Positions 1 to 64,000 of a DNA stretch of 64,000 bases are shown here, piece after piece. Origin of the DNA: Bradyrhizobium sp. ARR65 (GTDB taxonomy: Bacteria > Pseudomonadota > Alphaproteobacteria > Rhizobiales > Xanthobacteraceae). The notes beneath the pieces are model-generated. The model was given only the letters and a program-made list of their open reading frames with translations, did not search any database and was not told the origin of the DNA. Each line of letters begins with the position of its first letter. Position 1 is the stretch's first letter. The DNA is taken from positions 309 through 64,308 of the forward strand of contig NZ_AWZU01000019.1 in assembly GCF_000472385.1 (NCBI RefSeq). The letters run 5' to 3'. Both the position numbers and the translations under genes were made by a program.

Positions 1-396
1 ACGCATCACCTGCGAACTTAGCGCCTGCATGGGCGCGCCAGGACCACACGACTTCGCCGTCCGCGTCACGTGTCGTTCGTCTTCGACACATCCGCGTCCA
101 CCGCATCCCGCTCCGCGTTCGTGACGACGCGTACGCCCCTCGTGCCGGAGCGGAACGGCGGTCATTAATCCTCAACTTCGGAAAAAACGAAAGCAAAATA
201 TTTTTTCGCAGGGGACTGGACGACCCAAATCAGCTTGAAGCGCCTCATGAAACTGGCTTTTACGCGCAATGATTTTTGCTGCCTTTTGGCGGAGAGACCG
301 AGACGACATGTGAAGAATCGAACTGATTGCCTGACGCCACAGGCAGCGCATGGCCAGACGACAGGCCTGCAAGCCGAAGCTATCCCTGCTCGAAGC
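1..396. other. No supported gene
   Basis: Several short open frames run through this stretch on both strands. None has a good ribosome binding site, a recognisable motif or a plausible protein composition. The region leads into a decayed LysR end at 397-540, so it is probably degraded DNA. I see no repeat or RNA gene here. Confidence 0.5.
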
Positions 397-540
397 CTAT
401 ATTCCGCGAACGATCGCCAGAAACCGACGCAGAAGCGTCGACGGATGATTCTTCCTGTAGCCGAGAATGACCGGCGAGCGCGCCTCCGTCGCATCCAGCG
501 GCACATAAGAAATGTCGTCACGTCGAAGGTTTGCTGCCGA
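397..540 (-). pseudogene. LysR-family regulator, C-terminal remnant
   Basis: Read on the minus strand, this stretch encodes the last 46-47 residues of a LysR substrate-binding domain. It contains RRDDISYVPLDATEARSPV and then FLAIVRGI before TAG at 397-399. This matches the usual C-terminal signature of LysR effector domains (a surface strand, then a final helix with FL..VR). Upstream the frame has a stop near 580-582 and loses similarity, so the DNA-binding domain and most of the effector domain are gone. The frame was identified by reading the translation, not by a search. It is almost certainly non-functional. Confidence 0.5.
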
Positions 541-1074
541 TGATTCTGATGGCGCTCCTCTGGGCTGCGGTCGTTCTCGCTATGAGCCGATCCATCCAGA
601 GGCCGTCAGGTGCCCTTGCCTGTCTGAAATGGCGGCCAACAATTCGGCGTCACGCCATGCAGGCCCCGACCTCACCGGTGTCGGTCAATCAGGCCTTCGT
701 TGACAAGAGCGAATCCACGACGCGCGGCCGAAGCGGCAGGCCCGTGCATCGAAAGCGAATGCGAGGCGGCTGTTCGAACTGCCTCGCATGTTTGTTGCCG
801 CTGGCGAGCGCGAGCAAGGAGCCAGCGGGCACGGTGCCGCAGATCATTCTCATGTCCAGGTACATCGGAGGGGCGACGGGCATCGGCTTGGAGTCGCTGC
901 CGTCATCGTCGTGGTTTGCCTTCTTTGCAAAGGCCTCCGATCCATGCGGTATCACGCCGACGAGGAGCGCGGAGGCTGAGCGGCGTTGTGTGATCGACGG
1001 TCTCGGCGCGGAAATTCACAACTAACCCGGCCTCAAATACGCGTCCTGCAATCTATTGAAATAAAAAGGATTTT
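541..1074. other. No confident gene; one weak 88-aa frame
   Basis: The only candidate is an 88-codon minus-strand frame at 689-955. Its composition is tolerable, but I recognise no domain and no strong ribosome binding site. The rest looks non-coding and separates a LysR remnant from tRNA-Pro. Confidence 0.35.
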
Positions 1075-1151
1075 TGGTCGGGGCAGCTGGATTCGAACCA
1101 ACGACCTGCAGTACCCAAAACTGCCGCGCTACCAGGCTGCGCTATACCCCG
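1075..1151 (-). tRNA. tRNA-Pro (anticodon TGG)
   Basis: The minus strand folds into a full cloverleaf. The 7-bp acceptor stem pairs CGGGGTA with TGCCCCG. The D arm has GCGC stems, the anticodon stem is GCAGT/ACTGC, and the loop TTTGGGT gives anticodon TGG. The T arm contains GGTTCGAATCC, and CCA is encoded at 1075-1077. It reads proline CCA and, by wobble, other CCN codons. No integrase or att duplication is seen beside it. Confidence 0.95.
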
Positions 1152-1501
1152 CTTCTCGCCATGCGAGATACACGCTCAGGGCGGCGGCAGCAAGGCTATG
1201 GAAGCGATTATGCGCGGCTCGCCATTTTGAGGGTCCCGCAGCCGACTCCAAAGCCTCCCAGATCGACACCGGGCGCCCATGCTAGATCCGTCTCCCTGAG
1301 ACCAAGCTAGATCCGTCTCCCCGAGAGGAGGCCACGACGCAGTTGTCGCGAAGGCCACGGCCCGGGTGGCTGCAGCGGGACCGTGCATCCTTCGAGGCTC
1401 GCGGAGCCTGTCATCGGGCCGCGCTCCGCGCGGACCCGGTGGCTCGCGCCTCAGGAAGACGGGTTAGATATGGCCTCTCCCGCCCGTTGACGATGGTTCG
1501 G
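1152..1501. other. Intergenic, no gene; short repeats
   Basis: No coding frame is supported between tRNA-Pro and the cold-shock gene. The stretch holds a 25-bp-period tandem repeat (1281-1326). Around 1386-1466 it holds a degenerate palindromic stretch (ccttcgagg ... cctcagga) of the kind scattered between genes in Bradyrhizobium. Confidence 0.5.
1281..1326. repeat. Tandem pair of a 21-bp unit
   Basis: The unit gctagatccgtctccctgag plus one base occurs at 1281-1301 and again at 1306-1326 with one change (t to c). Four bases separate the copies, giving a 25-bp period. It lies between the 5' end of tRNA-Pro and the 3' end of the cold-shock gene. No function can be assigned. Confidence 0.8.
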
Positions 1502-2167
1502 TTAGTGCGAGGACAGCGCGGGCGAGCCGGTCTCGGGATGGATCTCGGCCGCCATCATGCCCTTGGCTCCGGGCCCGAAGCGGACCAGCACATATTGGCC
1601 GGGACGCAACTCCGTCATGCCGAACCGGCGCAACGTTTCCATGTGCACGAAAATATCCGGCGTGCCCTCACCCATGGTGAGGAAGCCGAAGCCGCGCAGG
1701 CGGTTGAACCATTTGACCTGCGCCCGCTCCAACCCGCTCGTCGGAGTAACCGTGACATGGGTCCTCGGCGGCAGCATCTGCGCTGGATGGATCGCGGTGG
1801 ATTCATCCATGGAGAGGATGCGGAAGGCCTGATAGCCCTTGGCGCGCTGCACGCATTCAACCACCAGGCGAGCGCCCTCATAGGCGGTCTGGTAGCCGTC
1901 GCGCCTCAGCACGGTGACATGCAGAAGCACGTCGGGCCAGCCATTATCTGGTACGATGAAACCATACCCTTTCGAGGCATCGAACCATTTGATGGTTCCG
2001 CTGATCTCGACCAGGTTGGCGGTGTCCCCCAATCCGGAGATCGCGTCGATCGCCGGATCACGGTCACGCCCAGTGCTTGAAAATTCACTCGGTCCAAGCC
2101 GGTTTGCCCCGGTCCCGCTCGACAGGGGACCTCCGCCCTTCTTGGACTCAAAACTGTCCGACCCCAT
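1502..2167 (-). CDS. Double cold-shock-domain protein
   Basis: A 221-residue protein with two cold-shock domains after a roughly 50-residue polar leader. Domain 1 (about 57-120) has GTIKWFDASKGYGFI, which includes the RNP1-like KGYGFI. Domain 2 (about 149-211) has QVKWFNRLRGFGFL and DIFVHMETLRR. Cold-shock domains bind single-stranded RNA or DNA and act as RNA chaperones or antiterminators. Most CspA proteins have a single domain of about 70 residues, while tandem versions of about 200 residues are known in rhizobia and Caulobacter. I chose the ATG at 2167 because gagg lies 9 bases upstream. An in-frame ATG five codons earlier (2182) has no comparable site. Confidence 0.88.
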   Translation of the reverse strand: MGSDSFESKKGGGPLSSGTGANRLGPSEFSSTGRDRDPAIDAISGLGDTANLVEISGTIKWFDASKGYGFIVPDNGWPDVLLHVTVLRRDGYQTAYEGARLVVECVQRAKGYQAFRILSMDESTAIHPAQMLPPRTHVTVTPTSGLERAQVKWFNRLRGFGFLTMGEGTPDIFVHMETLRRFGMTELRPGQYVLVRFGPGAKGMMAAEIHPETGSPALSSH

Positions 2168-2416
2168 AAATCCGGACCTCACAACCTTCGCCGTCCGCCA
2201 CCCGCGACGGCACCCGAACTCGCGCTATCAACGATGCTCTCTGATGAACCCGCGCGAATCTCTCAAAACAAAAGATAACATCCCGGCTTGCGGCGCATAG
2301 AAAAAAAACAAAATTGTCGGAACCTATGAACAGCTTGCACAGGCCGAATCAATCGAGCCTTAGACCTTGCGCCACTCCGGCGACCTTGCGCTAACGCAGC
2401 TTTGCGGGCGCGGGTT

Positions 2417-3175
2417 CTAGTTGCCCACAAAGGGGCCTAGCGCTTCTCCGATATCGTGTCGGATCACCAGATCCGCAATATCGTCCTGATCGGTCGGCTC
2501 GCGATTGATAATGACTAAACGGGCGCCGGCATCCTTGGCCATCATTGGAAAGCCGGCGGCGGGCCAGACCACAAGCGATGATCCGATCGCAATAAAGAGG
2601 TCGCATGCCTGTGCGAGCTCGCTCGCGCGCTCCATTGCATCTTCCGGCATCGCTTGTCCAAAGGAGATGGTGGCGGTCTTCACCGGCTCATCGCACTCGA
2701 TGCAATCAGGCGCGCCGTTCTCATCGAAGCGCTGCTTGACCCAAATGAGATCGTAAATCTTGCCGCAACCGATGCAGCGGGCATAGGTCGTGTTGCCGTG
2801 CAGCTCGACAACATGATCGGGCGCGAAACCCGAGCGTTGATGGAGATTGTCGATGTTCTGGGTGATGACGGCGGGAACCTTGCCGGCGCGATAAAGCGCG
2901 GCGAGTGCGCGATGGCCGCGCCCCGGCTTCGCCGCGGCAAAGGTCGGTTCCATGGCAAAGCGCCGCCGCCAGGATTCGTCACGAGCCTCCTGGCTTGCGA
3001 CGAACTCATCATAGGGGATCGGCCGGTTGCGGGTCCACAACCCGCCCGGCGAACGGAAATCAGGTATGCCAGATTCGGTGGAGATGCCGGCGCCAGTGAA
3101 GGGAACGATGATCGACGCTTCGGCGATCATCTCGCCGAGCCGCTCCACGCCGCTACGAAGATCCGATGCGATCAT
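2417..3175 (-). CDS. Sir2-family NAD-dependent protein deacylase
   Basis: A 252-residue bacterial sirtuin that removes acyl groups from lysines, using NAD and releasing nicotinamide and O-acyl-ADP-ribose. Visible motifs are FTGAGISTESGIPDFRSPGG near 26-45 (NAD pocket), TQNIDNLH at about 105-112, the catalytic His of VELHGN at about 126, and a zinc knuckle C134-x2-C137 with C158-x2-C161. Length fits CobB/SrtN-type enzymes. The frame can be extended 11 codons to a TTG at 3208, but neither start has a strong ribosome binding site, so I prefer the ATG at 3175. It is monocistronic between the cold-shock and H-NS-like genes. Confidence 0.92.
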   Translation of the reverse strand: MIASDLRSGVERLGEMIAEASIIVPFTGAGISTESGIPDFRSPGGLWTRNRPIPYDEFVASQEARDESWRRRFAMEPTFAAAKPGRGHRALAALYRAGKVPAVITQNIDNLHQRSGFAPDHVVELHGNTTYARCIGCGKIYDLIWVKQRFDENGAPDCIECDEPVKTATISFGQAMPEDAMERASELAQACDLFIAIGSSLVVWPAAGFPMMAKDAGARLVIINREPTDQDDIADLVIRHDIGEALGPFVGN

Positions 3176-3307
3176 AGGCGATGAACCGATTGTGCTGGCC
3201 GCGCTCAATCTAGCACGGCCAGCAGGACGTCGTCTTCCGCGCCTTGCAAGGTCTCCCGGTCGGTAAAGCTCGTTAGCCGGTCTTTATTGGCGTGCGCCCA
3301 TCCGCAA

Positions 3308-3571
3308 TCAGGCCGCCTCGGCCACCGGCGGTTCGCCTTCCGGCTTGGCCTGCTCGGCTTCGATGCTCTTCTCGCTCTTCTTTGGACGCGCGACCGGAGG
3401 CGCGGCTTCCTTCTTCTTTGCCGCCTTGCCGCCATATTGCGACAAGCGCTCGAGTTCCGCCTCCAGCTCCGCTTGCCTGGCCGCGACCTTCTCCGCGAGC
3501 TTTTCGATTGCACGGTCGCGCAGGTTCGCGAGTTCTTCGATGCTCATTGCATCAAGATCGATCTTTGCCAT
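3308..3571 (-). CDS. H-NS-like N-terminal domain protein (no DNA-binding domain)
   Basis: An 87-residue protein whose first 50 residues (MAKIDLDAMSIEELANLRDR, then a helical heptad-rich stretch) match the oligomerisation helices of rhizobial H-NS/MucR-like histone-fold proteins. The rest is a Lys/Ala/Pro/Glu tail. The C-terminal DNA-binding loop of H-NS proteins (W-x-G-x-G-x-x-P-x-W) is absent. By analogy with natural H-NS truncations it could form mixed oligomers with full-length H-NS, but this is inference. The start at 3571 follows ggggagag at a good distance. Confidence 0.6.
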   Translation of the reverse strand: MAKIDLDAMSIEELANLRDRAIEKLAEKVAARQAELEAELERLSQYGGKAAKKKEAAPPVARPKKSEKSIEAEQAKPEGEPPVAEAA

Positions 3572-3990
3572 CTGCTCTCCCCTCTTGTTCATCATGTCTT
3601 GTTCGTCGTGCACCGCGGCACCCTTGCATGCATTGGCGAACGCAAAGGGTACGCAACAGCCATCCTCGCGCCGCTGATCGATTGCACGCTCCCGATCTTC
3701 AGCCGATCTTTGACCGGTCCGGACGGAAGGTCACATCGCGCGTTGCGATATTCTTTTTGCGTATCGAGAAGCCACGTTTGCGACAAGGACGGCTTGCGTC
3801 TTATCCACCACCAAGCGTGCGCTGCTCCCAACAGATCGCAGATCGCGTCTGCACGCATCACAAAGCCGTGTCGCTCTTTCCCAAATCGCGCCCCAATCGC
3901 GTAAGCAATGTATGATGTACGACTCAAACTCCCGTCGAGTACACGAGTCCGATGCCGTGGCGCGGAGGACTCCAACAAGAAAGGATCGGC
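3572..3990. other. Intergenic, divergent promoter region
   Basis: No convincing gene is seen between the divergent H-NS-like gene and the small plus-strand gene. A 136-codon minus frame overlaps this stretch, but it has no initiation signal or domain and I treat it as spurious. Regulatory sequence for both flanking genes should lie here, though I could not assign -35/-10 elements. Confidence 0.4.
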
Positions 3991-4155
3991 ATGACCGAAC
4001 AAAAGGACCGCCTCGCGAAAGAACGCGAAGAAATCGCCGCGCGCATCGCAAGCTTCCGCGCAACACAGGAAAAATTCGAGCGCGAGCGCGAAGAATATTT
4101 CACGACGACCATGGAAAATGCGCGCAAGGGTGGCCGCCCCTCATTTTGGCCGTGA
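3991..4155 (+). CDS. Small charged coiled-coil protein, unknown function
   Basis: A 54-residue protein: MTEQKDRLAKEREEIAARIA, continuing with charged helical sequence and ending GGRPSFWP. It is almost all predicted helix with heptad-like Arg/Glu spacing, so a short coiled coil is likely. There is no signal peptide or membrane segment. The start at 3991 is supported by aagaaagga 8 bases upstream. A longer in-frame start at 3952 lacks such a site. It is followed by a strong terminator at 4217-4250. I do not recognise a named family. Confidence 0.6.
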   Translation: MTEQKDRLAKEREEIAARIASFRATQEKFEREREEYFTTTMENARKGGRPSFWP

Positions 4156-4216
4156 CGCTTATGGCCGCGAAGCGCGCCTCGCGCGCCAAGTAACGCCCAA
4201 AGCAGTTGAGCGCCTG

Positions 4217-4250
4217 AAAAAGCCCGGAAGCAGATACTTCCGGGCTTTTT
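4217..4250. terminator. Bidirectional intrinsic terminator
   Basis: A perfect 14-bp hairpin: aaaaagcccggaag, loop cagata, then the complementary arm ending in ttttt. The A-run on one side and T-run on the other let it stop transcription from both the plus-strand gene ending at 4155 and the minus-strand gene ending at 4254. Confidence 0.92.
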
Positions 4251-4253
4251 GCA

Positions 4254-4529
4254 TCACCAGTAATAGCGATGCCAGTAGTGGTGCCGATGGTAGTACGGAC
4301 CGCCGTAATAGGCGTAAGGGCCCGGACCATAATAGACCGGACCCGGGCCGTAGTAGTAACCCGGTCCGTAGTAATAGGGGCTGGTTGCCGCGATCGCGCC
4401 TGCGGTCAAGGCGCCAGCGGCGAGACCGAAAGCCAATCCCGGACCCCAGCCGCGCGCCTGTGCCGGCGCGGCCATCGTGGTCGCGCCTAACGTTGCGGCT
4501 GTCGCCAAGATCGCGAGAGCTCTTTTCAT
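4254..4529 (-). CDS. Secreted Gly/Tyr-rich repeat protein
   Basis: A 91-residue protein with an N-terminal signal peptide (MKRALAILATAATLGATT, cleavage after APAQA) and a short Gly/Ala hydrophobic stretch. The tail is made of YYGPG-type repeats ending in a His/Tyr/Trp-rich segment. Such proteins are common in Bradyrhizobium envelopes; their role is unknown. I chose the ATG at 4527-4529 because gaggaggag lies just upstream. An ATG two codons earlier sits inside that site. Confidence 0.7.
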   Translation of the reverse strand: MKRALAILATAATLGATTMAAPAQARGWGPGLAFGLAAGALTAGAIAATSPYYYGPGYYYGPGPVYYGPGPYAYYGGPYYHRHHYWHRYYW

Positions 4530-4869
4530 ACCCATCTCCTCCTCGCTTGTGGCCCTGCGCTCCCAACGCAAACCGCATGCGATGGTTTCGGGGAACTGCT
4601 GCGTGCAAGCGGAACCGCAACGCCACCAGAGCATCCGAAAAATCGAGCTGCCGGGAACGAAGCGATGCGCGCAGCGTTATGCGAGCTGTTGGAGAGGCTA
4701 GAGCACGTGAAGGCCCGTCGACATCTTTTCAGGATGTCGGCGGGTTGTTTCTTTTGAATGGTCGCCACAACCAGCTCGCGCCAAGTGAATGCGCACCAGC
4801 TTCCATCCGTCGGGTGACCGGGAACCAAGTCCGACCTTCGGCACTTGTTATCAACTTAGGAGTGTGCCC

Positions 4870-4986
4870 GTGCCAGCCTGGATGGAAGTTCTGATCAATC
4901 TCATCGGCTATGCCGGCTTCGTCGTGCTTGCGATCCACCACAAGCCGCCGGGCGACGATAACGAGACCGCCCACCGCCCAAGATGA
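4870..4986 (+). CDS. Tiny membrane protein (38 aa)
   Basis: A GTG start at 4870 preceded by taggag (spacing 7) opens a 38-codon frame, MPAWMEVLINLIGYAGFVVL and then a short charged tail. It has one hydrophobic helix (about residues 5-24) and a polar C terminus, so it is probably a single-pass inner-membrane microprotein. I recognise no family and infer no function. The good ribosome binding site and helix pattern are the evidence for it. Confidence 0.5.
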   Translation: MPAWMEVLINLIGYAGFVVLAIHHKPPGDDNETAHRPR

Positions 4987-5002
4987 GCCGCAGCGCCGCG
5001 CA

Positions 5003-5350
5003 TCAGATATCCGCGAGGCGCTTTAAAGTTGCATGAAAGCTCAGGCTGCGGGTGCCCACGAGCGTCGTGCCGAATACTTCGGCATGATCGCCCGAAAAGG
5101 TCCCTGAAAAACCGCTGGTCACTTCTTTGCCGCCGAACAGCGGGCGAACGAACGGATCCGGAAATTCCGTGTGCTGGTTCGTGGCGAGTTGGCCCTTCCA
5201 GGTTCCGTTACCGCTCGTATAGGTACCGACCGACCAGAAATACGGGCCGCCCGAGATCAGCTTGCCATCACGCAAGATGATGATGCCGCTGTCGCGGCCC
5301 TCCACACCGTCAAGCATGTGGATGTGGATGGAATAGAGCCCGTTCCGCAT
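5003..5350 (-). CDS. GrlR-like regulatory protein, beta-barrel fold
   Basis: A 115-residue protein beginning MRNGLYSIHIHMLDGVEGRD and continuing with strand-rich sequence (SGGPYFWSVGTYT, GTWKGQL, EVTSGFSGTF, LVGTRSLSFHATL). The alternation of short Gly-bounded strands matches the GrlR family, named from the negative regulator of the LEE type III system. In Bradyrhizobium such proteins are usually annotated as hypothetical. No GrlA partner is present, so a type III role should not be assumed. The start at 5350 has a very strong ggaggaggggg upstream. Confidence 0.65.
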   Translation of the reverse strand: MRNGLYSIHIHMLDGVEGRDSGIIILRDGKLISGGPYFWSVGTYTSGNGTWKGQLATNQHTEFPDPFVRPLFGGKEVTSGFSGTFSGDHAEVFGTTLVGTRSLSFHATLKRLADI

Positions 5351-5541
5351 CGGATCAGTGCCCCCTCCTCCACAACATACAGCCGGCCGGCGGCCGCGTC
5401 GAGCGGACCCGAGCGCCTCCAATTGCCGGCCGTTCGCCTGCGGTCCAGTTCGGCCTGCCGGTCTAGATCGGCGCACGTATCACTGGTCGCACGACGAAGT
5501 CCTACATCCCGGCACGCGACAGGCAGCCCTGATCGAAGGAC

Positions 5542-5637
5542 TCAGAGCACGAAAGTTGCCAATTGATAAAGCGCGTAAACGACCTCGAGACCCATCAGAA
5601 CGAGTGCTGCGATCATCATGTAGAAGCCAAAATGCAT
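5542..5637 (-). CDS. Tiny membrane protein (31 aa)
   Basis: A 31-codon frame starting at ATG 5635-5637, with aaggg upstream, reads MHFGFYMMIAALVLMGLEVV and then YALYQLATFVL before TGA. Nearly the whole protein is one hydrophobic helix with a single acidic residue, typical of single-pass membrane microproteins. No homologue can be named from sequence alone. Its only neighbours are other tiny proteins. Confidence 0.45.
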   Translation of the reverse strand: MHFGFYMMIAALVLMGLEVVYALYQLATFVL

Positions 5638-6046
5638 GAGACCCTTGGACCAAACATTCCTTCCGGCCCGCGCGCATCAGCGGCGGCCGATAACGAACTC
5701 AATACGCATTGGTGATGGCGCAAGCTTTGAGCCGCAATCGATTCGTCGTCAACGACTTTCGCAGGCTTTGTTGTCGTCGTGACGACGTGACTCTTTTCTG
5801 CAACGCGTCCATGCGACTGAACGCTGCGGCGCTTCGCCTGGATCGTAAATTAGGCCGTAAATCGAAGGCGTGAATCCTGGGGCGTAAACGGAAACGCGAT
5901 CATCCCGGCGCGACGTAAGAAAAGTCGAACGCCTGCCGAACGCTCCGTCTTTCTGCCTGAACTGCAGGCTTCCGCCGCCGCGGAAGACGCCTCAGTCGCG
6001 GACCTCTTGAATGAAGGTTTCTTGTTCGACGCAGGCTCCTGTCAGT
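5638..6046. other. Intergenic, nothing recognised
   Basis: About 400 bases with no convincing frame, RNA gene, strong hairpin or repeat. It separates two minus-strand microprotein genes and probably contains the promoter for the one at 5542-5637. Confidence 0.4.
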
Positions 6047-6145
6047 TCACGCGCCGTGGAGAATCTTGATTCCCCACAGCACGACGACGATGGCCGACAC
6101 CAGCGTGGCCGCCGCCAATACACTTTCCAAGGAAGCGACTCTCAT
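6047..6145 (-). CDS. Tiny membrane protein (32 aa)
   Basis: ATG at 6143-6145 follows ggagagtaaaga and opens a 32-codon frame: MRVASLESVLAAATLVSAIV, then VVLWGIKILHGA before TGA. One transmembrane helix (about residues 8-28) fills it. The ribosome binding site is near consensus, which makes chance unlikely. Function unknown. Confidence 0.5.
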   Translation of the reverse strand: MRVASLESVLAAATLVSAIVVVLWGIKILHGA

Positions 6146-6463
6146 TCTTTACTCTCCGCTTCCCAGCCCCGCCTCGGGGTCTAGTTGATTCGTTGATTCC
6201 GCCGCAATCGCGGCCTCACGATCAAGCCAACGCAGCCATCCGGTTGTGCTTTGCCGGGCACACATATATCCGGAGAAGTACGGAGGAACCGAAGGATCAG
6301 CCGCGGCAAGCTTCTGCGCATCTTGCGGCGCAAAGGCCCCTCCAATGGAGCGAATTTGATCGCAACAAGCGAGCCGTTGCAGGTCCGCGACCCTGCCCTC
6401 GGCATGGTTTTGCTGCTAAGAACCCTCCCGCAACCAACCGGCCCTCAAGGGAGGACAACGAAC
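6146..6463. other. Intergenic, divergent promoters
   Basis: No gene is supported between the minus-strand microprotein and gloA. The gloA frame is open upstream of its start but has no initiation site there. I see no strong repeats or hairpins. Confidence 0.4.
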
Positions 6464-6916
6464 ATGCGCTTTCTCCACACCATGCTGCGCGTCCACAAGC
6501 TCGATACCGCGCTGAAGTTCTATCGCGATGCGCTCGGGCTGAAGGAAGTCCGCCGGATCGAAAACGACAAAGGCAGGTTCACGCTGGTGTTTCTGTGCGC
6601 GCCCGAGGACGAAGCAGCGCTGAAGTCGCTGCCGCCGACGCGCGGCGCACCGCTGGTCGAGCTCACCTATAATTGGGACGAGGAGAAATACGGCGAAGAC
6701 CGCCATTTCGGCCACCTCGCCTATGAGGTCGACGACATCTACGCGACCTGCGAGAAGCTGATGAAGATGGGCATCACCATCAACCGTCCGCCGCGCGACG
6801 GCAATATGGCCTTCGTGCGCTCGCCTGACCTGCACTCCATCGAGCTGTTGCAGAAGGGCGAGCCCAAGCCGCCGGCCGAGCCCTGGGCCTCGATGCCGAA
6901 TACCGGCCACTGGTAG
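6464..6916 (+). CDS. gloA: Lactoylglutathione lyase (glyoxalase I)
   Basis: A 150-residue VOC-fold enzyme that isomerises the hemithioacetal of methylglyoxal and glutathione to S-lactoylglutathione. The four metal ligands are in place: H5, E66, H84 and E127, within [28 protein letters not shown] and [11 protein letters not shown]. The N-terminal [15 protein letters not shown] helix is typical. Length exceeds E. coli GloA (135) because of a short Pro-rich tail. The start at 6464 follows gggagg. It is monocistronic, closed by the hairpin at 6999-7025. Confidence 0.95.
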
Positions 6917-6998
6917 CCGTCTTGGTGGCGACAGCCGGAAGGTCGCCCGCTTTCCGCCTGTCCTGCCACTGAGTTTGTGATCGCCGCACGGCACAAGA

Positions 6999-7025
6999 GG
7001 CTCCGCGTCAACCGCAGAGCCTTTT
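6999..7025 (+). terminator. Intrinsic terminator after gloA
   Basis: A 9-bp stem, GGCTCCGCG against CGCAGAGCC with one internal mismatch, has a 5-base loop and is followed by tttt. It lies about 85 bases beyond the gloA stop codon and before the GST gene. Confidence 0.7.
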
Positions 7026-7091
7026 GCATTTTGGCGCCGCGCGCTTTAAGACGGTTGCCTGAGTAAAAAGCGTATTCGACGGGAGCGCGCC

Positions 7092-7727
7092 GTGAGTCAG
7101 GGACTGACGATCTGGGGCCGGGCCAATTCGGTCAATGTGCAGAAAGTGCTGTGGTGCCTCGCCGAGCTCGACCTCGCCTTCGAGCGCATCGATGCTGGCA
7201 TGCAGTTCGGCCGCACGCATGAAGCGGACTATCTTGCGATGAACCCCAATGCGCGCGTGCCGACGCTGGTCGACGGCGATTATGCGCTGTGGGAATCCAA
7301 TTCCATCATGCGTTATCTCTGCCTCGCCTATCGGCCGGATTCGCCCATCTATCCGAAGGAGCCGAAACGGCGCGCCGCGGTCGAGCGCTGGCTGGACTGG
7401 ACGCTTTCCACGGTGCAGCCGGTCGATCGGCCGGTGTTCTGGGCCCTGGTGCGGACGCCGCCGGAGAGCCGGGACATGGCCGCGATCCAAAAGGATGCCG
7501 ATGCGGCCGCCGAGGTCTGGCGGGTCGCTGAGCATCATCTGTCGACGCGCCGCTATATCGAAGGCGACGACTTCAGCCTCGCCGACATCGCGCTCGGCGC
7601 CTATGCGCGGCGCTGGCTCGGGGTCGAGGGCATCACGCGGCCCAGGCAGCCGCATCTGGAGCGCTGGCTGGCACTCATTGCCGAGCGGCCGGGATTTAAG
7701 CAATACGTCGCGCCGCCGATGTCGTGA
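7092..7727 (+). CDS. Glutathione S-transferase family protein
   Basis: A 211-residue cytosolic GST. The N-terminal thioredoxin-like half contains IWGRANSVNVQKVLWCLAEL and the cis-Pro region NPNARVPTLVDG followed by WESNSIMRYL, the glutathione-binding loop. The C-terminal helical domain contains the N-capping motif DFSLADIALG. The likely activating residue is Ser13 or Asn in GRANS. GTG is the start, with gggag a few bases upstream. Substrate cannot be predicted. Confidence 0.9.
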   Translation: MSQGLTIWGRANSVNVQKVLWCLAELDLAFERIDAGMQFGRTHEADYLAMNPNARVPTLVDGDYALWESNSIMRYLCLAYRPDSPIYPKEPKRRAAVERWLDWTLSTVQPVDRPVFWALVRTPPESRDMAAIQKDADAAAEVWRVAEHHLSTRRYIEGDDFSLADIALGAYARRWLGVEGITRPRQPHLERWLALIAERPGFKQYVAPPMS

Positions 7728-7745
7728 GGGCCGCCTATATCGGCC

Positions 7746-7827
7746 GTCATTCCGGGGCGATGCGACAGTATCGAACCCGGAATCTCCAGATTTCGGGTTC
7801 GCGTCTGCGCGCACCCCGCGAATGACG
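7746..7827. repeat. Dispersed palindromic repeat, family A, copy 1
   Basis: An 82-bp intergenic element bounded by gtcattccgg and an end reading gcgaatgacg, with internal aacccggaat. Related copies lie at 33109-33198 and 59871-59959. All start with gtcattccgg and end with ..aatgac, so each can fold into a long imperfect hairpin. Such REP-like elements are common between Bradyrhizobium genes. Confidence 0.75.
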
Positions 7828-7836
7828 TTGCGGCGG

Positions 7837-8091
7837 CTATCGCACGAATTTGACGCCCACCGATTTGCCGCGGCGCCAGACCACCTGGCAGGTCCGCCCC
7901 GTGCGGGCGTCGCGGGCGAAGGCAAGGCGGAGCCTGGCGGGCAAGATATTGATGTCGTCGAGCACGAGCCGCGCGCCGGACGAAGAGATATCGGCGATCA
8001 CGCACTGGCGCGCCGCGAATCCGCCCTCGAGGGTGATCCAGGCGGGTTGCCCGAAAAGCTTGCGGCTGTCTCGTTTTTTCGTCGGCGCCAT
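7837..8091 (-). CDS. PilZ domain protein
   Basis: An 84-residue stand-alone PilZ domain, the c-di-GMP-binding beta barrel. The N terminus (MAPTKKRDSRKLFGQPAWIT) carries the basic Rx3R-type arm and the core has DISSSGARLVL, equivalent to the (D/N)-x-S-x-x-G motif. The protein ends VVWRRGKSVGVKFVR, as in many rhizobial single-domain PilZ proteins. The start at 8091 is preceded by gagag. It may couple c-di-GMP to motility or exopolysaccharide, but no partner lies nearby. Confidence 0.85.
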   Translation of the reverse strand: MAPTKKRDSRKLFGQPAWITLEGGFAARQCVIADISSSGARLVLDDINILPARLRLAFARDARTGRTCQVVWRRGKSVGVKFVR

Positions 8092-8371
8092 CGTCCGGCT
8101 CTCCCGAAGCGCTAGGGCTAACCACCTCAATCTTTAAAAACTGTTGATTTTTCAAAGCAAAAACCGCTTTGTGGGCGGCGACCAAGATGGTTGCCGCGCA
8201 GTCTTGCCCCACCGCGCAAACGCCTCTATACGTTCGCCGGCCGGCGAGCCGTGGCGAAAGCCGCCCTCCGCCGGTCCGGCCCGGTCGATCTTCGCCTGAA
8301 AACAACGATTTACCGGCAGTTTGCAAGGCTTTGCGCGAAGCCACGAGCGTTCAGTCGTGGCAGGGCGTTTT

Positions 8372-8446
8372 GCTCCCTTCGTCTATCGGTCAGGACGCCA
8401 CCCTTTCACGGTGGAGAGAGCGGTTCGATTCCGCTAGGGAGCGCCA
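8372..8446 (+). tRNA. tRNA-Glu (anticodon TTC), integration target
   Basis: A full cloverleaf with acceptor stem GCTCCCT/AGGGAGC, D arm with GGTCAGGAC, anticodon stem CCACC/GGTGG with loop CTTTCAC (anticodon TTC), T arm CGGTTCGATTCCG, and encoded CCA. The last 17 bases (8430-8446) are the left attachment site of the island that follows, and the gene is regenerated intact by the insertion. Just upstream is a small hairpin, ccacgagcgttcagtcgtgg. Confidence 0.95.
8430..8446. repeat. attL (left attachment site)
   Basis: The 17-bp core tccgctagggagcgcca forms the 3' end of tRNA-Glu and recurs exactly at 20016-20032. Confidence 0.88.
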
Positions 8447-8532
8447 GCATCCTAAGAAGCTCTGATAACCCAGTAACATAGCGCAATCATTGGCTTTTTC
8501 CTGCTGCAGGTGGTAGCAGAAGGACGTAGCTT

Positions 8533-10380
8533 TTGGTTCGCGTGTCGATGAACATAGTCAAAGACCGGCATGGGACTTATTACGTCCAGCAGAGGGTGCC
8601 TGAGCGCCTTCAGGAGGCGGTCGCGCGTGTCCTCGATGCCGACGAACCCCGCCGCGTCTTTCTGAAGAAATCGCTTGGCACGAAGAACCTGAAGGATGCC
8701 AAGGCCGCCGCGCCCCACGTGCTGGCCGAGTTCGGCCGGATCATTGGACAGGCCGAAGCGCTCCTCAAGGAACAGCCAGTGGTCACCGTGCTAACCGATG
8801 TGCAGATCAAGCGCATGGCCGAAAGCTACTACGCAACCCTGTTGGCCGAAGACGAACAAGAGCGGCGAGAGGGCACCGGCTCGGAACCTGTGTTCCAGAA
8901 GGTTGCCAAGCAGCTCGATGCGGCGGGCGTCGAATACGAAACAGCGTTCGCTGTAGGTGCCTTACCCGAGACTGGGATGTCAGAGCGTGAGTTTGTGAAG
9001 CAGGTGGAGCTGGTAAAGCTGCTCCTGCCCGCAGCCTCAGCGGCGCTGGCCAGAGGCGACATCACCGTCATCCGAGAGCAATTGGACGAGCTGCTCTACG
9101 CGTTTCAGTGCAATCTAGACCGTAAGAGTCCTTCATACCGCAAGCTGGGAATGGCGGTGCTGACCGCGCACGTTCGCGGCTTGAAGGACATCGAGCGGCG
9201 AAACGCGGGCGAGCCCATCGAGACCCCGCAGTTGACCTACACGCCCTCAGGAATCCCTGCGGCCCACGAAGGAGGCACGCTGCGGGACGCGCTGGATGGC
9301 TGGAAGAAAGAGCGCGCGCGGCCGGAAGACACCGTCCATGAGTACACGCGTGCTGTCGAGATGTTCATACAGCTCCACGGAAACCTCCCGGTGGCCAACA
9401 TCAAGCGCTCGCACGCGCGCACGTTTCGAGAAGCCCTCCAGCTGGTCCCTAGGACACGGAAGGGTGCGCTGTTGAAGGCCGGTCTCCCTGAGCTGAGCCA
9501 ATGGGGCCGTGAGCACCCCGACACACCCAAGGTCTCTGCAGGCACCGTGAACAAGCAGCTGGGCGCCGTGCAAGCCATCGCGGGCTGGGGGCAGCGAAAC
9601 GGCCTTGTGCCTGATGAAGTACCTTGGTCCGACCCGTTCAAGGACATGCGGCTGGAGGAGGAGCGCTCCACACGCGGCCCCTTCGACGCACGCGGTCTCC
9701 AAGCAATCTTCGATGCACCCCTCTTCACCCAACAAGAGATTCCTGAGGGTGGCAAAGGGCCTGCAGCGGTGTGGCTTCCGCTTCTCGCGTTGTTCGCAGG
9801 TGGCCGGCAATCGGAGTTCGCGGGCCTGCGCGCATCGGATGTCCGGGAAGACCCTGACACCGGCACTCCGTTGTTGTGGATCGTTCCAGATAAGAAGGCC
9901 GGCCGGAGGGTTAAGACAGAGACATCAGAGCGCGTGGTGCCCGTACACTCGCAGCTCATCGCCTTGGGCTTTCTGGAATACGCCGCAAGCCGCAGACGCG
10001 AGGATGAGAAGGCGTGGCTATTCCCCGCCATCGCGCCTGACCAAGGGCGCGGCGCCATCAAGGCGTGGTCCAAATGGTGGGGCTACTACCTGCGCGAACA
10101 CATTGGCATCAAAGACCGCGACATGGTGTTCCACTCTTTCCGGCACGGGTTCACGGATCGAGCGCGCGCAGCGAAGGTGGAAGCAGAAGTCCGCAAGGCC
10201 CTCATGGGGCATGCTGACCCGTCTGTTAGTGGCGAGTATGGCGCTAAGAACATGCTGATGCGCTGGGGCGCGCGCGTTCTAAAAGAAGCTGTTGAGAAAA
10301 TTTCCTACCCCGGATTGGACCTGTCGCGTGTCCAAGCGCCGGTCAGTATAGCGCGTATACGTGGCACCAAGACAACCTGA
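8533..10380 (+). CDS. Tyrosine-type site-specific integrase
   Basis: A 615-residue recombinase, longer than the 350-450 typical of phage integrases because of an extended N-terminal region. That region starts with a DUF6538-like segment (KDRHGTYYVQQRVPERLQ). The catalytic domain has R425 in LFAGGRQSEFAGL, H534 and R537 in HSFRHGFTDRA, H560 in LMGHADPSV and the nucleophile Y569 in GEYG. All catalytic residues are present, so the enzyme should be active. The TTG at 8533 has agaagga 8 bases upstream; an in-frame ATG follows at 8548. It lies directly beside attL in tRNA-Glu, its predicted target. Confidence 0.92.
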   Translation: MVRVSMNIVKDRHGTYYVQQRVPERLQEAVARVLDADEPRRVFLKKSLGTKNLKDAKAAAPHVLAEFGRIIGQAEALLKEQPVVTVLTDVQIKRMAESYYATLLAEDEQERREGTGSEPVFQKVAKQLDAAGVEYETAFAVGALPETGMSEREFVKQVELVKLLLPAASAALARGDITVIREQLDELLYAFQCNLDRKSPSYRKLGMAVLTAHVRGLKDIERRNAGEPIETPQLTYTPSGIPAAHEGGTLRDALDGWKKERARPEDTVHEYTRAVEMFIQLHGNLPVANIKRSHARTFREALQLVPRTRKGALLKAGLPELSQWGREHPDTPKVSAGTVNKQLGAVQAIAGWGQRNGLVPDEVPWSDPFKDMRLEEERSTRGPFDARGLQAIFDAPLFTQQEIPEGGKGPAAVWLPLLALFAGGRQSEFAGLRASDVREDPDTGTPLLWIVPDKKAGRRVKTETSERVVPVHSQLIALGFLEYAASRRREDEKAWLFPAIAPDQGRGAIKAWSKWWGYYLREHIGIKDRDMVFHSFRHGFTDRARAAKVEAEVRKALMGHADPSVSGEYGAKNMLMRWGARVLKEAVEKISYPGLDLSRVQAPVSIARIRGTKTT

Positions 10381-10417
10381 GGTGACCCGGGGGCGCTGGG
10401 CTCACTGGGGAAAAACA

Positions 10418-10684
10418 ATGGGGCGCTATATGTCTGGAACTAGCTTCACAAAGAACTTCACCACCGCACTGCTGACGGAGAGCGTCAAACTCGCATGGGG
10501 GCTAATCAGCGTCGGTCAACAGGGCCACGAAAGTCGGGGCCCGCTGGCCATGTCGCGGCTGTACGAATGCCTGCTGTTGGGTGGCCAGGCGCTCGAGGGA
10601 TGGACCGAGAGAACGGCCGAGCGCCTCGGGATTGATATTCTCGACGTCTTGGCCCCCATTGCCGCTGCGCGTCTCGGATGTTGA
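10418..10684 (+). CDS. Island hypothetical protein (88 aa)
   Basis: An 88-residue protein of unknown function starting MGRYMSGTSFTKNFTTALLT, with a mildly amphipathic middle and no signal peptide. It follows the integrase by 37 bases in the same direction and overlaps the next frame at its stop. I recognise no domain. Given its position it could be an excision or control factor, but nothing in the sequence shows this. Confidence 0.5.
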   Translation: MGRYMSGTSFTKNFTTALLTESVKLAWGLISVGQQGHESRGPLAMSRLYECLLLGGQALEGWTERTAERLGIDILDVLAPIAAARLGC

Positions 10685-10695
10685 GCGGAGCAGTC

Positions 10696-10977
10696 ATGAA
10701 ACGTGCGCAGCAGACCACGAGAGCCGCGGAGGCACCGGGTGCACTCCGTTTCGTTGGCGCAATGCTATCAGCATTAAGTTTGGCCCAGTGCACACCGCCC
10801 GGATACAGCGCGGAAATCATATCTGGCAACGCGCAACAGGTCTCGGTTAAGGCCGGCAATTACGCGAACCCCGGCTCAATCGCGTCGGAGCACTGCGGGA
10901 AGGTCGGGAAAGTGGCCGTCCTTCAGGAAGCGAACGGCGGTATCTACAGGTTCACCTGCCAGCTGCCACCGAGATGA
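10696..10977 (+). CDS. Small exported protein, unknown function
   Basis: A 93-residue protein with an N-terminal hydrophobic stretch (VGAMLSALSLAQC) resembling a signal peptide. The Cys after LAQ could be a degenerate lipobox, but Gln at -1 is unusual. Two further Cys (in SEHCGKVG and FTCQLPPR) may form a disulphide. I chose the ATG at 10696 because ggag lies 6 bases upstream. An ATG at 10678 overlaps the upstream stop and could couple translation. No family is recognised. Confidence 0.5.
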   Translation: MKRAQQTTRAAEAPGALRFVGAMLSALSLAQCTPPGYSAEIISGNAQQVSVKAGNYANPGSIASEHCGKVGKVAVLQEANGGIYRFTCQLPPR

Positions 10978-11022
10978 AAAAAGGCCGCACGCGGGCTCCC
11001 GAGGGATACCTGTGTGCGGCCT
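10975..11022 (-). terminator. Intrinsic terminator of the helicase gene
   Basis: On the minus strand aggccgcac pairs with gtgcggcct across a 23-base loop that itself holds a small hairpin. A run of six T follows. It lies just beyond the helicase stop at 11040 and overlaps the end of the convergent plus-strand gene. Confidence 0.7.
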
Positions 11023-11039
11023 ATGTCTTGCTCGTGAGG

Positions 11040-12974
11040 CTACGCGGCTTTCACGAGGTAGCTTTTTGCCCCCCTGCCTCTACCTTCCACCTTGTAGATC
11101 ACGCCAATCTCACGCAGCGCGGCTGTGATCTTGCTTGTGGCCTTTGCCAACTCCTCCTTCAGTCGAGCCAGCTGTCTCTTGGTCAACGATAGCTCTCGCT
11201 GTACGTGAGGCAACGGCACCGCTCCAGGCTTGCGGTCACGCATTAGGCCGATGACGGCTTCGGCCGCTGAGTTGCTGCGCGGCGCGTACACCTTCGGACC
11301 ATCAGGCTCGAAATCCCAGGGCACCTCGTGGATACCAGGCATGTTGAGGTGTATGTGCTCCAGCACCGTATCGCCGCGCCAATCCTTCGGGAGCACAATG
11401 TACACGTCGGTCTTTTCGCAGCGCCCCGAGGCGTCCGCCATCCGCCGACACCGCACGCGGTTGATTGCTTGAACGACAGACGCGGCAACATCTCTGATGG
11501 CCAGCATTTCGGGCAGGTTGGCGTGCTGATTGTAAGCGGGTGGTGACTGAAGCCACGCGTTGTCCTGAGGCCCGTTCACAGCCAAGACGCTGCCGATAGC
11601 GCGGCGTGGGTCCATGTAAGCCAACCCGAATATCACCGCGACATCACAGGCGACCCAATCATTCTTGCCATCCACCGCGCCCCACCAGCCGACATTTAGC
11701 GGCATCTCCGGTGTGCTGAAGGTTGCTAGGAGGTCCTTGGATCCCTTATGGACGCAAATGAACAGCTTTCGGCCCGGGCCAACTTCGTTCGCCACCTCTC
11801 GGACCAGCCGGGGAATACGCAGGTGCTTCGTTTCCTTCATCTTACTCTTGCCCAGCCCTGCGGTGGTGCGCGCTACGTGGAGCGTGACGTTACCGTAGTC
11901 CCTGATGCCCCCAGGCACCGGGACCACATACACGTCTCCTTCCAGCAGCTCATAAAGCACGTTGCTGTTCGCGGTGGCGTCAAGGATCACGAGCCCGGGC
12001 ATGCCGCGCGGGATGAGATAGCGAGAGGAGTTCAGGGAATGCTGCGCGCCGCTTCGATAGTAATAGGCGTAGCCATCCAACATCACCTCGACATCCTCGA
12101 GGATGGCATCCACGGTTTCCTGCGCTTCTTCATTGAACAGCGCGGGGTCAAAGGCCGCCTCCCGCATGGCACCGCGAAGCCCTCTGATTTGCCGTACATG
12201 TTCCGGCGCACCCTCGCCCCACAGCATCTGCGACATGTCCCGCCCCGGCGCCTGATCCTTCTCCTTGCGCTCCAAGTAGGACTTGAGCGTTTCCAGGTCC
12301 TTGAGCGCAAGCGGATACTCAGCCCGCAGCTCGTACGGGACAGCCCGTAACACCAGATCAAGATCAGCGCTCGTAGCCTCGTTGTGGTCGACCGCGTTGG
12401 CGAGCGCTTCATCCACCACGATCAACGCACGCGTCCCTTTGGACCATTGGTGCAACACGTCCCACCTTTCGGGTGCGTGTGCCGCGAAAGCCTCAGCGGC
12501 GTTCATGAACGCTTGATGCGTGATCACCAGCACGTCGAACTCTGCCATTTCGGAGGCGGTCAGCTTGTGCTCGCTGTGATGAGCGGCAGCGACCACACGC
12601 CCTGCCATTGCGTTGATGTTTTCAGCAACCTTGTTGGCGTCGACAATGAGCCGCGTTACGATCAGCATGCCGACCGGGTTGGGATGGCCTAGGTTTCTCT
12701 CGGCCTGGAGCGCCGCGTACACACAGGTCCCCTCGGTCTTTCCGGAGCCCGTAGGCAGCGGCAGTGCGTAGGACAGCTTTTGCTCAGTGCCAGTCAAGTT
12801 ACTGCATGCGACACGGTGGAAGTGATCCACGAGAACACGCCATCCACCCAGAAGGGCTGGAGTGGTTTTCATATTGAAAGGCGGGGCGGACCATAAGCGC
12901 GTCATGCGGTCCAGAAAGTCCTGCGGCGATACGAGGGCCAAAGTAGGCTCGCGTAAGCCGATGGTGTTCTGCAT
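11040..12974 (-). CDS. SF2/DEAD-like helicase or replication ATPase
   Basis: A 644-residue P-loop protein. Walker A is LPLPTGSGKTEG (GSGKT at about 76-80) and Walker B is IVVDEALANAV (DEA at about 188-190). A THQAF segment in between and a QAINRVRCRR segment near 505 resemble SF2 helicase motifs. The C terminus (LPHVQRELSLTKRQLARLKE and onward) looks like a winged-helix tail. Phage and island proteins of this kind usually act in element replication. The closest family is uncertain. The ATG at 12974 has aagga 10 bases upstream. Its promoter should lie in the repeat-rich stretch at 13.0-13.7 kb. Confidence 0.7.
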   Translation of the reverse strand: MQNTIGLREPTLALVSPQDFLDRMTRLWSAPPFNMKTTPALLGGWRVLVDHFHRVACSNLTGTEQKLSYALPLPTGSGKTEGTCVYAALQAERNLGHPNPVGMLIVTRLIVDANKVAENINAMAGRVVAAAHHSEHKLTASEMAEFDVLVITHQAFMNAAEAFAAHAPERWDVLHQWSKGTRALIVVDEALANAVDHNEATSADLDLVLRAVPYELRAEYPLALKDLETLKSYLERKEKDQAPGRDMSQMLWGEGAPEHVRQIRGLRGAMREAAFDPALFNEEAQETVDAILEDVEVMLDGYAYYYRSGAQHSLNSSRYLIPRGMPGLVILDATANSNVLYELLEGDVYVVPVPGGIRDYGNVTLHVARTTAGLGKSKMKETKHLRIPRLVREVANEVGPGRKLFICVHKGSKDLLATFSTPEMPLNVGWWGAVDGKNDWVACDVAVIFGLAYMDPRRAIGSVLAVNGPQDNAWLQSPPAYNQHANLPEMLAIRDVAASVVQAINRVRCRRMADASGRCEKTDVYIVLPKDWRGDTVLEHIHLNMPGIHEVPWDFEPDGPKVYAPRSNSAAEAVIGLMRDRKPGAVPLPHVQRELSLTKRQLARLKEELAKATSKITAALREIGVIYKVEGRGRGAKSYLVKAA

Positions 12975-13030
12975 AGGGCAGACTATCCTTGGATTTTGGG
13001 CGCGCCTGAGAGTTCCGGCCAATGAGGACG

Positions 13031-13660
13031 GCTTAGGCGGCCTTTGGGTGGGAAGTAATGCACCCCCTTCCCTCCTAAGAGGATGTTCTTCTAGGAACGA
13101 AAGGGGGGCGTTTAGGACCAGCCCTTGGAGGACCAGAACCGAAAACGTTTCAGAGCGGGAGGGACAAGCCTCTGTCTGTCAGGAAAGCGGCCTTAGGAGT
13201 CCACAGCAGACTCAGGGGCTCTCAGCCCGACACGGAGCTGCCCCCCTCTAGGCGGTCGTGTAAGACGCACCACAGAGTCTCCTAAGAGTCCTCAGGGCCC
13301 ACTGTTGTGAAGTCAGTCTAAATTAACTTGCTGTAATTCTCCCTGAGGGTTTCCCCTGAGCCGACCTGTGCCGCCCAGCCCCTGACTGTGTCCCTTCCCA
13401 AGGGGCGCGTGTTGTCCTCACACGGTCCTATGTGGGGCGAAGGCGGGACACCGGAGGGACGAAGGAGCACGGTCGGCACCCCGGGACTCCTAAAGATTCC
13501 TAAGGGCTTCTCAGAGTGTGGTCGGTGTAGATCAATCTCGGTGTATCGAGCCTGAGGGTCCTCAGGTCTCCCTATGTCACCCGAGGCCGCACGAGGAGCA
13601 CCACGGGTGTTCTTCGGCCGTTCACGTGCCCTGGGCCCCTGTGTAGACCTTAGGGATCTG
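13031..13660. repeat. Gene-free field of CCTNAGG heptamers
   Basis: No gene lies between 12975 and 13715. Within it the palindromic heptamer CCTNAGG occurs at 13191, 13290, 13342, 13499, 13551, 13560 and 13648, counted by eye. Near matches such as cctaaga and cttaggc occur at 13032, 13074, 13281 and 13354. Random sequence would give about 0.1 copies in 460 bases. Two copies at 13551-13566 abut as cctgagggtcctcagg. An iteron-like origin of replication or a multi-site regulator region for the helicase are the best guesses. Confidence 0.6.
13517..13544. promoter_or_regulatory. Duplicated island control element, copy 1
   Basis: The sequence tgtggtcggtgtag, atcaatctcggtgt closely matches 15485-15514, where two extra bases (ag) sit in the centre. 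Each copy has two direct tcggtgt units around a palindromic centre. Both lie upstream of minus-strand island genes, so this is a candidate shared promoter or regulator site. Confidence 0.5.
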
Positions 13661-13715
13661 AAGGGCCTGTCCTGGAGCCACTTGGGTGCGGAGAGTCACG
13701 ATCATGAGAGCTGTG

Positions 13716-14105
13716 TCAAAACCGCTGTCGCGGGCGCACCTCAGTTGCGGCAACACGCATTTCTCGGATAATTTCCAGCCCGCGTTCGGTCACATACGCA
13801 CGTCGTTCTCGTCGGTCGCCATAGACCCTTTGCACCAGCGTAATGAGACCAAGCCCCGGCTTACCGTGCCTGTTGACGGCGCCCAGGTCACTCAAGTAGC
13901 GGGAGGCAACAGTTTTCCGCACGCCAAAGCGCTTGGCCAACTCGCTCACGGTGAGACCTTCTTGGTGCCCAATCAGTAGAAACATGGCCACGGCACGCAT
14001 GGGCATGTTCCTGTTCAGGCGATGAAGCCCCACTAGACCGTTTCCAAGCCTCATCGCGATGATACGATCCCCGCGCGTTAAGTGAGAATTCACTGGCTCT
14101 GACAT
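13716..14105 (-). CDS. MarR-like winged-helix regulator of the island
   Basis: A 129-residue DNA-binding protein. The helix-turn-helix is GLTVSELAKRFGVRKTVASR, followed by a wing with RRERRAYVTERGLEIIREM, the MarR/PadR-like pattern. The start at 14105 follows gagggg. It sits between the tail-collar gene and the CCTNAGG field, so it may be the element's control regulator, with targets in that field. That last point is inference. Confidence 0.75.
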   Translation of the reverse strand: MSEPVNSHLTRGDRIIAMRLGNGLVGLHRLNRNMPMRAVAMFLLIGHQEGLTVSELAKRFGVRKTVASRYLSDLGAVNRHGKPGLGLITLVQRVYGDRRERRAYVTERGLEIIREMRVAATEVRPRQRF

Positions 14106-14224
14106 GACGACCCCTCGTTGCCTTGGAGACCTGAGTAAAGCACAGGCGCCGATGAGCCGGTCCAATGGGTGCCAGAGCGGGGACTATCTTCACCAAGTAA
14201 TCTATTTGCATCTATTTGCGCAGA

Positions 14225-14270
14225 GGAGGCGTCCCTGAGTGCTCCCTAGGGAACCACCGTGGACGCCTCC
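14225..14270. terminator. Long inverted repeat, possible terminator
   Basis: ggaggcgtcc at 14225-14234 pairs perfectly with ggacgcctcc at 14261-14270, and the loop contains a second palindrome (tccctaggga). No T-run follows. It lies between the tail-collar stop and the regulator start and could end tail-gene transcription. Confidence 0.5.
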
Positions 14271-14475
14271 CGGTTACGTTCGGTTTGCTTGAGTCTTAGG
14301 TGGACGCGATAGGCCCTCCCTTAAGCCTGACGCCACCAATAGGCAGCGTTCTGGTAGGTCTGATAGACAGCGCGCACCACCTCCTGCGGGAAGGCCGCGA
14401 TGATCATCACCTTACGCACCCAACGGCGCTTGAAGGTCATGACGTGGGGGATTTCGAAGAGCTTGAGGAGCTTCA

Positions 14476-15390
14476 CTACAGCACTCGAATGCAGGTCAAC
14501 ACGGTCGCCGAGTACGGGCGTGCCTCGTTGCTGTCAGCCGAGCCACCGCCAGAGTTGACGTTGAAGTTGTGGTTGTGATTGGCGTTCTCGTAGTCCGTCA
14601 CGCCGCTGAAGGAGTGCCCGTGGTTGATATCGGTCGCGCCAATGCTGAAGGCGACAGACGGCGCCTGGAATGGGCCGTACGCACCACCACCGCCTACACC
14701 TGATCCGGTGTTATTGCCGGTCACGATGTTGGTTTGGTTCTGCACCGGATGAGCGTGCGGGTTGTTCGCATTCATGCCCTGCGTGGTGCCAGAGAAGCCG
14801 TGCTGGTGACCTTGGTTCTCGTTGCCGGTCACACCTTGGACGTTGTGGTAGTGGCTGAGGTTGCAAGGGCTCTGCAGCGTTCCGAGCGCGCCGCCGTAAG
14901 GGTTCGCTGCAGTGCTGCGATGGCGCCGGTAGCGGTCCATCAGGTTCGGCAGGTAGAACGTTGTCCCTGAGCCTCCCCAGGTATACCCGATAGCTGCAAA
15001 CAGCTCTGGGTATTGCGTAGTCGACAGCGCCTGGCCATCACAGGTCATGGAGCCCGGAGGCGGTGTGGGGCCTGCGAAGTCGAAGATGGCTCCGATAGGC
15101 AGCGCGCCCTGTCCAACAAGCCGCCCTGCGATGCCAATCTCACCCGCAGCGGCGCGGTAGAGGCCCAGCGTGTTCTCGGTTTTGAAGTAAAGGCCGGGGG
15201 CTGATGCGGTGCCTTCAGCAGGAAGGATCAGGCCCGATGCACTCGTGAGCGGGCCGACCAGACCAGCGAAAGTGTTCTGCAACACCGCCTTGATGAGACG
15301 CATGTGGGCGTCAGCGGTGTTCAGGCCGTCGCTGTGGGCCGGGTTGGACGTGACAAGGTCAGAGATGTAGGTAGCAGTTTCTAAAGGCAA
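14476..15390 (-). CDS. Phage tail collar / tail-fibre protein
   Basis: A 304-residue structural protein. Residues about 95-160 form a tail-collar domain (LPIGAIFDFAGPTPPPGSM, then CDGQALSTTQYPELFAAIGY). The C-terminal 140 residues are His/Gly/Asn-rich with repeated HxH elements (HYHN, HQHG, HAHP, HGHS, HNHN), as in metal-binding receptor tips of tail fibres. The only start I find is TTG at 15390, with no good ribosome binding site. It is the sole virion gene in the island. Confidence 0.85.
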   Translation of the reverse strand: MPLETATYISDLVTSNPAHSDGLNTADAHMRLIKAVLQNTFAGLVGPLTSASGLILPAEGTASAPGLYFKTENTLGLYRAAAGEIGIAGRLVGQGALPIGAIFDFAGPTPPPGSMTCDGQALSTTQYPELFAAIGYTWGGSGTTFYLPNLMDRYRRHRSTAANPYGGALGTLQSPCNLSHYHNVQGVTGNENQGHQHGFSGTTQGMNANNPHAHPVQNQTNIVTGNNTGSGVGGGGAYGPFQAPSVAFSIGATDINHGHSFSGVTDYENANHNHNFNVNSGGGSADSNEARPYSATVLTCIRVL

Positions 15391-15484
15391 TTTGGAGTTC
15401 TTTGGAAGAAGTTCAGCTACGAGAGTTACGTGCGTTGGCGCGATGGCCAGTGCTAGACGCGGAGTGCGTCGCGGTCAGTGTGTT

Positions 15485-15514
15485 TGTGGTCGGTGTAGAG
15501 ATCGATCTCGGTGT
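15485..15514. promoter_or_regulatory. Duplicated island control element, copy 2
   Basis: This copy has tcggtgt, ag, the perfect palindrome agatcgatct, then cggtgtt. It lies about 95 bases upstream of the tail-collar start on the minus strand, matching the placement of the other copy relative to the helicase gene. Confidence 0.5.
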
Positions 15515-15547
15515 TGATGGTCGCTGTGGGCCTGGGGAGCGCGCCCA

Positions 15548-16108
15548 TTACCGAGCGCGGGTTCGCAAGCCGAAAGCGTCAGCGTCATACAGCTCGCGGA
15601 AGCACTTTCGCAGAAGGCCTTTGCGTATCGGGGTGTCAGGCCCTCGCCTTGGCCGGCGCAGTTTGTCATCGTATGCGGCCATGTACCCGCGTGCGAGTGT
15701 TTCAACTGCTTCCCGAACCCCTTCGGGATGCGCGGGGTTGTCGTGATCTTCCCATTCGTAGTGTTTGGGCTCGGGCCGATCAAACGGAGGCATCACGTAA
15801 CCAGGAGCCCGCATGCGTGCTAAGGCTTCCTGAGCCCACTCGTGGTCTGGACCTTTCTCAATCGCGAGCCGGTAGGACGCTGCTGTGGGCTTCGTCTGGC
15901 CCGGCACGAGGTACACGCTGCGTGCGTATTCCGCGAGTTCACCGGGCGTCCAGCCGGCCTTCATGAATTGGCCGAGAGCCTCCCGCTGTTGGATCGTGCG
16001 AAGATAGCGACGCACCTGCTTGAAATCGGGGGCCTGCGGTGGTGAGGCTGATGGTGGCGCTGATGGCAGCGAGGGTGCTGCGGTGATGTCGTGAGGTTGG
16101 TCTATCAA
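15548..16108 (-). CDS. Island hypothetical protein (186 aa)
   Basis: A 186-residue protein. It begins with a Pro/Ser/Ala-rich linker (to about residue 28), continues with a helical region (FKQVRRYLRTIQQREALGQF), and ends in a basic segment (KLRRPRRGPDTPIRKGLLRK). No signal peptide or membrane segment is present. The TTG start at 16108 follows aggaaat. It lies upstream of the tail-collar gene and may be transcribed with it. I recognise no family. Confidence 0.5.
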   Translation of the reverse strand: MIDQPHDITAAPSLPSAPPSASPPQAPDFKQVRRYLRTIQQREALGQFMKAGWTPGELAEYARSVYLVPGQTKPTAASYRLAIEKGPDHEWAQEALARMRAPGYVMPPFDRPEPKHYEWEDHDNPAHPEGVREAVETLARGYMAAYDDKLRRPRRGPDTPIRKGLLRKCFRELYDADAFGLRTRAR

Positions 16109-16144
16109 TTAATTTCCTGCGTTGGTGTCAAGCGACGTCCGGAT

Positions 16145-16444
16145 TTAACCCCGTAGCGACATGAAGAAGTGACCCCCCTTCTGGTTTTGCGGAAGTGAAG
16201 CAAGCCGCTCGCGGGCGTTTTGCCAGGCGCGCCGTAGGTCGGCGGCCAATCGGCTGGTGAGCTTGCGAGCACTTGGTGTGTCCATCGTGGGACGCGCGTG
16301 CTCAATCGAAGCGGGCGGCCGGTGCGTCCATCGGTGGGACTGGCCCTTTAGGGCGCCGCCTTCATGGAAGAGTGGGCTAGGTAGGCTGGCTAAGTTATTG
16401 ATCAGTTCGGAATTGTCGTTAGATTTCAATGGGACGCCGGCCAC
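16145..16444 (-). CDS. Weak island frame (99 aa)
   Basis: An open frame from a GTG at 16444 with a basic, helical second half (ARKLTSRLAADLRRAWQNAR). The ribosome binding site is weak and the first half has low-complexity composition, so a shorter protein starting at ATG 16285 is equally possible. No domain is recognised. Confidence 0.3.
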   Translation of the reverse strand: MAGVPLKSNDNSELINNLASLPSPLFHEGGALKGQSHRWTHRPPASIEHARPTMDTPSARKLTSRLAADLRRAWQNARERLASLPQNQKGGHFFMSLRG

Positions 16445-16771
16445 CTAAGAGCACCAAAGCCGCCCAAAGGGGAGCGCGGGCGTCAGCTCCTTCCGTACGG
16501 TAGTGGGCGTGAAAATGTCGTAAGCCCGCGATTTCATTGCAAAAGAGGTCCAAAGACCCACTTGGCGGCACCGAAGCGCGACATGGGACACCCGGGAAAT
16601 CCTGGGGGAGACACACGTCCCGGTGTACCTCGGCGGCGGCCCGCCCCTTTAAGTCGACATTTTGAAATCGGGATGGGCCGCCCGCATAGAACCGTAGGTC
16701 CATCCAAAAGGGGACCCAAAAGCGCGCACAGCCCGCCTAGCAAAATGCGCCGGCGGCCGATAAAAAAAGCG

Positions 16772-17020
16772 ATGCGGACTTTCTTCTTCGCGATGATCAT
16801 CGCCGCGTTGTCGGGTTCAGCGGCTCTGGCTGATCCGGCCAACCGCACTAAACTGAACTACGCCACGCCTCGTGATCGGCTTCCGCCCTTGAAGAGCACT
16901 GCTGCCAATCCCTGTGCCGCGTTCGGTGCTGGATTTGTGAGAGTCGCGGGCACCGATACCTGCGTGAAGGTCGGAGGCGCGTTTAGCGTTGATGTCAGCG
17001 GCGCGGCCGGGGCGCGATGA
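16772..17020 (+). CDS. Short secreted porin-like protein
   Basis: An 82-residue protein with a clear signal peptide (MRTFFFAMIIAALSGSAALA). The C-terminal segment NPCAAFGAGFVRVAGTDTCV, followed by KVGGAFSVDVSG, matches the first strand region of alphaproteobacterial Porin_2 proteins (CxxxGxGFxxxPGTDTCxxxGG). The barrel itself is missing. Bradyrhizobium genomes carry several such stand-alone pieces. Either it is a small envelope protein or a truncated porin. It lies in the island facing the serine recombinase gene. Confidence 0.55.
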   Translation: MRTFFFAMIIAALSGSAALADPANRTKLNYATPRDRLPPLKSTAANPCAAFGAGFVRVAGTDTCVKVGGAFSVDVSGAAGAR

Positions 17021-17088
17021 TTCCTCGGATGCGTTGCCACCGTTCTCACCGCAGCGAACAGAACTGCGACGGGCCTGCGTGGGTGCTC

Positions 17089-17754
17089 CTATGCCCGCTC
17101 TAGGATGTTCGCGACCGATTGCGCGTGCCACTGGCCACCACGGGCCGTGGCAATCCCTCTGGCGTTCAGCGCTTCCGCAATTTCCCTGAGGGTACGCGCG
17201 CCGGCCTTCTGCGCTTCGCGGATGACTGGGAGCACGTTGGCCGCATATCGATCAGCCTCGGTCTTCACAGCCTCCACGGCGCTCTTGCGGGCCACGTGGA
17301 GCCTTGGGTTGCCCAAGGACACCCCGCGAGCCTTGGCGGCTGAAAGGGCCTGCCGAGTGCGCGTGGAGATGAGCGCGCGCTCCTTCTCGGCTAACGCAGC
17401 GAACAGGTGCAGGACGAAGGGGTCCACGTCAGGTCCTAACTCTGCGACCAAGAAGGGCACCTTATGGGCCATTAGCCCCGAGACAAAGTGAACGTCGCGG
17501 CTGAGGCGATCCAGCTTGGCAACGGCAACGTGACACCTGAGCTTGCGCGCAGCGGCGAGAGCGGCCTTGAGCTGGGGTCGTCGGTCTAGAGCATCAGCCC
17601 CCTTCCCCGTCTCCACCTCCACGAACTCCCGGGCGACCTCGAAGCCCTCCCCTTGGGCGAACTGAGCGAGTGTGTGGCGCTGGGCCTCGATGCCGAGCCC
17701 CGAGCGGCCCTGCCCCGAGGTCGACACGCGGATATAGGTGATGAGCTGTTGCAT
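17089..17754 (-). CDS. Serine recombinase (resolvase/invertase family)
   Basis: A 221-residue recombinase. The resolvase catalytic domain begins [20 protein letters not shown], with the nucleophile Ser11 in RVS. It then has the conserved [11 protein letters not shown] segment, an [18 protein letters not shown] helix and a C-terminal helix-turn-helix ([20 protein letters not shown]). The length suits a small resolvase or invertase, not a large serine integrase. The start at 17754 follows aggaga. No inverted crossover sites are obvious nearby, so its target is unknown. Confidence 0.9.
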
Positions 17755-17912
17755 GGCCTTTGGTCTCCTCAGGGCCACTACGAAGCGGCCTGTAAAGAAC
17801 CTTATTGACCGTTTAGATCTTTTACAAGGCCCGCTCACAATTTTGTGCAAGCCGGTTGCGGTTGCTTAAGGAAAATTCGATAAACGGGCTTAGCTCAGGC
17901 AGAGGACACAAA

Positions 17913-18659
17913 GTGACGGCCAAATGGGAAGCTCAGGCTCTACGGGCCACCTTTTTCCCGACCGAAGCGACAGCCGTAGCCGCCGAGTGGTGGCAGGAAT
18001 TCACGGGTAGTCAGCCTGACAACGAGAATAGGCAGCCAAAGGACGCCATCGTCGTCGTGAGTGGTGCTTTCGAAGGCGCCTTTCTCTCGATCAGCAGCGG
18101 GATAGGTCGCGTCGACGTCGTTTTTCAGCCGCTGCTTCCAAATCAAATAAATCCTCTCGACGGCCAGACCTTGCCAACCGTGAGCGTCGGCCCAGCAGAA
18201 GCTCTTTTTGACAAGCTGTTCAGCCGCCTCCGGGCAGTCTCGGAAAGGCTGAAGCTAGTTAACCGCGTCGCGCTGGCGGGGACGCTCCTTAAGCCGGTGA
18301 CATCCCGCGATGAGGCCTACGAAGAGCTAAAGGTGCTCCTCAAGTCCGTTTCGGTAAATCCTGCGCGGATGAGGGACCTCATCTATCGGGTGAACTGGCC
18401 AACCCAAGACACTGCTGGTAGAGTAGTCAATCGAATGGGGGCGTGGGGATCTATGACGGCAAGGGTCTCGGCTCAGGGGCTTGGTGAGGCTCCGACAGGC
18501 TCTGCCATTTTGTCTGAAAATCACTACGTAAGTTTTGAGTTCGACTTCAACACAGCCCCCGATCCTGAGGTACGGTTTACACCTGAAGAAGTTACATCAG
18601 AGTTCCAGTTTCTTCGGGGATTGTTAGAAGAGAACCTCAAGCAGGGCGAGGTAATTTGA
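17913..18659 (+). CDS. Island cargo protein A, unknown (248 aa)
   Basis: First gene of a compact three-gene operon between the serine recombinase and attR. It encodes a soluble alpha/beta protein of 248 residues with no signal peptide or membrane helix. Features are an acidic C terminus (FTPEEVTSEFQFLRGLLEEN) and a central NPARMRDLIYRVNWPTQD segment. I chose GTG at 17913 because agagga lies 6 bases upstream; a TTG at 17856 is less likely. The stop is followed after one base by the next ATG, so translation is probably coupled. No family is recognised. Its position suits a defence or fitness cargo, but that is inference. Confidence 0.65.
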   Translation: MTAKWEAQALRATFFPTEATAVAAEWWQEFTGSQPDNENRQPKDAIVVVSGAFEGAFLSISSGIGRVDVVFQPLLPNQINPLDGQTLPTVSVGPAEALFDKLFSRLRAVSERLKLVNRVALAGTLLKPVTSRDEAYEELKVLLKSVSVNPARMRDLIYRVNWPTQDTAGRVVNRMGAWGSMTARVSAQGLGEAPTGSAILSENHYVSFEFDFNTAPDPEVRFTPEEVTSEFQFLRGLLEENLKQGEVI

Positions 18660-18660
18660 G

Positions 18661-19470
18661 ATGAGTAGTACCGTTACAGGATTGGAAGGAATGCTCGCCA
18701 GTCGCATACTCGCTGGTCCTGCCGACGAATACGAGAATAGAGCATCGGATCGGGACCAGGCTAAAGCTGAGGCGCGCGCGTACAGACGGGCTTTGCATGG
18801 GAGCATTACGCGGCGGACGCGCCATCACGGCACGGTCGTCGTCACAACCACCAAGGATGCAGGCACGTCCAGCCAAATTTCGGCGAGCGGCTTTGCTGGC
18901 TTGAGCGGCACGCAAGTAATCTGCGCTGCAGAATTAGACCTGATGACTGCTGCGATGGACCAACTCAATGAGGGGCCGTTTGTCCGCTATCTACAGGCGG
19001 TGCAAGGTTTAGTGGAGCCCGTCCCGGTCGCGGAGGAATGGGCCATTGTACGCGCTGCCCTCGAGCAGAACGTCGCTGTTTTGGGCGCGTCCGATACAAA
19101 GGAGGCCGCCCAACACTCGTGGCTTGAGGAAGCACGTCAAGAATTGACGGAGACGTTAGATGAAGGCGCCGAACCAGACGCTGAAAAGCGAGAAATGATG
19201 TTCGGCTTAGGCGCCGCAGCGCTTGAGCAGGCAGCGAAGGCAGGCGTTGACGCGCCCGCAATCGACATAGACCATCAGGGAAACCTTCACTTGTTTTGGA
19301 AGAAAGGTGGTGAAGGCTTGCTTGTGGTAATCAGGGCGGATCGCACCATTCACTTTTTCGGAAACTCAAAGGGTGAAAGTTTCAGCAGCAACTACGGGCT
19401 CAGTGGTAAAACCTGGCGTTCGCATCTGAACTTCTATTTGCAACCATTGAGAGAAGATGCCGCCGCCTAA
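18661..19470 (+). CDS. Island cargo protein B, unknown (269 aa)
   Basis: A 269-residue soluble protein. The N-terminal third has a basic patch (RRALHGSITRRTRHHGTVVV). A helical middle region contains EEARQELTETLDEGAEP. The C terminus (IDIDHQGNLHLFWKKGGEGL, then VVIRADRTIHFFGNSKG) forms a beta-hairpin-rich module resembling small proteins that often sit beside an equally unknown partner in plasmids and islands. The resemblance is from memory, not a search. It overlaps the next gene by 14 bases. Confidence 0.65.
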   Translation: MSSTVTGLEGMLASRILAGPADEYENRASDRDQAKAEARAYRRALHGSITRRTRHHGTVVVTTTKDAGTSSQISASGFAGLSGTQVICAAELDLMTAAMDQLNEGPFVRYLQAVQGLVEPVPVAEEWAIVRAALEQNVAVLGASDTKEAAQHSWLEEARQELTETLDEGAEPDAEKREMMFGLGAAALEQAAKAGVDAPAIDIDHQGNLHLFWKKGGEGLLVVIRADRTIHFFGNSKGESFSSNYGLSGKTWRSHLNFYLQPLREDAAA

Positions 19471-19891
19471 TCAGCTTCAATCCGGGGAAACACTCGGAAG
19501 GGCTATATTTGATAGCAAGCACGTCAAGGCAGCCGGTCGTGGACTTATCCCGCCCAAGGTCTTCCTTGAGAAACAAGGCGTCAATGAGCTCTCTGTAGAT
19601 CGGCTTGATTACGTCGATTTTGAACAAGCTGCCGAGGTCCAAGGAAATCTGCGAGGGCGCCCGTGCCGAGGCTGGGCAAAGCTCTTGGTGGAGGCCGCTG
19701 CCGAGAATGGAAGGCAGGTCCATCCAGACCCCATTCCGCCCGATCAGCTCTGCCACGCTTACATCCTGCTGCCCTTTGCTCAGCCAATCGAGCCTGAACA
19801 GGCCTTTGTCATCCAGACCGCTCACGCACTTCAGCTTGCGATGCAAGCCGCTTGGCACCAAGCACCGATCAACTCGAAAAACGACGGCTAG
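19457..19891 (+). CDS. Island cargo protein C, unknown (144 aa)
   Basis: A 144-residue protein starting inside the end of gene B, so the two are translationally coupled and likely act together. It contains IFDSKHVKAAGRGLIPPKVF, then NELSVDRLDYVD, and a WAKLLVEAAAENGRQVHPDP segment. The LSVDRL stretch resembles partner proteins of gene-B-like modules. There is no signal peptide or membrane helix. Ends 125 bases before attR. Function unknown. Confidence 0.6.
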   Translation: MPPPNQLQSGETLGRAIFDSKHVKAAGRGLIPPKVFLEKQGVNELSVDRLDYVDFEQAAEVQGNLRGRPCRGWAKLLVEAAAENGRQVHPDPIPPDQLCHAYILLPFAQPIEPEQAFVIQTAHALQLAMQAAWHQAPINSKNDG

Positions 19892-20015
19892 TCTAATAAT
19901 CCAGCACGCGGTTCGATCCGTGCTTGTTTGGTCGTAGCAGCTCGTGGTAGCAACACCGAAGCAGCGAAGCCGATTTGCGCTTGTTTTTCAGTTGCTTCCG
20001 GTGAAGCCCGCGCCC

Positions 20016-20032
20016 TCCGCTAGGGAGCGCCA
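20016..20032. repeat. attR (right attachment site)
   Basis: An exact copy of the 17-bp tRNA-Glu end at 8430-8446. The flanks differ, so it marks the right boundary of the island. A further near copy (16 of 17 bases, slightly offset) lies at 29059-29075. Confidence 0.88.
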
Positions 20033-20143
20033 AAAATTTCCAGCATCGTTGATTCGATTTGGCTTTTTGCTTTATTTGGCAAACCGCGGCTGAGGGCAGC
20101 CCGTCACGGCGCATTGAAACCGTCAAGCGATGTCGCCCCACTC

Positions 20144-21331
20144 TTAAGACGCACGGTTGAGAAAGATCGGCAGCCCCCGCTTGTTGGAATAGAGAGGACG
20201 GTAGCGCTCCGTATTGTATGTGCTGGCAACGTCCAACATGCGCGGCCCGAGCTTGGCGTCTGGGATGGGCACGAGGTCGTAGCGGCCATCGACCAGCGCT
20301 GACATAAGGCCGGTCTTGCCTTCCAGGATGGCATCGTAAGCCATGTTACCGAAAGTCAGGGCGACGAGCTTGTCGATGAAGTCCGGATCGCCCGATCGCA
20401 GGTCGTAGGTGAGATCGGAGACGGTGGTTTCCTCGCCGGCGCGCCGCTTGATCTCATCGGCAAGCGCTTCAGCCACGCTCACTCTCTTGCGGTGACCGTA
20501 GGCATCCGGTTCGCCAATTTCCTGCACCTTGTAGCCCTCCCACTCGGCGCCTTCGCTCAGCACGATCAGCGCGTAGTTGCTTGGGTTGACGCGCTTATCC
20601 TGGAGCAGCAACTGGATCAGCTTGTCGAGATTGACCTTGTACTCCGGTATCACGCATCGGATCGAGGTCGCGTATGCGGTATAGAGTGCAGTAAATCCGG
20701 CATCGCGGCCAAAGATCCGGAAAATGCCGATGCGCTCGTGCGAGCCGATCGTGGTGCGCTGCCGCTGAATGGCATCGCTGGCACGAGTAATCGCGGTCGA
20801 GAAGCCGACACAGTACTCCGTGTTGCGGACGTCGTTGTCCATCGTCTTGGGGATAGCGACGATCTTGACGCCGAGCCCGTTGAGCTTGTCCGCATAGCTA
20901 AGCGTATCGTCGCCGCCGATGGCGATCAGGTGTTCGATGCCAAGCCCCGACAGGTTCGCCAGGATCTGGCCCGTGAGGTCCCAGGTCCTGGTTGCGATCC
21001 CCCCCTTGGTACTCTCCGAGACTGGAAAGTCCTGGCCAGCGAGATGATCAGGCAGCTTTTTCATTTTGGAGGGATTGGTGCGGCTCGAGTGCAGCACGGT
21101 GCCGCCGCGGCGGTCGATGATGCGCGTGTTTTCACGGTTGAGCGGGATGAGGTAGTGCGATTTGCTGGCGGGGTCGTCGAGGTTCAGGTGCGTGAGGGCC
21201 TCCCAACCGCGGCGCAGACCGACGACCTCGATATCGTCCTCGCTGCCGCGATAGGTCACAGTCTTGATGATTGCGTTGAGGCCGGGCGCGTCGCCGCCGC
21301 CCGTGAGAATGCCGATGCGTTTTCTCGCCAT
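20144..21331 (-). CDS. pfp: PPi-type 6-phosphofructokinase
   Basis: A 395-residue phosphofructokinase. The N-terminal ILTGGGDAPGLNA is the phosphate-donor loop. The key specificity positions read GGDDT instead of GGDGS, and PKTMDNDV instead of PGTIDND. Asp and Lys at these positions are the known hallmark of pyrophosphate dependence, so the enzyme should interconvert fructose-6-P and fructose-1,6-P2 reversibly using PPi. The start at 21331 follows gggagg. It lies 67 bases after the oxidase subunit IV gene and is probably transcribed with the cox genes. Confidence 0.88.
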   Translation of the reverse strand: MARKRIGILTGGGDAPGLNAIIKTVTYRGSEDDIEVVGLRRGWEALTHLNLDDPASKSHYLIPLNRENTRIIDRRGGTVLHSSRTNPSKMKKLPDHLAGQDFPVSESTKGGIATRTWDLTGQILANLSGLGIEHLIAIGGDDTLSYADKLNGLGVKIVAIPKTMDNDVRNTEYCVGFSTAITRASDAIQRQRTTIGSHERIGIFRIFGRDAGFTALYTAYATSIRCVIPEYKVNLDKLIQLLLQDKRVNPSNYALIVLSEGAEWEGYKVQEIGEPDAYGHRKRVSVAEALADEIKRRAGEETTVSDLTYDLRSGDPDFIDKLVALTFGNMAYDAILEGKTGLMSALVDGRYDLVPIPDAKLGPRMLDVASTYNTERYRPLYSNKRGLPIFLNRAS

Positions 21332-21397
21332 GCCCACCTCCCGGGATTGGCATATCGCAGTGACGCCTGCATCTGTCGATCAAATGCGTCCCGGTAC

Positions 21398-21796
21398 CTA
21401 TGTCGATGACGCGAAAAACAAGAGCCGGATAAGGCGCGTGTAGTCAGATTCAAGCACCATGATCGTCACAAATACCAAGACCAACACCGGCGGAAGCAGG
21501 ATGGCGTAGGCCAAAGCCAGGCGTTCCCACGCCATGTGCATGAAGACGGCGACGATCAGGCCGGCCTTCAACACCATGAACAGCACGATCAGGGACCACC
21601 TGAGATTGCCCTGTATCCCAAAGTAATCGACCAGAAAGGAGCAGGTGCTGAGGACGAACAGCCAGCCCCAGACCACGAGATAGAGCTTGATCGGGTGCTG
21701 CTGGCCCTTCGCGTGCGCTGCTGGCGCGGCTGCGTCATGCACATGAGCTTGCAACGAGGGCTGTGGTCCTTCGACATGTACCGCGGCGTTCGTCAT
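21398..21796 (-). CDS. Cytochrome oxidase subunit IV family protein
   Basis: A 132-residue membrane protein. After a polar His/Ala-rich N terminus (1-35) come three transmembrane helices (about 37-56, 66-88, 95-115) ending DYTRLIRLLFF. Three helices plus HMAWERLALAYAILLPP match the bacterial subunit IV (COX4_pro/CtaF) fold. This subunit is not catalytic and probably stabilises the complex. It sits last in the oxidase block, 9 bases after the subunit III gene. Confidence 0.8.
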   Translation of the reverse strand: MTNAAVHVEGPQPSLQAHVHDAAAPAAHAKGQQHPIKLYLVVWGWLFVLSTCSFLVDYFGIQGNLRWSLIVLFMVLKAGLIVAVFMHMAWERLALAYAILLPPVLVLVFVTIMVLESDYTRLIRLLFFASST

Positions 21797-21805
21797 GTGC
21801 CGACC

Positions 21806-22528
21806 TCACCAAAGATAAAAGAAGGCAAAGATGAAGACCCACACCAGATCGACGAAGTGCCAGTACAGGCCGGTGATTTCGACGATCTCATAATACCCCT
21901 TCCGGCTGGTGAAAAAGCCGCGTCTTTCGACATCGAAGTCTCCCCTCAACACCTTTCGCGCGATGGCGATCAGGAAAATAACGCCGATCGTCACGTGAGT
22001 GCCGTGGAAGCCGGTGATCAAGAAAAAGCATGAACCAAACTGTTCCGCGCCCCAGGGATTGCCCCAGGGCCGGACGCCCTCCATGATCAGTTTGGTCCAT
22101 TCGAAGCCCTGCATGGAGACGAACGTTGCCCCAAATGCCGCCGTGGCCAGCATCAAGGCTGCGGTTTTGACGCGATCGCGGCGGTAGCCGAAATTGACCG
22201 CCATCGCCATTGTTCCGCTGCTGCTGATCAAGACGAACGTCATGATAGCGATAAGGATCATTGGGATGTGCTTGCCCCCGATATCAAGAGCGAAGACTTC
22301 GCTCGTATCGGGCCAGGGCACGGTCGTGGACATTCGCGTCGTCATGTAGGAGAGCAGAAAACAGCTAAAGATGAAGGTGTCGCTCAGCAGGAAGATCCAC
22401 ATCATGGCCTTCCCCCAAGAGACATTCTTGAAAGCCCGCTGATCGGAGGACCAGTCGGCGGCGATGCCTCGCCAGCCCGCGATCCGGGCGGACGATTCTC
22501 CGGTGGCTGTCAGCGCAGTTTCTGCCAT
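21806..22528 (-). CDS. coxP: Cytochrome c oxidase subunit III, second copy (CoxP-like)
   Basis: A 240-residue heme-copper oxidase subunit III. About five membrane helices follow a polar N terminus. Conserved pieces are WGKAMMWIFLLSDTFIFSCF, EWTKLIMEG, GFHGTHVTIGV and the C-terminal YWHFVDLVWVFIFAFFYLW, the standard subunit III ending. In Bradyrhizobium japonicum coxMNOP two adjacent genes encode subunit III-like proteins, and the arrangement here is the same. It starts 17 bases after the previous gene. Confidence 0.85.
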   Translation of the reverse strand: MAETALTATGESSARIAGWRGIAADWSSDQRAFKNVSWGKAMMWIFLLSDTFIFSCFLLSYMTTRMSTTVPWPDTSEVFALDIGGKHIPMILIAIMTFVLISSSGTMAMAVNFGYRRDRVKTAALMLATAAFGATFVSMQGFEWTKLIMEGVRPWGNPWGAEQFGSCFFLITGFHGTHVTIGVIFLIAIARKVLRGDFDVERRGFFTSRKGYYEIVEITGLYWHFVDLVWVFIFAFFYLW

Positions 22529-22544
22529 CTGTTTTCGTCCCTTC

Positions 22545-23249
22545 CTAACTGAGCAAATGACGACAGATGTCGATGAAATTGTCGGTCCAGCCCGTCAGGA
22601 GACCAAGTAAGACCAGCCAGACCAACAGCAGGAAATGCCAGTAGATGGTGCACAGCTCCACGCTCAGCCGCACCTCCGTCACCTCTGTGCTCCGCCACAC
22701 CTTGGCAGTCGTTTTGCCCAAAGCCGCCAAACCACCCATCAGATGTAGCCCGTGCACCGCGGTGAGCAGGTAGAAGAAAGAATTGGCAGGATTGGACGCC
22801 ACGAAATACCCCGCGACGATCAACTGTTGCCACGCCAATAGCTGCCCAACCAGGAATGTAACGGCAGCTGCGCCCCCTGCGAGCAGGCCGAGGATGACAC
22901 CGTCCATGTCGTTGCGGCGCGCGGCCAGGTGCGCCCATTGCAGCGCGACACTGCTCAAGACCAAAACGCCCGTGTTAAACCAGAGCAGCTTGGGCACCGG
23001 CAACGCGCGCCAGTCAGCCATGTTCATGCGCATGGAGTAAGCACTGATGAAGAGCGTGAACAAACAACCGGCGACAGCGAGAAACATCCCCAGTCCGATC
23101 TTCGCTGCCGGCAAGGTCATTGCGCCCGTTCCGGGGAAGTCATCGATTGGACCTTCCTCCAGCCAGGGCTTGGCTGTCAGTCGTTGTTGCGAAAGCCACC
23201 AACCGACGATGATCGCTATCACAGCCAAGAACAGGATGATAGCGCTCAT
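22545..23249 (-). CDS. coxO: Cytochrome c oxidase subunit III, first copy (CoxO-like)
   Basis: A 234-residue subunit III-like protein with about seven hydrophobic segments. It starts MSAIILFLAVIAIIVGWWLS, and contains FLAVAGCLFTLFISAYSMRM, NTGVLVLSSVALQWAHLAAR, LLTAVHGLHLMGGLAAL and IYWHFLLLVWLVLLGLL. The HGLH and YWHF motifs are those of subunit III helices V to VII. Its ATG overlaps the coxN stop by 4 bases, so translation is coupled. Confidence 0.82.
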   Translation of the reverse strand: MSAIILFLAVIAIIVGWWLSQQRLTAKPWLEEGPIDDFPGTGAMTLPAAKIGLGMFLAVAGCLFTLFISAYSMRMNMADWRALPVPKLLWFNTGVLVLSSVALQWAHLAARRNDMDGVILGLLAGGAAAVTFLVGQLLAWQQLIVAGYFVASNPANSFFYLLTAVHGLHLMGGLAALGKTTAKVWRSTEVTEVRLSVELCTIYWHFLLLVWLVLLGLLTGWTDNFIDICRHLLS

Positions 23250-25024
23250 GGCCCAGCTCCGTGAGCACCTCGGGGTACCGGCGGCTGGTTCTGCGGAATG
23301 AAATCCTCCTTGGCACCCGGCACGCTGTAGTCATACGCCCAGCGATAAACCACCGGGAGGTCCTTGCCCCAGTTGCCGTGCCCGGGCGGCGTCTCCGGCG
23401 TCTGCCACTCGAGAGTTGTTGCCCTCCATGGGTTGCCCCCTGACGGCTTGCCCCTGAACAGGCTCCAGACCAGATTGAACAGGAAGACCATCTGGGCCAC
23501 GCCTACCGTTAATGCCACCACGCTGATGAAGGCATTCAGCGTATGGGCCGATGGCGGGATGAACGCCGCGTCGCCGAGTGCGTAGTACCGGCGCGGAATT
23601 CCGAGCAGCCCAAGATAGTGCATGGGAAAGAAGATCATATAGGCACCGAGGAACGTGACCCAGAAATGAAACTTGCCGAGCACCTCGTTCAACATCCGCC
23701 CCGTGACTTTGGGGTACCAATGATAGATCGCTCCCAGCACAACCAGGATGGGCGCCACGCCCATCACCATATGGAAATGCGCGACGACGAACATGGTAGC
23801 CGAAAGCGGGACATCCACGACAACGTTGCCGAGGAAGAGGCCGGTGAGGCCGCCGTTCACGAACGTGATGATGAAGCCGAGGGCGAACAGCATCGGAACC
23901 GTGAGATGAATGTCGCCGCGCCACAGGGTTAGTACCCAGTTGTAGACCTTGATCGCGGTCGGGATGGCGATGATCAGCGTGGTGGTGGCGAAGAAGAACC
24001 CGAAATATGGGTACATGCCACTCACATACATATGGTGCGCCCACACGACGAAGCTGAGAGCGCCGATCGCCACGATTGCCCAAACCATCATGCGATAGCC
24101 GAAGATATTCTTTCGCGCGTGGGTGCTGATCAGATCAGAAACGATGCCGAAGGCCGGCAAGGCGACGATGTAGACTTCGGGATGGCCGAAGAACCAGAAG
24201 AGATGCTGGAACAGGAGCGGGCTGCCGCCGCCATATTTCGAAAGCGAACCCATCTCGATGAGTGTGGGCATGAAGAAGCTGGTTCCCAGGGCGCGATCAA
24301 ACAGCATCATCACCGAGGCAACAAACAGCGCCGGGAAGGCCAAAAGCGCCATGATGGTGGCCGTGAAAATGCCCCACACGGTCAAAGGCAAACGCATCAA
24401 CGTCATGCCGCGCGTGCGCGCCTGCAGTACCGTCACCACATAATTCAGCCCTCCCATGGTGAAGCCAATGATGAACAGGATCAGGGAGACCAGCATGAGA
24501 ATGATGCCCCAGTCCCGCCCTCCAGGCGTGCCGGAGAGAATCGCCTGCGGTGGGTAGAGCGTCCAGCCGGCGCCGGTAGGCCCCCCAGGCGCGAAAAAGC
24601 TCGAGCCCAGCACAAGGACTGCGAGCAGGTAGACCCAGTAGCTCAGCATGTTCACATAGGGGAACACCATGTCCCGGGCACCGACCATCAGCGGGATGAG
24701 GTAATTACCGAAGCCTCCCAGGAACAATGCCGTGAGCAGGAAGATCACCATGATCATGCCGTGCATGGTGATGAACTGGAGGTATTGGTTTGGATCGATA
24801 AAGGAGAAGGTGCCTGGAAATCCCAGTTGAAGTCGCATCATCCATGACAGCACCAGGGCCACGAGCCCGATTGCCGACGCCGTGAGCGCGTACTGGACGG
24901 CGATGACTTTGGCGTCCTGCGAGAAGACGTACTTGGTGACCCAGCTTTTGGGGTGATAGAGTTCAACGTCAGGGACTTCGGCAGGCGGAACGTCCGCAAT
25001 CGCTTCATACGGGATGTCGACCAT
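23246..25024 (-). CDS. coxN: Cytochrome c oxidase subunit I (CoxN-like)
   Basis: A 592-residue catalytic subunit with about 12 helices that carries heme a, heme a3 and CuB and pumps protons. Visible signatures are ITMHGMIMVIFLLTALFLGG (heme a His), WFFGHPEVYIVALPAFG (CuB His cross-linked to Tyr), VWAHHMYVSGM (CuB His pair) and VVAHFHMVMGVAP (heme His ligands). Length is within the aa3 family. It starts 74 bases after coxM. Confidence 0.95.
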   Translation of the reverse strand: MVDIPYEAIADVPPAEVPDVELYHPKSWVTKYVFSQDAKVIAVQYALTASAIGLVALVLSWMMRLQLGFPGTFSFIDPNQYLQFITMHGMIMVIFLLTALFLGGFGNYLIPLMVGARDMVFPYVNMLSYWVYLLAVLVLGSSFFAPGGPTGAGWTLYPPQAILSGTPGGRDWGIILMLVSLILFIIGFTMGGLNYVVTVLQARTRGMTLMRLPLTVWGIFTATIMALLAFPALFVASVMMLFDRALGTSFFMPTLIEMGSLSKYGGGSPLLFQHLFWFFGHPEVYIVALPAFGIVSDLISTHARKNIFGYRMMVWAIVAIGALSFVVWAHHMYVSGMYPYFGFFFATTTLIIAIPTAIKVYNWVLTLWRGDIHLTVPMLFALGFIITFVNGGLTGLFLGNVVVDVPLSATMFVVAHFHMVMGVAPILVVLGAIYHWYPKVTGRMLNEVLGKFHFWVTFLGAYMIFFPMHYLGLLGIPRRYYALGDAAFIPPSAHTLNAFISVVALTVGVAQMVFLFNLVWSLFRGKPSGGNPWRATTLEWQTPETPPGHGNWGKDLPVVYRWAYDYSVPGAKEDFIPQNQPPVPRGAHGAGP

Positions 25025-25098
25025 CGAAATGCCTCCTCGGTCGTTTCCACCGGGGCGATGAGGTCTTACACGCCCAGCTTTCTTTGAGCGGCACTCTC

Positions 25099-33265: not shown

Positions 33266-34135
33266 TTACAGCTTGTCCTGTGCCCTCCTGGCGGCGGCCC
33301 GCCTGGCGAAGAACAGGTACAACAACCAGGCGTCGATCAGGATCGTCGCCAACATGACGCCGTAAGCCCACGGGCTCTGCATCAAGTTGAGCTCGATCAG
33401 AGTCCGCGAAAGACCAAATCCGACCACCCAGGCGTCAAAGCTCATGCAGATCCGGCGAAAGGTCTCGGGATCAACCCGTCGCATCAGAAGGGCGCCCAGC
33501 GGGATGCCGACTGCAACACTCGGAATGAACACGTAGAGCAGTTGCGCGCTCTCGGTGATGAAGAGGCCGAGCTTGTAATAGGCGATCGCGGTTACGCTCG
33601 ACTCGGCGGCGCGGACCAGGGCCAGGCCGGCCCGAAACTCGTTTTTGACCAGGCCTTGATTGTTGAACAGGATCGCCAGCGGCGGCCCTGAGATGGTCGT
33701 GACCGAATACAGCACGCCCAACATTGCGCCGAACGGCAAACCGACCAGCCAGGTCGATTGAATGGGGCGGCGCCAGCCTGCGGCCTGGATCAAGATCAGC
33801 GGCAGGAAGATCGTGTAGGTCGCGAATTTGACCCAGCCGGGCTGCAGTGAGGCAAGCGCGATGGAGCCGACGGCAATGCCGGGCAAGAGCCCCGCCAGAA
33901 TCGGAAACACCCGTCTCCAGACGCTCGGCACACCCTTCAGGTTGATCAAAAGCACATAGAAATTGATCAGCACCTCCACGACGACAACGGCCGGATTGAG
34001 GATGCGATTTGTGTAGAACATAAGCGCAAGCGGGACCGTGAGCGATGAAAACCCGTAACCGATCGCGCCATTGACGAAGGCCGCAAACAGCGCGACCCCG
34101 GCCAGGACGATGACGGCAGTGTCGAGGGAATGCAT
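33266..34135 (-). CDS. TauE/SafE-family sulfite/anion exporter
   Basis: A 289-residue membrane protein with about eight helices. The first repeat contains ALFAAFVNGAIGYGFSSLTV and the second LVGLPFGAMLGVLYSVTTIS, the family's paired Gly-rich helices. Members export sulfoacetate, sulfite or other organic anions, and the substrate cannot be set here. It is monocistronic, facing the nested repeat at 33083-33230. Confidence 0.85.
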   Translation of the reverse strand: MHSLDTAVIVLAGVALFAAFVNGAIGYGFSSLTVPLALMFYTNRILNPAVVVVEVLINFYVLLINLKGVPSVWRRVFPILAGLLPGIAVGSIALASLQPGWVKFATYTIFLPLILIQAAGWRRPIQSTWLVGLPFGAMLGVLYSVTTISGPPLAILFNNQGLVKNEFRAGLALVRAAESSVTAIAYYKLGLFITESAQLLYVFIPSVAVGIPLGALLMRRVDPETFRRICMSFDAWVVGFGLSRTLIELNLMQSPWAYGVMLATILIDAWLLYLFFARRAAARRAQDKL

Positions 34136-34453
34136 CGTCGTTTTCCAATCAGCGGCGAGCCGTCGTTCGCATCGATGTTGCTCGCACGTCCATCAGCCGG
34201 CGTCGATCCATATCGGGTTCAGCTCAACGCTACCAACGAACGTCTCGAACTCGTCCGTTCCGCGCGGCCATTCGGAAGATGCTCAAAGCGAATCTGCGAG
34301 CCGCGGTTCCGCCTTCCCAAGAATTCACTTATAGACAGAACGCGCGAAGTCATGCATTTTGTTCTTCAAACAATCTCCAAAATCATTGATTTGACTGGCT
34401 AATCAGGATTTGGCGACCAGCCGGCACGCCTGACGCCGAAGGAAGGTCCGCTG
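34136..34453. other. Intergenic, divergent promoters
   Basis: No supported gene. The final 100 bases are AT-richer than the surroundings (34310-34410) and probably hold the promoter of the secreted protein at 34454. Confidence 0.4.
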
Positions 34454-34726
34454 ATGAGATTTCCAACCGCGCTGATCGCGCTTTGCGCGTTGTCACAGGC
34501 CGCGCAGGCCGCGACGCAGGACTGCAAGACTATTACAGATCCGGCCTTGCGACTCACCTGTTACGACAAAATCAACCCGCCGATCGCCACCTACCCCATT
34601 CCGTTACCGAAACCATCGCGCCCGATTTCGACCAGCAGCCCCGACGCGACAGGCTATGGCGACCCGCAAAATGACGATGATGCGCAGGTCAGGGCGCAAC
34701 TGCGCAATATTTGCCGCGGTTGCTAA
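34454..34726 (+). CDS. Small secreted protein with C-terminal ICRGC tail (2)
   Basis: A 90-residue protein with signal peptide (MRFPTALIALCALSQAAQAA), then TQDCKTITDPALRLTCYDKI, a Cys pair motif also found in some type VI secretion and periplasmic proteins (C-x-x-I-x-D-x-x-x-R-L-x-C-Y-D). A Pro-rich linker and VRAQLRNICRGC end it. The ICRGC tail is shared with the proteins at 32315 and 43072, though the rest differs. The start follows gaaggtccg. Confidence 0.7.
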   Translation: MRFPTALIALCALSQAAQAATQDCKTITDPALRLTCYDKINPPIATYPIPLPKPSRPISTSSPDATGYGDPQNDDDAQVRAQLRNICRGC

Positions 34727-34800
34727 GGGCGGCCTGACGGGCACCCGTACAGCCCGACGGAGGCATAAGGTCGCACCACCGGGGTAGCTAACCCGAAAAT

Positions 34801-35829
34801 ATGGCCTATTTTGCCACCCATATGAACCTACTTGCCTCGCTCCCCACGTCCATCGGTACCGCTGCGGTCGCGCCCGCGCTCCTGATCCTGTGGCTTGTGA
34901 TCGCCGCCGGCGAGCGCCCGGGGTCGCCTGCCAAAGTGTGGGGCGCCTTTCTGCTTGGCGCAGGCAGCATTTCGCTATTGGGTATCCTGCGTGCGCCGTT
35001 TCGGGATCTTGTCATAGCGCCCGACAACCCTTGGCTCGCGCAGATCGTGCATTCGCTGTTCGGCGTCGCGCTGCCGGAGGAAACGGTCAAGATCCTGGTC
35101 ATCTTCGCCGTCTCGGCGCGACGCCGGCCGCTCGATGATCCCATGGATACGGTGGTGTACGGTGCGGCCGCGGGACTGGGCTTTGCGGCCTATGAAAACC
35201 TCGCCTATCTCGTCCAGCACGCGGAGATGTGGCGGTCGCTCGCGGCATTGCGCAGCGTGCTCACGGTGCCCTTCCATGGCGCGCTCGGCATTATCGCCGG
35301 CGCCTATCTCGCGATCGCACGCACCGGCACCGCGCTCGGTGCCCACCGCTACCATCGTGATTGGGCGCGGATGTCGAGCTGGATCCTGATGCTGATCGGA
35401 CCGCTCGCGCTGCACGCCGCCTTCGATTTCCCGCTGCTTATGCTGCAGAAATATCCGGATCTCGCCCCGCCGGCGAGGCTATGGTTTGGCGCAACGAGCA
35501 TGCTGATCGGGTTTTCATCGATTGCGTTCGCCGCGCGCCTCGTGCGGCGGGTTGCCCGTCATCATGCACCCCGGACCAAAGTCGCACGGGAGCGTTTGAG
35601 CCAATTGCGGCGGATGTGGGCGCTGCTAATGATCGGCGGGGGCGCCGGATTTGCCGGGCTCGCTTTCGTGCTGACCTCGGTGCACCACTGGCTGCTCAAC
35701 CCCGAGCGCAATATGACGATCGTGCTCGTTCCCGTCGGGTTCACCTCCATCCTGCTCGGCAGCATGCTTTTGGTTGTCACGACCGCGATCTATCTTCTCG
35801 GCCGCAGCCGGCTGCGCACCACCATCTAA
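34801..35829 (+). CDS. PrsW-like intramembrane metalloprotease
   Basis: A 342-residue polytopic protein with about eight to nine helices. PrsW signature residues are visible: ALPEETVKILVIF, YGAAAGLGFAAYENLAYL, TVPFHGALGIIAG and LALHAAFDFPLL. These supply the Glu, His and Asp that would bind zinc in the membrane. In Bacillus PrsW starts cleavage of an anti-sigma factor, but no anti-sigma gene is adjacent here. Start is ATG 34801 or ATG 34822. Confidence 0.8.
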   Translation: MAYFATHMNLLASLPTSIGTAAVAPALLILWLVIAAGERPGSPAKVWGAFLLGAGSISLLGILRAPFRDLVIAPDNPWLAQIVHSLFGVALPEETVKILVIFAVSARRRPLDDPMDTVVYGAAAGLGFAAYENLAYLVQHAEMWRSLAALRSVLTVPFHGALGIIAGAYLAIARTGTALGAHRYHRDWARMSSWILMLIGPLALHAAFDFPLLMLQKYPDLAPPARLWFGATSMLIGFSSIAFAARLVRRVARHHAPRTKVARERLSQLRRMWALLMIGGGAGFAGLAFVLTSVHHWLLNPERNMTIVLVPVGFTSILLGSMLLVVTTAIYLLGRSRLRTTI

Positions 35830-35906
35830 ATCAGCGATTCTTTTTACCGCGCCCCCCACCTCGGTCGGATGTTTTCTCCGATCACGAGGAAGATTGCGAT
35901 GCCGGC

Positions 35907-36674
35907 TCAGCGGACGCCAGCAACAATCACGCGCGCTCCCGCATCGGCGAGACGCTTGCACTGCTCCTCAGATGCGCCGACATCGGTCACGAGAGTCCAG
36001 CGCTGCGGCAGCGGCGCCCAGGCCATTTGTTCGGCTCGGCCGAGCTTGCTGGCGTCGGCGAGAACGAGGACTTCTTTCGACTGCTGCATCATCAACGACT
36101 TCAGTGCGACCTGCTCGAGATCCGCCTCGCACAGGCCACGGCCATTCACCACGCCGTCGGCGCTCATGATGGCGCGATCCGCGGTCATGCGCCGCAACGC
36201 CTCATTGGCGAGCGGCCCCATGGTGCTCATGCTGTTGGTGCGCAGCGCGCCGCCCAGCACAACAAGCTCTATGGTCGGAGCCTTCGCGAGGAAGGGCAGC
36301 AGCGCAAGGTTGTTGGTGATGATGCGCAGCCGCCGCTGCAGCAGCAGTCGGCCGAAGGCTGCGACCGTCGAGCCGGCATCGAGAATCAGGGTGTCGCCGT
36401 CCTCGATCAGATCGATCGCCGCGCGCGCGATCGCCTGCTTCTGTTTGCCCTGAACCGCAAGGCGCTGCTCGAGCGTCGTCTCGTTCGCGTGGGCGGTGAG
36501 GATGGCGCCGCCATAGGTACGGCGCACAGCATTGTTCTTGGAGAGGTGCTGCAGGTCCCGCCGCACGGTGGAGGCGGAGACGTCGAAGCGCCGCGCGAGA
36601 TCGTCGACGTCGATCTCTCCCGCGTTCAGTGCTTCCAACAGACGAGCGTGACGCTCCTTGCTGCGCATCGACAT
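35907..36674 (-). CDS. DeoR/GlpR-family transcriptional regulator
   Basis: A 255-residue repressor-type protein. The N-terminal helix-turn-helix is IDVDDLARRFDVSASTVRRD, followed by VRRTYGGAIL, the standard DeoR hinge. The sugar-phosphate-binding domain has TLILDAGSTVAAFGRLL, ITNNLALLPFL and LVLADASKLGR. It lies downstream of and codirectional with the threonate genes, so it most likely responds to a phosphorylated intermediate of that pathway. Confidence 0.9.
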   Translation of the reverse strand: MSMRSKERHARLLEALNAGEIDVDDLARRFDVSASTVRRDLQHLSKNNAVRRTYGGAILTAHANETTLEQRLAVQGKQKQAIARAAIDLIEDGDTLILDAGSTVAAFGRLLLQRRLRIITNNLALLPFLAKAPTIELVVLGGALRTNSMSTMGPLANEALRRMTADRAIMSADGVVNGRGLCEADLEQVALKSLMMQQSKEVLVLADASKLGRAEQMAWAPLPQRWTLVTDVGASEEQCKRLADAGARVIVAGVR

Positions 36675-36721
36675 CGAACCTCAGCCCCAGATTCATTGCC
36701 GTCAGCCGAACTCGGCCTCGC

Positions 36722-36759
36722 GGCACGGCCGATGGATATCACGATGCATCGGCCGTGCC
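36722..36759 (-). terminator. Perfect 13-bp hairpin after pdxA2
   Basis: GGCACGGCCGATG (36722-36734) pairs perfectly with CATCGGCCGTGCC (36747-36759) across a 12-base loop. It lies between the pdxA2 stop and the deoR start. There is no T-run, so it may attenuate read-through into deoR or stabilise the upstream mRNA. Confidence 0.5.
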
Positions 36760-36822
36760 ATATAAGCACTTAACTCACATCTCGCCCCTCGTCCTGAGGA
36801 GCCCGCATGGCGGGTGTCCCCC

Positions 36823-37821
36823 TCAAGCCGCCTTCTTCGGCGCGAGATCGACCGCCTGCCGCAGCGCCTCGATCAGACTGCGCTCGTCAGCGATACCCTT
36901 CCCCGCAATGTCGAAGGCGGTCCCGTGATCGACCGAGGTGCGGATCACAGGCAGGCCAACGGTGATGTTCACGCCGGCTTCCAGCCCGAGCACCTTGATG
37001 GGTCCATGGCCCTGATCGTGATACATCGCGACCACCATGTCGTAGTCGCCGCGGCCAGCCAGGAAGAACAGCGTGTCGGCAGGGAGGGGGCCCCGCACAT
37101 CCCAGCCCTTGCGCTGACAGGCTTCCACGGCCGGCGTGATCTTCGCGGCTTCCTCGCCGCGACCGAACAACCCGTTCTCGCCGGCATGCGGATTGATGGC
37201 GCAGACGCCGATCTTCGGATTGGCGATGCCGGCGCGCGTCAGCACGTCATGTCCGCGTGCGATGACACGCTCGACGAGACCGGGCTCGATCTTCTCGATC
37301 GCATCGAGCAGGCCGATATGCGTGGTCACGTGAATGACGCGGAGTTTCGGCGACACCAGCATCATCGACACTTCCGGCGTGCCGGTCAGATGCGCCAAGA
37401 GCTCGGTATGGCCGGGATATTTGTGGCCGGCCGCATGCAGCGCTTCCTTCGAGAGCGGCGCGGTGCAGATGCCCTGCGCGAGCCCTGCCTGCACCACCTG
37501 CACGGCTTTTTCGATATAGCGATAGGCCGCCTCACCTGCCGTCGCCGACACCTTGCCGAACGGCAGATCGTCCGGTACCAGCTTCAGGTCAACGCACTGC
37601 ACGGCCTTCGACGCAAAATTCGCCTCCTTCGCGTCGCTCAACGCACCGACCTTAAGCGACACGCCGACGATCTGACCGGCGTTTCGAAGACGGTTGGCAT
37701 CGCCGATCACCAGCGCATTGCAGATCGCGTGCACCTCCGGCTGCGCCAGCGCCTTCATGATCACCTCGGGCCCGATACCGGCCGGATCTCCCATGGTGAT
37801 CGCAATGGTGGGACGAGTCAT
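36823..37821 (-). CDS. pdxA2: PdxA2-type 4-phosphate dehydrogenase (D-threonate/erythronate pathway)
   Basis: A 332-residue PdxA-family NAD dehydrogenase. Motifs include AITMGDPAGIGPEVIMKAL at the N terminus, GHKYPGHTELLAHL, and the metal site MYHDQGHGPIK. True PdxA makes vitamin B6. This one is coupled by a 4-base overlap to an acid-sugar kinase and a sugar-acid permease, which points to PdxA2, oxidising D-threonate-4-P or erythronate-4-P to a product that decarboxylates to dihydroxyacetone phosphate. Confidence 0.85.
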   Translation of the reverse strand: MTRPTIAITMGDPAGIGPEVIMKALAQPEVHAICNALVIGDANRLRNAGQIVGVSLKVGALSDAKEANFASKAVQCVDLKLVPDDLPFGKVSATAGEAAYRYIEKAVQVVQAGLAQGICTAPLSKEALHAAGHKYPGHTELLAHLTGTPEVSMMLVSPKLRVIHVTTHIGLLDAIEKIEPGLVERVIARGHDVLTRAGIANPKIGVCAINPHAGENGLFGRGEEAAKITPAVEACQRKGWDVRGPLPADTLFFLAGRGDYDMVVAMYHDQGHGPIKVLGLEAGVNITVGLPVIRTSVDHGTAFDIAGKGIADERSLIEALRQAVDLAPKKAA

Positions 37822-39125
37822 ATGAAACTTCCTCTGGTTCGGACGGCGCGAAGGCGCTCGCTGATGTGGATGAGGCTTTGCTCGTCACCGAACGCGCCCG
37901 CTTTGGTGGCGATCGGAACGGACAATCGGCCAAGGGTGAGGCCGAGCGACACGCCCGGCTCGATTTCGTCGGCAAGGCGGATGCCGTTGACGCCGAAGCG
38001 CGACAGCATCGCCGCGGCGGTTTCGCCGCCGGTCGCAGCAAAGGCGCCGATCATGGGTGCGACGGCCTCCAGAGCGTGGGCGAGAGCCTTAGCGAGCTCC
38101 GGGCCCAGCGACATGTCGGGGTGATCATCCATCATGATCTCAACCAATGCATCGCCGCCGCCGGCAAGTCGTTTCATCACGTCCGCGGCGAGCGCCGCCC
38201 GGCCGGCACTATCGTTGAGCAGCGTCTCCGGCGCGATCGGGAAATGCGCCACGGTGCCGGTCGCCTCCAGCTCGCGCGCGGCGACGCGAGATGCGCCGGC
38301 GAGCGAGCCCACTACGATCAGGGTGCCGGATGCGCTCGTCGGAATGCGCGGCGGCTCGACGGCATGTCTGACTTCGAGGCCGGCCAGCGCATGCGCGAGG
38401 CCGGCGCTGCCGATGAAGAAGGTTGCGGGCGATGCATGCAGGCTCGCCTCCGCAATCAAATGCAGATCGTGGTCAGTCTCGGCGTCGCAAGCCGCGACCA
38501 CATCGCCCTCCCCGGCGAGCCTCGCGAACGTGGCTTTGAGATCGCCACCGCGCACGGCAGCGAGCTTGACCTTCTCACCGCGAATGGCCCCGGTCGCGAG
38601 AACCTCGACGAGATCGGCATTCGGATAGGTGTGGTCGCGCCGCCAGACCTCGGCCTCCTCGAGAGGGCGGCCTTTGACCAGGATGCGCCCGTCAATGGTA
38701 GTGCGGCCGGTGGCCGGAAAGGCCGGCGCAAACACGCCGAGGGCCGGCCCCGACCGTGACTTGAGATGCGCGAGCGCGGCGGCAGTCTCGGCCGCAGGTT
38801 GCCCCCGCAGCGTCGAGTCAATTTTTTTGAAAAGAATACGTCCGGGTTCGCACAGGCGCGCCAGCACGTCGGCATGGCGCGCTGCAGCGGCCTCGGCCGA
38901 AAGGCCGCGACTCGCTGCATCGTATGCCAGGACGGGCAGCTCGTAACCCGACGCGTCGGTCACCTCACCCCACGTCACCGCAGCCGCGCGCCCCCTTCTA
39001 CCGAAGGCGATTGCACAGTCCGCGGCACCGGTGAGATCGTCAGCGACGATCAGCCAGCTCTGGCTTGACGCATTTTCTTGACGCGAACTGATACTCACTT
39101 CGCTCGAAAACGCTTTAGGGGCCAT
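37818..39125 (-). CDS. dtnK: Four-carbon acid sugar kinase (DUF1537), D-threonate kinase
   Basis: A 435-residue DUF1537-family kinase. The N-terminal domain has WLIVADDLTGAADCAIAFGR and the substrate-binding FKKIDSTLRG. The C-terminal nucleotide-binding domain has GSLAGASRVAARELE and AFAATGGETAAAMLSRFG. Studied members phosphorylate D-threonate, D-erythronate or L-threonate at O4. With PdxA2, KdgT and a DeoR regulator next to it, D-threonate or erythronate is the likeliest substrate. ATG at 39125 lies two bases after the kdgT stop, so translation is coupled. Confidence 0.85.
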   Translation of the reverse strand: MAPKAFSSEVSISSRQENASSQSWLIVADDLTGAADCAIAFGRRGRAAAVTWGEVTDASGYELPVLAYDAASRGLSAEAAAARHADVLARLCEPGRILFKKIDSTLRGQPAAETAAALAHLKSRSGPALGVFAPAFPATGRTTIDGRILVKGRPLEEAEVWRRDHTYPNADLVEVLATGAIRGEKVKLAAVRGGDLKATFARLAGEGDVVAACDAETDHDLHLIAEASLHASPATFFIGSAGLAHALAGLEVRHAVEPPRIPTSASGTLIVVGSLAGASRVAARELEATGTVAHFPIAPETLLNDSAGRAALAADVMKRLAGGGDALVEIMMDDHPDMSLGPELAKALAHALEAVAPMIGAFAATGGETAAAMLSRFGVNGIRLADEIEPGVSLGLTLGRLSVPIATKAGAFGDEQSLIHISERLRAVRTRGSFI

Positions 39126-39127
39126 CT

Positions 39128-40165
39128 TCAGTGACCTGCCTCGGTAACGGCCGAGCGCGCTGCGGGGATCATCTTGCCGGCAGAAGCCACGTTCTCTTCT
39201 GCAGGCTGCTCGACGTCGCCACCAACGACGCGGGCCATCCAGGCGGTGACGATCGGCACGAGGATTGCGGTAACCACGACGCACGCCGCGACGAGGATCG
39301 TCGCAGGCCGTGCCGCGTCCGCATAGGCCGGATTGGCCGCGGCGACAATCGCCGGGACGGCCGCCGCATTGCCAGCCGTCGAGGCCGCCGCAACACCTGC
39401 GACGCCATTCCCGCCGGTGATGCGATCGGCGAAGAACAGTGGGATGCCGGTCACAACGACCACGCCCACCCCCATGCCGAGGCCGAGTAGACCGGCCTGC
39501 CAGACCTTCGACAGATCGAGGCCGGCGCCGAGCGCGAAGGCGAAGAACGGGATCATCACAGGCACTGCGCGGCCCAGGAACTCGCGCATCTCGCGATCGA
39601 GATTGCCGATGATCATGCCCAGCACCAGAGGCAAGATAGCGCCCACGAGGGTCTGCCATGGAAATGCCGAGAGGCCAGCGACGCCCAAGGTAATCATGGT
39701 GAGGAAAGGACCGCTCTCCAGCGACATGATGGTATAGGCGCCGACGTCACGCGGACGTCCATATTGGCCCATCAACGCCATATAGAGACCGCCATTGGTG
39801 TCGTTCATGGCCGCGACGATCGCGAGCGTCGAGACACCCGCGAACATCCCGGCTGCGACCGGCGCTTCTCCCAAAATGCGGCCGAAGATCAGGCCGAGGA
39901 CAACGGCAGCGCCAACCTTCACGATCAGCAGGGTGCCGCCCTTCTTCATGATGTAGGGGGTCGCGCGGAAGTCGATGCTTGCGCCCATGCAAACGTAAAA
40001 CACGGCGAGGATTGTCAGTGCGCCAGAGAACAGTGCGCCGGTGAAGGAGCCAAAAAACTTCGGGGTATCGGGAAAGAAGGTCGCAATAAGCGCCCCAACC
40101 AACAGCGGGACCACCATCATCCCGCCAGGCACCTTCTCGATTGCTCGCTTAATTGGAAGCTGCAT
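39128..40165 (-). CDS. kdgT: KdgT-family sugar acid permease
   Basis: A 345-residue membrane transporter with about ten helices, starting [20 protein letters not shown]. It contains [20 protein letters not shown], the signature of 2-keto-3-deoxygluconate permeases, and [14 protein letters not shown]. First gene of a tightly packed operon (kdgT, dtnK, pdxA2). In this context it probably imports a four-carbon sugar acid by proton symport. The start at 40165 follows gggagg. Confidence 0.88.
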
Positions 40166-40203
40166 TTCTGTTTTCCTCCCGCGCACCGCGCACATTCAAC
40201 CAA

Positions 40204-40293
40204 TTTGCGCATTTCTGCCAAAAAAAACGAGCAAACGCCGCTCATTTATGCGCTAATCGCGCGATATTCAAGATTTTCTGCGCATTCTACGCA
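40204..40293. promoter_or_regulatory. Candidate operator region of the kdgT operon
   Basis: This AT-rich stretch just upstream of kdgT has the hexamer tgcgca at 40206-40211 and 40279-40284, and tgcgc near 40249. The last site forms the inverted repeat tgcgcattctacgca (TGCG and CGCA, 7-base spacer; 40279-40293). DeoR-type regulators bind such repeated sites. The link to the downstream regulator is inference. Confidence 0.4.
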
Positions 40294-40404
40294 ATAAAGT
40301 TGTATGGGCAATCAACGACCAAAAATGGGACTCGCTCAGAATGCGATTGATTGCGAGATAGGAACGCCAGAGATTGGCCTGCAATGTCGGTCCGGAGACC
40401 CGAG

Positions 40405-40989
40405 ATGACCCTTCCTCGAGACACCAGCGAAGACATCCGTCGGCTGCAATCCGAAATGAGGGCCGCGGTCCGCGACCATTGGAAGGCCTTCTTGATCGAA
40501 GGCATTCTGCTGGTGATCCTGGGCCTTGCCGCCATCATCGTTCCGCCTCTCGCCAGCCTTGCGGTCACGATCTTTCTCGGCTGGATGTTCTTGATCAGCG
40601 GCATCGCCGGCCTGGTGCTGACCTTTTGGGCCCGCGCCATGCCAGGCTTCTGGTGGTCGCTGGTCTCGGCGATCCTCGCCATCATCGCCGGTGTCATCCT
40701 GCTGGCGCAGCCCGCGCAGGGTACCTATGCCCTCACTCTGGTCATCGGCGTCTATTTCCTGGCCGAGGGTGTCGCCACCATCATGTATGCGCTGGAGCAT
40801 CGACGCGAATTGTCGGAGCGCTGGGGCTGGCTGCTTGTCGCCGGTCTCGTCGATATCGTGATTGCCTTCATCATCATCTCGGGCCTGCCGGGATCAGCGG
40901 TATGGGCGATCGGGATTTTGGTCGGCATTAACCTTGTCTTCGGCGGGACCACGCTGATTGGAATGGCGCTGGCCGCCCGGCAGGCCTGA
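40405..40989 (+). CDS. HdeD-family membrane protein
   Basis: A 194-residue protein with six predicted helices arranged as three pairs. It begins MTLPRDTSEDIRRLQSEMRA and has the HdeD repeats (GILLVILGLAAIIVPPLASL, then AILAIIAGVILLAQPAQGTY). HdeD is linked to acid resistance in E. coli; its role in rhizobia is not established. The ATG at 40405 has ggag 7 bases upstream. An ATG at 40384 is less likely. Confidence 0.85.
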   Translation: MTLPRDTSEDIRRLQSEMRAAVRDHWKAFLIEGILLVILGLAAIIVPPLASLAVTIFLGWMFLISGIAGLVLTFWARAMPGFWWSLVSAILAIIAGVILLAQPAQGTYALTLVIGVYFLAEGVATIMYALEHRRELSERWGWLLVAGLVDIVIAFIIISGLPGSAVWAIGILVGINLVFGGTTLIGMALAARQA

Positions 40990-41037
40990 TGCTTTTTTTG
41001 GATGACAAGGGGCAACTGCTGCGCTAAGAGGGCGGCC

Positions 41038-41118
41038 ATGATCACCTTCGCCACCAGCTATTTTTGGTACTTTAGCTACGACAGCTCGCTGGCGGCGGGA
41101 GGATCGCGCTCAATCTGA
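41038..41118 (+). CDS. Aromatic leader peptide of the DAHP synthase gene
   Basis: A 26-codon frame with gagggcggcc just before its ATG. It starts MITFATSYFWYFSYDSSLAA; residues 8-14 are YFWYFSY, and seven of the first 14 residues are Phe, Tyr or Trp. It ends at TGA 41116-41118, 25 bases before an intrinsic terminator that precedes the DAHP synthase gene. Such a peptide senses charged tRNA-Phe, -Tyr and -Trp through ribosome stalling. Confidence 0.85.
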   Translation: MITFATSYFWYFSYDSSLAAGGSRSI

Positions 41119-41166
41119 AGAATTGCAGCAGACGTCCGAACAGCCGCCAGACCTGGCGGCTTTTTT
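41050..41166 (+). promoter_or_regulatory. Transcription attenuator (segments 1-4)
   Basis: Four segments fit the classic model. Segment 1 gccaccagc (41050-41058) pairs with segment 2 gctggcggc (41088-41096) with one mismatch. Segment 2 also pairs fully with segment 3 gccgccag (41143-41150) as antiterminator. Segment 3 pairs with segment 4 ctggcggc (41153-41160), which is followed by six T. Stalling at the aromatic codons (41059-41079) would mask segment 1 and free segment 2 for read-through. Confidence 0.82.
41143..41166 (+). terminator. Attenuator terminator
   Basis: GCCGCCA, loop gacc, TGGCGGC, then tttttt. It lies 93 bases upstream of the DAHP synthase start and is the 3:4 hairpin of the attenuator. 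Confidence 0.9.
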
Positions 41167-41185
41167 GTTGCCGGCAGGTCCTTAA

Positions 41186-41234
41186 GAGCATGGTCCGGAA
41201 AGGTGGATACCGGTTTTCCGAGAAGATCATGCTC
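41186..41234. repeat. Dispersed palindromic repeat, family B, copy 1
   Basis: An imperfect palindrome from gagcatggtccggaaa to ttttccgagaagatcatgctc. Related copies lie at 55815-55862 and 62407-62453. Here it sits between the attenuator terminator and the ribosome binding site of the DAHP synthase gene. Confidence 0.7.
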
Positions 41235-41258
41235 AATCAAGAGTCACAGGAGCCCGCC

Positions 41259-42344
41259 GTGTTGAGTACGACAGACGATCTTCGGATCAAGGAAATCAAG
41301 GAGCTGAGTACGCCGGAAGAGGTGATGCGCGAAGTCCCGCGCACCCTGACTGCGACACGCGTCGTCATGGCCGCGCGCAATGCCATTCACGGCATCCTCA
41401 ATGGCACAGATGATCGACTTCTGGTGATCGTGGGCCCCTGCTCGATCCACGATCCCGCGGCTGCAATCGACTATGCCGAACGGCTCGCCGCCATGCGTGA
41501 ACAGCTTTCCGACAGGCTCGAGATCGTCATGCGGGTCTATTTCGAGAAGCCGCGAACGACGGTCGGCTGGAAAGGACTGATCAATGATCCCGACCTCGAC
41601 GGCAGCTTCAACATCAACAAGGGCCTGCGGCTGGCGCGCTCCGTCCTCTCTGCGATCAACAATCTCGGCCTGCCGGCCGGGACCGAATTCCTCGATGTGA
41701 CCACGCCGCAATACATTGCCGACCTGGTGTCGTGGGCTGCGATCGGCGCGCGGACCACGGAAAGCCAGATTCACCGCCAGCTCGCCTCCGGCCTCTCCTG
41801 CCCGGTCGGCTTCAAGAACGGCACGGACGGCAACGTCCGCATCGCGGCTGAAGCGGTGATGGCGGCCTCGCATCCCCACCATTTCATGGCGGTCACCAAG
41901 GGCGGACGCTCGGCGATCGCGGCGACCAGCGGCAACCACGACTGCCATATCATCCTGCGGGGCGGCCGCGCGCCCAATTACGATTCTGCCAGCGTCGAGG
42001 CGGCCGCGGCCGAGCTCGCGCGATCAGGCGTGGCACCGCGTCTGATGATCGACACCAGCCATGCCAACAGCAACAAGAAACCGGAGAATCAGCCGCAAGT
42101 CGTCGCCGATATCGCTCGCCAGCTCTCCGAAGGCGAGCGCCGCATCCTGGGCGTCATGATCGAGAGCAATCTGCTCGCGGGGCGGCAGGACGTGCGGCCT
42201 GGTGCGGCGCTCGCCTATGGTCAGAGCATCACCGACGGCTGCATCGACTGGGAGACCACGGTGCCGGCCCTCAACCTCCTGGCCGACGCGGTCGCGGCGC
42301 GACGGCAGAGCCAGCGCGGCGACGTGCGGGAGTGTTCGGCCTAG
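41259..42344 (+). CDS. 3-deoxy-7-phosphoheptulonate (DAHP) synthase, class I AroF/G/H type
   Basis: A 361-residue enzyme that condenses PEP and erythrose-4-P in the first step of aromatic amino acid synthesis. Motifs are IVGPCSIHDP (about 58-67), FEKPRTTVGWKG (about 95-106), LPAGTEFLDVTTPQY, GARTTESQIHRQLASGLSCP and DTSHANSNKKP. It is the E. coli-like class I type with an N-terminal regulatory extension, so feedback inhibition by an aromatic amino acid is likely. GTG at 41259 is chosen because aggag lies 6 bases upstream; frames can be extended to ATG 41229 or 41190. Controlled by the attenuator just upstream. Confidence 0.92.
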   Translation: MLSTTDDLRIKEIKELSTPEEVMREVPRTLTATRVVMAARNAIHGILNGTDDRLLVIVGPCSIHDPAAAIDYAERLAAMREQLSDRLEIVMRVYFEKPRTTVGWKGLINDPDLDGSFNINKGLRLARSVLSAINNLGLPAGTEFLDVTTPQYIADLVSWAAIGARTTESQIHRQLASGLSCPVGFKNGTDGNVRIAAEAVMAASHPHHFMAVTKGGRSAIAATSGNHDCHIILRGGRAPNYDSASVEAAAAELARSGVAPRLMIDTSHANSNKKPENQPQVVADIARQLSEGERRILGVMIESNLLAGRQDVRPGAALAYGQSITDGCIDWETTVPALNLLADAVAARRQSQRGDVRECSA

Positions 42345-42357
42345 AGACTTCGGCGTC

Positions 42358-42761
42358 AGCTTGACGTGGTCATCAACTTTGGCAATGCAGCCGCCAGCGC
42401 GTCCACGGCGACGCGAACTTTCCCCGGCAAGCGCGGCGTCTGCAGCCATAGCGCTCCCCTGACCGCCGCGATGGCGCGCGGCGGCATCCTGATCGAATAT
42501 GGCGGCTTGAGCCCGGAGCCGACGCCTTTTCCGCTGTTCACGGTGCTGAGCAAATGCCTGACGCTGCGCGGCTACCTCGTCCACGAGATTACCGGAGATC
42601 CGACGCGGCTGGAGGTTGCGAAAGCGTTCATTCTCGAGGGATTGGAATCGGGTGCGCTCCGGCCGGTCATCGCCAAGACCTTTCGATTCGAGCAGATCGT
42701 CGAAGCGCATCGCTTTCTCGAATCGAACCAGCAATTCGGCAAGGTCGTCGTGACGATTTGA
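42358..42761 (+). pseudogene. Zinc-type alcohol dehydrogenase / quinone reductase, C-terminal remnant
   Basis: The frame encodes only the last 130 or so residues of a medium-chain dehydrogenase. It includes DVVINFGNA, AMARGGILIEYGGLSPEPTP, LTLRGYLVHEITGDP and RFEQIVEAHRFLESNQQFGK. The GroES-like catalytic half and the nucleotide loop are missing. The sequence between NFGNA and AMARGG is degraded. It directly follows the DAHP synthase stop codon, so a deletion probably brought the two together. Confidence 0.7.
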
Positions 42762-43071
42762 CCGATTATGCGATGCTTACTTCGCGGCGCCGTTCAGCAC
42801 GGCTAACAATTCGTTTCAGCCAGCAACTCCGAGTTCTTGGTCGATACGGTGCCATCCCACAGGCCGAGACGTAAAGCCGCGCCGGCAAACAGCAGCGCGA
42901 GCAGGCAAACCATCGAACCGCCGTGGCTCGCGCATGCGAATCCCCACAGCGCCGATCAGCCGCGATCGCCAGCGCGGCCGGCGATCGGCGCGACGACAGC
43001 ACCGCCCGCACCGGCAAGCGCAAACAGGGGCATTCCCGCTCGCGGCAAGGTTCTCCGCCGAGCGCTGGTGA
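42762..43071. other. Intergenic, nothing recognised
   Basis: No convincing frame, hairpin or repeat is seen between the dehydrogenase remnant and the ICRGC-tail gene. Confidence 0.4.
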
Positions 43072-43335
43072 TCAGCAGCCGCGGCAGATGCTTTTGATCT
43101 TCTTGTCGAGCGCTGCGTCTTCCTTGTTCGCGGGATCGTTCGGATTGCTCAAATTCTGTTCGCTGGGCACGTCGCCGGCCCGCGGCTGACGATGACCGAC
43201 TGGCGCCTCCGGTATGCCACCGTGGATCGTCTGGCCTACCGACGGTGACGATGATCCCTTGTTGCCGCTCTGCGCAACAGCGGCGGTCCCACTGAGGAGA
43301 ATCATGAGCGCTACCAAACCAATCTTTTCCTTCAT
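43072..43335 (-). CDS. Small secreted protein with C-terminal ICRGC tail (3)
   Basis: An 87-residue protein with signal peptide (MKEKIGLVALMILLSGTAAV, cleavage near AVAQ). The mature part is polar and disordered (Ser/Gly/Pro/Asn), then a charged helix EDAALDKKIKSICRGC. Shares only the terminal helix and ICRGC with the proteins at 32315 and 34454. The start at 43335 follows ggagg. Function unknown. Confidence 0.72.
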   Translation of the reverse strand: MKEKIGLVALMILLSGTAAVAQSGNKGSSSPSVGQTIHGGIPEAPVGHRQPRAGDVPSEQNLSNPNDPANKEDAALDKKIKSICRGC

Positions 43336-43369
43336 GTTGCTCCTCCGTCGAAGAATTGAGAAATGCAAG

Positions 43370-44470
43370 CTATCGTGATCGCGGCTCGGGCGGGTAGAGA
43401 TGCACTTCGCCACAATAGTCGACGATACGATAGCGCGTTTCCCTATTTGCATCACGTTCACTCACAGAAGAATCTTCGCTCGCGAGATAGTTCGGTCCAA
43501 CCGGCGATTTACCGGCACCACCCGGAATGTCCAGCACATAGTCCGGCTGACACAATCCGGACACCCGCCCTCGCAAGCCTTTCATCAGCGCCTGTCCCTC
43601 AGCCAGCGTGGTACGCAGATGCGCCGTCCCGGGCGCGAGGTCACCATGATGCAGGTAATAGGGCTTGATGCGGCATTCAACGAAGGCTCGCATCAATTCC
43701 TCCAAAGCGGCGGGGTTGTCATTGACGCCGCGCAAAAGCACCGACTGGCTCACCATCGGAATGCCCGCGTCGATCAGCCGCGCGACAGAGGCGCGCGCCC
43801 TATCCGTCAATTCCCTGGCATGATTGGCATGCAGCGCCAGCCAGACCGTGGCGCCCGGCACTTTCAGCGCGCTCACGAGATCCTCGCTGATCCGTAAGGG
43901 ATCGGCGACCGGCACCCGGGTATGAATCCGGAGGATCTTGACGTGGTCGATCTGAGCGAGATCGGTCATGACCTGCGCAAGCCGCCGCGGCGACAGCATC
44001 AGCGGATCGCCGCCGGTCAGGATGACTTCCCAGATTTCGCTGTGGGCGCGAATATAGTCGAGCGCTCCCGCATAGGCCGCATCGGATAAGGCGCTCTCCT
44101 TGCCGGGACCGACCATCTCCCGGCGAAAGCAGAAGCGGCAATAGACCGCGCAGACATGAACCAGCTTCAAGAGCACCCGGTCGGGATAGCGGTGCACGAT
44201 GCCGGCGACCGGCGAATGTGTATCATCGCCGATCGGATCGACATTCTCGCCCGCGGTGACCGACAGCTCCTGCCGGCTCGGGATGAATTGGCGCGCAATC
44301 GGATCGGCGGGATCATTGGCGTCGATCAGCGCGGCAATATCGGGCGTCACGGCGATCGCATAGCGCGCCGCAACCTTTTGCAGCTCGGCAAGATCGGATT
44401 CCGGCGCAAGGCCGTGTGCGACGAGTTCGCCGGCATCGCGGAGGGTGGTTGCAAAATTCATTCTGCTCAT
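43370..44470 (-). CDS. epmB: EF-P (R)-beta-lysine synthase, lysine 2,3-aminomutase family
   Basis: A 366-residue radical SAM/PLP enzyme. The cluster motif C107-x3-C111-x2-C114 lies in VCAVYCRFCFRREMV. ILTGGDPLMLSPRRL binds SAM, and the PLP lysine is in PGGAGKSPVGPNYL near the C terminus. It converts (S)-alpha-lysine to (R)-beta-lysine for attachment to elongation factor P. It overlaps epmA by 4 bases and stands opposite efp, which decides the assignment over free lysine aminomutase. Confidence 0.93.
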   Translation of the reverse strand: MSRMNFATTLRDAGELVAHGLAPESDLAELQKVAARYAIAVTPDIAALIDANDPADPIARQFIPSRQELSVTAGENVDPIGDDTHSPVAGIVHRYPDRVLLKLVHVCAVYCRFCFRREMVGPGKESALSDAAYAGALDYIRAHSEIWEVILTGGDPLMLSPRRLAQVMTDLAQIDHVKILRIHTRVPVADPLRISEDLVSALKVPGATVWLALHANHARELTDRARASVARLIDAGIPMVSQSVLLRGVNDNPAALEELMRAFVECRIKPYYLHHGDLAPGTAHLRTTLAEGQALMKGLRGRVSGLCQPDYVLDIPGGAGKSPVGPNYLASEDSSVSERDANRETRYRIVDYCGEVHLYPPEPRSR

Positions 44471-45519
44471 CTGTCAAAGGCCGCCGGCGTCCACACCACC
44501 TGGTCGATGCGCAAGGCCCCGCTCGCCAGCATCACCAGCCGGTCGAAGCCGAGCGCAACCCCGCTCGCCGGCGGCATCCGGGCCAGAGCGGCTAAAAACT
44601 CCTCGTCCAGCGGATAGCGCTCGCCATAGCGGCGCTGCTTCTCGTCCATCGCAAGCCCAAAACGGCGGCGCTGCTCGTTCGCGTCGGTCAATTCGCCGAA
44701 CCCGTTGGCGAGCTCGACGCCGCAGGCATAAACCTCGAAGCGTTCCGCAACGCGGGGGTCGGCAGGTTTCACGCGCGCCAGCGCGGCTTCCGGCGCCGGG
44801 TATTCGAACAAGACCGTCAAACGTCCCTGCCCCAGATGGGGTTCTATATGCTCCACCAGGATTTTGCTGAAAATATCGGACCAGGTGTCATCGTCGGCGA
44901 CGCGCACCTTCTGCCCCGCCGCGGCCGCGAGCTGCGCACGATCGCCCTCGGCGCCATTGATCGTCATGAGCAGGTCAATCCCTGCATAGCGCTCGAAGGC
45001 CGCCGCCACCGTCAAGAATTCCGGTGCGGCGAAGGGATCGGCAGCCCTGCCGCGGAAGGAGAATTGCCGGATCCCGGTGGCCCTCGCGGCCTCTACAATC
45101 ACCGCGGCACAATCGCCTATCACCACATCGTAAGGCGCGTTGGCGCGGTACCATTCCAGCATGGTAAATTCCGGCAGGTGCAGATCGCCGCGCTCGCGGT
45201 CGCGGAACACCCGGGCGAATTCCACGATCTTGTCTTCGCCCGCGGCCAGCAGCTTCTTGCAGGCAAATTCGGGCGAGGTGCGCAAGAACCGCGTCAGCCG
45301 CTCGCCACTGCTGCGGGTCACTTCGGTCCGCGGCGCGTGCAGGTGGGTCTCATTTCCCGGCGAGACCTGCAAAATCCCGGTCTCCACCTCGGTAAATCCC
45401 TGAGCCTCGAACCACGCCCGCAACGCGCGGGTGACCGCAACGCGCGCGGCCAGGAACGGCCGCGCATCGGCGTGGCGTGAGGCCGACCACCAAGGCGAAG
45501 ACGGGACGTTTTCGGCCAT
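44467..45519 (-). CDS. epmA: EF-P lysine--lysine ligase (truncated LysRS-like)
   Basis: A 350-residue class II aminoacyl-tRNA synthetase-like protein without an anticodon-binding domain. Motif 2 is [20 protein letters not shown], and motif 3 is [13 protein letters not shown]. It activates beta-lysine and transfers it to the conserved lysine of EF-P. Start at ATG 45519 is preferred (aagga about 10 bases upstream); ATG 45531 is the alternative. Divergent from efp, with 138 bases between the starts. Confidence 0.93.
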
Positions 45520-45657
45520 CAGGCTTGCCATCCTTGTGGCGGCAAAACGCTGGCATCCCGCGACAAAATCAGTATGTTGCGGCCCGAAACCGCACCGTTC
45601 GTACCCCCAAACCGGCATTTGTCGCCGTTTCGGGCCAAAATATCAGGAAAAGCAGCT

Positions 45658-46224
45658 TTGAGAGTCATCGCCAGCTCTATTCGCAAAGGCAACGTCATCG
45701 AGCAAGACGGCAAGCTCTATGTCGTTCTGAGCGCCGAGAACATCCATCCCGGCAAGGGAACCCCGGTCAGCCAGATCGAAATGCGCCGAATCAGCGACGG
45801 CGTGAAGGTCTCGGAGCGCTACAAGACCACCGACCAGGTGGAAAAGGCGACCGTTGAGGAGCGCAACTTCACCTACCTCTATGAAGACGCCGACGGCTAC
45901 CATTTCATGAACCCCGAGACCTATGACCAGGTCCAGGTGCCCAAGGAGATCGTCGGCAGTTCGGCCCCGTATTTGCAGGAAAGCATGACCGTCAAGCTGT
46001 TGATGCACGACACCACCCCCGTGGCCATGCAGCTACCGCAGCGGGTAACGCTGGAAGTGGTGGAAACCGAGCCGGTCACCAAGGGCCAGACCGCTTCTTC
46101 CTCCTATAAGCCCGCCGTGCTCTCCAACGGCGTGCGCACCCAGGTGCCCCCACACATCACCGTCGGCACCCGGATCGTGGTGATGACCGAAGACGGCTCT
46201 TACGCCGAGCGCGCGAAGGACTGA
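45658..46224 (+). CDS. efp: Translation elongation factor P
   Basis: A 188-residue EF-P with three OB-like domains. It relieves ribosome stalling at polyproline. The acceptor lysine lies at the tip of domain I in [12 protein letters not shown] (K33 counting from the start codon), the standard beta-lysylation site. Conserved C-terminal sequence includes [17 protein letters not shown] and [13 protein letters not shown]. The start is TTG at 45658, supported by aggaaaa upstream and by the usual N terminus [11 protein letters not shown]. Confidence 0.96.
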
Positions 46225-46227
46225 CAT

Positions 46228-46245
46228 CGGAGCGATTTCGCTCCG
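46228..46245 (+). terminator. Short hairpin after efp
   Basis: cggagcg, loop attt, then cgctccg directly after the efp stop codon. The stem is perfect, but there is no T-run, so terminator function is only probable. Confidence 0.4.
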
Positions 46246-46255
46246 GGACCACAGG

Positions 46256-46483
46256 TTGGGCCGAAAGGCTGTCCGGTTTGTCGCAGGCTCGCCGGCAGCT
46301 CTCGCCTTGGTTCCCGTCGGCGGCTTAGGCCTTTCTGCCGTGGAGTTCCGGACGCCGACTATCTCAGTGCAGCCTTCAGCTGGTTTCGGCGTGGCTTACG
46401 TCGCCTCGTGCCTGCGTGGCTGCGGCTGGATCTGGGTCAATCCCTATGAGCGCCTGATCCGCGGCCGCGGCCACGGTATCTGA
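46256..46483 (+). CDS. Possible small exported protein (75 aa)
   Basis: A 75-codon frame from a TTG at 46256. It has a hydrophobic N-terminal region (AALALVPVGGLGLSAV) and a C terminus containing VASCLRGCGWIWVNPYERLI. No good ribosome binding site is seen and no family is recognised. It is a weak call, based on the signal-peptide-like start and the Cys-Gly-rich tail. Confidence 0.3.
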   Translation: MGRKAVRFVAGSPAALALVPVGGLGLSAVEFRTPTISVQPSAGFGVAYVASCLRGCGWIWVNPYERLIRGRGHGI

Positions 46484-46564
46484 CCGCGGATCGCGGAATG
46501 CCCAGTGGCGCATGCGCGCCCGGACGAGGTGCAGCGTCCGACCCAACGCCAGGCGGGGAAATTC

Positions 46565-46951
46565 TCAATAGAGCGCAAAGTAAGCGATCATCGTTATCAC
46601 GATCAGCGCCAGTACCACCGACAGAATGAGCTCGGCCCTGACGCCGCGCGCCGAATGCGATTGCTGGTCGTCGATCCACCGACTCGTGCGAACGAAGCGG
46701 AGCAGCGAGGTGGCGATAATGGCGATGCCGACGAGGGTCAGCGCCAGTCCGTCGTAATGGCTGAAGGCGCCGGACAGCGCTTCCAGGCGCAAATTCTTCG
46801 AAGTGCCGAACGCGTTCGCCTCCGCCATCGTCCGCACAAACAGATTGAACTTTTCGACCACAAAGCCGAACGCGATAACCGCGATGCCGGTGCGCACCCA
46901 AGCGAGAAAGGTGCGCTCGTTCGCGGCGTGATCTGAATATCGCTCTATCAT
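46565..46951 (-). CDS. DUF202 / YidH-family membrane protein
   Basis: A 128-residue protein with three helices. Its N terminus, MIERYSDHAANERTFLAWVR, carries the DUF202 signature (NERTxLAWxRT), and the first helix is TGIAVIAFGFVVEKF. Function unknown. Start at 46951 has gagg 5 bases upstream. Confidence 0.85.
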   Translation of the reverse strand: MIERYSDHAANERTFLAWVRTGIAVIAFGFVVEKFNLFVRTMAEANAFGTSKNLRLEALSGAFSHYDGLALTLVGIAIIATSLLRFVRTSRWIDDQQSHSARGVRAELILSVVLALIVITMIAYFALY

Positions 46952-47105
46952 TGAGACCTCATGAGCGGACAAAAACGGGACTTGCGGGGCGAGGAGATTG
47001 TAGCTGGTGAGCAATGCACGGCGCCACAACCTGCTTGCTCCGCGCCCGATCCCTGACCGCGGAGTTCTACGACCGCCGCTCCCTAAAGGCCCGTTTTGGT
47101 TTGCC

Positions 47106-47618
47106 TCACTCGATGAAGGTGGTGAGTTGCGCGCCCTCGTCGGCCACGAACACGGCAATCAACTCGGCCGGTTCGGTATTGCTCGCATTGGCCGAAACAA
47201 GATGCGTCGAACCGGGCGGCTCGAAGAAGGATTGGCCGACCTTGAATGTCTCAAGCGAACCGCCGCCGAGTTGGGAGCGGATTTCGCCCCTGGTGATGTA
47301 GGCGGTCACCGAACCGGCATGCCGATGCGCACGCGAGAAGCCGCCGGGACCGTAGAAGACGCGTACGATGGTGACGCGCTTGCCCGGCACGTTAGGCAGC
47401 GGATACGAGGCGATCGGCTCGACCTTGTCGAGCGGCGATCCCGCAGCGGCGGCGCTGCCGCAAATCGGCGCCACGAGACCGGACATTGCATCCATCGTCA
47501 CAGGCAGCGCCTTTCCAAGAGCGAGCGCGCAGGCCAAGCCCGCAAACACGGACAGCGAGATCGGCCGCGCAGCGGACCGCACCGGCGCGAAAGCGAATAT
47601 TGCTGGGATCGATATCAT
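47106..47618 (-). CDS. Cupin-domain protein with N-terminal signal/anchor
   Basis: A 170-residue protein. A hydrophobic segment (about 16-40, ISLSVFAGLACALALGKALP) precedes a single cupin. Motif 1 is FYGPGGFSRAHRHAGSVTAY (HxH metal site and further residues), motif 2 is GQSFFEPPGSTHLVSANAS. The substrate is unknown; as a periplasmic cupin it may bind a small metabolite or metal. The start at 47618 follows aggagag. The codirectional AhpD-like gene ends 41 bases upstream of it, so the two may be cotranscribed. Confidence 0.8.
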   Translation of the reverse strand: MISIPAIFAFAPVRSAARPISLSVFAGLACALALGKALPVTMDAMSGLVAPICGSAAAAGSPLDKVEPIASYPLPNVPGKRVTIVRVFYGPGGFSRAHRHAGSVTAYITRGEIRSQLGGGSLETFKVGQSFFEPPGSTHLVSANASNTEPAELIAVFVADEGAQLTTFIE

Positions 47619-47658
47619 GTTTCTCTCCTGGATTGTTGTCCCTCCCCTGCCCTCCGCC

Positions 47659-48132
47659 TCAGCTTGTGGCGCGCGTGGCCTGTCGCGCCGGCGGCGTCCA
47701 GCGGAAGGCGACGCCGAACCGGTTCCAGACATTGATCACCGCGACAGCCGAGCTGAGATAGACCAGCTCTTTCTCCGAAAATTGCGCGCTGGCTTGCCCG
47801 TAGACCTCATCGCTCACGCCGTTTGGCAGCAAGGTCAGTGCCTCCGTCCACGCCAATGCGGCGCGCTCTCGGGCTGAGAACTGCGGCGCCTCGCGCCAGA
47901 CCACCAGGAGATTGAGCTTGTCGATCGACATGCCGAGCCGCTCCGCCTCGAAGAGATGAAACTGCACGCAGAAGGCGCAGCCGTTGATCTGGGAGGCGCG
48001 AATCTTCACCAGCTCCAACAGCTCCTTCTCCAGGCCGGCGTTGCCGGCGAGCTGACTCAGCGCCGCTACACGCTCGTAGATGTCGGGCGCGAGCGCCCTA
48101 AAATCCGGATAGTCCTTGCGGGCGTGTGACAT
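47659..48132 (-). CDS. AhpD-like carboxymuconolactone decarboxylase-family protein
   Basis: A 157-residue AhpD-fold protein. The redox pair and proton relay are in KIRASQINGCAFCVQFHLFE (CxxC followed by His), with NVWNRFGVAFRWTPP at the C terminus. Members act as alkylhydroperoxidases or thiol-disulphide partners. ATG at 48132 follows gagg with 8-base spacing; an in-frame GTG three codons earlier is less likely. Divergent from a MarR gene across a palindromic operator, so peroxide or phenolic induction is plausible. Confidence 0.9.
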   Translation of the reverse strand: MSHARKDYPDFRALAPDIYERVAALSQLAGNAGLEKELLELVKIRASQINGCAFCVQFHLFEAERLGMSIDKLNLLVVWREAPQFSARERAALAWTEALTLLPNGVSDEVYGQASAQFSEKELVYLSSAVAVINVWNRFGVAFRWTPPARQATRATS

Positions 48133-48149
48133 GTCGATCACCTCGTGAT

Positions 48150-48182
48150 ATAAGAGCTCTGATCGATTATAAGAGCTCTTAT
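48150..48182. promoter_or_regulatory. Paired palindromic operator for the MarR regulator
   Basis: A perfect 14-bp palindrome ataagagctcttat at 48169-48182 and a second copy (ataagagctct) at 48150-48160, with starts 19 bases apart, fill the space between the divergent ahpD-like and marR genes. The right copy ends 3 bases before the marR ATG, so binding would repress both genes. Confidence 0.7.
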
Positions 48183-48185
48183 CTC

Positions 48186-48782
48186 ATGCGCAAGTTGGAT
48201 ATGAAGCCGCGAGAGCCGCGGCACGAGGAGCCGGGCAGAGTTCGAAAACCACGTCCGAAGGCGCGCTCGAAAACATCACTTCCCAGCAAGGAAGGTGTCG
48301 CCGTCACGAGGCTGCCCGTCCCCGTGCGGCCGCCGCCGGTGGGCGAGGGCAAGCGCGGCGAAAGCGGCCATCTCGGCTATCTACTGCGCCAAGCCCAGGC
48401 GGCATCGCGCCTCGCCTTGGAGCGCTCGCTTGCCGAATTTGGTGCAACGGTGCCGCAATTCATCGTGCTCACCATGCTCAAGGCCTATCCGGGCCTATCC
48501 GGCGCCGATCTCGCCCGCGTCGCTTTGCTCACGCCGCAAACGATCGGCGTCATCATCCGCAATCTCGAGCGTGACGGCGCGATCAGAAAGACGCCGCATC
48601 CAGTGCATGGGCGGATGCTGCAATGGACGCTAACGGCGCACGGCATTACCCTGCTCGAGCAATGCCGCAAGCGGGCGATGGCGTTGGAACAGCGGCTTGC
48701 GGCGGGCCTGACGGCCAAAGACGAGCGCATCATCCGGGAGTGGCTTGCCAACATCGCCGTGAGGCTGCAGCAGGAGAGCTAG
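48186..48782 (+). CDS. MarR-family transcriptional regulator
   Basis: A 198-residue protein. A long basic, Pro-rich N-terminal extension (1-60) precedes a MarR fold. Recognition features are GLSGADLARVALLTPQTIGV and the wing IRKTPHPVHGRMLQWTLTAH. A typical MarR protein has about 145 residues, so a start further inside (for instance near 48298) cannot be excluded. It should bind the palindromes just upstream and respond to a phenolic or oxidant. Confidence 0.88.
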   Translation: MRKLDMKPREPRHEEPGRVRKPRPKARSKTSLPSKEGVAVTRLPVPVRPPPVGEGKRGESGHLGYLLRQAQAASRLALERSLAEFGATVPQFIVLTMLKAYPGLSGADLARVALLTPQTIGVIIRNLERDGAIRKTPHPVHGRMLQWTLTAHGITLLEQCRKRAMALEQRLAAGLTAKDERIIREWLANIAVRLQQES

Positions 48783-48920
48783 AGCTCCCTGGCAAAGCCG
48801 GTTTTGCGGCGGCGCGAAGGCAGACGTCACCGGAAGTCGGAGTCGGGCACATACCGGAAGTCCGCGAGATATCTGATTGAGCCGTTCGGCGGCGAACCTT
48901 TCGTGATGTGGACGTCCGAC

Positions 48921-51452
48921 TCAAGTTTCGATCCTCATAGGGCCGCCGATTTGCTCTCCTTGAGAGAAAATTGGCGACGTGTGCGGTTCAATGGCAGAGG
49001 GCCCGCCGTCAGCCAGAGTGTCGATTCTTTGCCGCAGATGATCAACCAGACGTTCCGCGCCGATTGCGAGGCAGCCATCATGTCCCCAAGGCACCTGGAC
49101 GACTTCCAGTTGAGAACAGAGATGCCGCCATCCGCGACCCTCGTGTTGGGCCGCGTAAAAAACGACGGAGACCTCGAGCGGTGCCGGAAGATATCGCGCC
49201 ATTGCGATTGAATAAGCGTCCCACAAGAACCGTGGGATTTCGGAGTTGGCGATCACAATCGGCTCGCTCGCCGAACGCTTGGCGTACCGCTCCCACTGTG
49301 CCATTCGTTCAAACGTCTGGCGCAAGAGGTTAGATGGAACCACGGATTTCATCAACCCGACGATCGCCCGCGTCACCGGACGGGCGTTGACGGTCGGCGG
49401 GTCGACCATCGCTACCATGTGAACCTTGTGTCCAGCAGCCATCAGCTGGCGGGCGGCTTCGAACGCCACCATGGCGCCGTTGCATTTGCCGCCTAGGAAG
49501 AAAGGGCCGCTGGCCTGCCGTTCCAGGATAAGCGGCAGGCGATCAGCGGCCATTTGCTCGATCGAGGGCGGGATCGGCTCTCCACGAAGACCGTGGGGAT
49601 TGATGGAAATTATTGGATAATCGGGACCGAGAAGTTCAACGATCCGCCGCACGCCCGTGTGGCCGCTTCTAAGGTCTCCATTGAAAAAGTACAGTGGAGG
49701 CCGATTGCCGTCAGGGTGAAACTGGACTAACGGCGTCGCTTGTGTGTCGATTTGCGCGTCAATCTTTTGGACGAGTTGCCGGATGGTTTCCGCGCCGAAG
49801 AGGATCGTTGCCGGTATGGATTGGCCGACAAGCTGTTCGAGCTGAATCAGCATCTCCGTTGCCAGCAGCGAGTCACCTCCGCTCGCAAAGAAATCATCGT
49901 CTAGCGTCACGGCGTCGGACTTGAGCAGCCTCCGCCATAGCGTCAGCAATTCGCCTTCCAGGTCCAGCGACCCTTTGCGCACAACAGGCACAGGCATCGC
50001 CTTCTGATCATCCGATAGGCCGTCGAGCGACTCGCGCAGTCGTCGGCGTTGAACTTTTCCCGTCGCGCCCTTTGGCAGTTGGTCGAGGATGACGATGCGC
50101 CGCGGAACCTTGAAGGATGCCAACTCACCTTGCAAAAACTCGCGAAGCTCCCGAGGTGTCGTCTGCGCCCCAGGAGCGGCAATGATTGCGGCCGCGACGT
50201 CCTCGCCAAGACGTGGATGAGAGATGGCAAAGGCGGCAGCCTCGGCTACAGCCGGATGGCGCAGTAGCGCGGATTCGATCTCCGCGGGGGCAATCTTCTC
50301 ACCGCCCCGATTGATCAATTCGCTTAGGCGGCCATGCAGCGAAAGAAAGCCGTCTTCGTCGAGGCTGCCGATATCGCCCGTGCGAAACCAACCATCTATG
50401 AAAGCAGCTTGATTGAGTTCCGGCGCGTCGAGATAGCCGGAGAACACGGTCGGGCCACGAATCCAAATTTCACCGCGCTCGCCGGCTGATAGGAGGTGTC
50501 TATCCTCACCAACGATGGCCAGAGTATCAGGCCAAGGTTGGCCGCAGGTCCCTGGCTTATTCGGGCCGGGCGGCGGCAAATTGGCGGCGATCTGCGCGGC
50601 TTCGCTGGAGCCGTAATGCTCCAGCACAGGCACGCCCAAAATTCGCTGCAGGTCATCCTGTACGTCTGTAGGCAGCGGTGCGCCGCCCGATACGACAAAC
50701 CGCAAAGTGTGCGCCGCCCGCGCATCATCGAGACGTCGTGCTTTGTCCAGCACTGCAGCGTGAAACGCGGGCCCTGCCGAGTACCAAGTCGGCCGAAGGA
50801 CATCGAGCCACTCATCCAGCGCCAGGATGGCATTGTTCGCCGGGACAGCAATGCTGCCGCCGGTCAGCAGCGGTGTGAAGACCGTTACTTTGAGCCCATG
50901 AGAATAGAAAGGGGGCGACACGCTCAAGCAGCGATCCTGGGGCGTGAGGCCGAACCAGTCCTGAAGACGTGCGGCCGCCGCCAGCATATTGCTGTGGCTG
51001 AACGGAATGAGCTTTGGCTGCGCGGTCGTGCCCGACGTCTGCAGGATGAAGGCGGGCGAGTGTGGATCAGGTTCAGCGTCGATCGCAGCGAAGTCGGCCC
51101 GCACGGCGGCATCGAATCCAAGCTGGCCGTGTCCGACCGGAACGGCTTCGATGATGGCAATCCCGCTCCGCTCAGCGGCTTGCCGAGCTTCAGAACCACT
51201 GCCTTGCGGCACGAGAAGAGCGTTTAGGCGTAGCATGTCGAGGCGCTGATTGATCTCCGCTGGGGACAGCCGCGGATCAAGAGGAACTGCGATGCTGCAG
51301 CAGGCTACTGCCACGATGGCGAGAACCGCCTCCGGACCGTACGGCATGAGCACGCCGATCCGGGCGCTGCAATCGAACCCACCCAAACGCAACTGCCCGC
51401 GGATGTCGTCCAACCGGCGCTGGAGATCGCAGTACCTCAGCGGCGCAAACAT
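48921..51452 (-). CDS. A-PCP-TE synthetase (NRPS-like) with Cys thioesterase
   Basis: An 843-residue frame containing an adenylation domain (to about 475), a carrier domain (495-570) and a thioesterase (580-840). Adenylation motifs are ILQTSGTTAQPKLIPFSHSN, GWFRTGDIG, GRLSELINRGGEKIAPAEIE and the catalytic Lys in KGATGKVQRR. The carrier Ser is S528 in FFASGGDSLLATEM. The thioesterase nucleophile is Cys657 in FLGGKCNGAMVAFE, where most have Ser; the His is in WGHDGCLA. There is no condensation domain. The ATG at 51452 is too far in: similarity continues upstream (see 51453-51616). Product unknown. Confidence 0.85.
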   Translation of the reverse strand: MFAPLRYCDLQRRLDDIRGQLRLGGFDCSARIGVLMPYGPEAVLAIVAVACCSIAVPLDPRLSPAEINQRLDMLRLNALLVPQGSGSEARQAAERSGIAIIEAVPVGHGQLGFDAAVRADFAAIDAEPDPHSPAFILQTSGTTAQPKLIPFSHSNMLAAAARLQDWFGLTPQDRCLSVSPPFYSHGLKVTVFTPLLTGGSIAVPANNAILALDEWLDVLRPTWYSAGPAFHAAVLDKARRLDDARAAHTLRFVVSGGAPLPTDVQDDLQRILGVPVLEHYGSSEAAQIAANLPPPGPNKPGTCGQPWPDTLAIVGEDRHLLSAGERGEIWIRGPTVFSGYLDAPELNQAAFIDGWFRTGDIGSLDEDGFLSLHGRLSELINRGGEKIAPAEIESALLRHPAVAEAAAFAISHPRLGEDVAAAIIAAPGAQTTPRELREFLQGELASFKVPRRIVILDQLPKGATGKVQRRRLRESLDGLSDDQKAMPVPVVRKGSLDLEGELLTLWRRLLKSDAVTLDDDFFASGGDSLLATEMLIQLEQLVGQSIPATILFGAETIRQLVQKIDAQIDTQATPLVQFHPDGNRPPLYFFNGDLRSGHTGVRRIVELLGPDYPIISINPHGLRGEPIPPSIEQMAADRLPLILERQASGPFFLGGKCNGAMVAFEAARQLMAAGHKVHMVAMVDPPTVNARPVTRAIVGLMKSVVPSNLLRQTFERMAQWERYAKRSASEPIVIANSEIPRFLWDAYSIAMARYLPAPLEVSVVFYAAQHEGRGWRHLCSQLEVVQVPWGHDGCLAIGAERLVDHLRQRIDTLADGGPSAIEPHTSPIFSQGEQIGGPMRIET

Positions 51453-51616
51453 GCTGGAGACGATCGCAGGCTGGTGCGGGAAACGGCTCGCAGTTCGACC
51501 TATGACTTGGCCCAGTGTGCGTTGCGCTTTGGACTCTGCACGATCGGGGGCGAACGAGTTTTTTTGGAGCAGATTACGCGAGGCGACTTCGCGATCTCTC
51601 GGAGCGAATTCGTCAC
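51453..51616 (-). other. Upstream part of the synthetase, interrupted at a 7-base homopolymer
   Basis: In the synthetase frame, codons upstream of 51452 read TLGQVIGRTASRFPHQPAIV, normal adenylation-domain N-terminal sequence, but no ATG, GTG or TTG is in frame. In another frame a GTG at 51616 with aggggc upstream opens MTNSLREIAKSP. The two frames join if the A-run at 51559-51565 had one more base. It could be a sequencing error, a recent mutation or programmed slippage. Confidence 0.6.
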
Positions 51617-51865
51617 AGAAGCCCCTCTCACCTCAGGCGGCTAGACAAAGCCACCGCAATTGCCGATCGGAAACATTACGCCCGCTTCCCTCCAAACCGG
51701 GCAACTGGCAATAATGAGTACCTCGGAATGGCAGTAAATCTTACCTTAGGTTATTTCCCCGTCGGGAGGTCGCCTTTGGGTCACAACCGGTAAGGCTCGG
51801 ATACAGCAAATGACTTCTCTTCCACGTCCAAAAGCCGATACCGCGCGGCACACTAGATTAGGCCG

Positions 51866-53095
51866 ATGAGACAGCCTGATTCCTGGAACCTGCCAACACG
51901 GCGCGCCCTGCTGCGCGCCGTCGTGTCCGCCGTCGCCCTGGTCTTGCCCGCCAGGGTGCTCGCGGCCCCGCCCGGCTTCGAGCAGTGGCGCGAGAATTTC
52001 CACCGGCGCGCGCTCGCGGCGGGCATTTCGCAGGCGACCTGGGATCGCGCGATGGCGCATGTCGAGCCCGATATGACCGTGTTCAAGGAGATCCGCAACC
52101 AGCCGGAGTTCAACGAGCAGATCTGGCAATACGTCAATCGCCGCGTTTCCGAGTGGCGCATCATCCACGGCAAGGAGGCGCTCGCAGCAAACGCGGCGCT
52201 GTTCGGGCGGATCGAGCGAGATTTCGGCGTCGAGCGCGGCACGCTGCTCGCGCTGTGGGGCGTCGAATCCGCTTATGGCGATCCGATCGTGCAAAAGAAC
52301 CACATGCGTCCCGTATTCCCTTCGCTGGCTGCGCTCGCCTGGAACGAACCGCGCCGCAAGGCCTATTGGGAAGGCGAGCTCCTCAACGCGCTGCGGATCG
52401 TCGATCGGGGCTGGAGCACGCCGGAGGAGATGCGAGGATCATGGGCCGGCGCCATGGGACATACGCAATGGATGCCGGAAGTCTGGCTGCATGTCGGCAT
52501 CGACTATGACGGCGACGGCAAGATCTCGCCCTTCGGCAAGCCGGATGATGCGCTGGGCTCGACCGCAAAATTCCTGGTCAACCGCGGCAAATATCATCGC
52601 GGCGAACATTGGGGTTACGAGGTGAAAAGCCCCGATGGCGCGATGAGCGGCAGCCGCAGCTATGCGGCCTGGGCCGGTGCCGGCGTTACCCGCGCCGACG
52701 GCCAGCCGTTCCCGCAGCCCAATGCGTCGGCGCAGATGTGGGTGCCGGTGCCGGGCGGGCCGGCCTTCCTCCTGGGGCCGAATTTCTATGCGGTGCGCAG
52801 CTACAATCCCTCGATGAATTACGCACTCGCGATCTGTCATCTCGGCGACCGCATTCTCGGCGCCGGCCCCTTCATCCAGCCCTTCCCGGGCTCGGAGCGC
52901 GCGCTCACGCTAGCCGAGGTGCAGGAGATGCAGACACGGCTGACCAAGGCCGGTTTTGACACCGGCGGCACCGACGGCCGCGTCGGCAACGATACCATGA
53001 AGGCGGTCCGCGATTACCAGCTCAAGATGGGTATCCTGCCCGCGGACGGTTATGGCGGGTTGAAGGTGCTGGCGCGCTTGCGACAAGGTGGATAA
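51866..53095 (+). CDS. Lytic murein transglycosylase, MltB family, with peptidoglycan-binding domain
   Basis: A 409-residue periplasmic enzyme with a signal sequence (RRALLRAVVSAVALVLPARV, cleavage near VLAAP). The SLT_2 catalytic domain spans about 38-335, with the catalytic E134 in LLALWGVESAYGDP and the conserved GSWAGAMGHTQWMPEVWL. A PG_binding_1 domain follows at 345-405 (LTLAEVQEMQTRLTKAGFDT). It cleaves glycan strands to 1,6-anhydromuropeptides. Monocistronic. Confidence 0.93.
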   Translation: MRQPDSWNLPTRRALLRAVVSAVALVLPARVLAAPPGFEQWRENFHRRALAAGISQATWDRAMAHVEPDMTVFKEIRNQPEFNEQIWQYVNRRVSEWRIIHGKEALAANAALFGRIERDFGVERGTLLALWGVESAYGDPIVQKNHMRPVFPSLAALAWNEPRRKAYWEGELLNALRIVDRGWSTPEEMRGSWAGAMGHTQWMPEVWLHVGIDYDGDGKISPFGKPDDALGSTAKFLVNRGKYHRGEHWGYEVKSPDGAMSGSRSYAAWAGAGVTRADGQPFPQPNASAQMWVPVPGGPAFLLGPNFYAVRSYNPSMNYALAICHLGDRILGAGPFIQPFPGSERALTLAEVQEMQTRLTKAGFDTGGTDGRVGNDTMKAVRDYQLKMGILPADGYGGLKVLARLRQGG

Positions 53096-53099
53096 CGCC

Positions 53100-53729
53100 T
53101 CAATAGAGCTCGGTCTTGACCGCGTGATCGTAGTGCGCATCCAACTCGTCGGCGGATGCGTTGTTTATGCCTGCAAGTGCAACCATCATAGCTCCGACGC
53201 TAGGTAGCTTCGTGCGGTCAAGCTGGGCCGAAGCTTGCCAAAGCCTCGCCCGGTTGATGGCTTTGCCGCAGTGGAACAACACTTCCTCGACTGTGACGAC
53301 CGTCGCGGCCTTTGGTGTGCGTCCTGCCTCCGCAAGCTCAGCAAGAAGCAATGGCGTGGTCGATATCTTTGCGCGTCCATTGATGCGCAGGAATACTTCC
53401 AGGCCGGGAAACAGAAACAGCAGTGCGACCCGGTCGTCGTCGAGCAAATTGCGGAACGACTCGATGCGGTTATTTCCCGGCCAATCGGCGAAAACCAGAG
53501 TCCGCTGATCGATGACGCGAACAAAGCCCGGCGGACCGCCACGCGGTGTGGCATCGAGACCGCGGGAGCTGGCGGTCGCAAGGCAAAAAAACGAAGCTGC
53601 CGCGAGATAAGCCTTGTGAAATCCCAACAGTTCACGCGTGACCGCCTTCTGCACATGCTCGGACGGCGCCGCATAGAGCTGGTCAAGCGTGTCGGAAGAG
53701 GCGACGACATTGGGCGGATCAGATGGCAT
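53100..53729 (-). CDS. Pyridoxamine 5'-phosphate oxidase-family flavoprotein
   Basis: A 209-residue split-barrel protein. The FMN-binding barrel contains SFFCLATASSRGLDATPRGG, VIDQRTLVFADWPGNNRIES and NLLDDDRVALLFLFPGLEVF. The C-terminal helices contain FHCGKAINRARLW. The arrangement fits the PPOX subgroup typified by MSMEG_1061, whose substrates are not known. It converges on the transglycosylase gene, with 4 bases between stops. Confidence 0.85.
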   Translation of the reverse strand: MPSDPPNVVASSDTLDQLYAAPSEHVQKAVTRELLGFHKAYLAAASFFCLATASSRGLDATPRGGPPGFVRVIDQRTLVFADWPGNNRIESFRNLLDDDRVALLFLFPGLEVFLRINGRAKISTTPLLLAELAEAGRTPKAATVVTVEEVLFHCGKAINRARLWQASAQLDRTKLPSVGAMMVALAGINNASADELDAHYDHAVKTELY

Positions 53730-53974
53730 CAGCGCACTCCGTTCGCGGCGAGGACTTCTGAATCTCGAAAGCTTCTAATAATTCCAGCGCCCCGGGCTTC
53801 CGTGGAGCGTCTATAGTGTAGCGTCGGATCCCGACATGCCGCCGGCCTCCGGTCAAACGGTCTGGAACAATTTCCCCTTCGCGCATCTCAAACTCCGCTA
53901 CAACGGACAGAATGTTATCAGCGCAGATTTTGCCTCGCTAAGCTGTCGGCGCCATTCAGTTGCTCGATGACGCC

Positions 53975-54793
53975 ATGGCCGACTTCTCGCTCGATCCTTC
54001 CGCGATAGACCGCCCGAACGGAGCGTTGCTTATCGTCGCTGCGGGACGTGACCGCGACGAGCGCGTTGCGGCGCCCCATCGGCACGCGCGCGGTCAACTG
54101 CTGGCGTCGACGCGCGGGCTGTTGTCGGTCGGCGTTGAGGACGGGATTTGGGTTGTGCCTGCAATCCATGCGGTGTGGTTGCCGCCCCATCATGTCCATT
54201 CGGCCCGTTCGCATGGCCCATTTCAAGGCTGGAGCGCGTACATCGCCGAGCACGCCTGCCGAGATTTGCCGAAACGGCCGTGCACGCTGCGAACCTCCGA
54301 CTTGCTGCACGCCGCGATGCGGCGCGCCGCCGAATGGCACGTCGGGCCGCTCAATGCGCGCGATCTGCGGCTTGCCTCGGTCATCCTCGACGAGATCCGC
54401 AGTCTGCCGGTCGAGCCGTTCGGGCTTCCCCACCCAAGGGACCCTCGCCTGCAGATGATCGCGCGCGCACTGCTCAATGAGCCTGCGAACCGGCGTCATC
54501 TGCACGACTGGGCCGATTGGGCGGCGATCAGCCCGCGCACATTGAGCCGCCGCTTCGTCGCGGAGACTGGGTTTACCTTCACCGCATGGCGACAGCGCGC
54601 CCGATTAATGCGATCGCTCGACATGCTGGCGGCGGATGTACCCGTGACCACGGTGGCCTTCGACCTCGGCTACAGCAGCATCAGCGCTTTCATATCCCTG
54701 TTTCGACGGACCTTTGGCATCACGCCCGGCGAGTATCTGCGTGACTGGGCAAAGCTGGGCGGGCTCGCAGCCAAGTCGACGAGACCGGACTGA
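53975..54793 (+). CDS. AraC-family transcriptional regulator
   Basis: A 272-residue regulator. The N-terminal cupin-like domain has the AraC pattern (APHRHARGQLLASTRGLLSV, then IHAVWLPPHHVHSARSHG), and the C-terminal pair of helix-turn-helices has SPRTLSRRFVAETGFTFTAW and TVAFDLGYSSISAFISLFRR. The effector is unknown. The ATG at 53975 is taken although its ribosome binding site is weak; TTG 53960 is the alternative. It faces an SDR gene at 54911. Confidence 0.9.
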   Translation: MADFSLDPSAIDRPNGALLIVAAGRDRDERVAAPHRHARGQLLASTRGLLSVGVEDGIWVVPAIHAVWLPPHHVHSARSHGPFQGWSAYIAEHACRDLPKRPCTLRTSDLLHAAMRRAAEWHVGPLNARDLRLASVILDEIRSLPVEPFGLPHPRDPRLQMIARALLNEPANRRHLHDWADWAAISPRTLSRRFVAETGFTFTAWRQRARLMRSLDMLAADVPVTTVAFDLGYSSISAFISLFRRTFGITPGEYLRDWAKLGGLAAKSTRPD

Positions 54794-54910
54794 TACTATC
54801 GGTAACGCGGGCTCGCAGTCGTGCAATCACAAGGGCCTGTTGAGGACGGCGATCGCCCACACTGATTGCAGGACCGCCGGCGCGATTGCGCCAAGGCAGC
54901 CAGCCCTCCC

Positions 54911-55735
54911 TCATGACCGGCGAACCGCGGTCCCCGCGAACATACCGCCATCAATGACGAGTTCGGTCCCGGTCATATAGCTCGATGCGTCGGAGGCCAG
55001 GTACAGCACGCCTTGGGCGATCTCCTGCGCCTCGCCGGCGCGCCCCAATGGAGTCGCGAGGCGTGCGAGTTCCTGCGGATCGATCGGCGCATTCTGGCCG
55101 CTGGACGCTCCCGGCGGAATCTTCCCCCAAATCGGGGTGTCGATGATTCCGGGATGCACCGAGTTGACGCGGATGCCGTCGCCGAACGAGGCGCACTCCA
55201 TCGCAATCGATTTGGCGAACAGGCGCACGCCGCCTTTGGTTGCGGAATAGCCCGCCAGCGTCGCCGATCCCCGCAGACCAGCGAGCGACGACATCATAAT
55301 AATGGAGCCGCCGCGGCCGCCCTTGCGCATCAGAGGCAGGCAGTGCTTCACCGACAGGAACACACCGTCGAGATTTATCGCGGTCTGCCGCCGCCAATCG
55401 GCCAGCGACATCTCGACAATGGAGGGCACGCCTATCCCGATGCCTGCGTTGGAAACAAGCACATCCAGCCGGCCGAAGCGCTGCTCGATTTCGACCACGA
55501 TTTCCGCCCAACGCGGTTCGCTGGTCACGTCCTGCTGGAGAAATATCGCCTGCTCGCCGCCTGACTTGCGAATGCCGGCCACAACCTCCGGTCCCTTCAG
55601 CTCATCGATGTCCGTGACGACGACGGACGCGCCCTCCTGCGCCAGCAACTCGGCAATCGCTTGCCCAATGCCCGACGCACCGCCCGTGACCAAGGCGACC
55701 TTGCCTGCAACCTGCCCTGCCATTTTCTCTCCCAT
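54911..55735 (-). CDS. SDR-family oxidoreductase
   Basis: A 274-residue short-chain dehydrogenase. The cofactor loop is VTGGASGIGQAI, with an Asp-rich VVVTDIDEL suggesting NAD preference. The NAG motif is LVSNAGIGIG. The catalytic Ser, Tyr and Lys lie in SIIMMSSLAG and GYSATKGGV. The C terminus reads VIDGGMFAGT. Start is ATG 55735 or ATG 55723. The substrate is not predictable. Confidence 0.92.
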   Translation of the reverse strand: MGEKMAGQVAGKVALVTGGASGIGQAIAELLAQEGASVVVTDIDELKGPEVVAGIRKSGGEQAIFLQQDVTSEPRWAEIVVEIEQRFGRLDVLVSNAGIGIGVPSIVEMSLADWRRQTAINLDGVFLSVKHCLPLMRKGGRGGSIIMMSSLAGLRGSATLAGYSATKGGVRLFAKSIAMECASFGDGIRVNSVHPGIIDTPIWGKIPPGASSGQNAPIDPQELARLATPLGRAGEAQEIAQGVLYLASDASSYMTGTELVIDGGMFAGTAVRRS

Positions 55736-55814
55736 CGCTTGTTCTTCGTTGGTTTGAACAGCCTAGAGCGCGATGAGATCAGGTTGAATCGTCATCGCGC
55801 TCTAAGTTCTTTTA

Positions 55815-55862
55815 AGCATGATCTTTTCGGAAAACCGCTGCACACTTTTCCGGATCATGCTC
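55815..55862. repeat. Dispersed palindromic repeat, family B, copy 2
   Basis: A palindrome from agcatgatcttttcggaaaa to tttccggatcatgctc, between the SDR start and the recJ stop. Related to 41186-41234 and 62407-62453. Confidence 0.75.
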
Positions 55863-57703
55863 TATCTGATCACGGCCGGCCCCTGATCGGGCAGCGCGAC
55901 GTCGAGCACGCGCAATTGCACGCGCTCCGTTCCCTGGAAACGGTCGATGGCAAGCGAGCCGGCGACATGCAGTGGCTGTCCGCGATTCTGTGTCAGCGCG
56001 TTGCCGAGCTTTTGTCCAACCGAGCGGAACGCCATGGCGTTGACGATCGCGCCGTCGCCGGATTTGAAGCGCAGCCGCAGATGCGCCTGTCCCACTTCAT
56101 CCGCATAGATCAACTGATGCGACGGCAGCGCCAGCAGCGGCTCGGGATTGCCGCTGCCGAACGGGCCGGCGCGATCGAGGGTTTTCGCGAGCTCTGCCGT
56201 AACGCCGCGTGCCGAGATCGCGCCGTCTATCAACAGCTCGTTGACATGCCGCGCCTGCGCGACGTCGTGGGCCAACGCGCTTTCCAGATAGGCGCGAAAC
56301 TCCGCAAGCTTTTCCTTGCGCAGCGTGACGCCCGCGGCCATCGCGTGGCCGCCTCCCTTGATGAGCAAGCCGTCAGTGACGGCCTGGCGCACCGCCTTGC
56401 CGAGATCGACGCCGGGAATGGAGCGACCTGAACCGGTGCCGATACCGCCGGGTTCGAGCGCAACCGCGAAAACGGGCCGCGCAAATTTTTCCTTCAGCCG
56501 CGCCGCGACGAGGCCGACGACGCCGGGATGCCAGCCCTCGGATGCGGTGACAATCACCGAACCCTTATCCTCGAGGCCGAGCGAGGCGAGCGCCTCCGCT
56601 TCGGCCTGCGCTTCGGCATCCTGCTCGATCTGCCGCCGCTCGGTATTGAGCCGGTCGAGTTCGACTGCGATCCGCGCGGCTTCAGATACATCGCCCTCGA
56701 GCAACAGCCGCACGCCGAGATCGGCGCGTCCGATGCGCCCGCCGGCATTGATGCGCGGCCCGAGCAGAAAACCGAGATGCCAGGCCTCCGGCGGACCGTT
56801 GAGCCTGGAGACATCCATCAATGCGGTGTGACCGACATGATCGCGCCGGCGCATCGCGATCAGCCCCTTGGCGACCAGCGCGCGGTTGAGCCCGATCAGT
56901 GGCGCGACGTCCGCAACCGTGCCGAGCGCCACGTGATGCAGCATGCTGAGCAGATCAGGCTCCGGCATTTCGCTGGTCCAGAAGCCGCGCTTACGCAATT
57001 CGCGGTTGACCGCCACCAGCGTAACCAGCGTCAAGCCGACGGCCGCGAGGTAGCCGAGCCCGGAGAGATCATCTGGCCGGTTCGGGTTCACCAGCGCATC
57101 CACCTCGGGCAATTCCGTGCCGCATTGATGATGGTCGATGACGACGACGGACATGCCGAGGCGCTTGGCCTCCGCCAACGGCTCGATGCTGGTGGTGCCG
57201 CAATCGACCGTGACCAGGAGCGTCGCGCCCTTGCCCGCCAGCATGCGCACCGCTTCGGTGTTGGGGCCATAGCCCTCGAACAGCCGGTCCGGAATGTGGA
57301 TCAAGGGATCGAGCCCGCAATGGCGCAAGTGCCAGGCGAGCAGCGCGGCCGAGGTCGCGCCGTCGACATCATAGTCGCCGAAGATAGCCACCTTTTCACC
57401 ACGCGCGGCAGCCTCGGCGATGCGCTTGGCCGCCGCTTCCATCTGCGTCACCGTGAAGGGGTCGGGCATCAATTTGCGGATAGTCGGATCCAGGAAATCC
57501 GGCACCGCGTCGATATCGATATCGCGCCCGGCGAGAACGCGCGCCAGCAGTTCCGGCAGGTCATGGCGCTGCGCGATCGCAAGCGCGCGCGCCGCGCCGC
57601 GAGCGTCCAGGCGGTCGCGCCAAAACTTTCCGGTCAGCGATTGGCTCACGCCGAGAAAGGCCGGCGGCGATTCGATGGGCAGTACGATTGCGGGAAGGGT
57701 CAT
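55862..57703 (-). CDS. recJ: Single-stranded-DNA-specific exonuclease RecJ
   Basis: A 613-residue 5'-3' exonuclease of recombination and mismatch repair. DHH motifs are present: AIFGDYDVDGATSAALLAWH (motif I), LLVTVDCGTTS, VVIDHHQCG (DHH), HHVALGTVADVAPL and LLGPRINAGGRIG. DHHA1 has IKGGGHAMAAGVTLR. The OB domain follows (DEVGQAHLRLRFK). Start at ATG 57703 gives the usual N terminus; ATG 57739 is possible. Length is typical. Confidence 0.95.
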   Translation of the reverse strand: MTLPAIVLPIESPPAFLGVSQSLTGKFWRDRLDARGAARALAIAQRHDLPELLARVLAGRDIDIDAVPDFLDPTIRKLMPDPFTVTQMEAAAKRIAEAAARGEKVAIFGDYDVDGATSAALLAWHLRHCGLDPLIHIPDRLFEGYGPNTEAVRMLAGKGATLLVTVDCGTTSIEPLAEAKRLGMSVVVIDHHQCGTELPEVDALVNPNRPDDLSGLGYLAAVGLTLVTLVAVNRELRKRGFWTSEMPEPDLLSMLHHVALGTVADVAPLIGLNRALVAKGLIAMRRRDHVGHTALMDVSRLNGPPEAWHLGFLLGPRINAGGRIGRADLGVRLLLEGDVSEAARIAVELDRLNTERRQIEQDAEAQAEAEALASLGLEDKGSVIVTASEGWHPGVVGLVAARLKEKFARPVFAVALEPGGIGTGSGRSIPGVDLGKAVRQAVTDGLLIKGGGHAMAAGVTLRKEKLAEFRAYLESALAHDVAQARHVNELLIDGAISARGVTAELAKTLDRAGPFGSGNPEPLLALPSHQLIYADEVGQAHLRLRFKSGDGAIVNAMAFRSVGQKLGNALTQNRGQPLHVAGSLAIDRFQGTERVQLRVLDVALPDQGPAVIR

Positions 57704-58015
57704 GATGCGAGATCGGAAACAAGCACGCGGGTCGCGCAACGCGGAAGTGTAATGGACTGCGTTTTGGCGTGCACCGGCCGGAGCTGCGAATCACACAGGT
57801 TCCGTGGTCTTATCCCGAATCGCCGAAAAAAGCAGCGAACTGCCGAATAAACGTGCAGTTTCCGACACCTAAAGCGGGGCGAGAGCACCGCGAAATTAAA
57901 TGCGCGTTAGCTCTCATCCGCGACCATGCGCGGACGATTTAACTCAAAAGCTGTTTGATCCCGATTCCCGCCCTGGTTGTAATTGCGGGGACCAGCGGTA
58001 CGAGGACATTCGCCA

Positions 58016-59116
58016 ATGTCTGTTGCACTTCAACAGAACCGAGCCAAACCATTTGCCAACACACAGGCCAAGCCTGGCGCTGCAGAAGACGACGATTCCG
58101 ACATTTCCGCGCTGATCGGCCGGCTCACGGCCGAGGTCAATCAGATCGCCATCGACAAGACCAAATCGATCCAGCAGATCACCAACCAGATGAAGATGCT
58201 GGCGCTGAACGCGCTGATCGAGAGTTCGCGTGCGGGCGCGCAAGGCGCCGGGTTCGGGGTGGTCGCGCAGGAGGTGCGCGGCGTCGGCCAGCAGGTCGAG
58301 GCGATAGCGCGCGAACTGGAAACCCAGCTCACCAAGCGCACCGCCAATCTCATGACCTCGATCCAGCGCATGGTCGAGCGCTCGCGCGGCGAGCGCCTGG
58401 TCGACCTGTCGCTCAACGCCATCGAACTGATCGACCGCAATCTGTACGAGCGGACCTGCGACGTGCGCTGGTGGGCCACCGACTCGGCCGTCGTCGAATG
58501 CGCGGCGGCGCCCGAAGCGGCCGCGGTCGCACACGTTTCGGAGCGGCTCGGCGTGATCCTGTCGGCCTATACCGTCTATCTCGACCTCTGGCTCTGCGAC
58601 CTCGATGGCAACGTGATCGCCAGTGGACGGCCCAACCGTTTCAGCGTCAAAGGCCAGAATGTCGCTGCCACAAAATGGTTTGCGCAAGCGCGCGGGCTCG
58701 CCTCGGGCGACGACTACGTCGCCGGCGATGTCGAGTGCCAGCCCCTGCTCGGCAATGCCCAGGTCGCGACCTATTGCGCGAGCGTGCGCGCCGACGGCAA
58801 GGCCCATGGCAAGCCGATCGGCGTGCTCGCCATTCACTTCGATTGGGAGCCGCAAGCCCGCGCCATCGTGCAGGGTGTGCGCGTCGGCGCCGATGACAAG
58901 GCACGCGTGCTGCTGGTCGACTCCAATTTTCGGGTAATCGCGGCCTCCGACGGCCAGGGCCTGCTCACCGAACGCGTAACGTTGTCGCTCGAGGGCCGGC
59001 GCAGCGGCTTCTATCACGACCGCTCCGGCGCGCTGGTCGCCTTCCACGCCACGCCGGGCTATGAGACCTATAAGGGGCTCGGCTGGTTTGGCGTGATCAT
59101 CAGCGGGGCGGGATAG
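58016..59116 (+). CDS. Soluble chemoreceptor-like protein (N-terminal MCP tip, C-terminal Cache-like sensor)
   Basis: A 366-residue cytosolic protein without membrane helices. Residues about 30-110 hold the signalling tip of methyl-accepting chemotaxis proteins (KMLALNALIESSRAGAQGAG, then FGVVAQEVR). The rest resembles a dCache/PAS-like sensor (VYLDLWLCDLDGNVIASGRP, IGVLAIHFDWEPQA, and VLLVDSNFRVIAASDGQGLL). The order is the reverse of ordinary receptors and the coiled coil is short. The start at 58016 follows gagga. Whether it couples to CheA is unknown. Confidence 0.82.
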   Translation: MSVALQQNRAKPFANTQAKPGAAEDDDSDISALIGRLTAEVNQIAIDKTKSIQQITNQMKMLALNALIESSRAGAQGAGFGVVAQEVRGVGQQVEAIARELETQLTKRTANLMTSIQRMVERSRGERLVDLSLNAIELIDRNLYERTCDVRWWATDSAVVECAAAPEAAAVAHVSERLGVILSAYTVYLDLWLCDLDGNVIASGRPNRFSVKGQNVAATKWFAQARGLASGDDYVAGDVECQPLLGNAQVATYCASVRADGKAHGKPIGVLAIHFDWEPQARAIVQGVRVGADDKARVLLVDSNFRVIAASDGQGLLTERVTLSLEGRRSGFYHDRSGALVAFHATPGYETYKGLGWFGVIISGAG

Positions 59117-59125
59117 GCCAGAGGT

Positions 59126-59845
59126 TCAGCACCCCAGCCGGTCGGCGATGCCGCCGAAATCCTTGGCGATGATGTCCCAATTGCCGGTGGCCTCGAAGTC
59201 TATCTTCTGCAACGGACCGTACTCGGTCGGGCGTGCCACGAAGGCGGTCTTCAGGCCGTGCTTCTGCGCGTTCTTCAGATCGTAATTGTGGGCCGCCACC
59301 ATCATCACCTCACCCGGCTGCAGGCAAAGCAGCTTGACTGCGCCGAGATAGGTTTCGGGGTCGGGCTTGTAGTGCTCGAACAACTCCGCGGACATGATGA
59401 GGTCCCAGGGCAGGCCTGCAAACTTCGCCATGTTGGTGAGCAGCGCCACGTTGCCGTTGGAGAGCGGCGAGATGATGTATTTCTTCTTGAGCCGCGTGAG
59501 CCCGGGCACGCTGTCCGGCCAGGGAGACAGGCGATGCCATCCCATGGTGAGGTGATGCAGATCGGCATCCGTGAGTCCGGAGATACCGAGCTGGGCGACC
59601 AGCGTTTCCAGGGAGCGCCGATGCAGCACGTCGAGGATCACATAGCCGCGCTCGGGATGCTTGCGCACCTCGTCCATCGAGGCAGTGTAGACCGCGCGCC
59701 AGCCGTCCACCAACGCGACCCAATCCGCCTTGAGGCCGCGCGTTTCGCCCCACCTGGTGAAGTCGTTGATCAGGCTGGTGCGCCAGTCGACGACGGTGCC
59801 GAACACATCGAACACCAGCGCTTTGACGGCCGAAAGATCTGACAC
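59126..59845 (-). CDS. Haloacid dehalogenase, type II
   Basis: A 239-residue HAD-superfamily enzyme. Motif I is ALVFDVFGTVVDWRTSLIND (nucleophile Asp), motif II is PLSNGNVALL, motif III Lys is in HYKPDPETYLGAVKL, and motif IV is MMVAAHNYDLKNAQKHGLKT. Spacing matches (S)-2-haloacid dehalogenase, releasing halide from 2-haloalkanoates. GTG at 59845 is preferred, with aggggaaa upstream. The alternative ATG 59875 lies in the repeat that follows. Confidence 0.9.
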   Translation of the reverse strand: MSDLSAVKALVFDVFGTVVDWRTSLINDFTRWGETRGLKADWVALVDGWRAVYTASMDEVRKHPERGYVILDVLHRRSLETLVAQLGISGLTDADLHHLTMGWHRLSPWPDSVPGLTRLKKKYIISPLSNGNVALLTNMAKFAGLPWDLIMSAELFEHYKPDPETYLGAVKLLCLQPGEVMMVAAHNYDLKNAQKHGLKTAFVARPTEYGPLQKIDFEATGNWDIIAKDFGGIADRLGC

Positions 59846-59870
59846 GGTCGTTTCCCCTTTTCTTGTTCTC

Positions 59871-59959
59871 GTCATTCCGGGCGATGCGCAAGCATCGAAC
59901 CCGGAATCTCGCGCCGCAATTTCTGGATTCCAGGCTCCCGCTTTGCACGCCGGAATGAC
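59871..59959. repeat. Dispersed palindromic repeat, family A, copy 3
   Basis: Starts gtcattccgggcgatgcgc and ends gccggaatgac, with internal aacccggaatc as in the copy at 7746. Lies between glpX and the dehalogenase gene. Confidence 0.8.
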
Positions 59960-59970
59960 GGTGCGTGGGG

Positions 59971-60972
59971 TCAGTCCAGGTGGAACTTCTCGAGCTGGCG
60001 GTGCTCGGCCTTGATGTAGCGCACGGTGCCGGTGACCGAGCGCATCACCACGGTCTCCGTCTCGATCACACCGTCCTTGCGGAACTTGGCGCCAGTCAAC
60101 AGCGAGCCGGTGGTAACGCCGGTGGCAGCGAACAGGCAGTCGCCCCTTGCCATGTCCTCGATGCCGTAGATCATCTTGGGATCGGTGATGCCCATCTTGT
60201 GGGCGCGCTCCCGCTTCTCATCGCTGTCGAGCACGAGACGGCATTGCATCTGGCCACCGATGCAGCGCAGAGCCACCGCGGCCAGCACGCCCTCCGGCGC
60301 ACCGCCGGTACCGATATACATGTCGACGCCGGTATTGTCGGGGTCGGCGCAATGGATCACGCCGGCAACGTCGCCGTCGGTGATGAGACGCACCGCAGCT
60401 CCCGTCGAGCGCACGCTCTGGATGATGTCGGCATGGCGCGGACGATCCAGAACCAGAACCGTGATAGCGGAAGCGTCGACGCCTTTCGCCTTAGCCAGCC
60501 GCTTGACGTTATCGGCAGGAGAGGCATCGAGCTCGACCAGGCCTTTCGGATAGCCGGGGCCGATCGCGAGTTTCTGCATATAGACGTCGGGCGCATGCAA
60601 CAGCGTGCCGCCATCGGCTATCGCCATGGTGGCGATTGCGCCCGGCATGTTCTTGGCGCACAGCGTGGTGCCCTCGAGCGGGTCTACCGCGATGTCGACC
60701 TGCGGGCCGGCATTGAGCCCGACCTTCTCGCCGATAAACAGCATCGGCGCCTCGTCGCGCTCGCCCTCGCCGATCACGATCGTACCTTCGATCGGCAGCT
60801 TGTTGAGTTCGCGCCGCATGGCGTCGACCGCGGCCTGGTCCGCCGCCTTCTCGTTGCCATGGCCGCGCAGCCGCGCGGCCGAGACCGCGGCGCGTTCCGT
60901 CACCCGCACAAGTTCGAGCGTCAGGATGCGCTCGAGCAACATCTGCGGCGGAACGGAAATATGGGTCGACAT
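59971..60972 (-). CDS. glpX: Class II fructose-1,6-bisphosphatase
   Basis: A 333-residue Li-sensitive-type phosphatase of gluconeogenesis and the Calvin cycle. Motifs are VIGEGERDEAPMLFIGEKVG (metal Glu residues), DIAVDPLEGTTLCAKN (Asp-Pro-Leu-Glu-Gly), and GGAPEGVLAAVALRCIGGQM. It lies directly upstream of nothing in its operon but next to hom, the common alphaproteobacterial order (hom-glpX). A second, unrelated FBPase lies at 27662. Confidence 0.95.
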   Translation of the reverse strand: MSTHISVPPQMLLERILTLELVRVTERAAVSAARLRGHGNEKAADQAAVDAMRRELNKLPIEGTIVIGEGERDEAPMLFIGEKVGLNAGPQVDIAVDPLEGTTLCAKNMPGAIATMAIADGGTLLHAPDVYMQKLAIGPGYPKGLVELDASPADNVKRLAKAKGVDASAITVLVLDRPRHADIIQSVRSTGAAVRLITDGDVAGVIHCADPDNTGVDMYIGTGGAPEGVLAAVALRCIGGQMQCRLVLDSDEKRERAHKMGITDPKMIYGIEDMARGDCLFAATGVTTGSLLTGAKFRKDGVIETETVVMRSVTGTVRYIKAEHRQLEKFHLD

Positions 60973-61053
60973 CGGCGCACTCCTTAGAAAACTATCTCAC
61001 GGGCCCTTGGGCCCGCCGTCAATCACCTAACGCGTAATCGGTTCGATTTGGCG

Positions 61054-62373
61054 TCAATTCTTTTCGATCCTTATGACCTGCGGCCGGCCGCTGATCACCT
61101 TGTCGCGCTGGACCGCCTTCAAGGCTCGGTAGACCGCGTCCTCATGGGTAGCATAGGTAATCAAAATAACGGGCACTTGCGAAGCCTTGCCTCCCGTGCG
61201 CGCGAGGTCAACGCCGTTGGTGTGGCGCTGCACGATCGATTCCAGGGAGATCTTCTGCTCGGCGAGCCGGGTGGCGATGGCGGCGGCGGTGCCCGGGAAA
61301 TCGCGCGCCATCAGGCGGATGTAATAGCCGCCCTCATGCCGCTCCATCGGCGCCTTTTCGGTCGCGCGGAGCCGGTCGACCGGGCGGCCGAACGGGCTTA
61401 CCCGCGCACCGCGGGCGACATCGGCAATGTCTGCGACCACGGCGGACGCGGTCGCGGCACCACCCGCGCCCGGCCCCACCAGGGTCAGTGGCGGGATGCC
61501 TTCGCCGTCGATCGTCGCCGCATTGGTCACGCCCATTACCTGCGCGATCGATGAAGATTTGGGCACCATGGTCGGATGCACGCGCTGCTCGATGCCCTTG
61601 GCCGTGCGCACCGCGACGCCCAACAGCTTGACGCGATAGCCGAGGTCACTCGCCGCGCGCAGGTCTTCCGGCGTAATCGACGAAATGCCCTCGACATAAA
61701 TAGCGCTCTCGGCCACCTTGGTGCCGAAGGCGAGGCTCGCCAGGATGGCGAGCTTTTGCGCGGTGTCGTGGCCATCGATATCGAAGGACGGATCGGCTTC
61801 CGCATAGCCGAGCCGCTGCGCATCCTTCAGGCATTCTTCGAAAGACAGGCCCTCCTGCTCCATCCGCGTCAGGATGTAATTGCAGGTGCCGTTGAGGATA
61901 CCGTAGACGCGGTTGATCGCGGTGCCCGCAAGCCCCTCGCGCAAGGTCTTCACGACCGGGATCGCGGCACCGACGGCCGCTTCGAAATTCAGCGCCGCCC
62001 CGTGCGCCTCGGCGGCCTTGGCGAGCCGCAGGCCGTGTTTGGCGATCAGCGCCTTGTTGGCGGTCACCACTGATTTGCCGGCTTTCAGCGCGGTCTCGAT
62101 TGCGGAGAGCGCCGGCTCGCCGGCCCCCCCGATCAGTTCCACCAGACAATCGACCTCAGGATTTTCCGCAAGCGCCTGTGGATCCTTCGCCCAGGCGATG
62201 CCGCGCAGATCGACGCCGCGCTTTTTCGCCTTTGAGCGCGCGGTGACGGCGACCACACGTACGGGGCGCCCACAACGCGACGCCAAGCTAGTGCCCTGGC
62301 TCTCGATCAGACGGACGACCTCAGCACCCACGGTGCCGAGCCCCGCTATACCCACTCTCAGGGGTGCGACCAT
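61054..62373 (-). CDS. hom: Homoserine dehydrogenase
   Basis: A 439-residue enzyme reducing aspartate semialdehyde to homoserine for threonine, methionine and isoleucine. The nucleotide fold starts VGIAGLGTVGAEVV. The catalytic domain has YGILNGTCNYILTRMEQEGL, DIDGHDTAQKLAILA and LVGPGAGGAATASAV. The C-terminal ACT domain (YYIRLMARDFPGTAAAIATR) gives threonine feedback control. Start at ATG 62373. It follows the aminotransferase gene codirectionally with a family B repeat between them. Confidence 0.95.
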   Translation of the reverse strand: MVAPLRVGIAGLGTVGAEVVRLIESQGTSLASRCGRPVRVVAVTARSKAKKRGVDLRGIAWAKDPQALAENPEVDCLVELIGGAGEPALSAIETALKAGKSVVTANKALIAKHGLRLAKAAEAHGAALNFEAAVGAAIPVVKTLREGLAGTAINRVYGILNGTCNYILTRMEQEGLSFEECLKDAQRLGYAEADPSFDIDGHDTAQKLAILASLAFGTKVAESAIYVEGISSITPEDLRAASDLGYRVKLLGVAVRTAKGIEQRVHPTMVPKSSSIAQVMGVTNAATIDGEGIPPLTLVGPGAGGAATASAVVADIADVARGARVSPFGRPVDRLRATEKAPMERHEGGYYIRLMARDFPGTAAAIATRLAEQKISLESIVQRHTNGVDLARTGGKASQVPVILITYATHEDAVYRALKAVQRDKVISGRPQVIRIEKN

Positions 62374-62406
62374 AACAGACAAGACCTGGAAAGACTTTAT
62401 GCTGCA

Positions 62407-62453
62407 GGCATGATCTGATCCGAAAACCGGATTCCACTTTTCGGGATCATGCC
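62407..62453. repeat. Dispersed palindromic repeat, family B, copy 3
   Basis: A palindrome from ggcatgatctgatccgaaaa to cttttcgggatcatgcc, between the aminotransferase stop and hom start; its last base is the first base of the aminotransferase stop. Related to 41186-41234 and 55815-55862. Confidence 0.75.
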
Positions 62454-63673
62454 TACCGCCGGTTGGCGAGAGGAACCACGTTGTGCAACGTTTCGATGCC
62501 GCTTTCAAGGAAGCGGCGCACGCCGCGGGCGGCCTGGCGGATACGCTGCTCGTTTTCCACCATGGCGATGCGCACATAGCCTTCGCCATGCTCGCCGAAA
62601 CCGACGCCGGGTGAGACCACGACGCCGGACTTTTCCACCATGAGGGTCGCGAACTGCATGCTGCCTAGCGTCTTGAATGCTTCGGGCAGCGGCGCCCAGG
62701 CGAACATCGAGGCTTCGGGCGGTGGAATCTCCCAGCCCGCGCGACCGAACGATTCGACCAGCGCATCGCGCCGCTTGCGATAGGTATCGCGCATCTCACG
62801 AATGCAGTCCTCCGGACCGTTCAGCGCGGCGGTCGCCGCCACCTGAATCGGCGTGAACGCGCCGTAATCGAGATATGATTTGACGCGCGCCAAGGCCGCG
62901 ATGATCCGCTCATTGCCGACGGCAAAGCCCATACGCCAGCCAGCCATGGAGAAGGTCTTCGACATCGAGGTGAACTCGACGGTGACGTCGATCGCGCCGG
63001 GCACCTGCAGCACGGACGGCGGCGGGTTGCGATCGTCGAAATAGACCTCCGCATAAGCGAGGTCCGAGAGGATGAAGATTTCGTGACGTTTCGCAAACGC
63101 CACGAGGTCCCGATAAAAGTCGAGACTGGCGACATAGGCCGTCGGATTGGAGGGATAGCAGACCACGAGCGCGATCGGCTTCGGGATGGAATGAACGATG
63201 GCGCGCTCGACCGCTTCGAAGAATTGCGGGGTCGGCTCGGACGGCACCGAGCGGATCACCCCGCCCGCCATCAGAAAGCCAAAGGCGTGGATCGGATAGC
63301 TCGGGTTCGGGCACAGGATGACGTCACCGGGCGCGGTGATCGCCTGGGCGACATTGGCAAAGCCTTCCTTGGAGCCGAGCGTCGCGACGATCTGCGTCTC
63401 CGGATTGAGCTTCACCCCGAAGCGCCGCGCATAATAAGCCGCCTGGGCCTTGCGCAGGCCGGGAATGCCGCGGGAGGCCGAGTAGCGGTCGGTCCGCGGC
63501 TTGCCCAGCGTCTCCTTCAATTTGTCCAGGACATGGGGTGGCGCCGGCAGGTCGGGATTGCCCATGCCAAGGTCGATGATATCGGCGCCGGCATTCCGCG
63601 CGGCCGCCTTGGCCCGGTTCACTTGCTCAAAAACGTAAGGCGGCAAACGGCGGATGCGGTAAAATTCTTCCAT
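62453..63673 (-). CDS. Class I PLP aminotransferase (LL-DAP / alanine aminotransferase-like)
   Basis: A 406-residue fold-type I aminotransferase. Key parts are IIDLGMGNPDLPAPPHVLDK, SRGIPGLRKAQAAYYARRFG, CYPSNPTAYVASLDFYRDLV, LSDLAYAEVYFDD and the PLP lysine in SMSKTFSMAGWRMGFAVGNE. This subgroup next to hom in alphaproteobacteria is usually annotated as LL-diaminopimelate or alanine aminotransferase; its substrate here is unproven. Start at 63673 follows aaggag. Confidence 0.9.
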   Translation of the reverse strand: MEEFYRIRRLPPYVFEQVNRAKAAARNAGADIIDLGMGNPDLPAPPHVLDKLKETLGKPRTDRYSASRGIPGLRKAQAAYYARRFGVKLNPETQIVATLGSKEGFANVAQAITAPGDVILCPNPSYPIHAFGFLMAGGVIRSVPSEPTPQFFEAVERAIVHSIPKPIALVVCYPSNPTAYVASLDFYRDLVAFAKRHEIFILSDLAYAEVYFDDRNPPPSVLQVPGAIDVTVEFTSMSKTFSMAGWRMGFAVGNERIIAALARVKSYLDYGAFTPIQVAATAALNGPEDCIREMRDTYRKRRDALVESFGRAGWEIPPPEASMFAWAPLPEAFKTLGSMQFATLMVEKSGVVVSPGVGFGEHGEGYVRIAMVENEQRIRQAARGVRRFLESGIETLHNVVPLANRR

Positions 63674-63868
63674 GGCTCCTTAACTCCGGCAACCGGCATG
63701 GGCAGAATCGCAATCCCATTGGGGATTTGCGAAACGGAAATCCGACTTGCCCGAAAATCGTGCCGAATCAACGACCTAGCACGAATTCAGCGGCAAAATT
63801 CTAAACGGTTGCCCTGATTTGCGGTTGAGCACAGTTCTTTTAGCACGGACCGACGCCCGCGCCAGCGC

Positions 63869-64000
63869 TCACTTCGCGTTGGAATTTTGGGTGGTCGAAG
63901 CCTGACGGTCTCGCGCTTTGATCAATTCAGCTTCAATCTTGGCGCGCTGGTCCGGCGGGATCACTGCCTCGTCCCGGTCCGGCGGCAGGTCATGGACAGG
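63869..64000 (-). CDS. Partial CDS, C terminus of an unknown protein
   Basis: An open minus-strand frame enters from the window edge and ends at TGA 63869-63871. The visible 43 residues (PVHDLPPDRDEAVIPPDQRA, then KIEAELIKARDRQASTTQNS) are charged and helical. The start lies outside the window. I recognise no domain from this tail. Confidence 0.5.
   Translation of the reverse strand, partial: PVHDLPPDRDEAVIPPDQRAKIEAELIKARDRQASTTQNSNAK

Follow-up and report, generated by a model that had tools for sequence, protein, structure and literature searches.

The window, a 64,000-nt stretch of the Bradyrhizobium sp. ARR65 genome, contains in front of a class I DAHP synthase gene an element which very likely functions as a ribosome-mediated transcription attenuator of one of two DAHP synthases, responding to the charging of the Phe, Tyr and Trp tRNAs. 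The attenuator features found here are a leader with codons for the end products, mutually exclusive helices, a terminator and a biosynthetic gene for the sensed amino acids. The same layout, with leader codons lying between competing helices and followed by a terminator, is known from the E. coli pheA and trp attenuators (Phe_leader, RF01859), which control a different gene. Comparison with related sequences gives the reading as an aromatic attenuator good support.

Leader, potential helices and adjoining gene in the window

Direct reading gives a leader of 26 codons with ATG at 41038 and the stop codon TGA at 41116-41118. Seven of its first 14 residues are aromatic (positions 4, 8, 9, 10, 11, 12 and 14), and seven or more were reached in 14 of 200,000 shuffles of the 42 bases that encode these 14 residues. 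The preliminary description had reported this leader, with the run YFWYFSY at positions 8-14, and had located the stall codons in the gap from segment 1 to segment 2; both points held. It had also assigned the leader a ribosome binding site. GAGGG does precede the ATG in the window, yet Shine-Dalgarno-like 4-mers occur in just 4 of 91 aligned genus members, and a Shine-Dalgarno-led leader was rejected on this ground.

Table 1. Positions of the features of the putative attenuator and of the adjoining gene in the window.
Feature	Position	Strand	Basis
-35-like box ATGACA (genus consensus GTGACA)	41002..41007	+	nearly fixed distance in 91 aligned genus members
-10-like box CTAAGA (genus often CTATAG or CTATAT)	41024..41029	+	starts 14 nt before leader ATG
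Leader peptide ORF, MITFATSYFWYFSYDSSLAAGGSRSI	41038..41118	+	read from the letters; leader in 92/92 genus loci
Segment 1, GCCACCAGC	41050..41058	+	pairing with segment 2; pair counts in alphaproteobacteria, weak beyond
Putative stall codons Y F W Y F S Y	41059..41079	+	reading, genus alignment, codon shuffles
Segment 2, GCTGGCGGC	41088..41096	+	pairing energies, pair counts
Segment 3, AGCCGCCAG, terminator 5' arm and partner of segment 2	41142..41150	+	terminator call, pair counts
Segment 4, ACCTGGCGGCT, last loop bases and terminator 3' arm	41151..41161	+	terminator call, pair counts
Terminator U-tract TTTTTT	41161..41166	+	letters
Segment 5 (candidate), GCCGGCAGGT	41170..41179	+	88/92 genus members; own versus cross pairing; 7 later loci
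Shine-Dalgarno AGGAG of the DAHP synthase gene	41248..41252	+	letters, relatives
Class I DAHP synthase gene (aroG/aroF type), probable GTG start	41259..42344	+	TIGR00034, PF00793; relatives' spacing and ribosome binding site

In 89 of the 91 genus members a -10-like box begins 13-15 nt ahead of the ATG, and a GTGACA-like box lies about 16 nt ahead of it in the genus alignment, both patterns having been picked after the alignment was seen. A sigma-70 consensus scan of the window gave no promoter at the leader. The lack of a conserved Shine-Dalgarno sequence together with the position of the -10-like box suggests a leader RNA that is probably leaderless or almost leaderless; transcription would then start at the leader ATG or within a few bases of it. 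According to a study of B. japonicum, 192 of the start sites mapped in that organism coincide exactly with start codons (PMC4842269). In Burkholderia-like loci, TATA-like boxes were seen by eye farther upstream, which indicates that the leaderless arrangement is not general.

Segments 1 and 2 can form a helix with one A-C mismatch (-13.9 kcal/mol), whereas segments 2 and 3 can form eight perfect pairs, 41089-41096 with 41143-41150 (-17.2 kcal/mol). The terminator is an 8-bp hairpin of -14.4 kcal/mol, made of AGCCGCCA (41142-41149), the loop GACC and TGGCGGCT (41154-41161), and ends in six T, which confirmed the intrinsic terminator proposed ahead of the aro gene. All three helices named in the preliminary description (1:2, 2:3 and 3:4) can thus form; its segments 3 and 4 were one base off at the loop, a placing that would leave a loop of 2 nt. 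The whole 153-nt stretch folded no better than its shuffles (z -0.73), a measure which is silent on alternative helices. A GGAGGA in the leader tail (41098-41103) is nearly invariant in the genus, appears as GGAGG- or GAGAGG-like sequences in other lineages and may pair with TCC ahead of the terminator. As a second ribosome site this GGAGG was set aside; by eye it was taken to belong to an extended 2:3 hairpin.

The gene product scored 524.9 bits against TIGR00034 (cut-off 173.2) and 311 bits against PF00793, in agreement with the class I DAHP synthase named beforehand. Its start is most likely the GTG behind AGGAG; ATG 41190, the start of the longest open reading frame, was rejected because relatives share both the AGGAG and the GTG. 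Between segment 5 and the ribosome binding site of the gene lies a palindromic dispersed repeat, GAGCATGGTCC...GATCATGCTC (41186-41234), whose 25-base pattern has 38 copies in the genome at up to one mismatch, this copy included. A second, less exact partial copy is found at 55814-55834 on the minus strand. The repeat overlaps a sub-threshold match to the Rfam family BASRCI27 (22 bits vs 59.8). The spacing from terminator to gene is 100 nt in the window against 38-52 nt elsewhere, and this long spacing is unique among the 92 genus loci.

Conservation across relatives

Upstream regions were searched for the combination of an aromatic leader with a terminator and with a 2:3 helix of 5 bp or more; an earlier, looser leader scan (110 loci) was superseded by this one, which also requires the 2:3 helix. 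Among 98 Bradyrhizobium genomes searched, 93 had the class I gene and 92 provided an upstream region (one contig ended), and all 92 regions carried the combination. Conservation of the leader frame and helices in relatives, proposed beforehand as a check, was therefore found. The combination did not occur in 258 reverse-complemented upstream regions or in 1032 dinucleotide shuffles, and within the window itself it was detected in 2 of 508 overlapping pieces, both of them the locus described here.

Outside the genus set, the combination was present in 56 of 80 named relatives and absent from 24, these 80 being the best of at least 592 places and leaning to close relatives. It was found among alphaproteobacteria in Bradyrhizobium (6/6), Mesorhizobium (3/3), Devosia and a Hyphomicrobiales MAG (4/4), Caulobacter (1/1) and a Rhodopila MAG (1/1). 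It was likewise present in Bordetella (1/1), Burkholderia-like genera (13/13), Oxalobacteraceae (12/13), Quisquiliibacterium (1/1) and beta-type MAGs (5/10), as well as in Xanthomonas-like loci (4/4), Dyella/Rhodanobacter (4/4) and a Lysobacterales MAG (1/1). In the same set it was absent from Leisingera (0/1), Rhodocyclales (0/3), Methylotenera (0/4), Chromatiales-like loci (0/3), Ferrovum (0/2, one with only 52 nt upstream), Luminiphilus (0/1) and other MAGs (0/4). Some of the failing loci carry a leader and miss another part (L077 from Leisingera, L048 and L073). In a sample of the phylum, 220 of 397 genomes had the class I gene, and the combination was present in 46 and absent from 43 of the 89 loci examined, of which 60 were hand-picked from the listed matches, and so non-random, and 10 came from the genus. 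The sets overlap: three loci are counted in the genus set and again in the phylum set, and five of the named Bradyrhizobium loci are probably loci of the genus set.

A covariance model (R1) built from 38 alphaproteobacterial sequences gave one strong match (E < 1e-10), adjoining the class I gene, in 56 of 60 genus genomes; the four genomes with no match (G015, G032, G048 and G053) are the four of the 60 that lack this gene. In 241 genomes of the class, taken irrespective of the presence of the gene, R1 gave seven matches below 1e-8 besides the window. Six of these stand in front of a class I DAHP synthase; the remaining one is located at the end of a contig, on a stretch that has no such gene. 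That the element might serve at other places in the genome as a general aromatic regulator was rejected, as every strong match is next to class I DAHP synthase or at the end of a contig. The preliminary description had placed the leader in control of "the entry enzyme". The adjoining gene does encode a DAHP synthase, yet one of two, since 95 of 98 genus genomes, that of the window included, also encode a class II DAHP synthase. None of 12 upstream regions of class II genes examined carried the combination.

The 91 aligned genus leaders share without exception the Trp codon, the Tyr, Phe and Ser that follow it and, in segment 2, the residues LA. The codon preceding Trp encodes Phe in 75 and Tyr in 16, and the second codon before Trp is aromatic in 70 (Tyr 62, Phe 8; otherwise Asn 16, Ser 5). 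Phe4 of the window is not conserved (Phe in 5 of 91). The leader core deviates in one of the 92 genus loci (L198). Across 50 representatives, the in-frame stretch of eight codons holds on average 5.9 aromatic residues, a value partly selected by the leader scan; shuffles have 2.25, and the two other frames 1.6 and 1.3. Taking the entire peptide into account, 168 of the 191 leaders found contain all three aromatic amino acids, as do 34 of 50 non-redundant leaders. In 12 Oxalobacteraceae leaders the stall stretch has no Trp (two have Trp in the tail), which indicates that sensing of three amino acids is not universal. Four loci of one alphaproteobacterial genus (L199, L203, L204 and L206) have a variant leader, RFYWYR or RFYSYR, and in them segment 2 (AGCGG) and segment 3 (CCGCT) are altered together.

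Pair counts favour helix 3:4 and, less strictly and on some measures, 2:3 and 1:2; kinship alone can lift such percentages, cell counts and scores above shuffles. In 33 diverse sequences, 98.9% of the 3:4 cells were paired against 93.1% in shuffles, with 23 double-changed cells against 6.4. On stricter measures, 3:4 showed three pairs changed on both sides vs 1.5 (reached in 22 of 500 shuffles) and seven further pair types vs 6.0 (56 of 500). For 2:3 in the same sequences, 84.5% were paired against 81.6% in shuffles (16-54% for slid partners), with 12 double-changed cells against 5.0. Its stricter measures gave no excess (three pairs changed on both sides vs 1.9, 83 of 500 shuffles; seven further types vs 7.2, 480 of 500). 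The inner five pairs of 2:3 are nearly always kept, and the two outer pairs and the last one are often missing. In 38 alphaproteobacterial sequences 2:3 is nearly invariant, so that 94.7% paired vs 94.3% in shuffles has little power; slid by -3, it gave 97.5% of fewer countable cells. In these sequences 78.3% of the 1:2 cells were paired vs 74.0%, with nine double-changed cells vs 3.0, four pairs changed on both sides vs 2.4 (80 of 500) and 12 further types vs 8.9 (14 of 500).

Duplex energies were compared in 50 non-redundant loci. The 2:3 duplex was better than with shuffled tails in 49 (z < -2 in 26), a result partly built in because only loci with a 2:3 helix of 5 bp or more had been included, and its own arms beat foreign arms in 33 (p 0.003). 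The 1:2 helix is weak across the phylum: it beat shuffles in 35 of the 50 loci, with z < -2 in eight, and own arms were better than foreign ones in 29 (p 0.04). The motif TGGCGG in the leader is read in frames that vary by lineage, as LAA in Bradyrhizobium, as RWQ in Devosia (there TGGCAG) and as WR in one Massilia, which points to selection on the RNA and not on the peptide.

Predicted folding states and a candidate fifth segment

With Phe, Tyr and Trp tRNAs charged, the ribosome would pass Y-F-W-Y-F-S-Y and 1:2 would pair, which would leave segment 3 free for segment 4, and RNA polymerase would stop at the U-tract. If one of the three amino acids is scarce, the ribosome would stall at its codon between segments 1 and 2 and cover segment 1; segment 2 would then capture segment 3 and the polymerase would continue into the DAHP synthase gene. 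Partition-function folding with the ribosome footprint masked yields most of the states expected from this model. A transcript ending before segment 3 is predicted to form 1:2 (0.87), and the full transcript without ribosome 1:2 (0.85) and 3:4 (0.97). With segment 4 unmade and the ribosome on Tyr8, Trp10 or Phe12, 2:3 is predicted at 0.998. In the full transcript, 2:3 is predicted at 0.87 with the ribosome on Tyr8 and at 0.55 with it on Trp10; when the ribosome sits on Phe12 or Tyr14, 3:4 prevails (terminator, 0.97), so that antitermination at these codons would hinge on the order of synthesis. When segment 4 is unmade, 2:3 is predicted at 0.99 and 1:2 at 0.002 without ribosome, and 2:3 at 0.93 with the ribosome at the stop codon. 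Since equilibrium thus favours 2:3 before segment 4 exists, termination would require that 1:2 forms first and holds.

Segment 5, which follows the U-tract in 88 of the 92 Bradyrhizobium loci, is complementary to ACCTGGCGGC (loop and terminator 3' arm) with one G-G mismatch. In 50 representatives its pairing with its own partner was stronger than with foreign ones (mean -14.5 vs -12.1 kcal/mol; own better in 32, p 3e-5), and against shuffled downstream sequence z was below -2 in 14. The mean z was -2.0 in 26 alpha- and Xanthomonadales-like loci and 0.0 in the other 24, a grouping made after the scores were seen; the tests on all 50 and on the later loci below are independent of it. In the first group, the next stretch downstream had a mean z of +0.28, with none of 23 usable loci below -2. 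In seven later loci, fetched by covariance model, segment 5 had a mean z of -2.18 (5 of 7 below -2; control +0.37), and its own pairing exceeded cross pairing in 5 of 7. Among eight named representatives of the Oxalobacteraceae, none had z < -1.

After read-through, segment 5 could pair with segment 4 and the terminator loop and block re-formation of the terminator. For the read-through RNA, 1:2 with 3:4 (0.41 and 0.44) and 2:3 with 4:5 (0.40 and 0.43) are predicted to be about equal. With the ribosome on codon 8, 2:3 and 4:5 are predicted at 0.90 and 0.99, and 3:4 at 0.008 with segment 5 vs 0.12 without it. We tentatively propose, at somewhat less than even confidence, a ladder of five segments (1:2, 2:3, 3:4, 4:5) in which segment 5, made past the U-tract, renders the decision to read on irreversible. 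Such a lock would hold the terminator hairpin open or stop the polymerase from sliding back to the U-tract. The idea that segment 5 keeps the Shine-Dalgarno sequence of the gene exposed gained no support (predicted exposure 0.24 with it, 0.34 with it shuffled; 24 loci). Segment 5 poses the question whether RNA made after a terminator helps to fix antitermination.

Alternative explanations, known attenuators and genome context

The hairpin might merely terminate the upstream HdeD-like (DUF308) gene (40351-40989), the aromatic ORF being incidental, and of 30 genus loci fetched with roughly 1.5 kb of flank, 29 do contain this gene. Yet the class I DAHP synthase genes of Mesorhizobium, Devosia, Caulobacter, Burkholderia, Xanthomonas and others still have the leader and terminator in front of them, and tblastn detected no HdeD-like gene in the named loci L008-L081. 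The HdeD gene and the leader are separated by a promoter-like box, and the strong R1 match is missing from exactly those 4 of 60 genus genomes that have no DAHP synthase. Simple termination of the upstream gene is consequently very improbable. Attenuation of the DAHP synthase gene could in practice respond to one dominant amino acid, such as the invariant Trp or the Tyr of the first stall codon, with the others as passengers. The invariance of Trp in all 91 aligned genus members next to two variable preceding codons, the lower predicted effect of stalls at later codons and the report that a Corynebacterium glutamicum leader with Phe and Tyr codons acts under Phe limitation (PMC11802643) speak for this. 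We regard it as rather unlikely, as Tyr, Phe and Trp all fall within codons 8-10, and stalls at codons 8 and 10 give an identical predicted fold before segment 4 is made.

It is also conceivable that the terminated leader RNA or its peptide acts in trans as well, like Sinorhizobium rnTrpL/peTrpL. The peptide is nearly invariant in the genus, its tail GGSRSI included, and the probable leaderless start resembles that described for S. meliloti trpL (PMC7298713). On the other hand, segment 2 and its flank also account for conservation of the tail, which outside the genus diverges and shifts frame, and additional trans-action appears improbable, though less so than termination of the HdeD-like gene alone.

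Attenuation of DAHP synthase as such is already known from Corynebacterium, where aroR, likewise a mixed leader (Phe-Tyr-Phe) and placed before aroF in C. glutamicum, is described as mediating ribosome-dependent attenuation (PMC11802643, PMC4046766). As far as their descriptions allow comparison, both elements consist of a short aromatic leader before the gene of one of two DAHP synthases; aroR belongs to an actinobacterium and reads Phe-Tyr-Phe, whereas the present leader occurs in Proteobacteria, combines Phe, Tyr and Trp and may have a fifth segment. The Acholeplasma uORFC-13-1 before aroF similarly joins a uORF with at least one Phe codon to a terminator before a DAHP synthase gene, but according to its description it has a ribosome binding site and is confined to Acholeplasma and environmental sequences (PMC8632094). 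The trpL attenuator of Sinorhizobium and Bradyrhizobium is likewise alphaproteobacterial, with a leaderless leader ORF in S. meliloti, but is described as sensing Trp only, before trpE(G) (PMC7298713). Attenuators have also been predicted before DAHP synthase genes in gammaproteobacteria, hence in other orders, namely before aroA-tyrA of two Vibrio species (PMC1173090), an operon with tyrA, and before aroF of Shewanella (PMC2659441); the accessible descriptions of these predictions mention no leader of the present kind. In the window and in 16 relatives, every Rfam leader family stayed below its gathering score (Phe_leader RF01859, 19.3 bits vs 55 in the window), and no description of the element was found in the open-access literature. 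Set against these precedents, its new features are the breadth of its occurrence, the mix of Phe, Tyr and Trp, the probable leaderless start and the candidate fifth segment.

The genome of the window has a candidate Trp attenuator of its own, as its trpE(G) (L259, C9) is preceded by a Trp leader, MSTVFRPSGLWWPTL. By eye, TCTAGA stands shortly before the ATG of this leader, which may also be leaderless. Upstream of pheA in the same genome, no aromatic leader with terminator was seen. In another alphaproteobacterium, a cobalamin riboswitch (L276:2811-3017) lies just 3' of the class I DAHP synthase match (1676-2743).

In 78 hand-chosen genomes, the TyrR domain TIGR04381 exceeded its cut-off in none of 35 with the leader vs 10 of 43 without it (below the cut-off, one in each group), counts which ignore kinship. 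The leader may thus stand in for control by TyrR. With it, flux into the shikimate pathway would be set in the same way in many alpha-, beta- and gammaproteobacteria, by one RNA that senses the end products through the charging of tRNAs.
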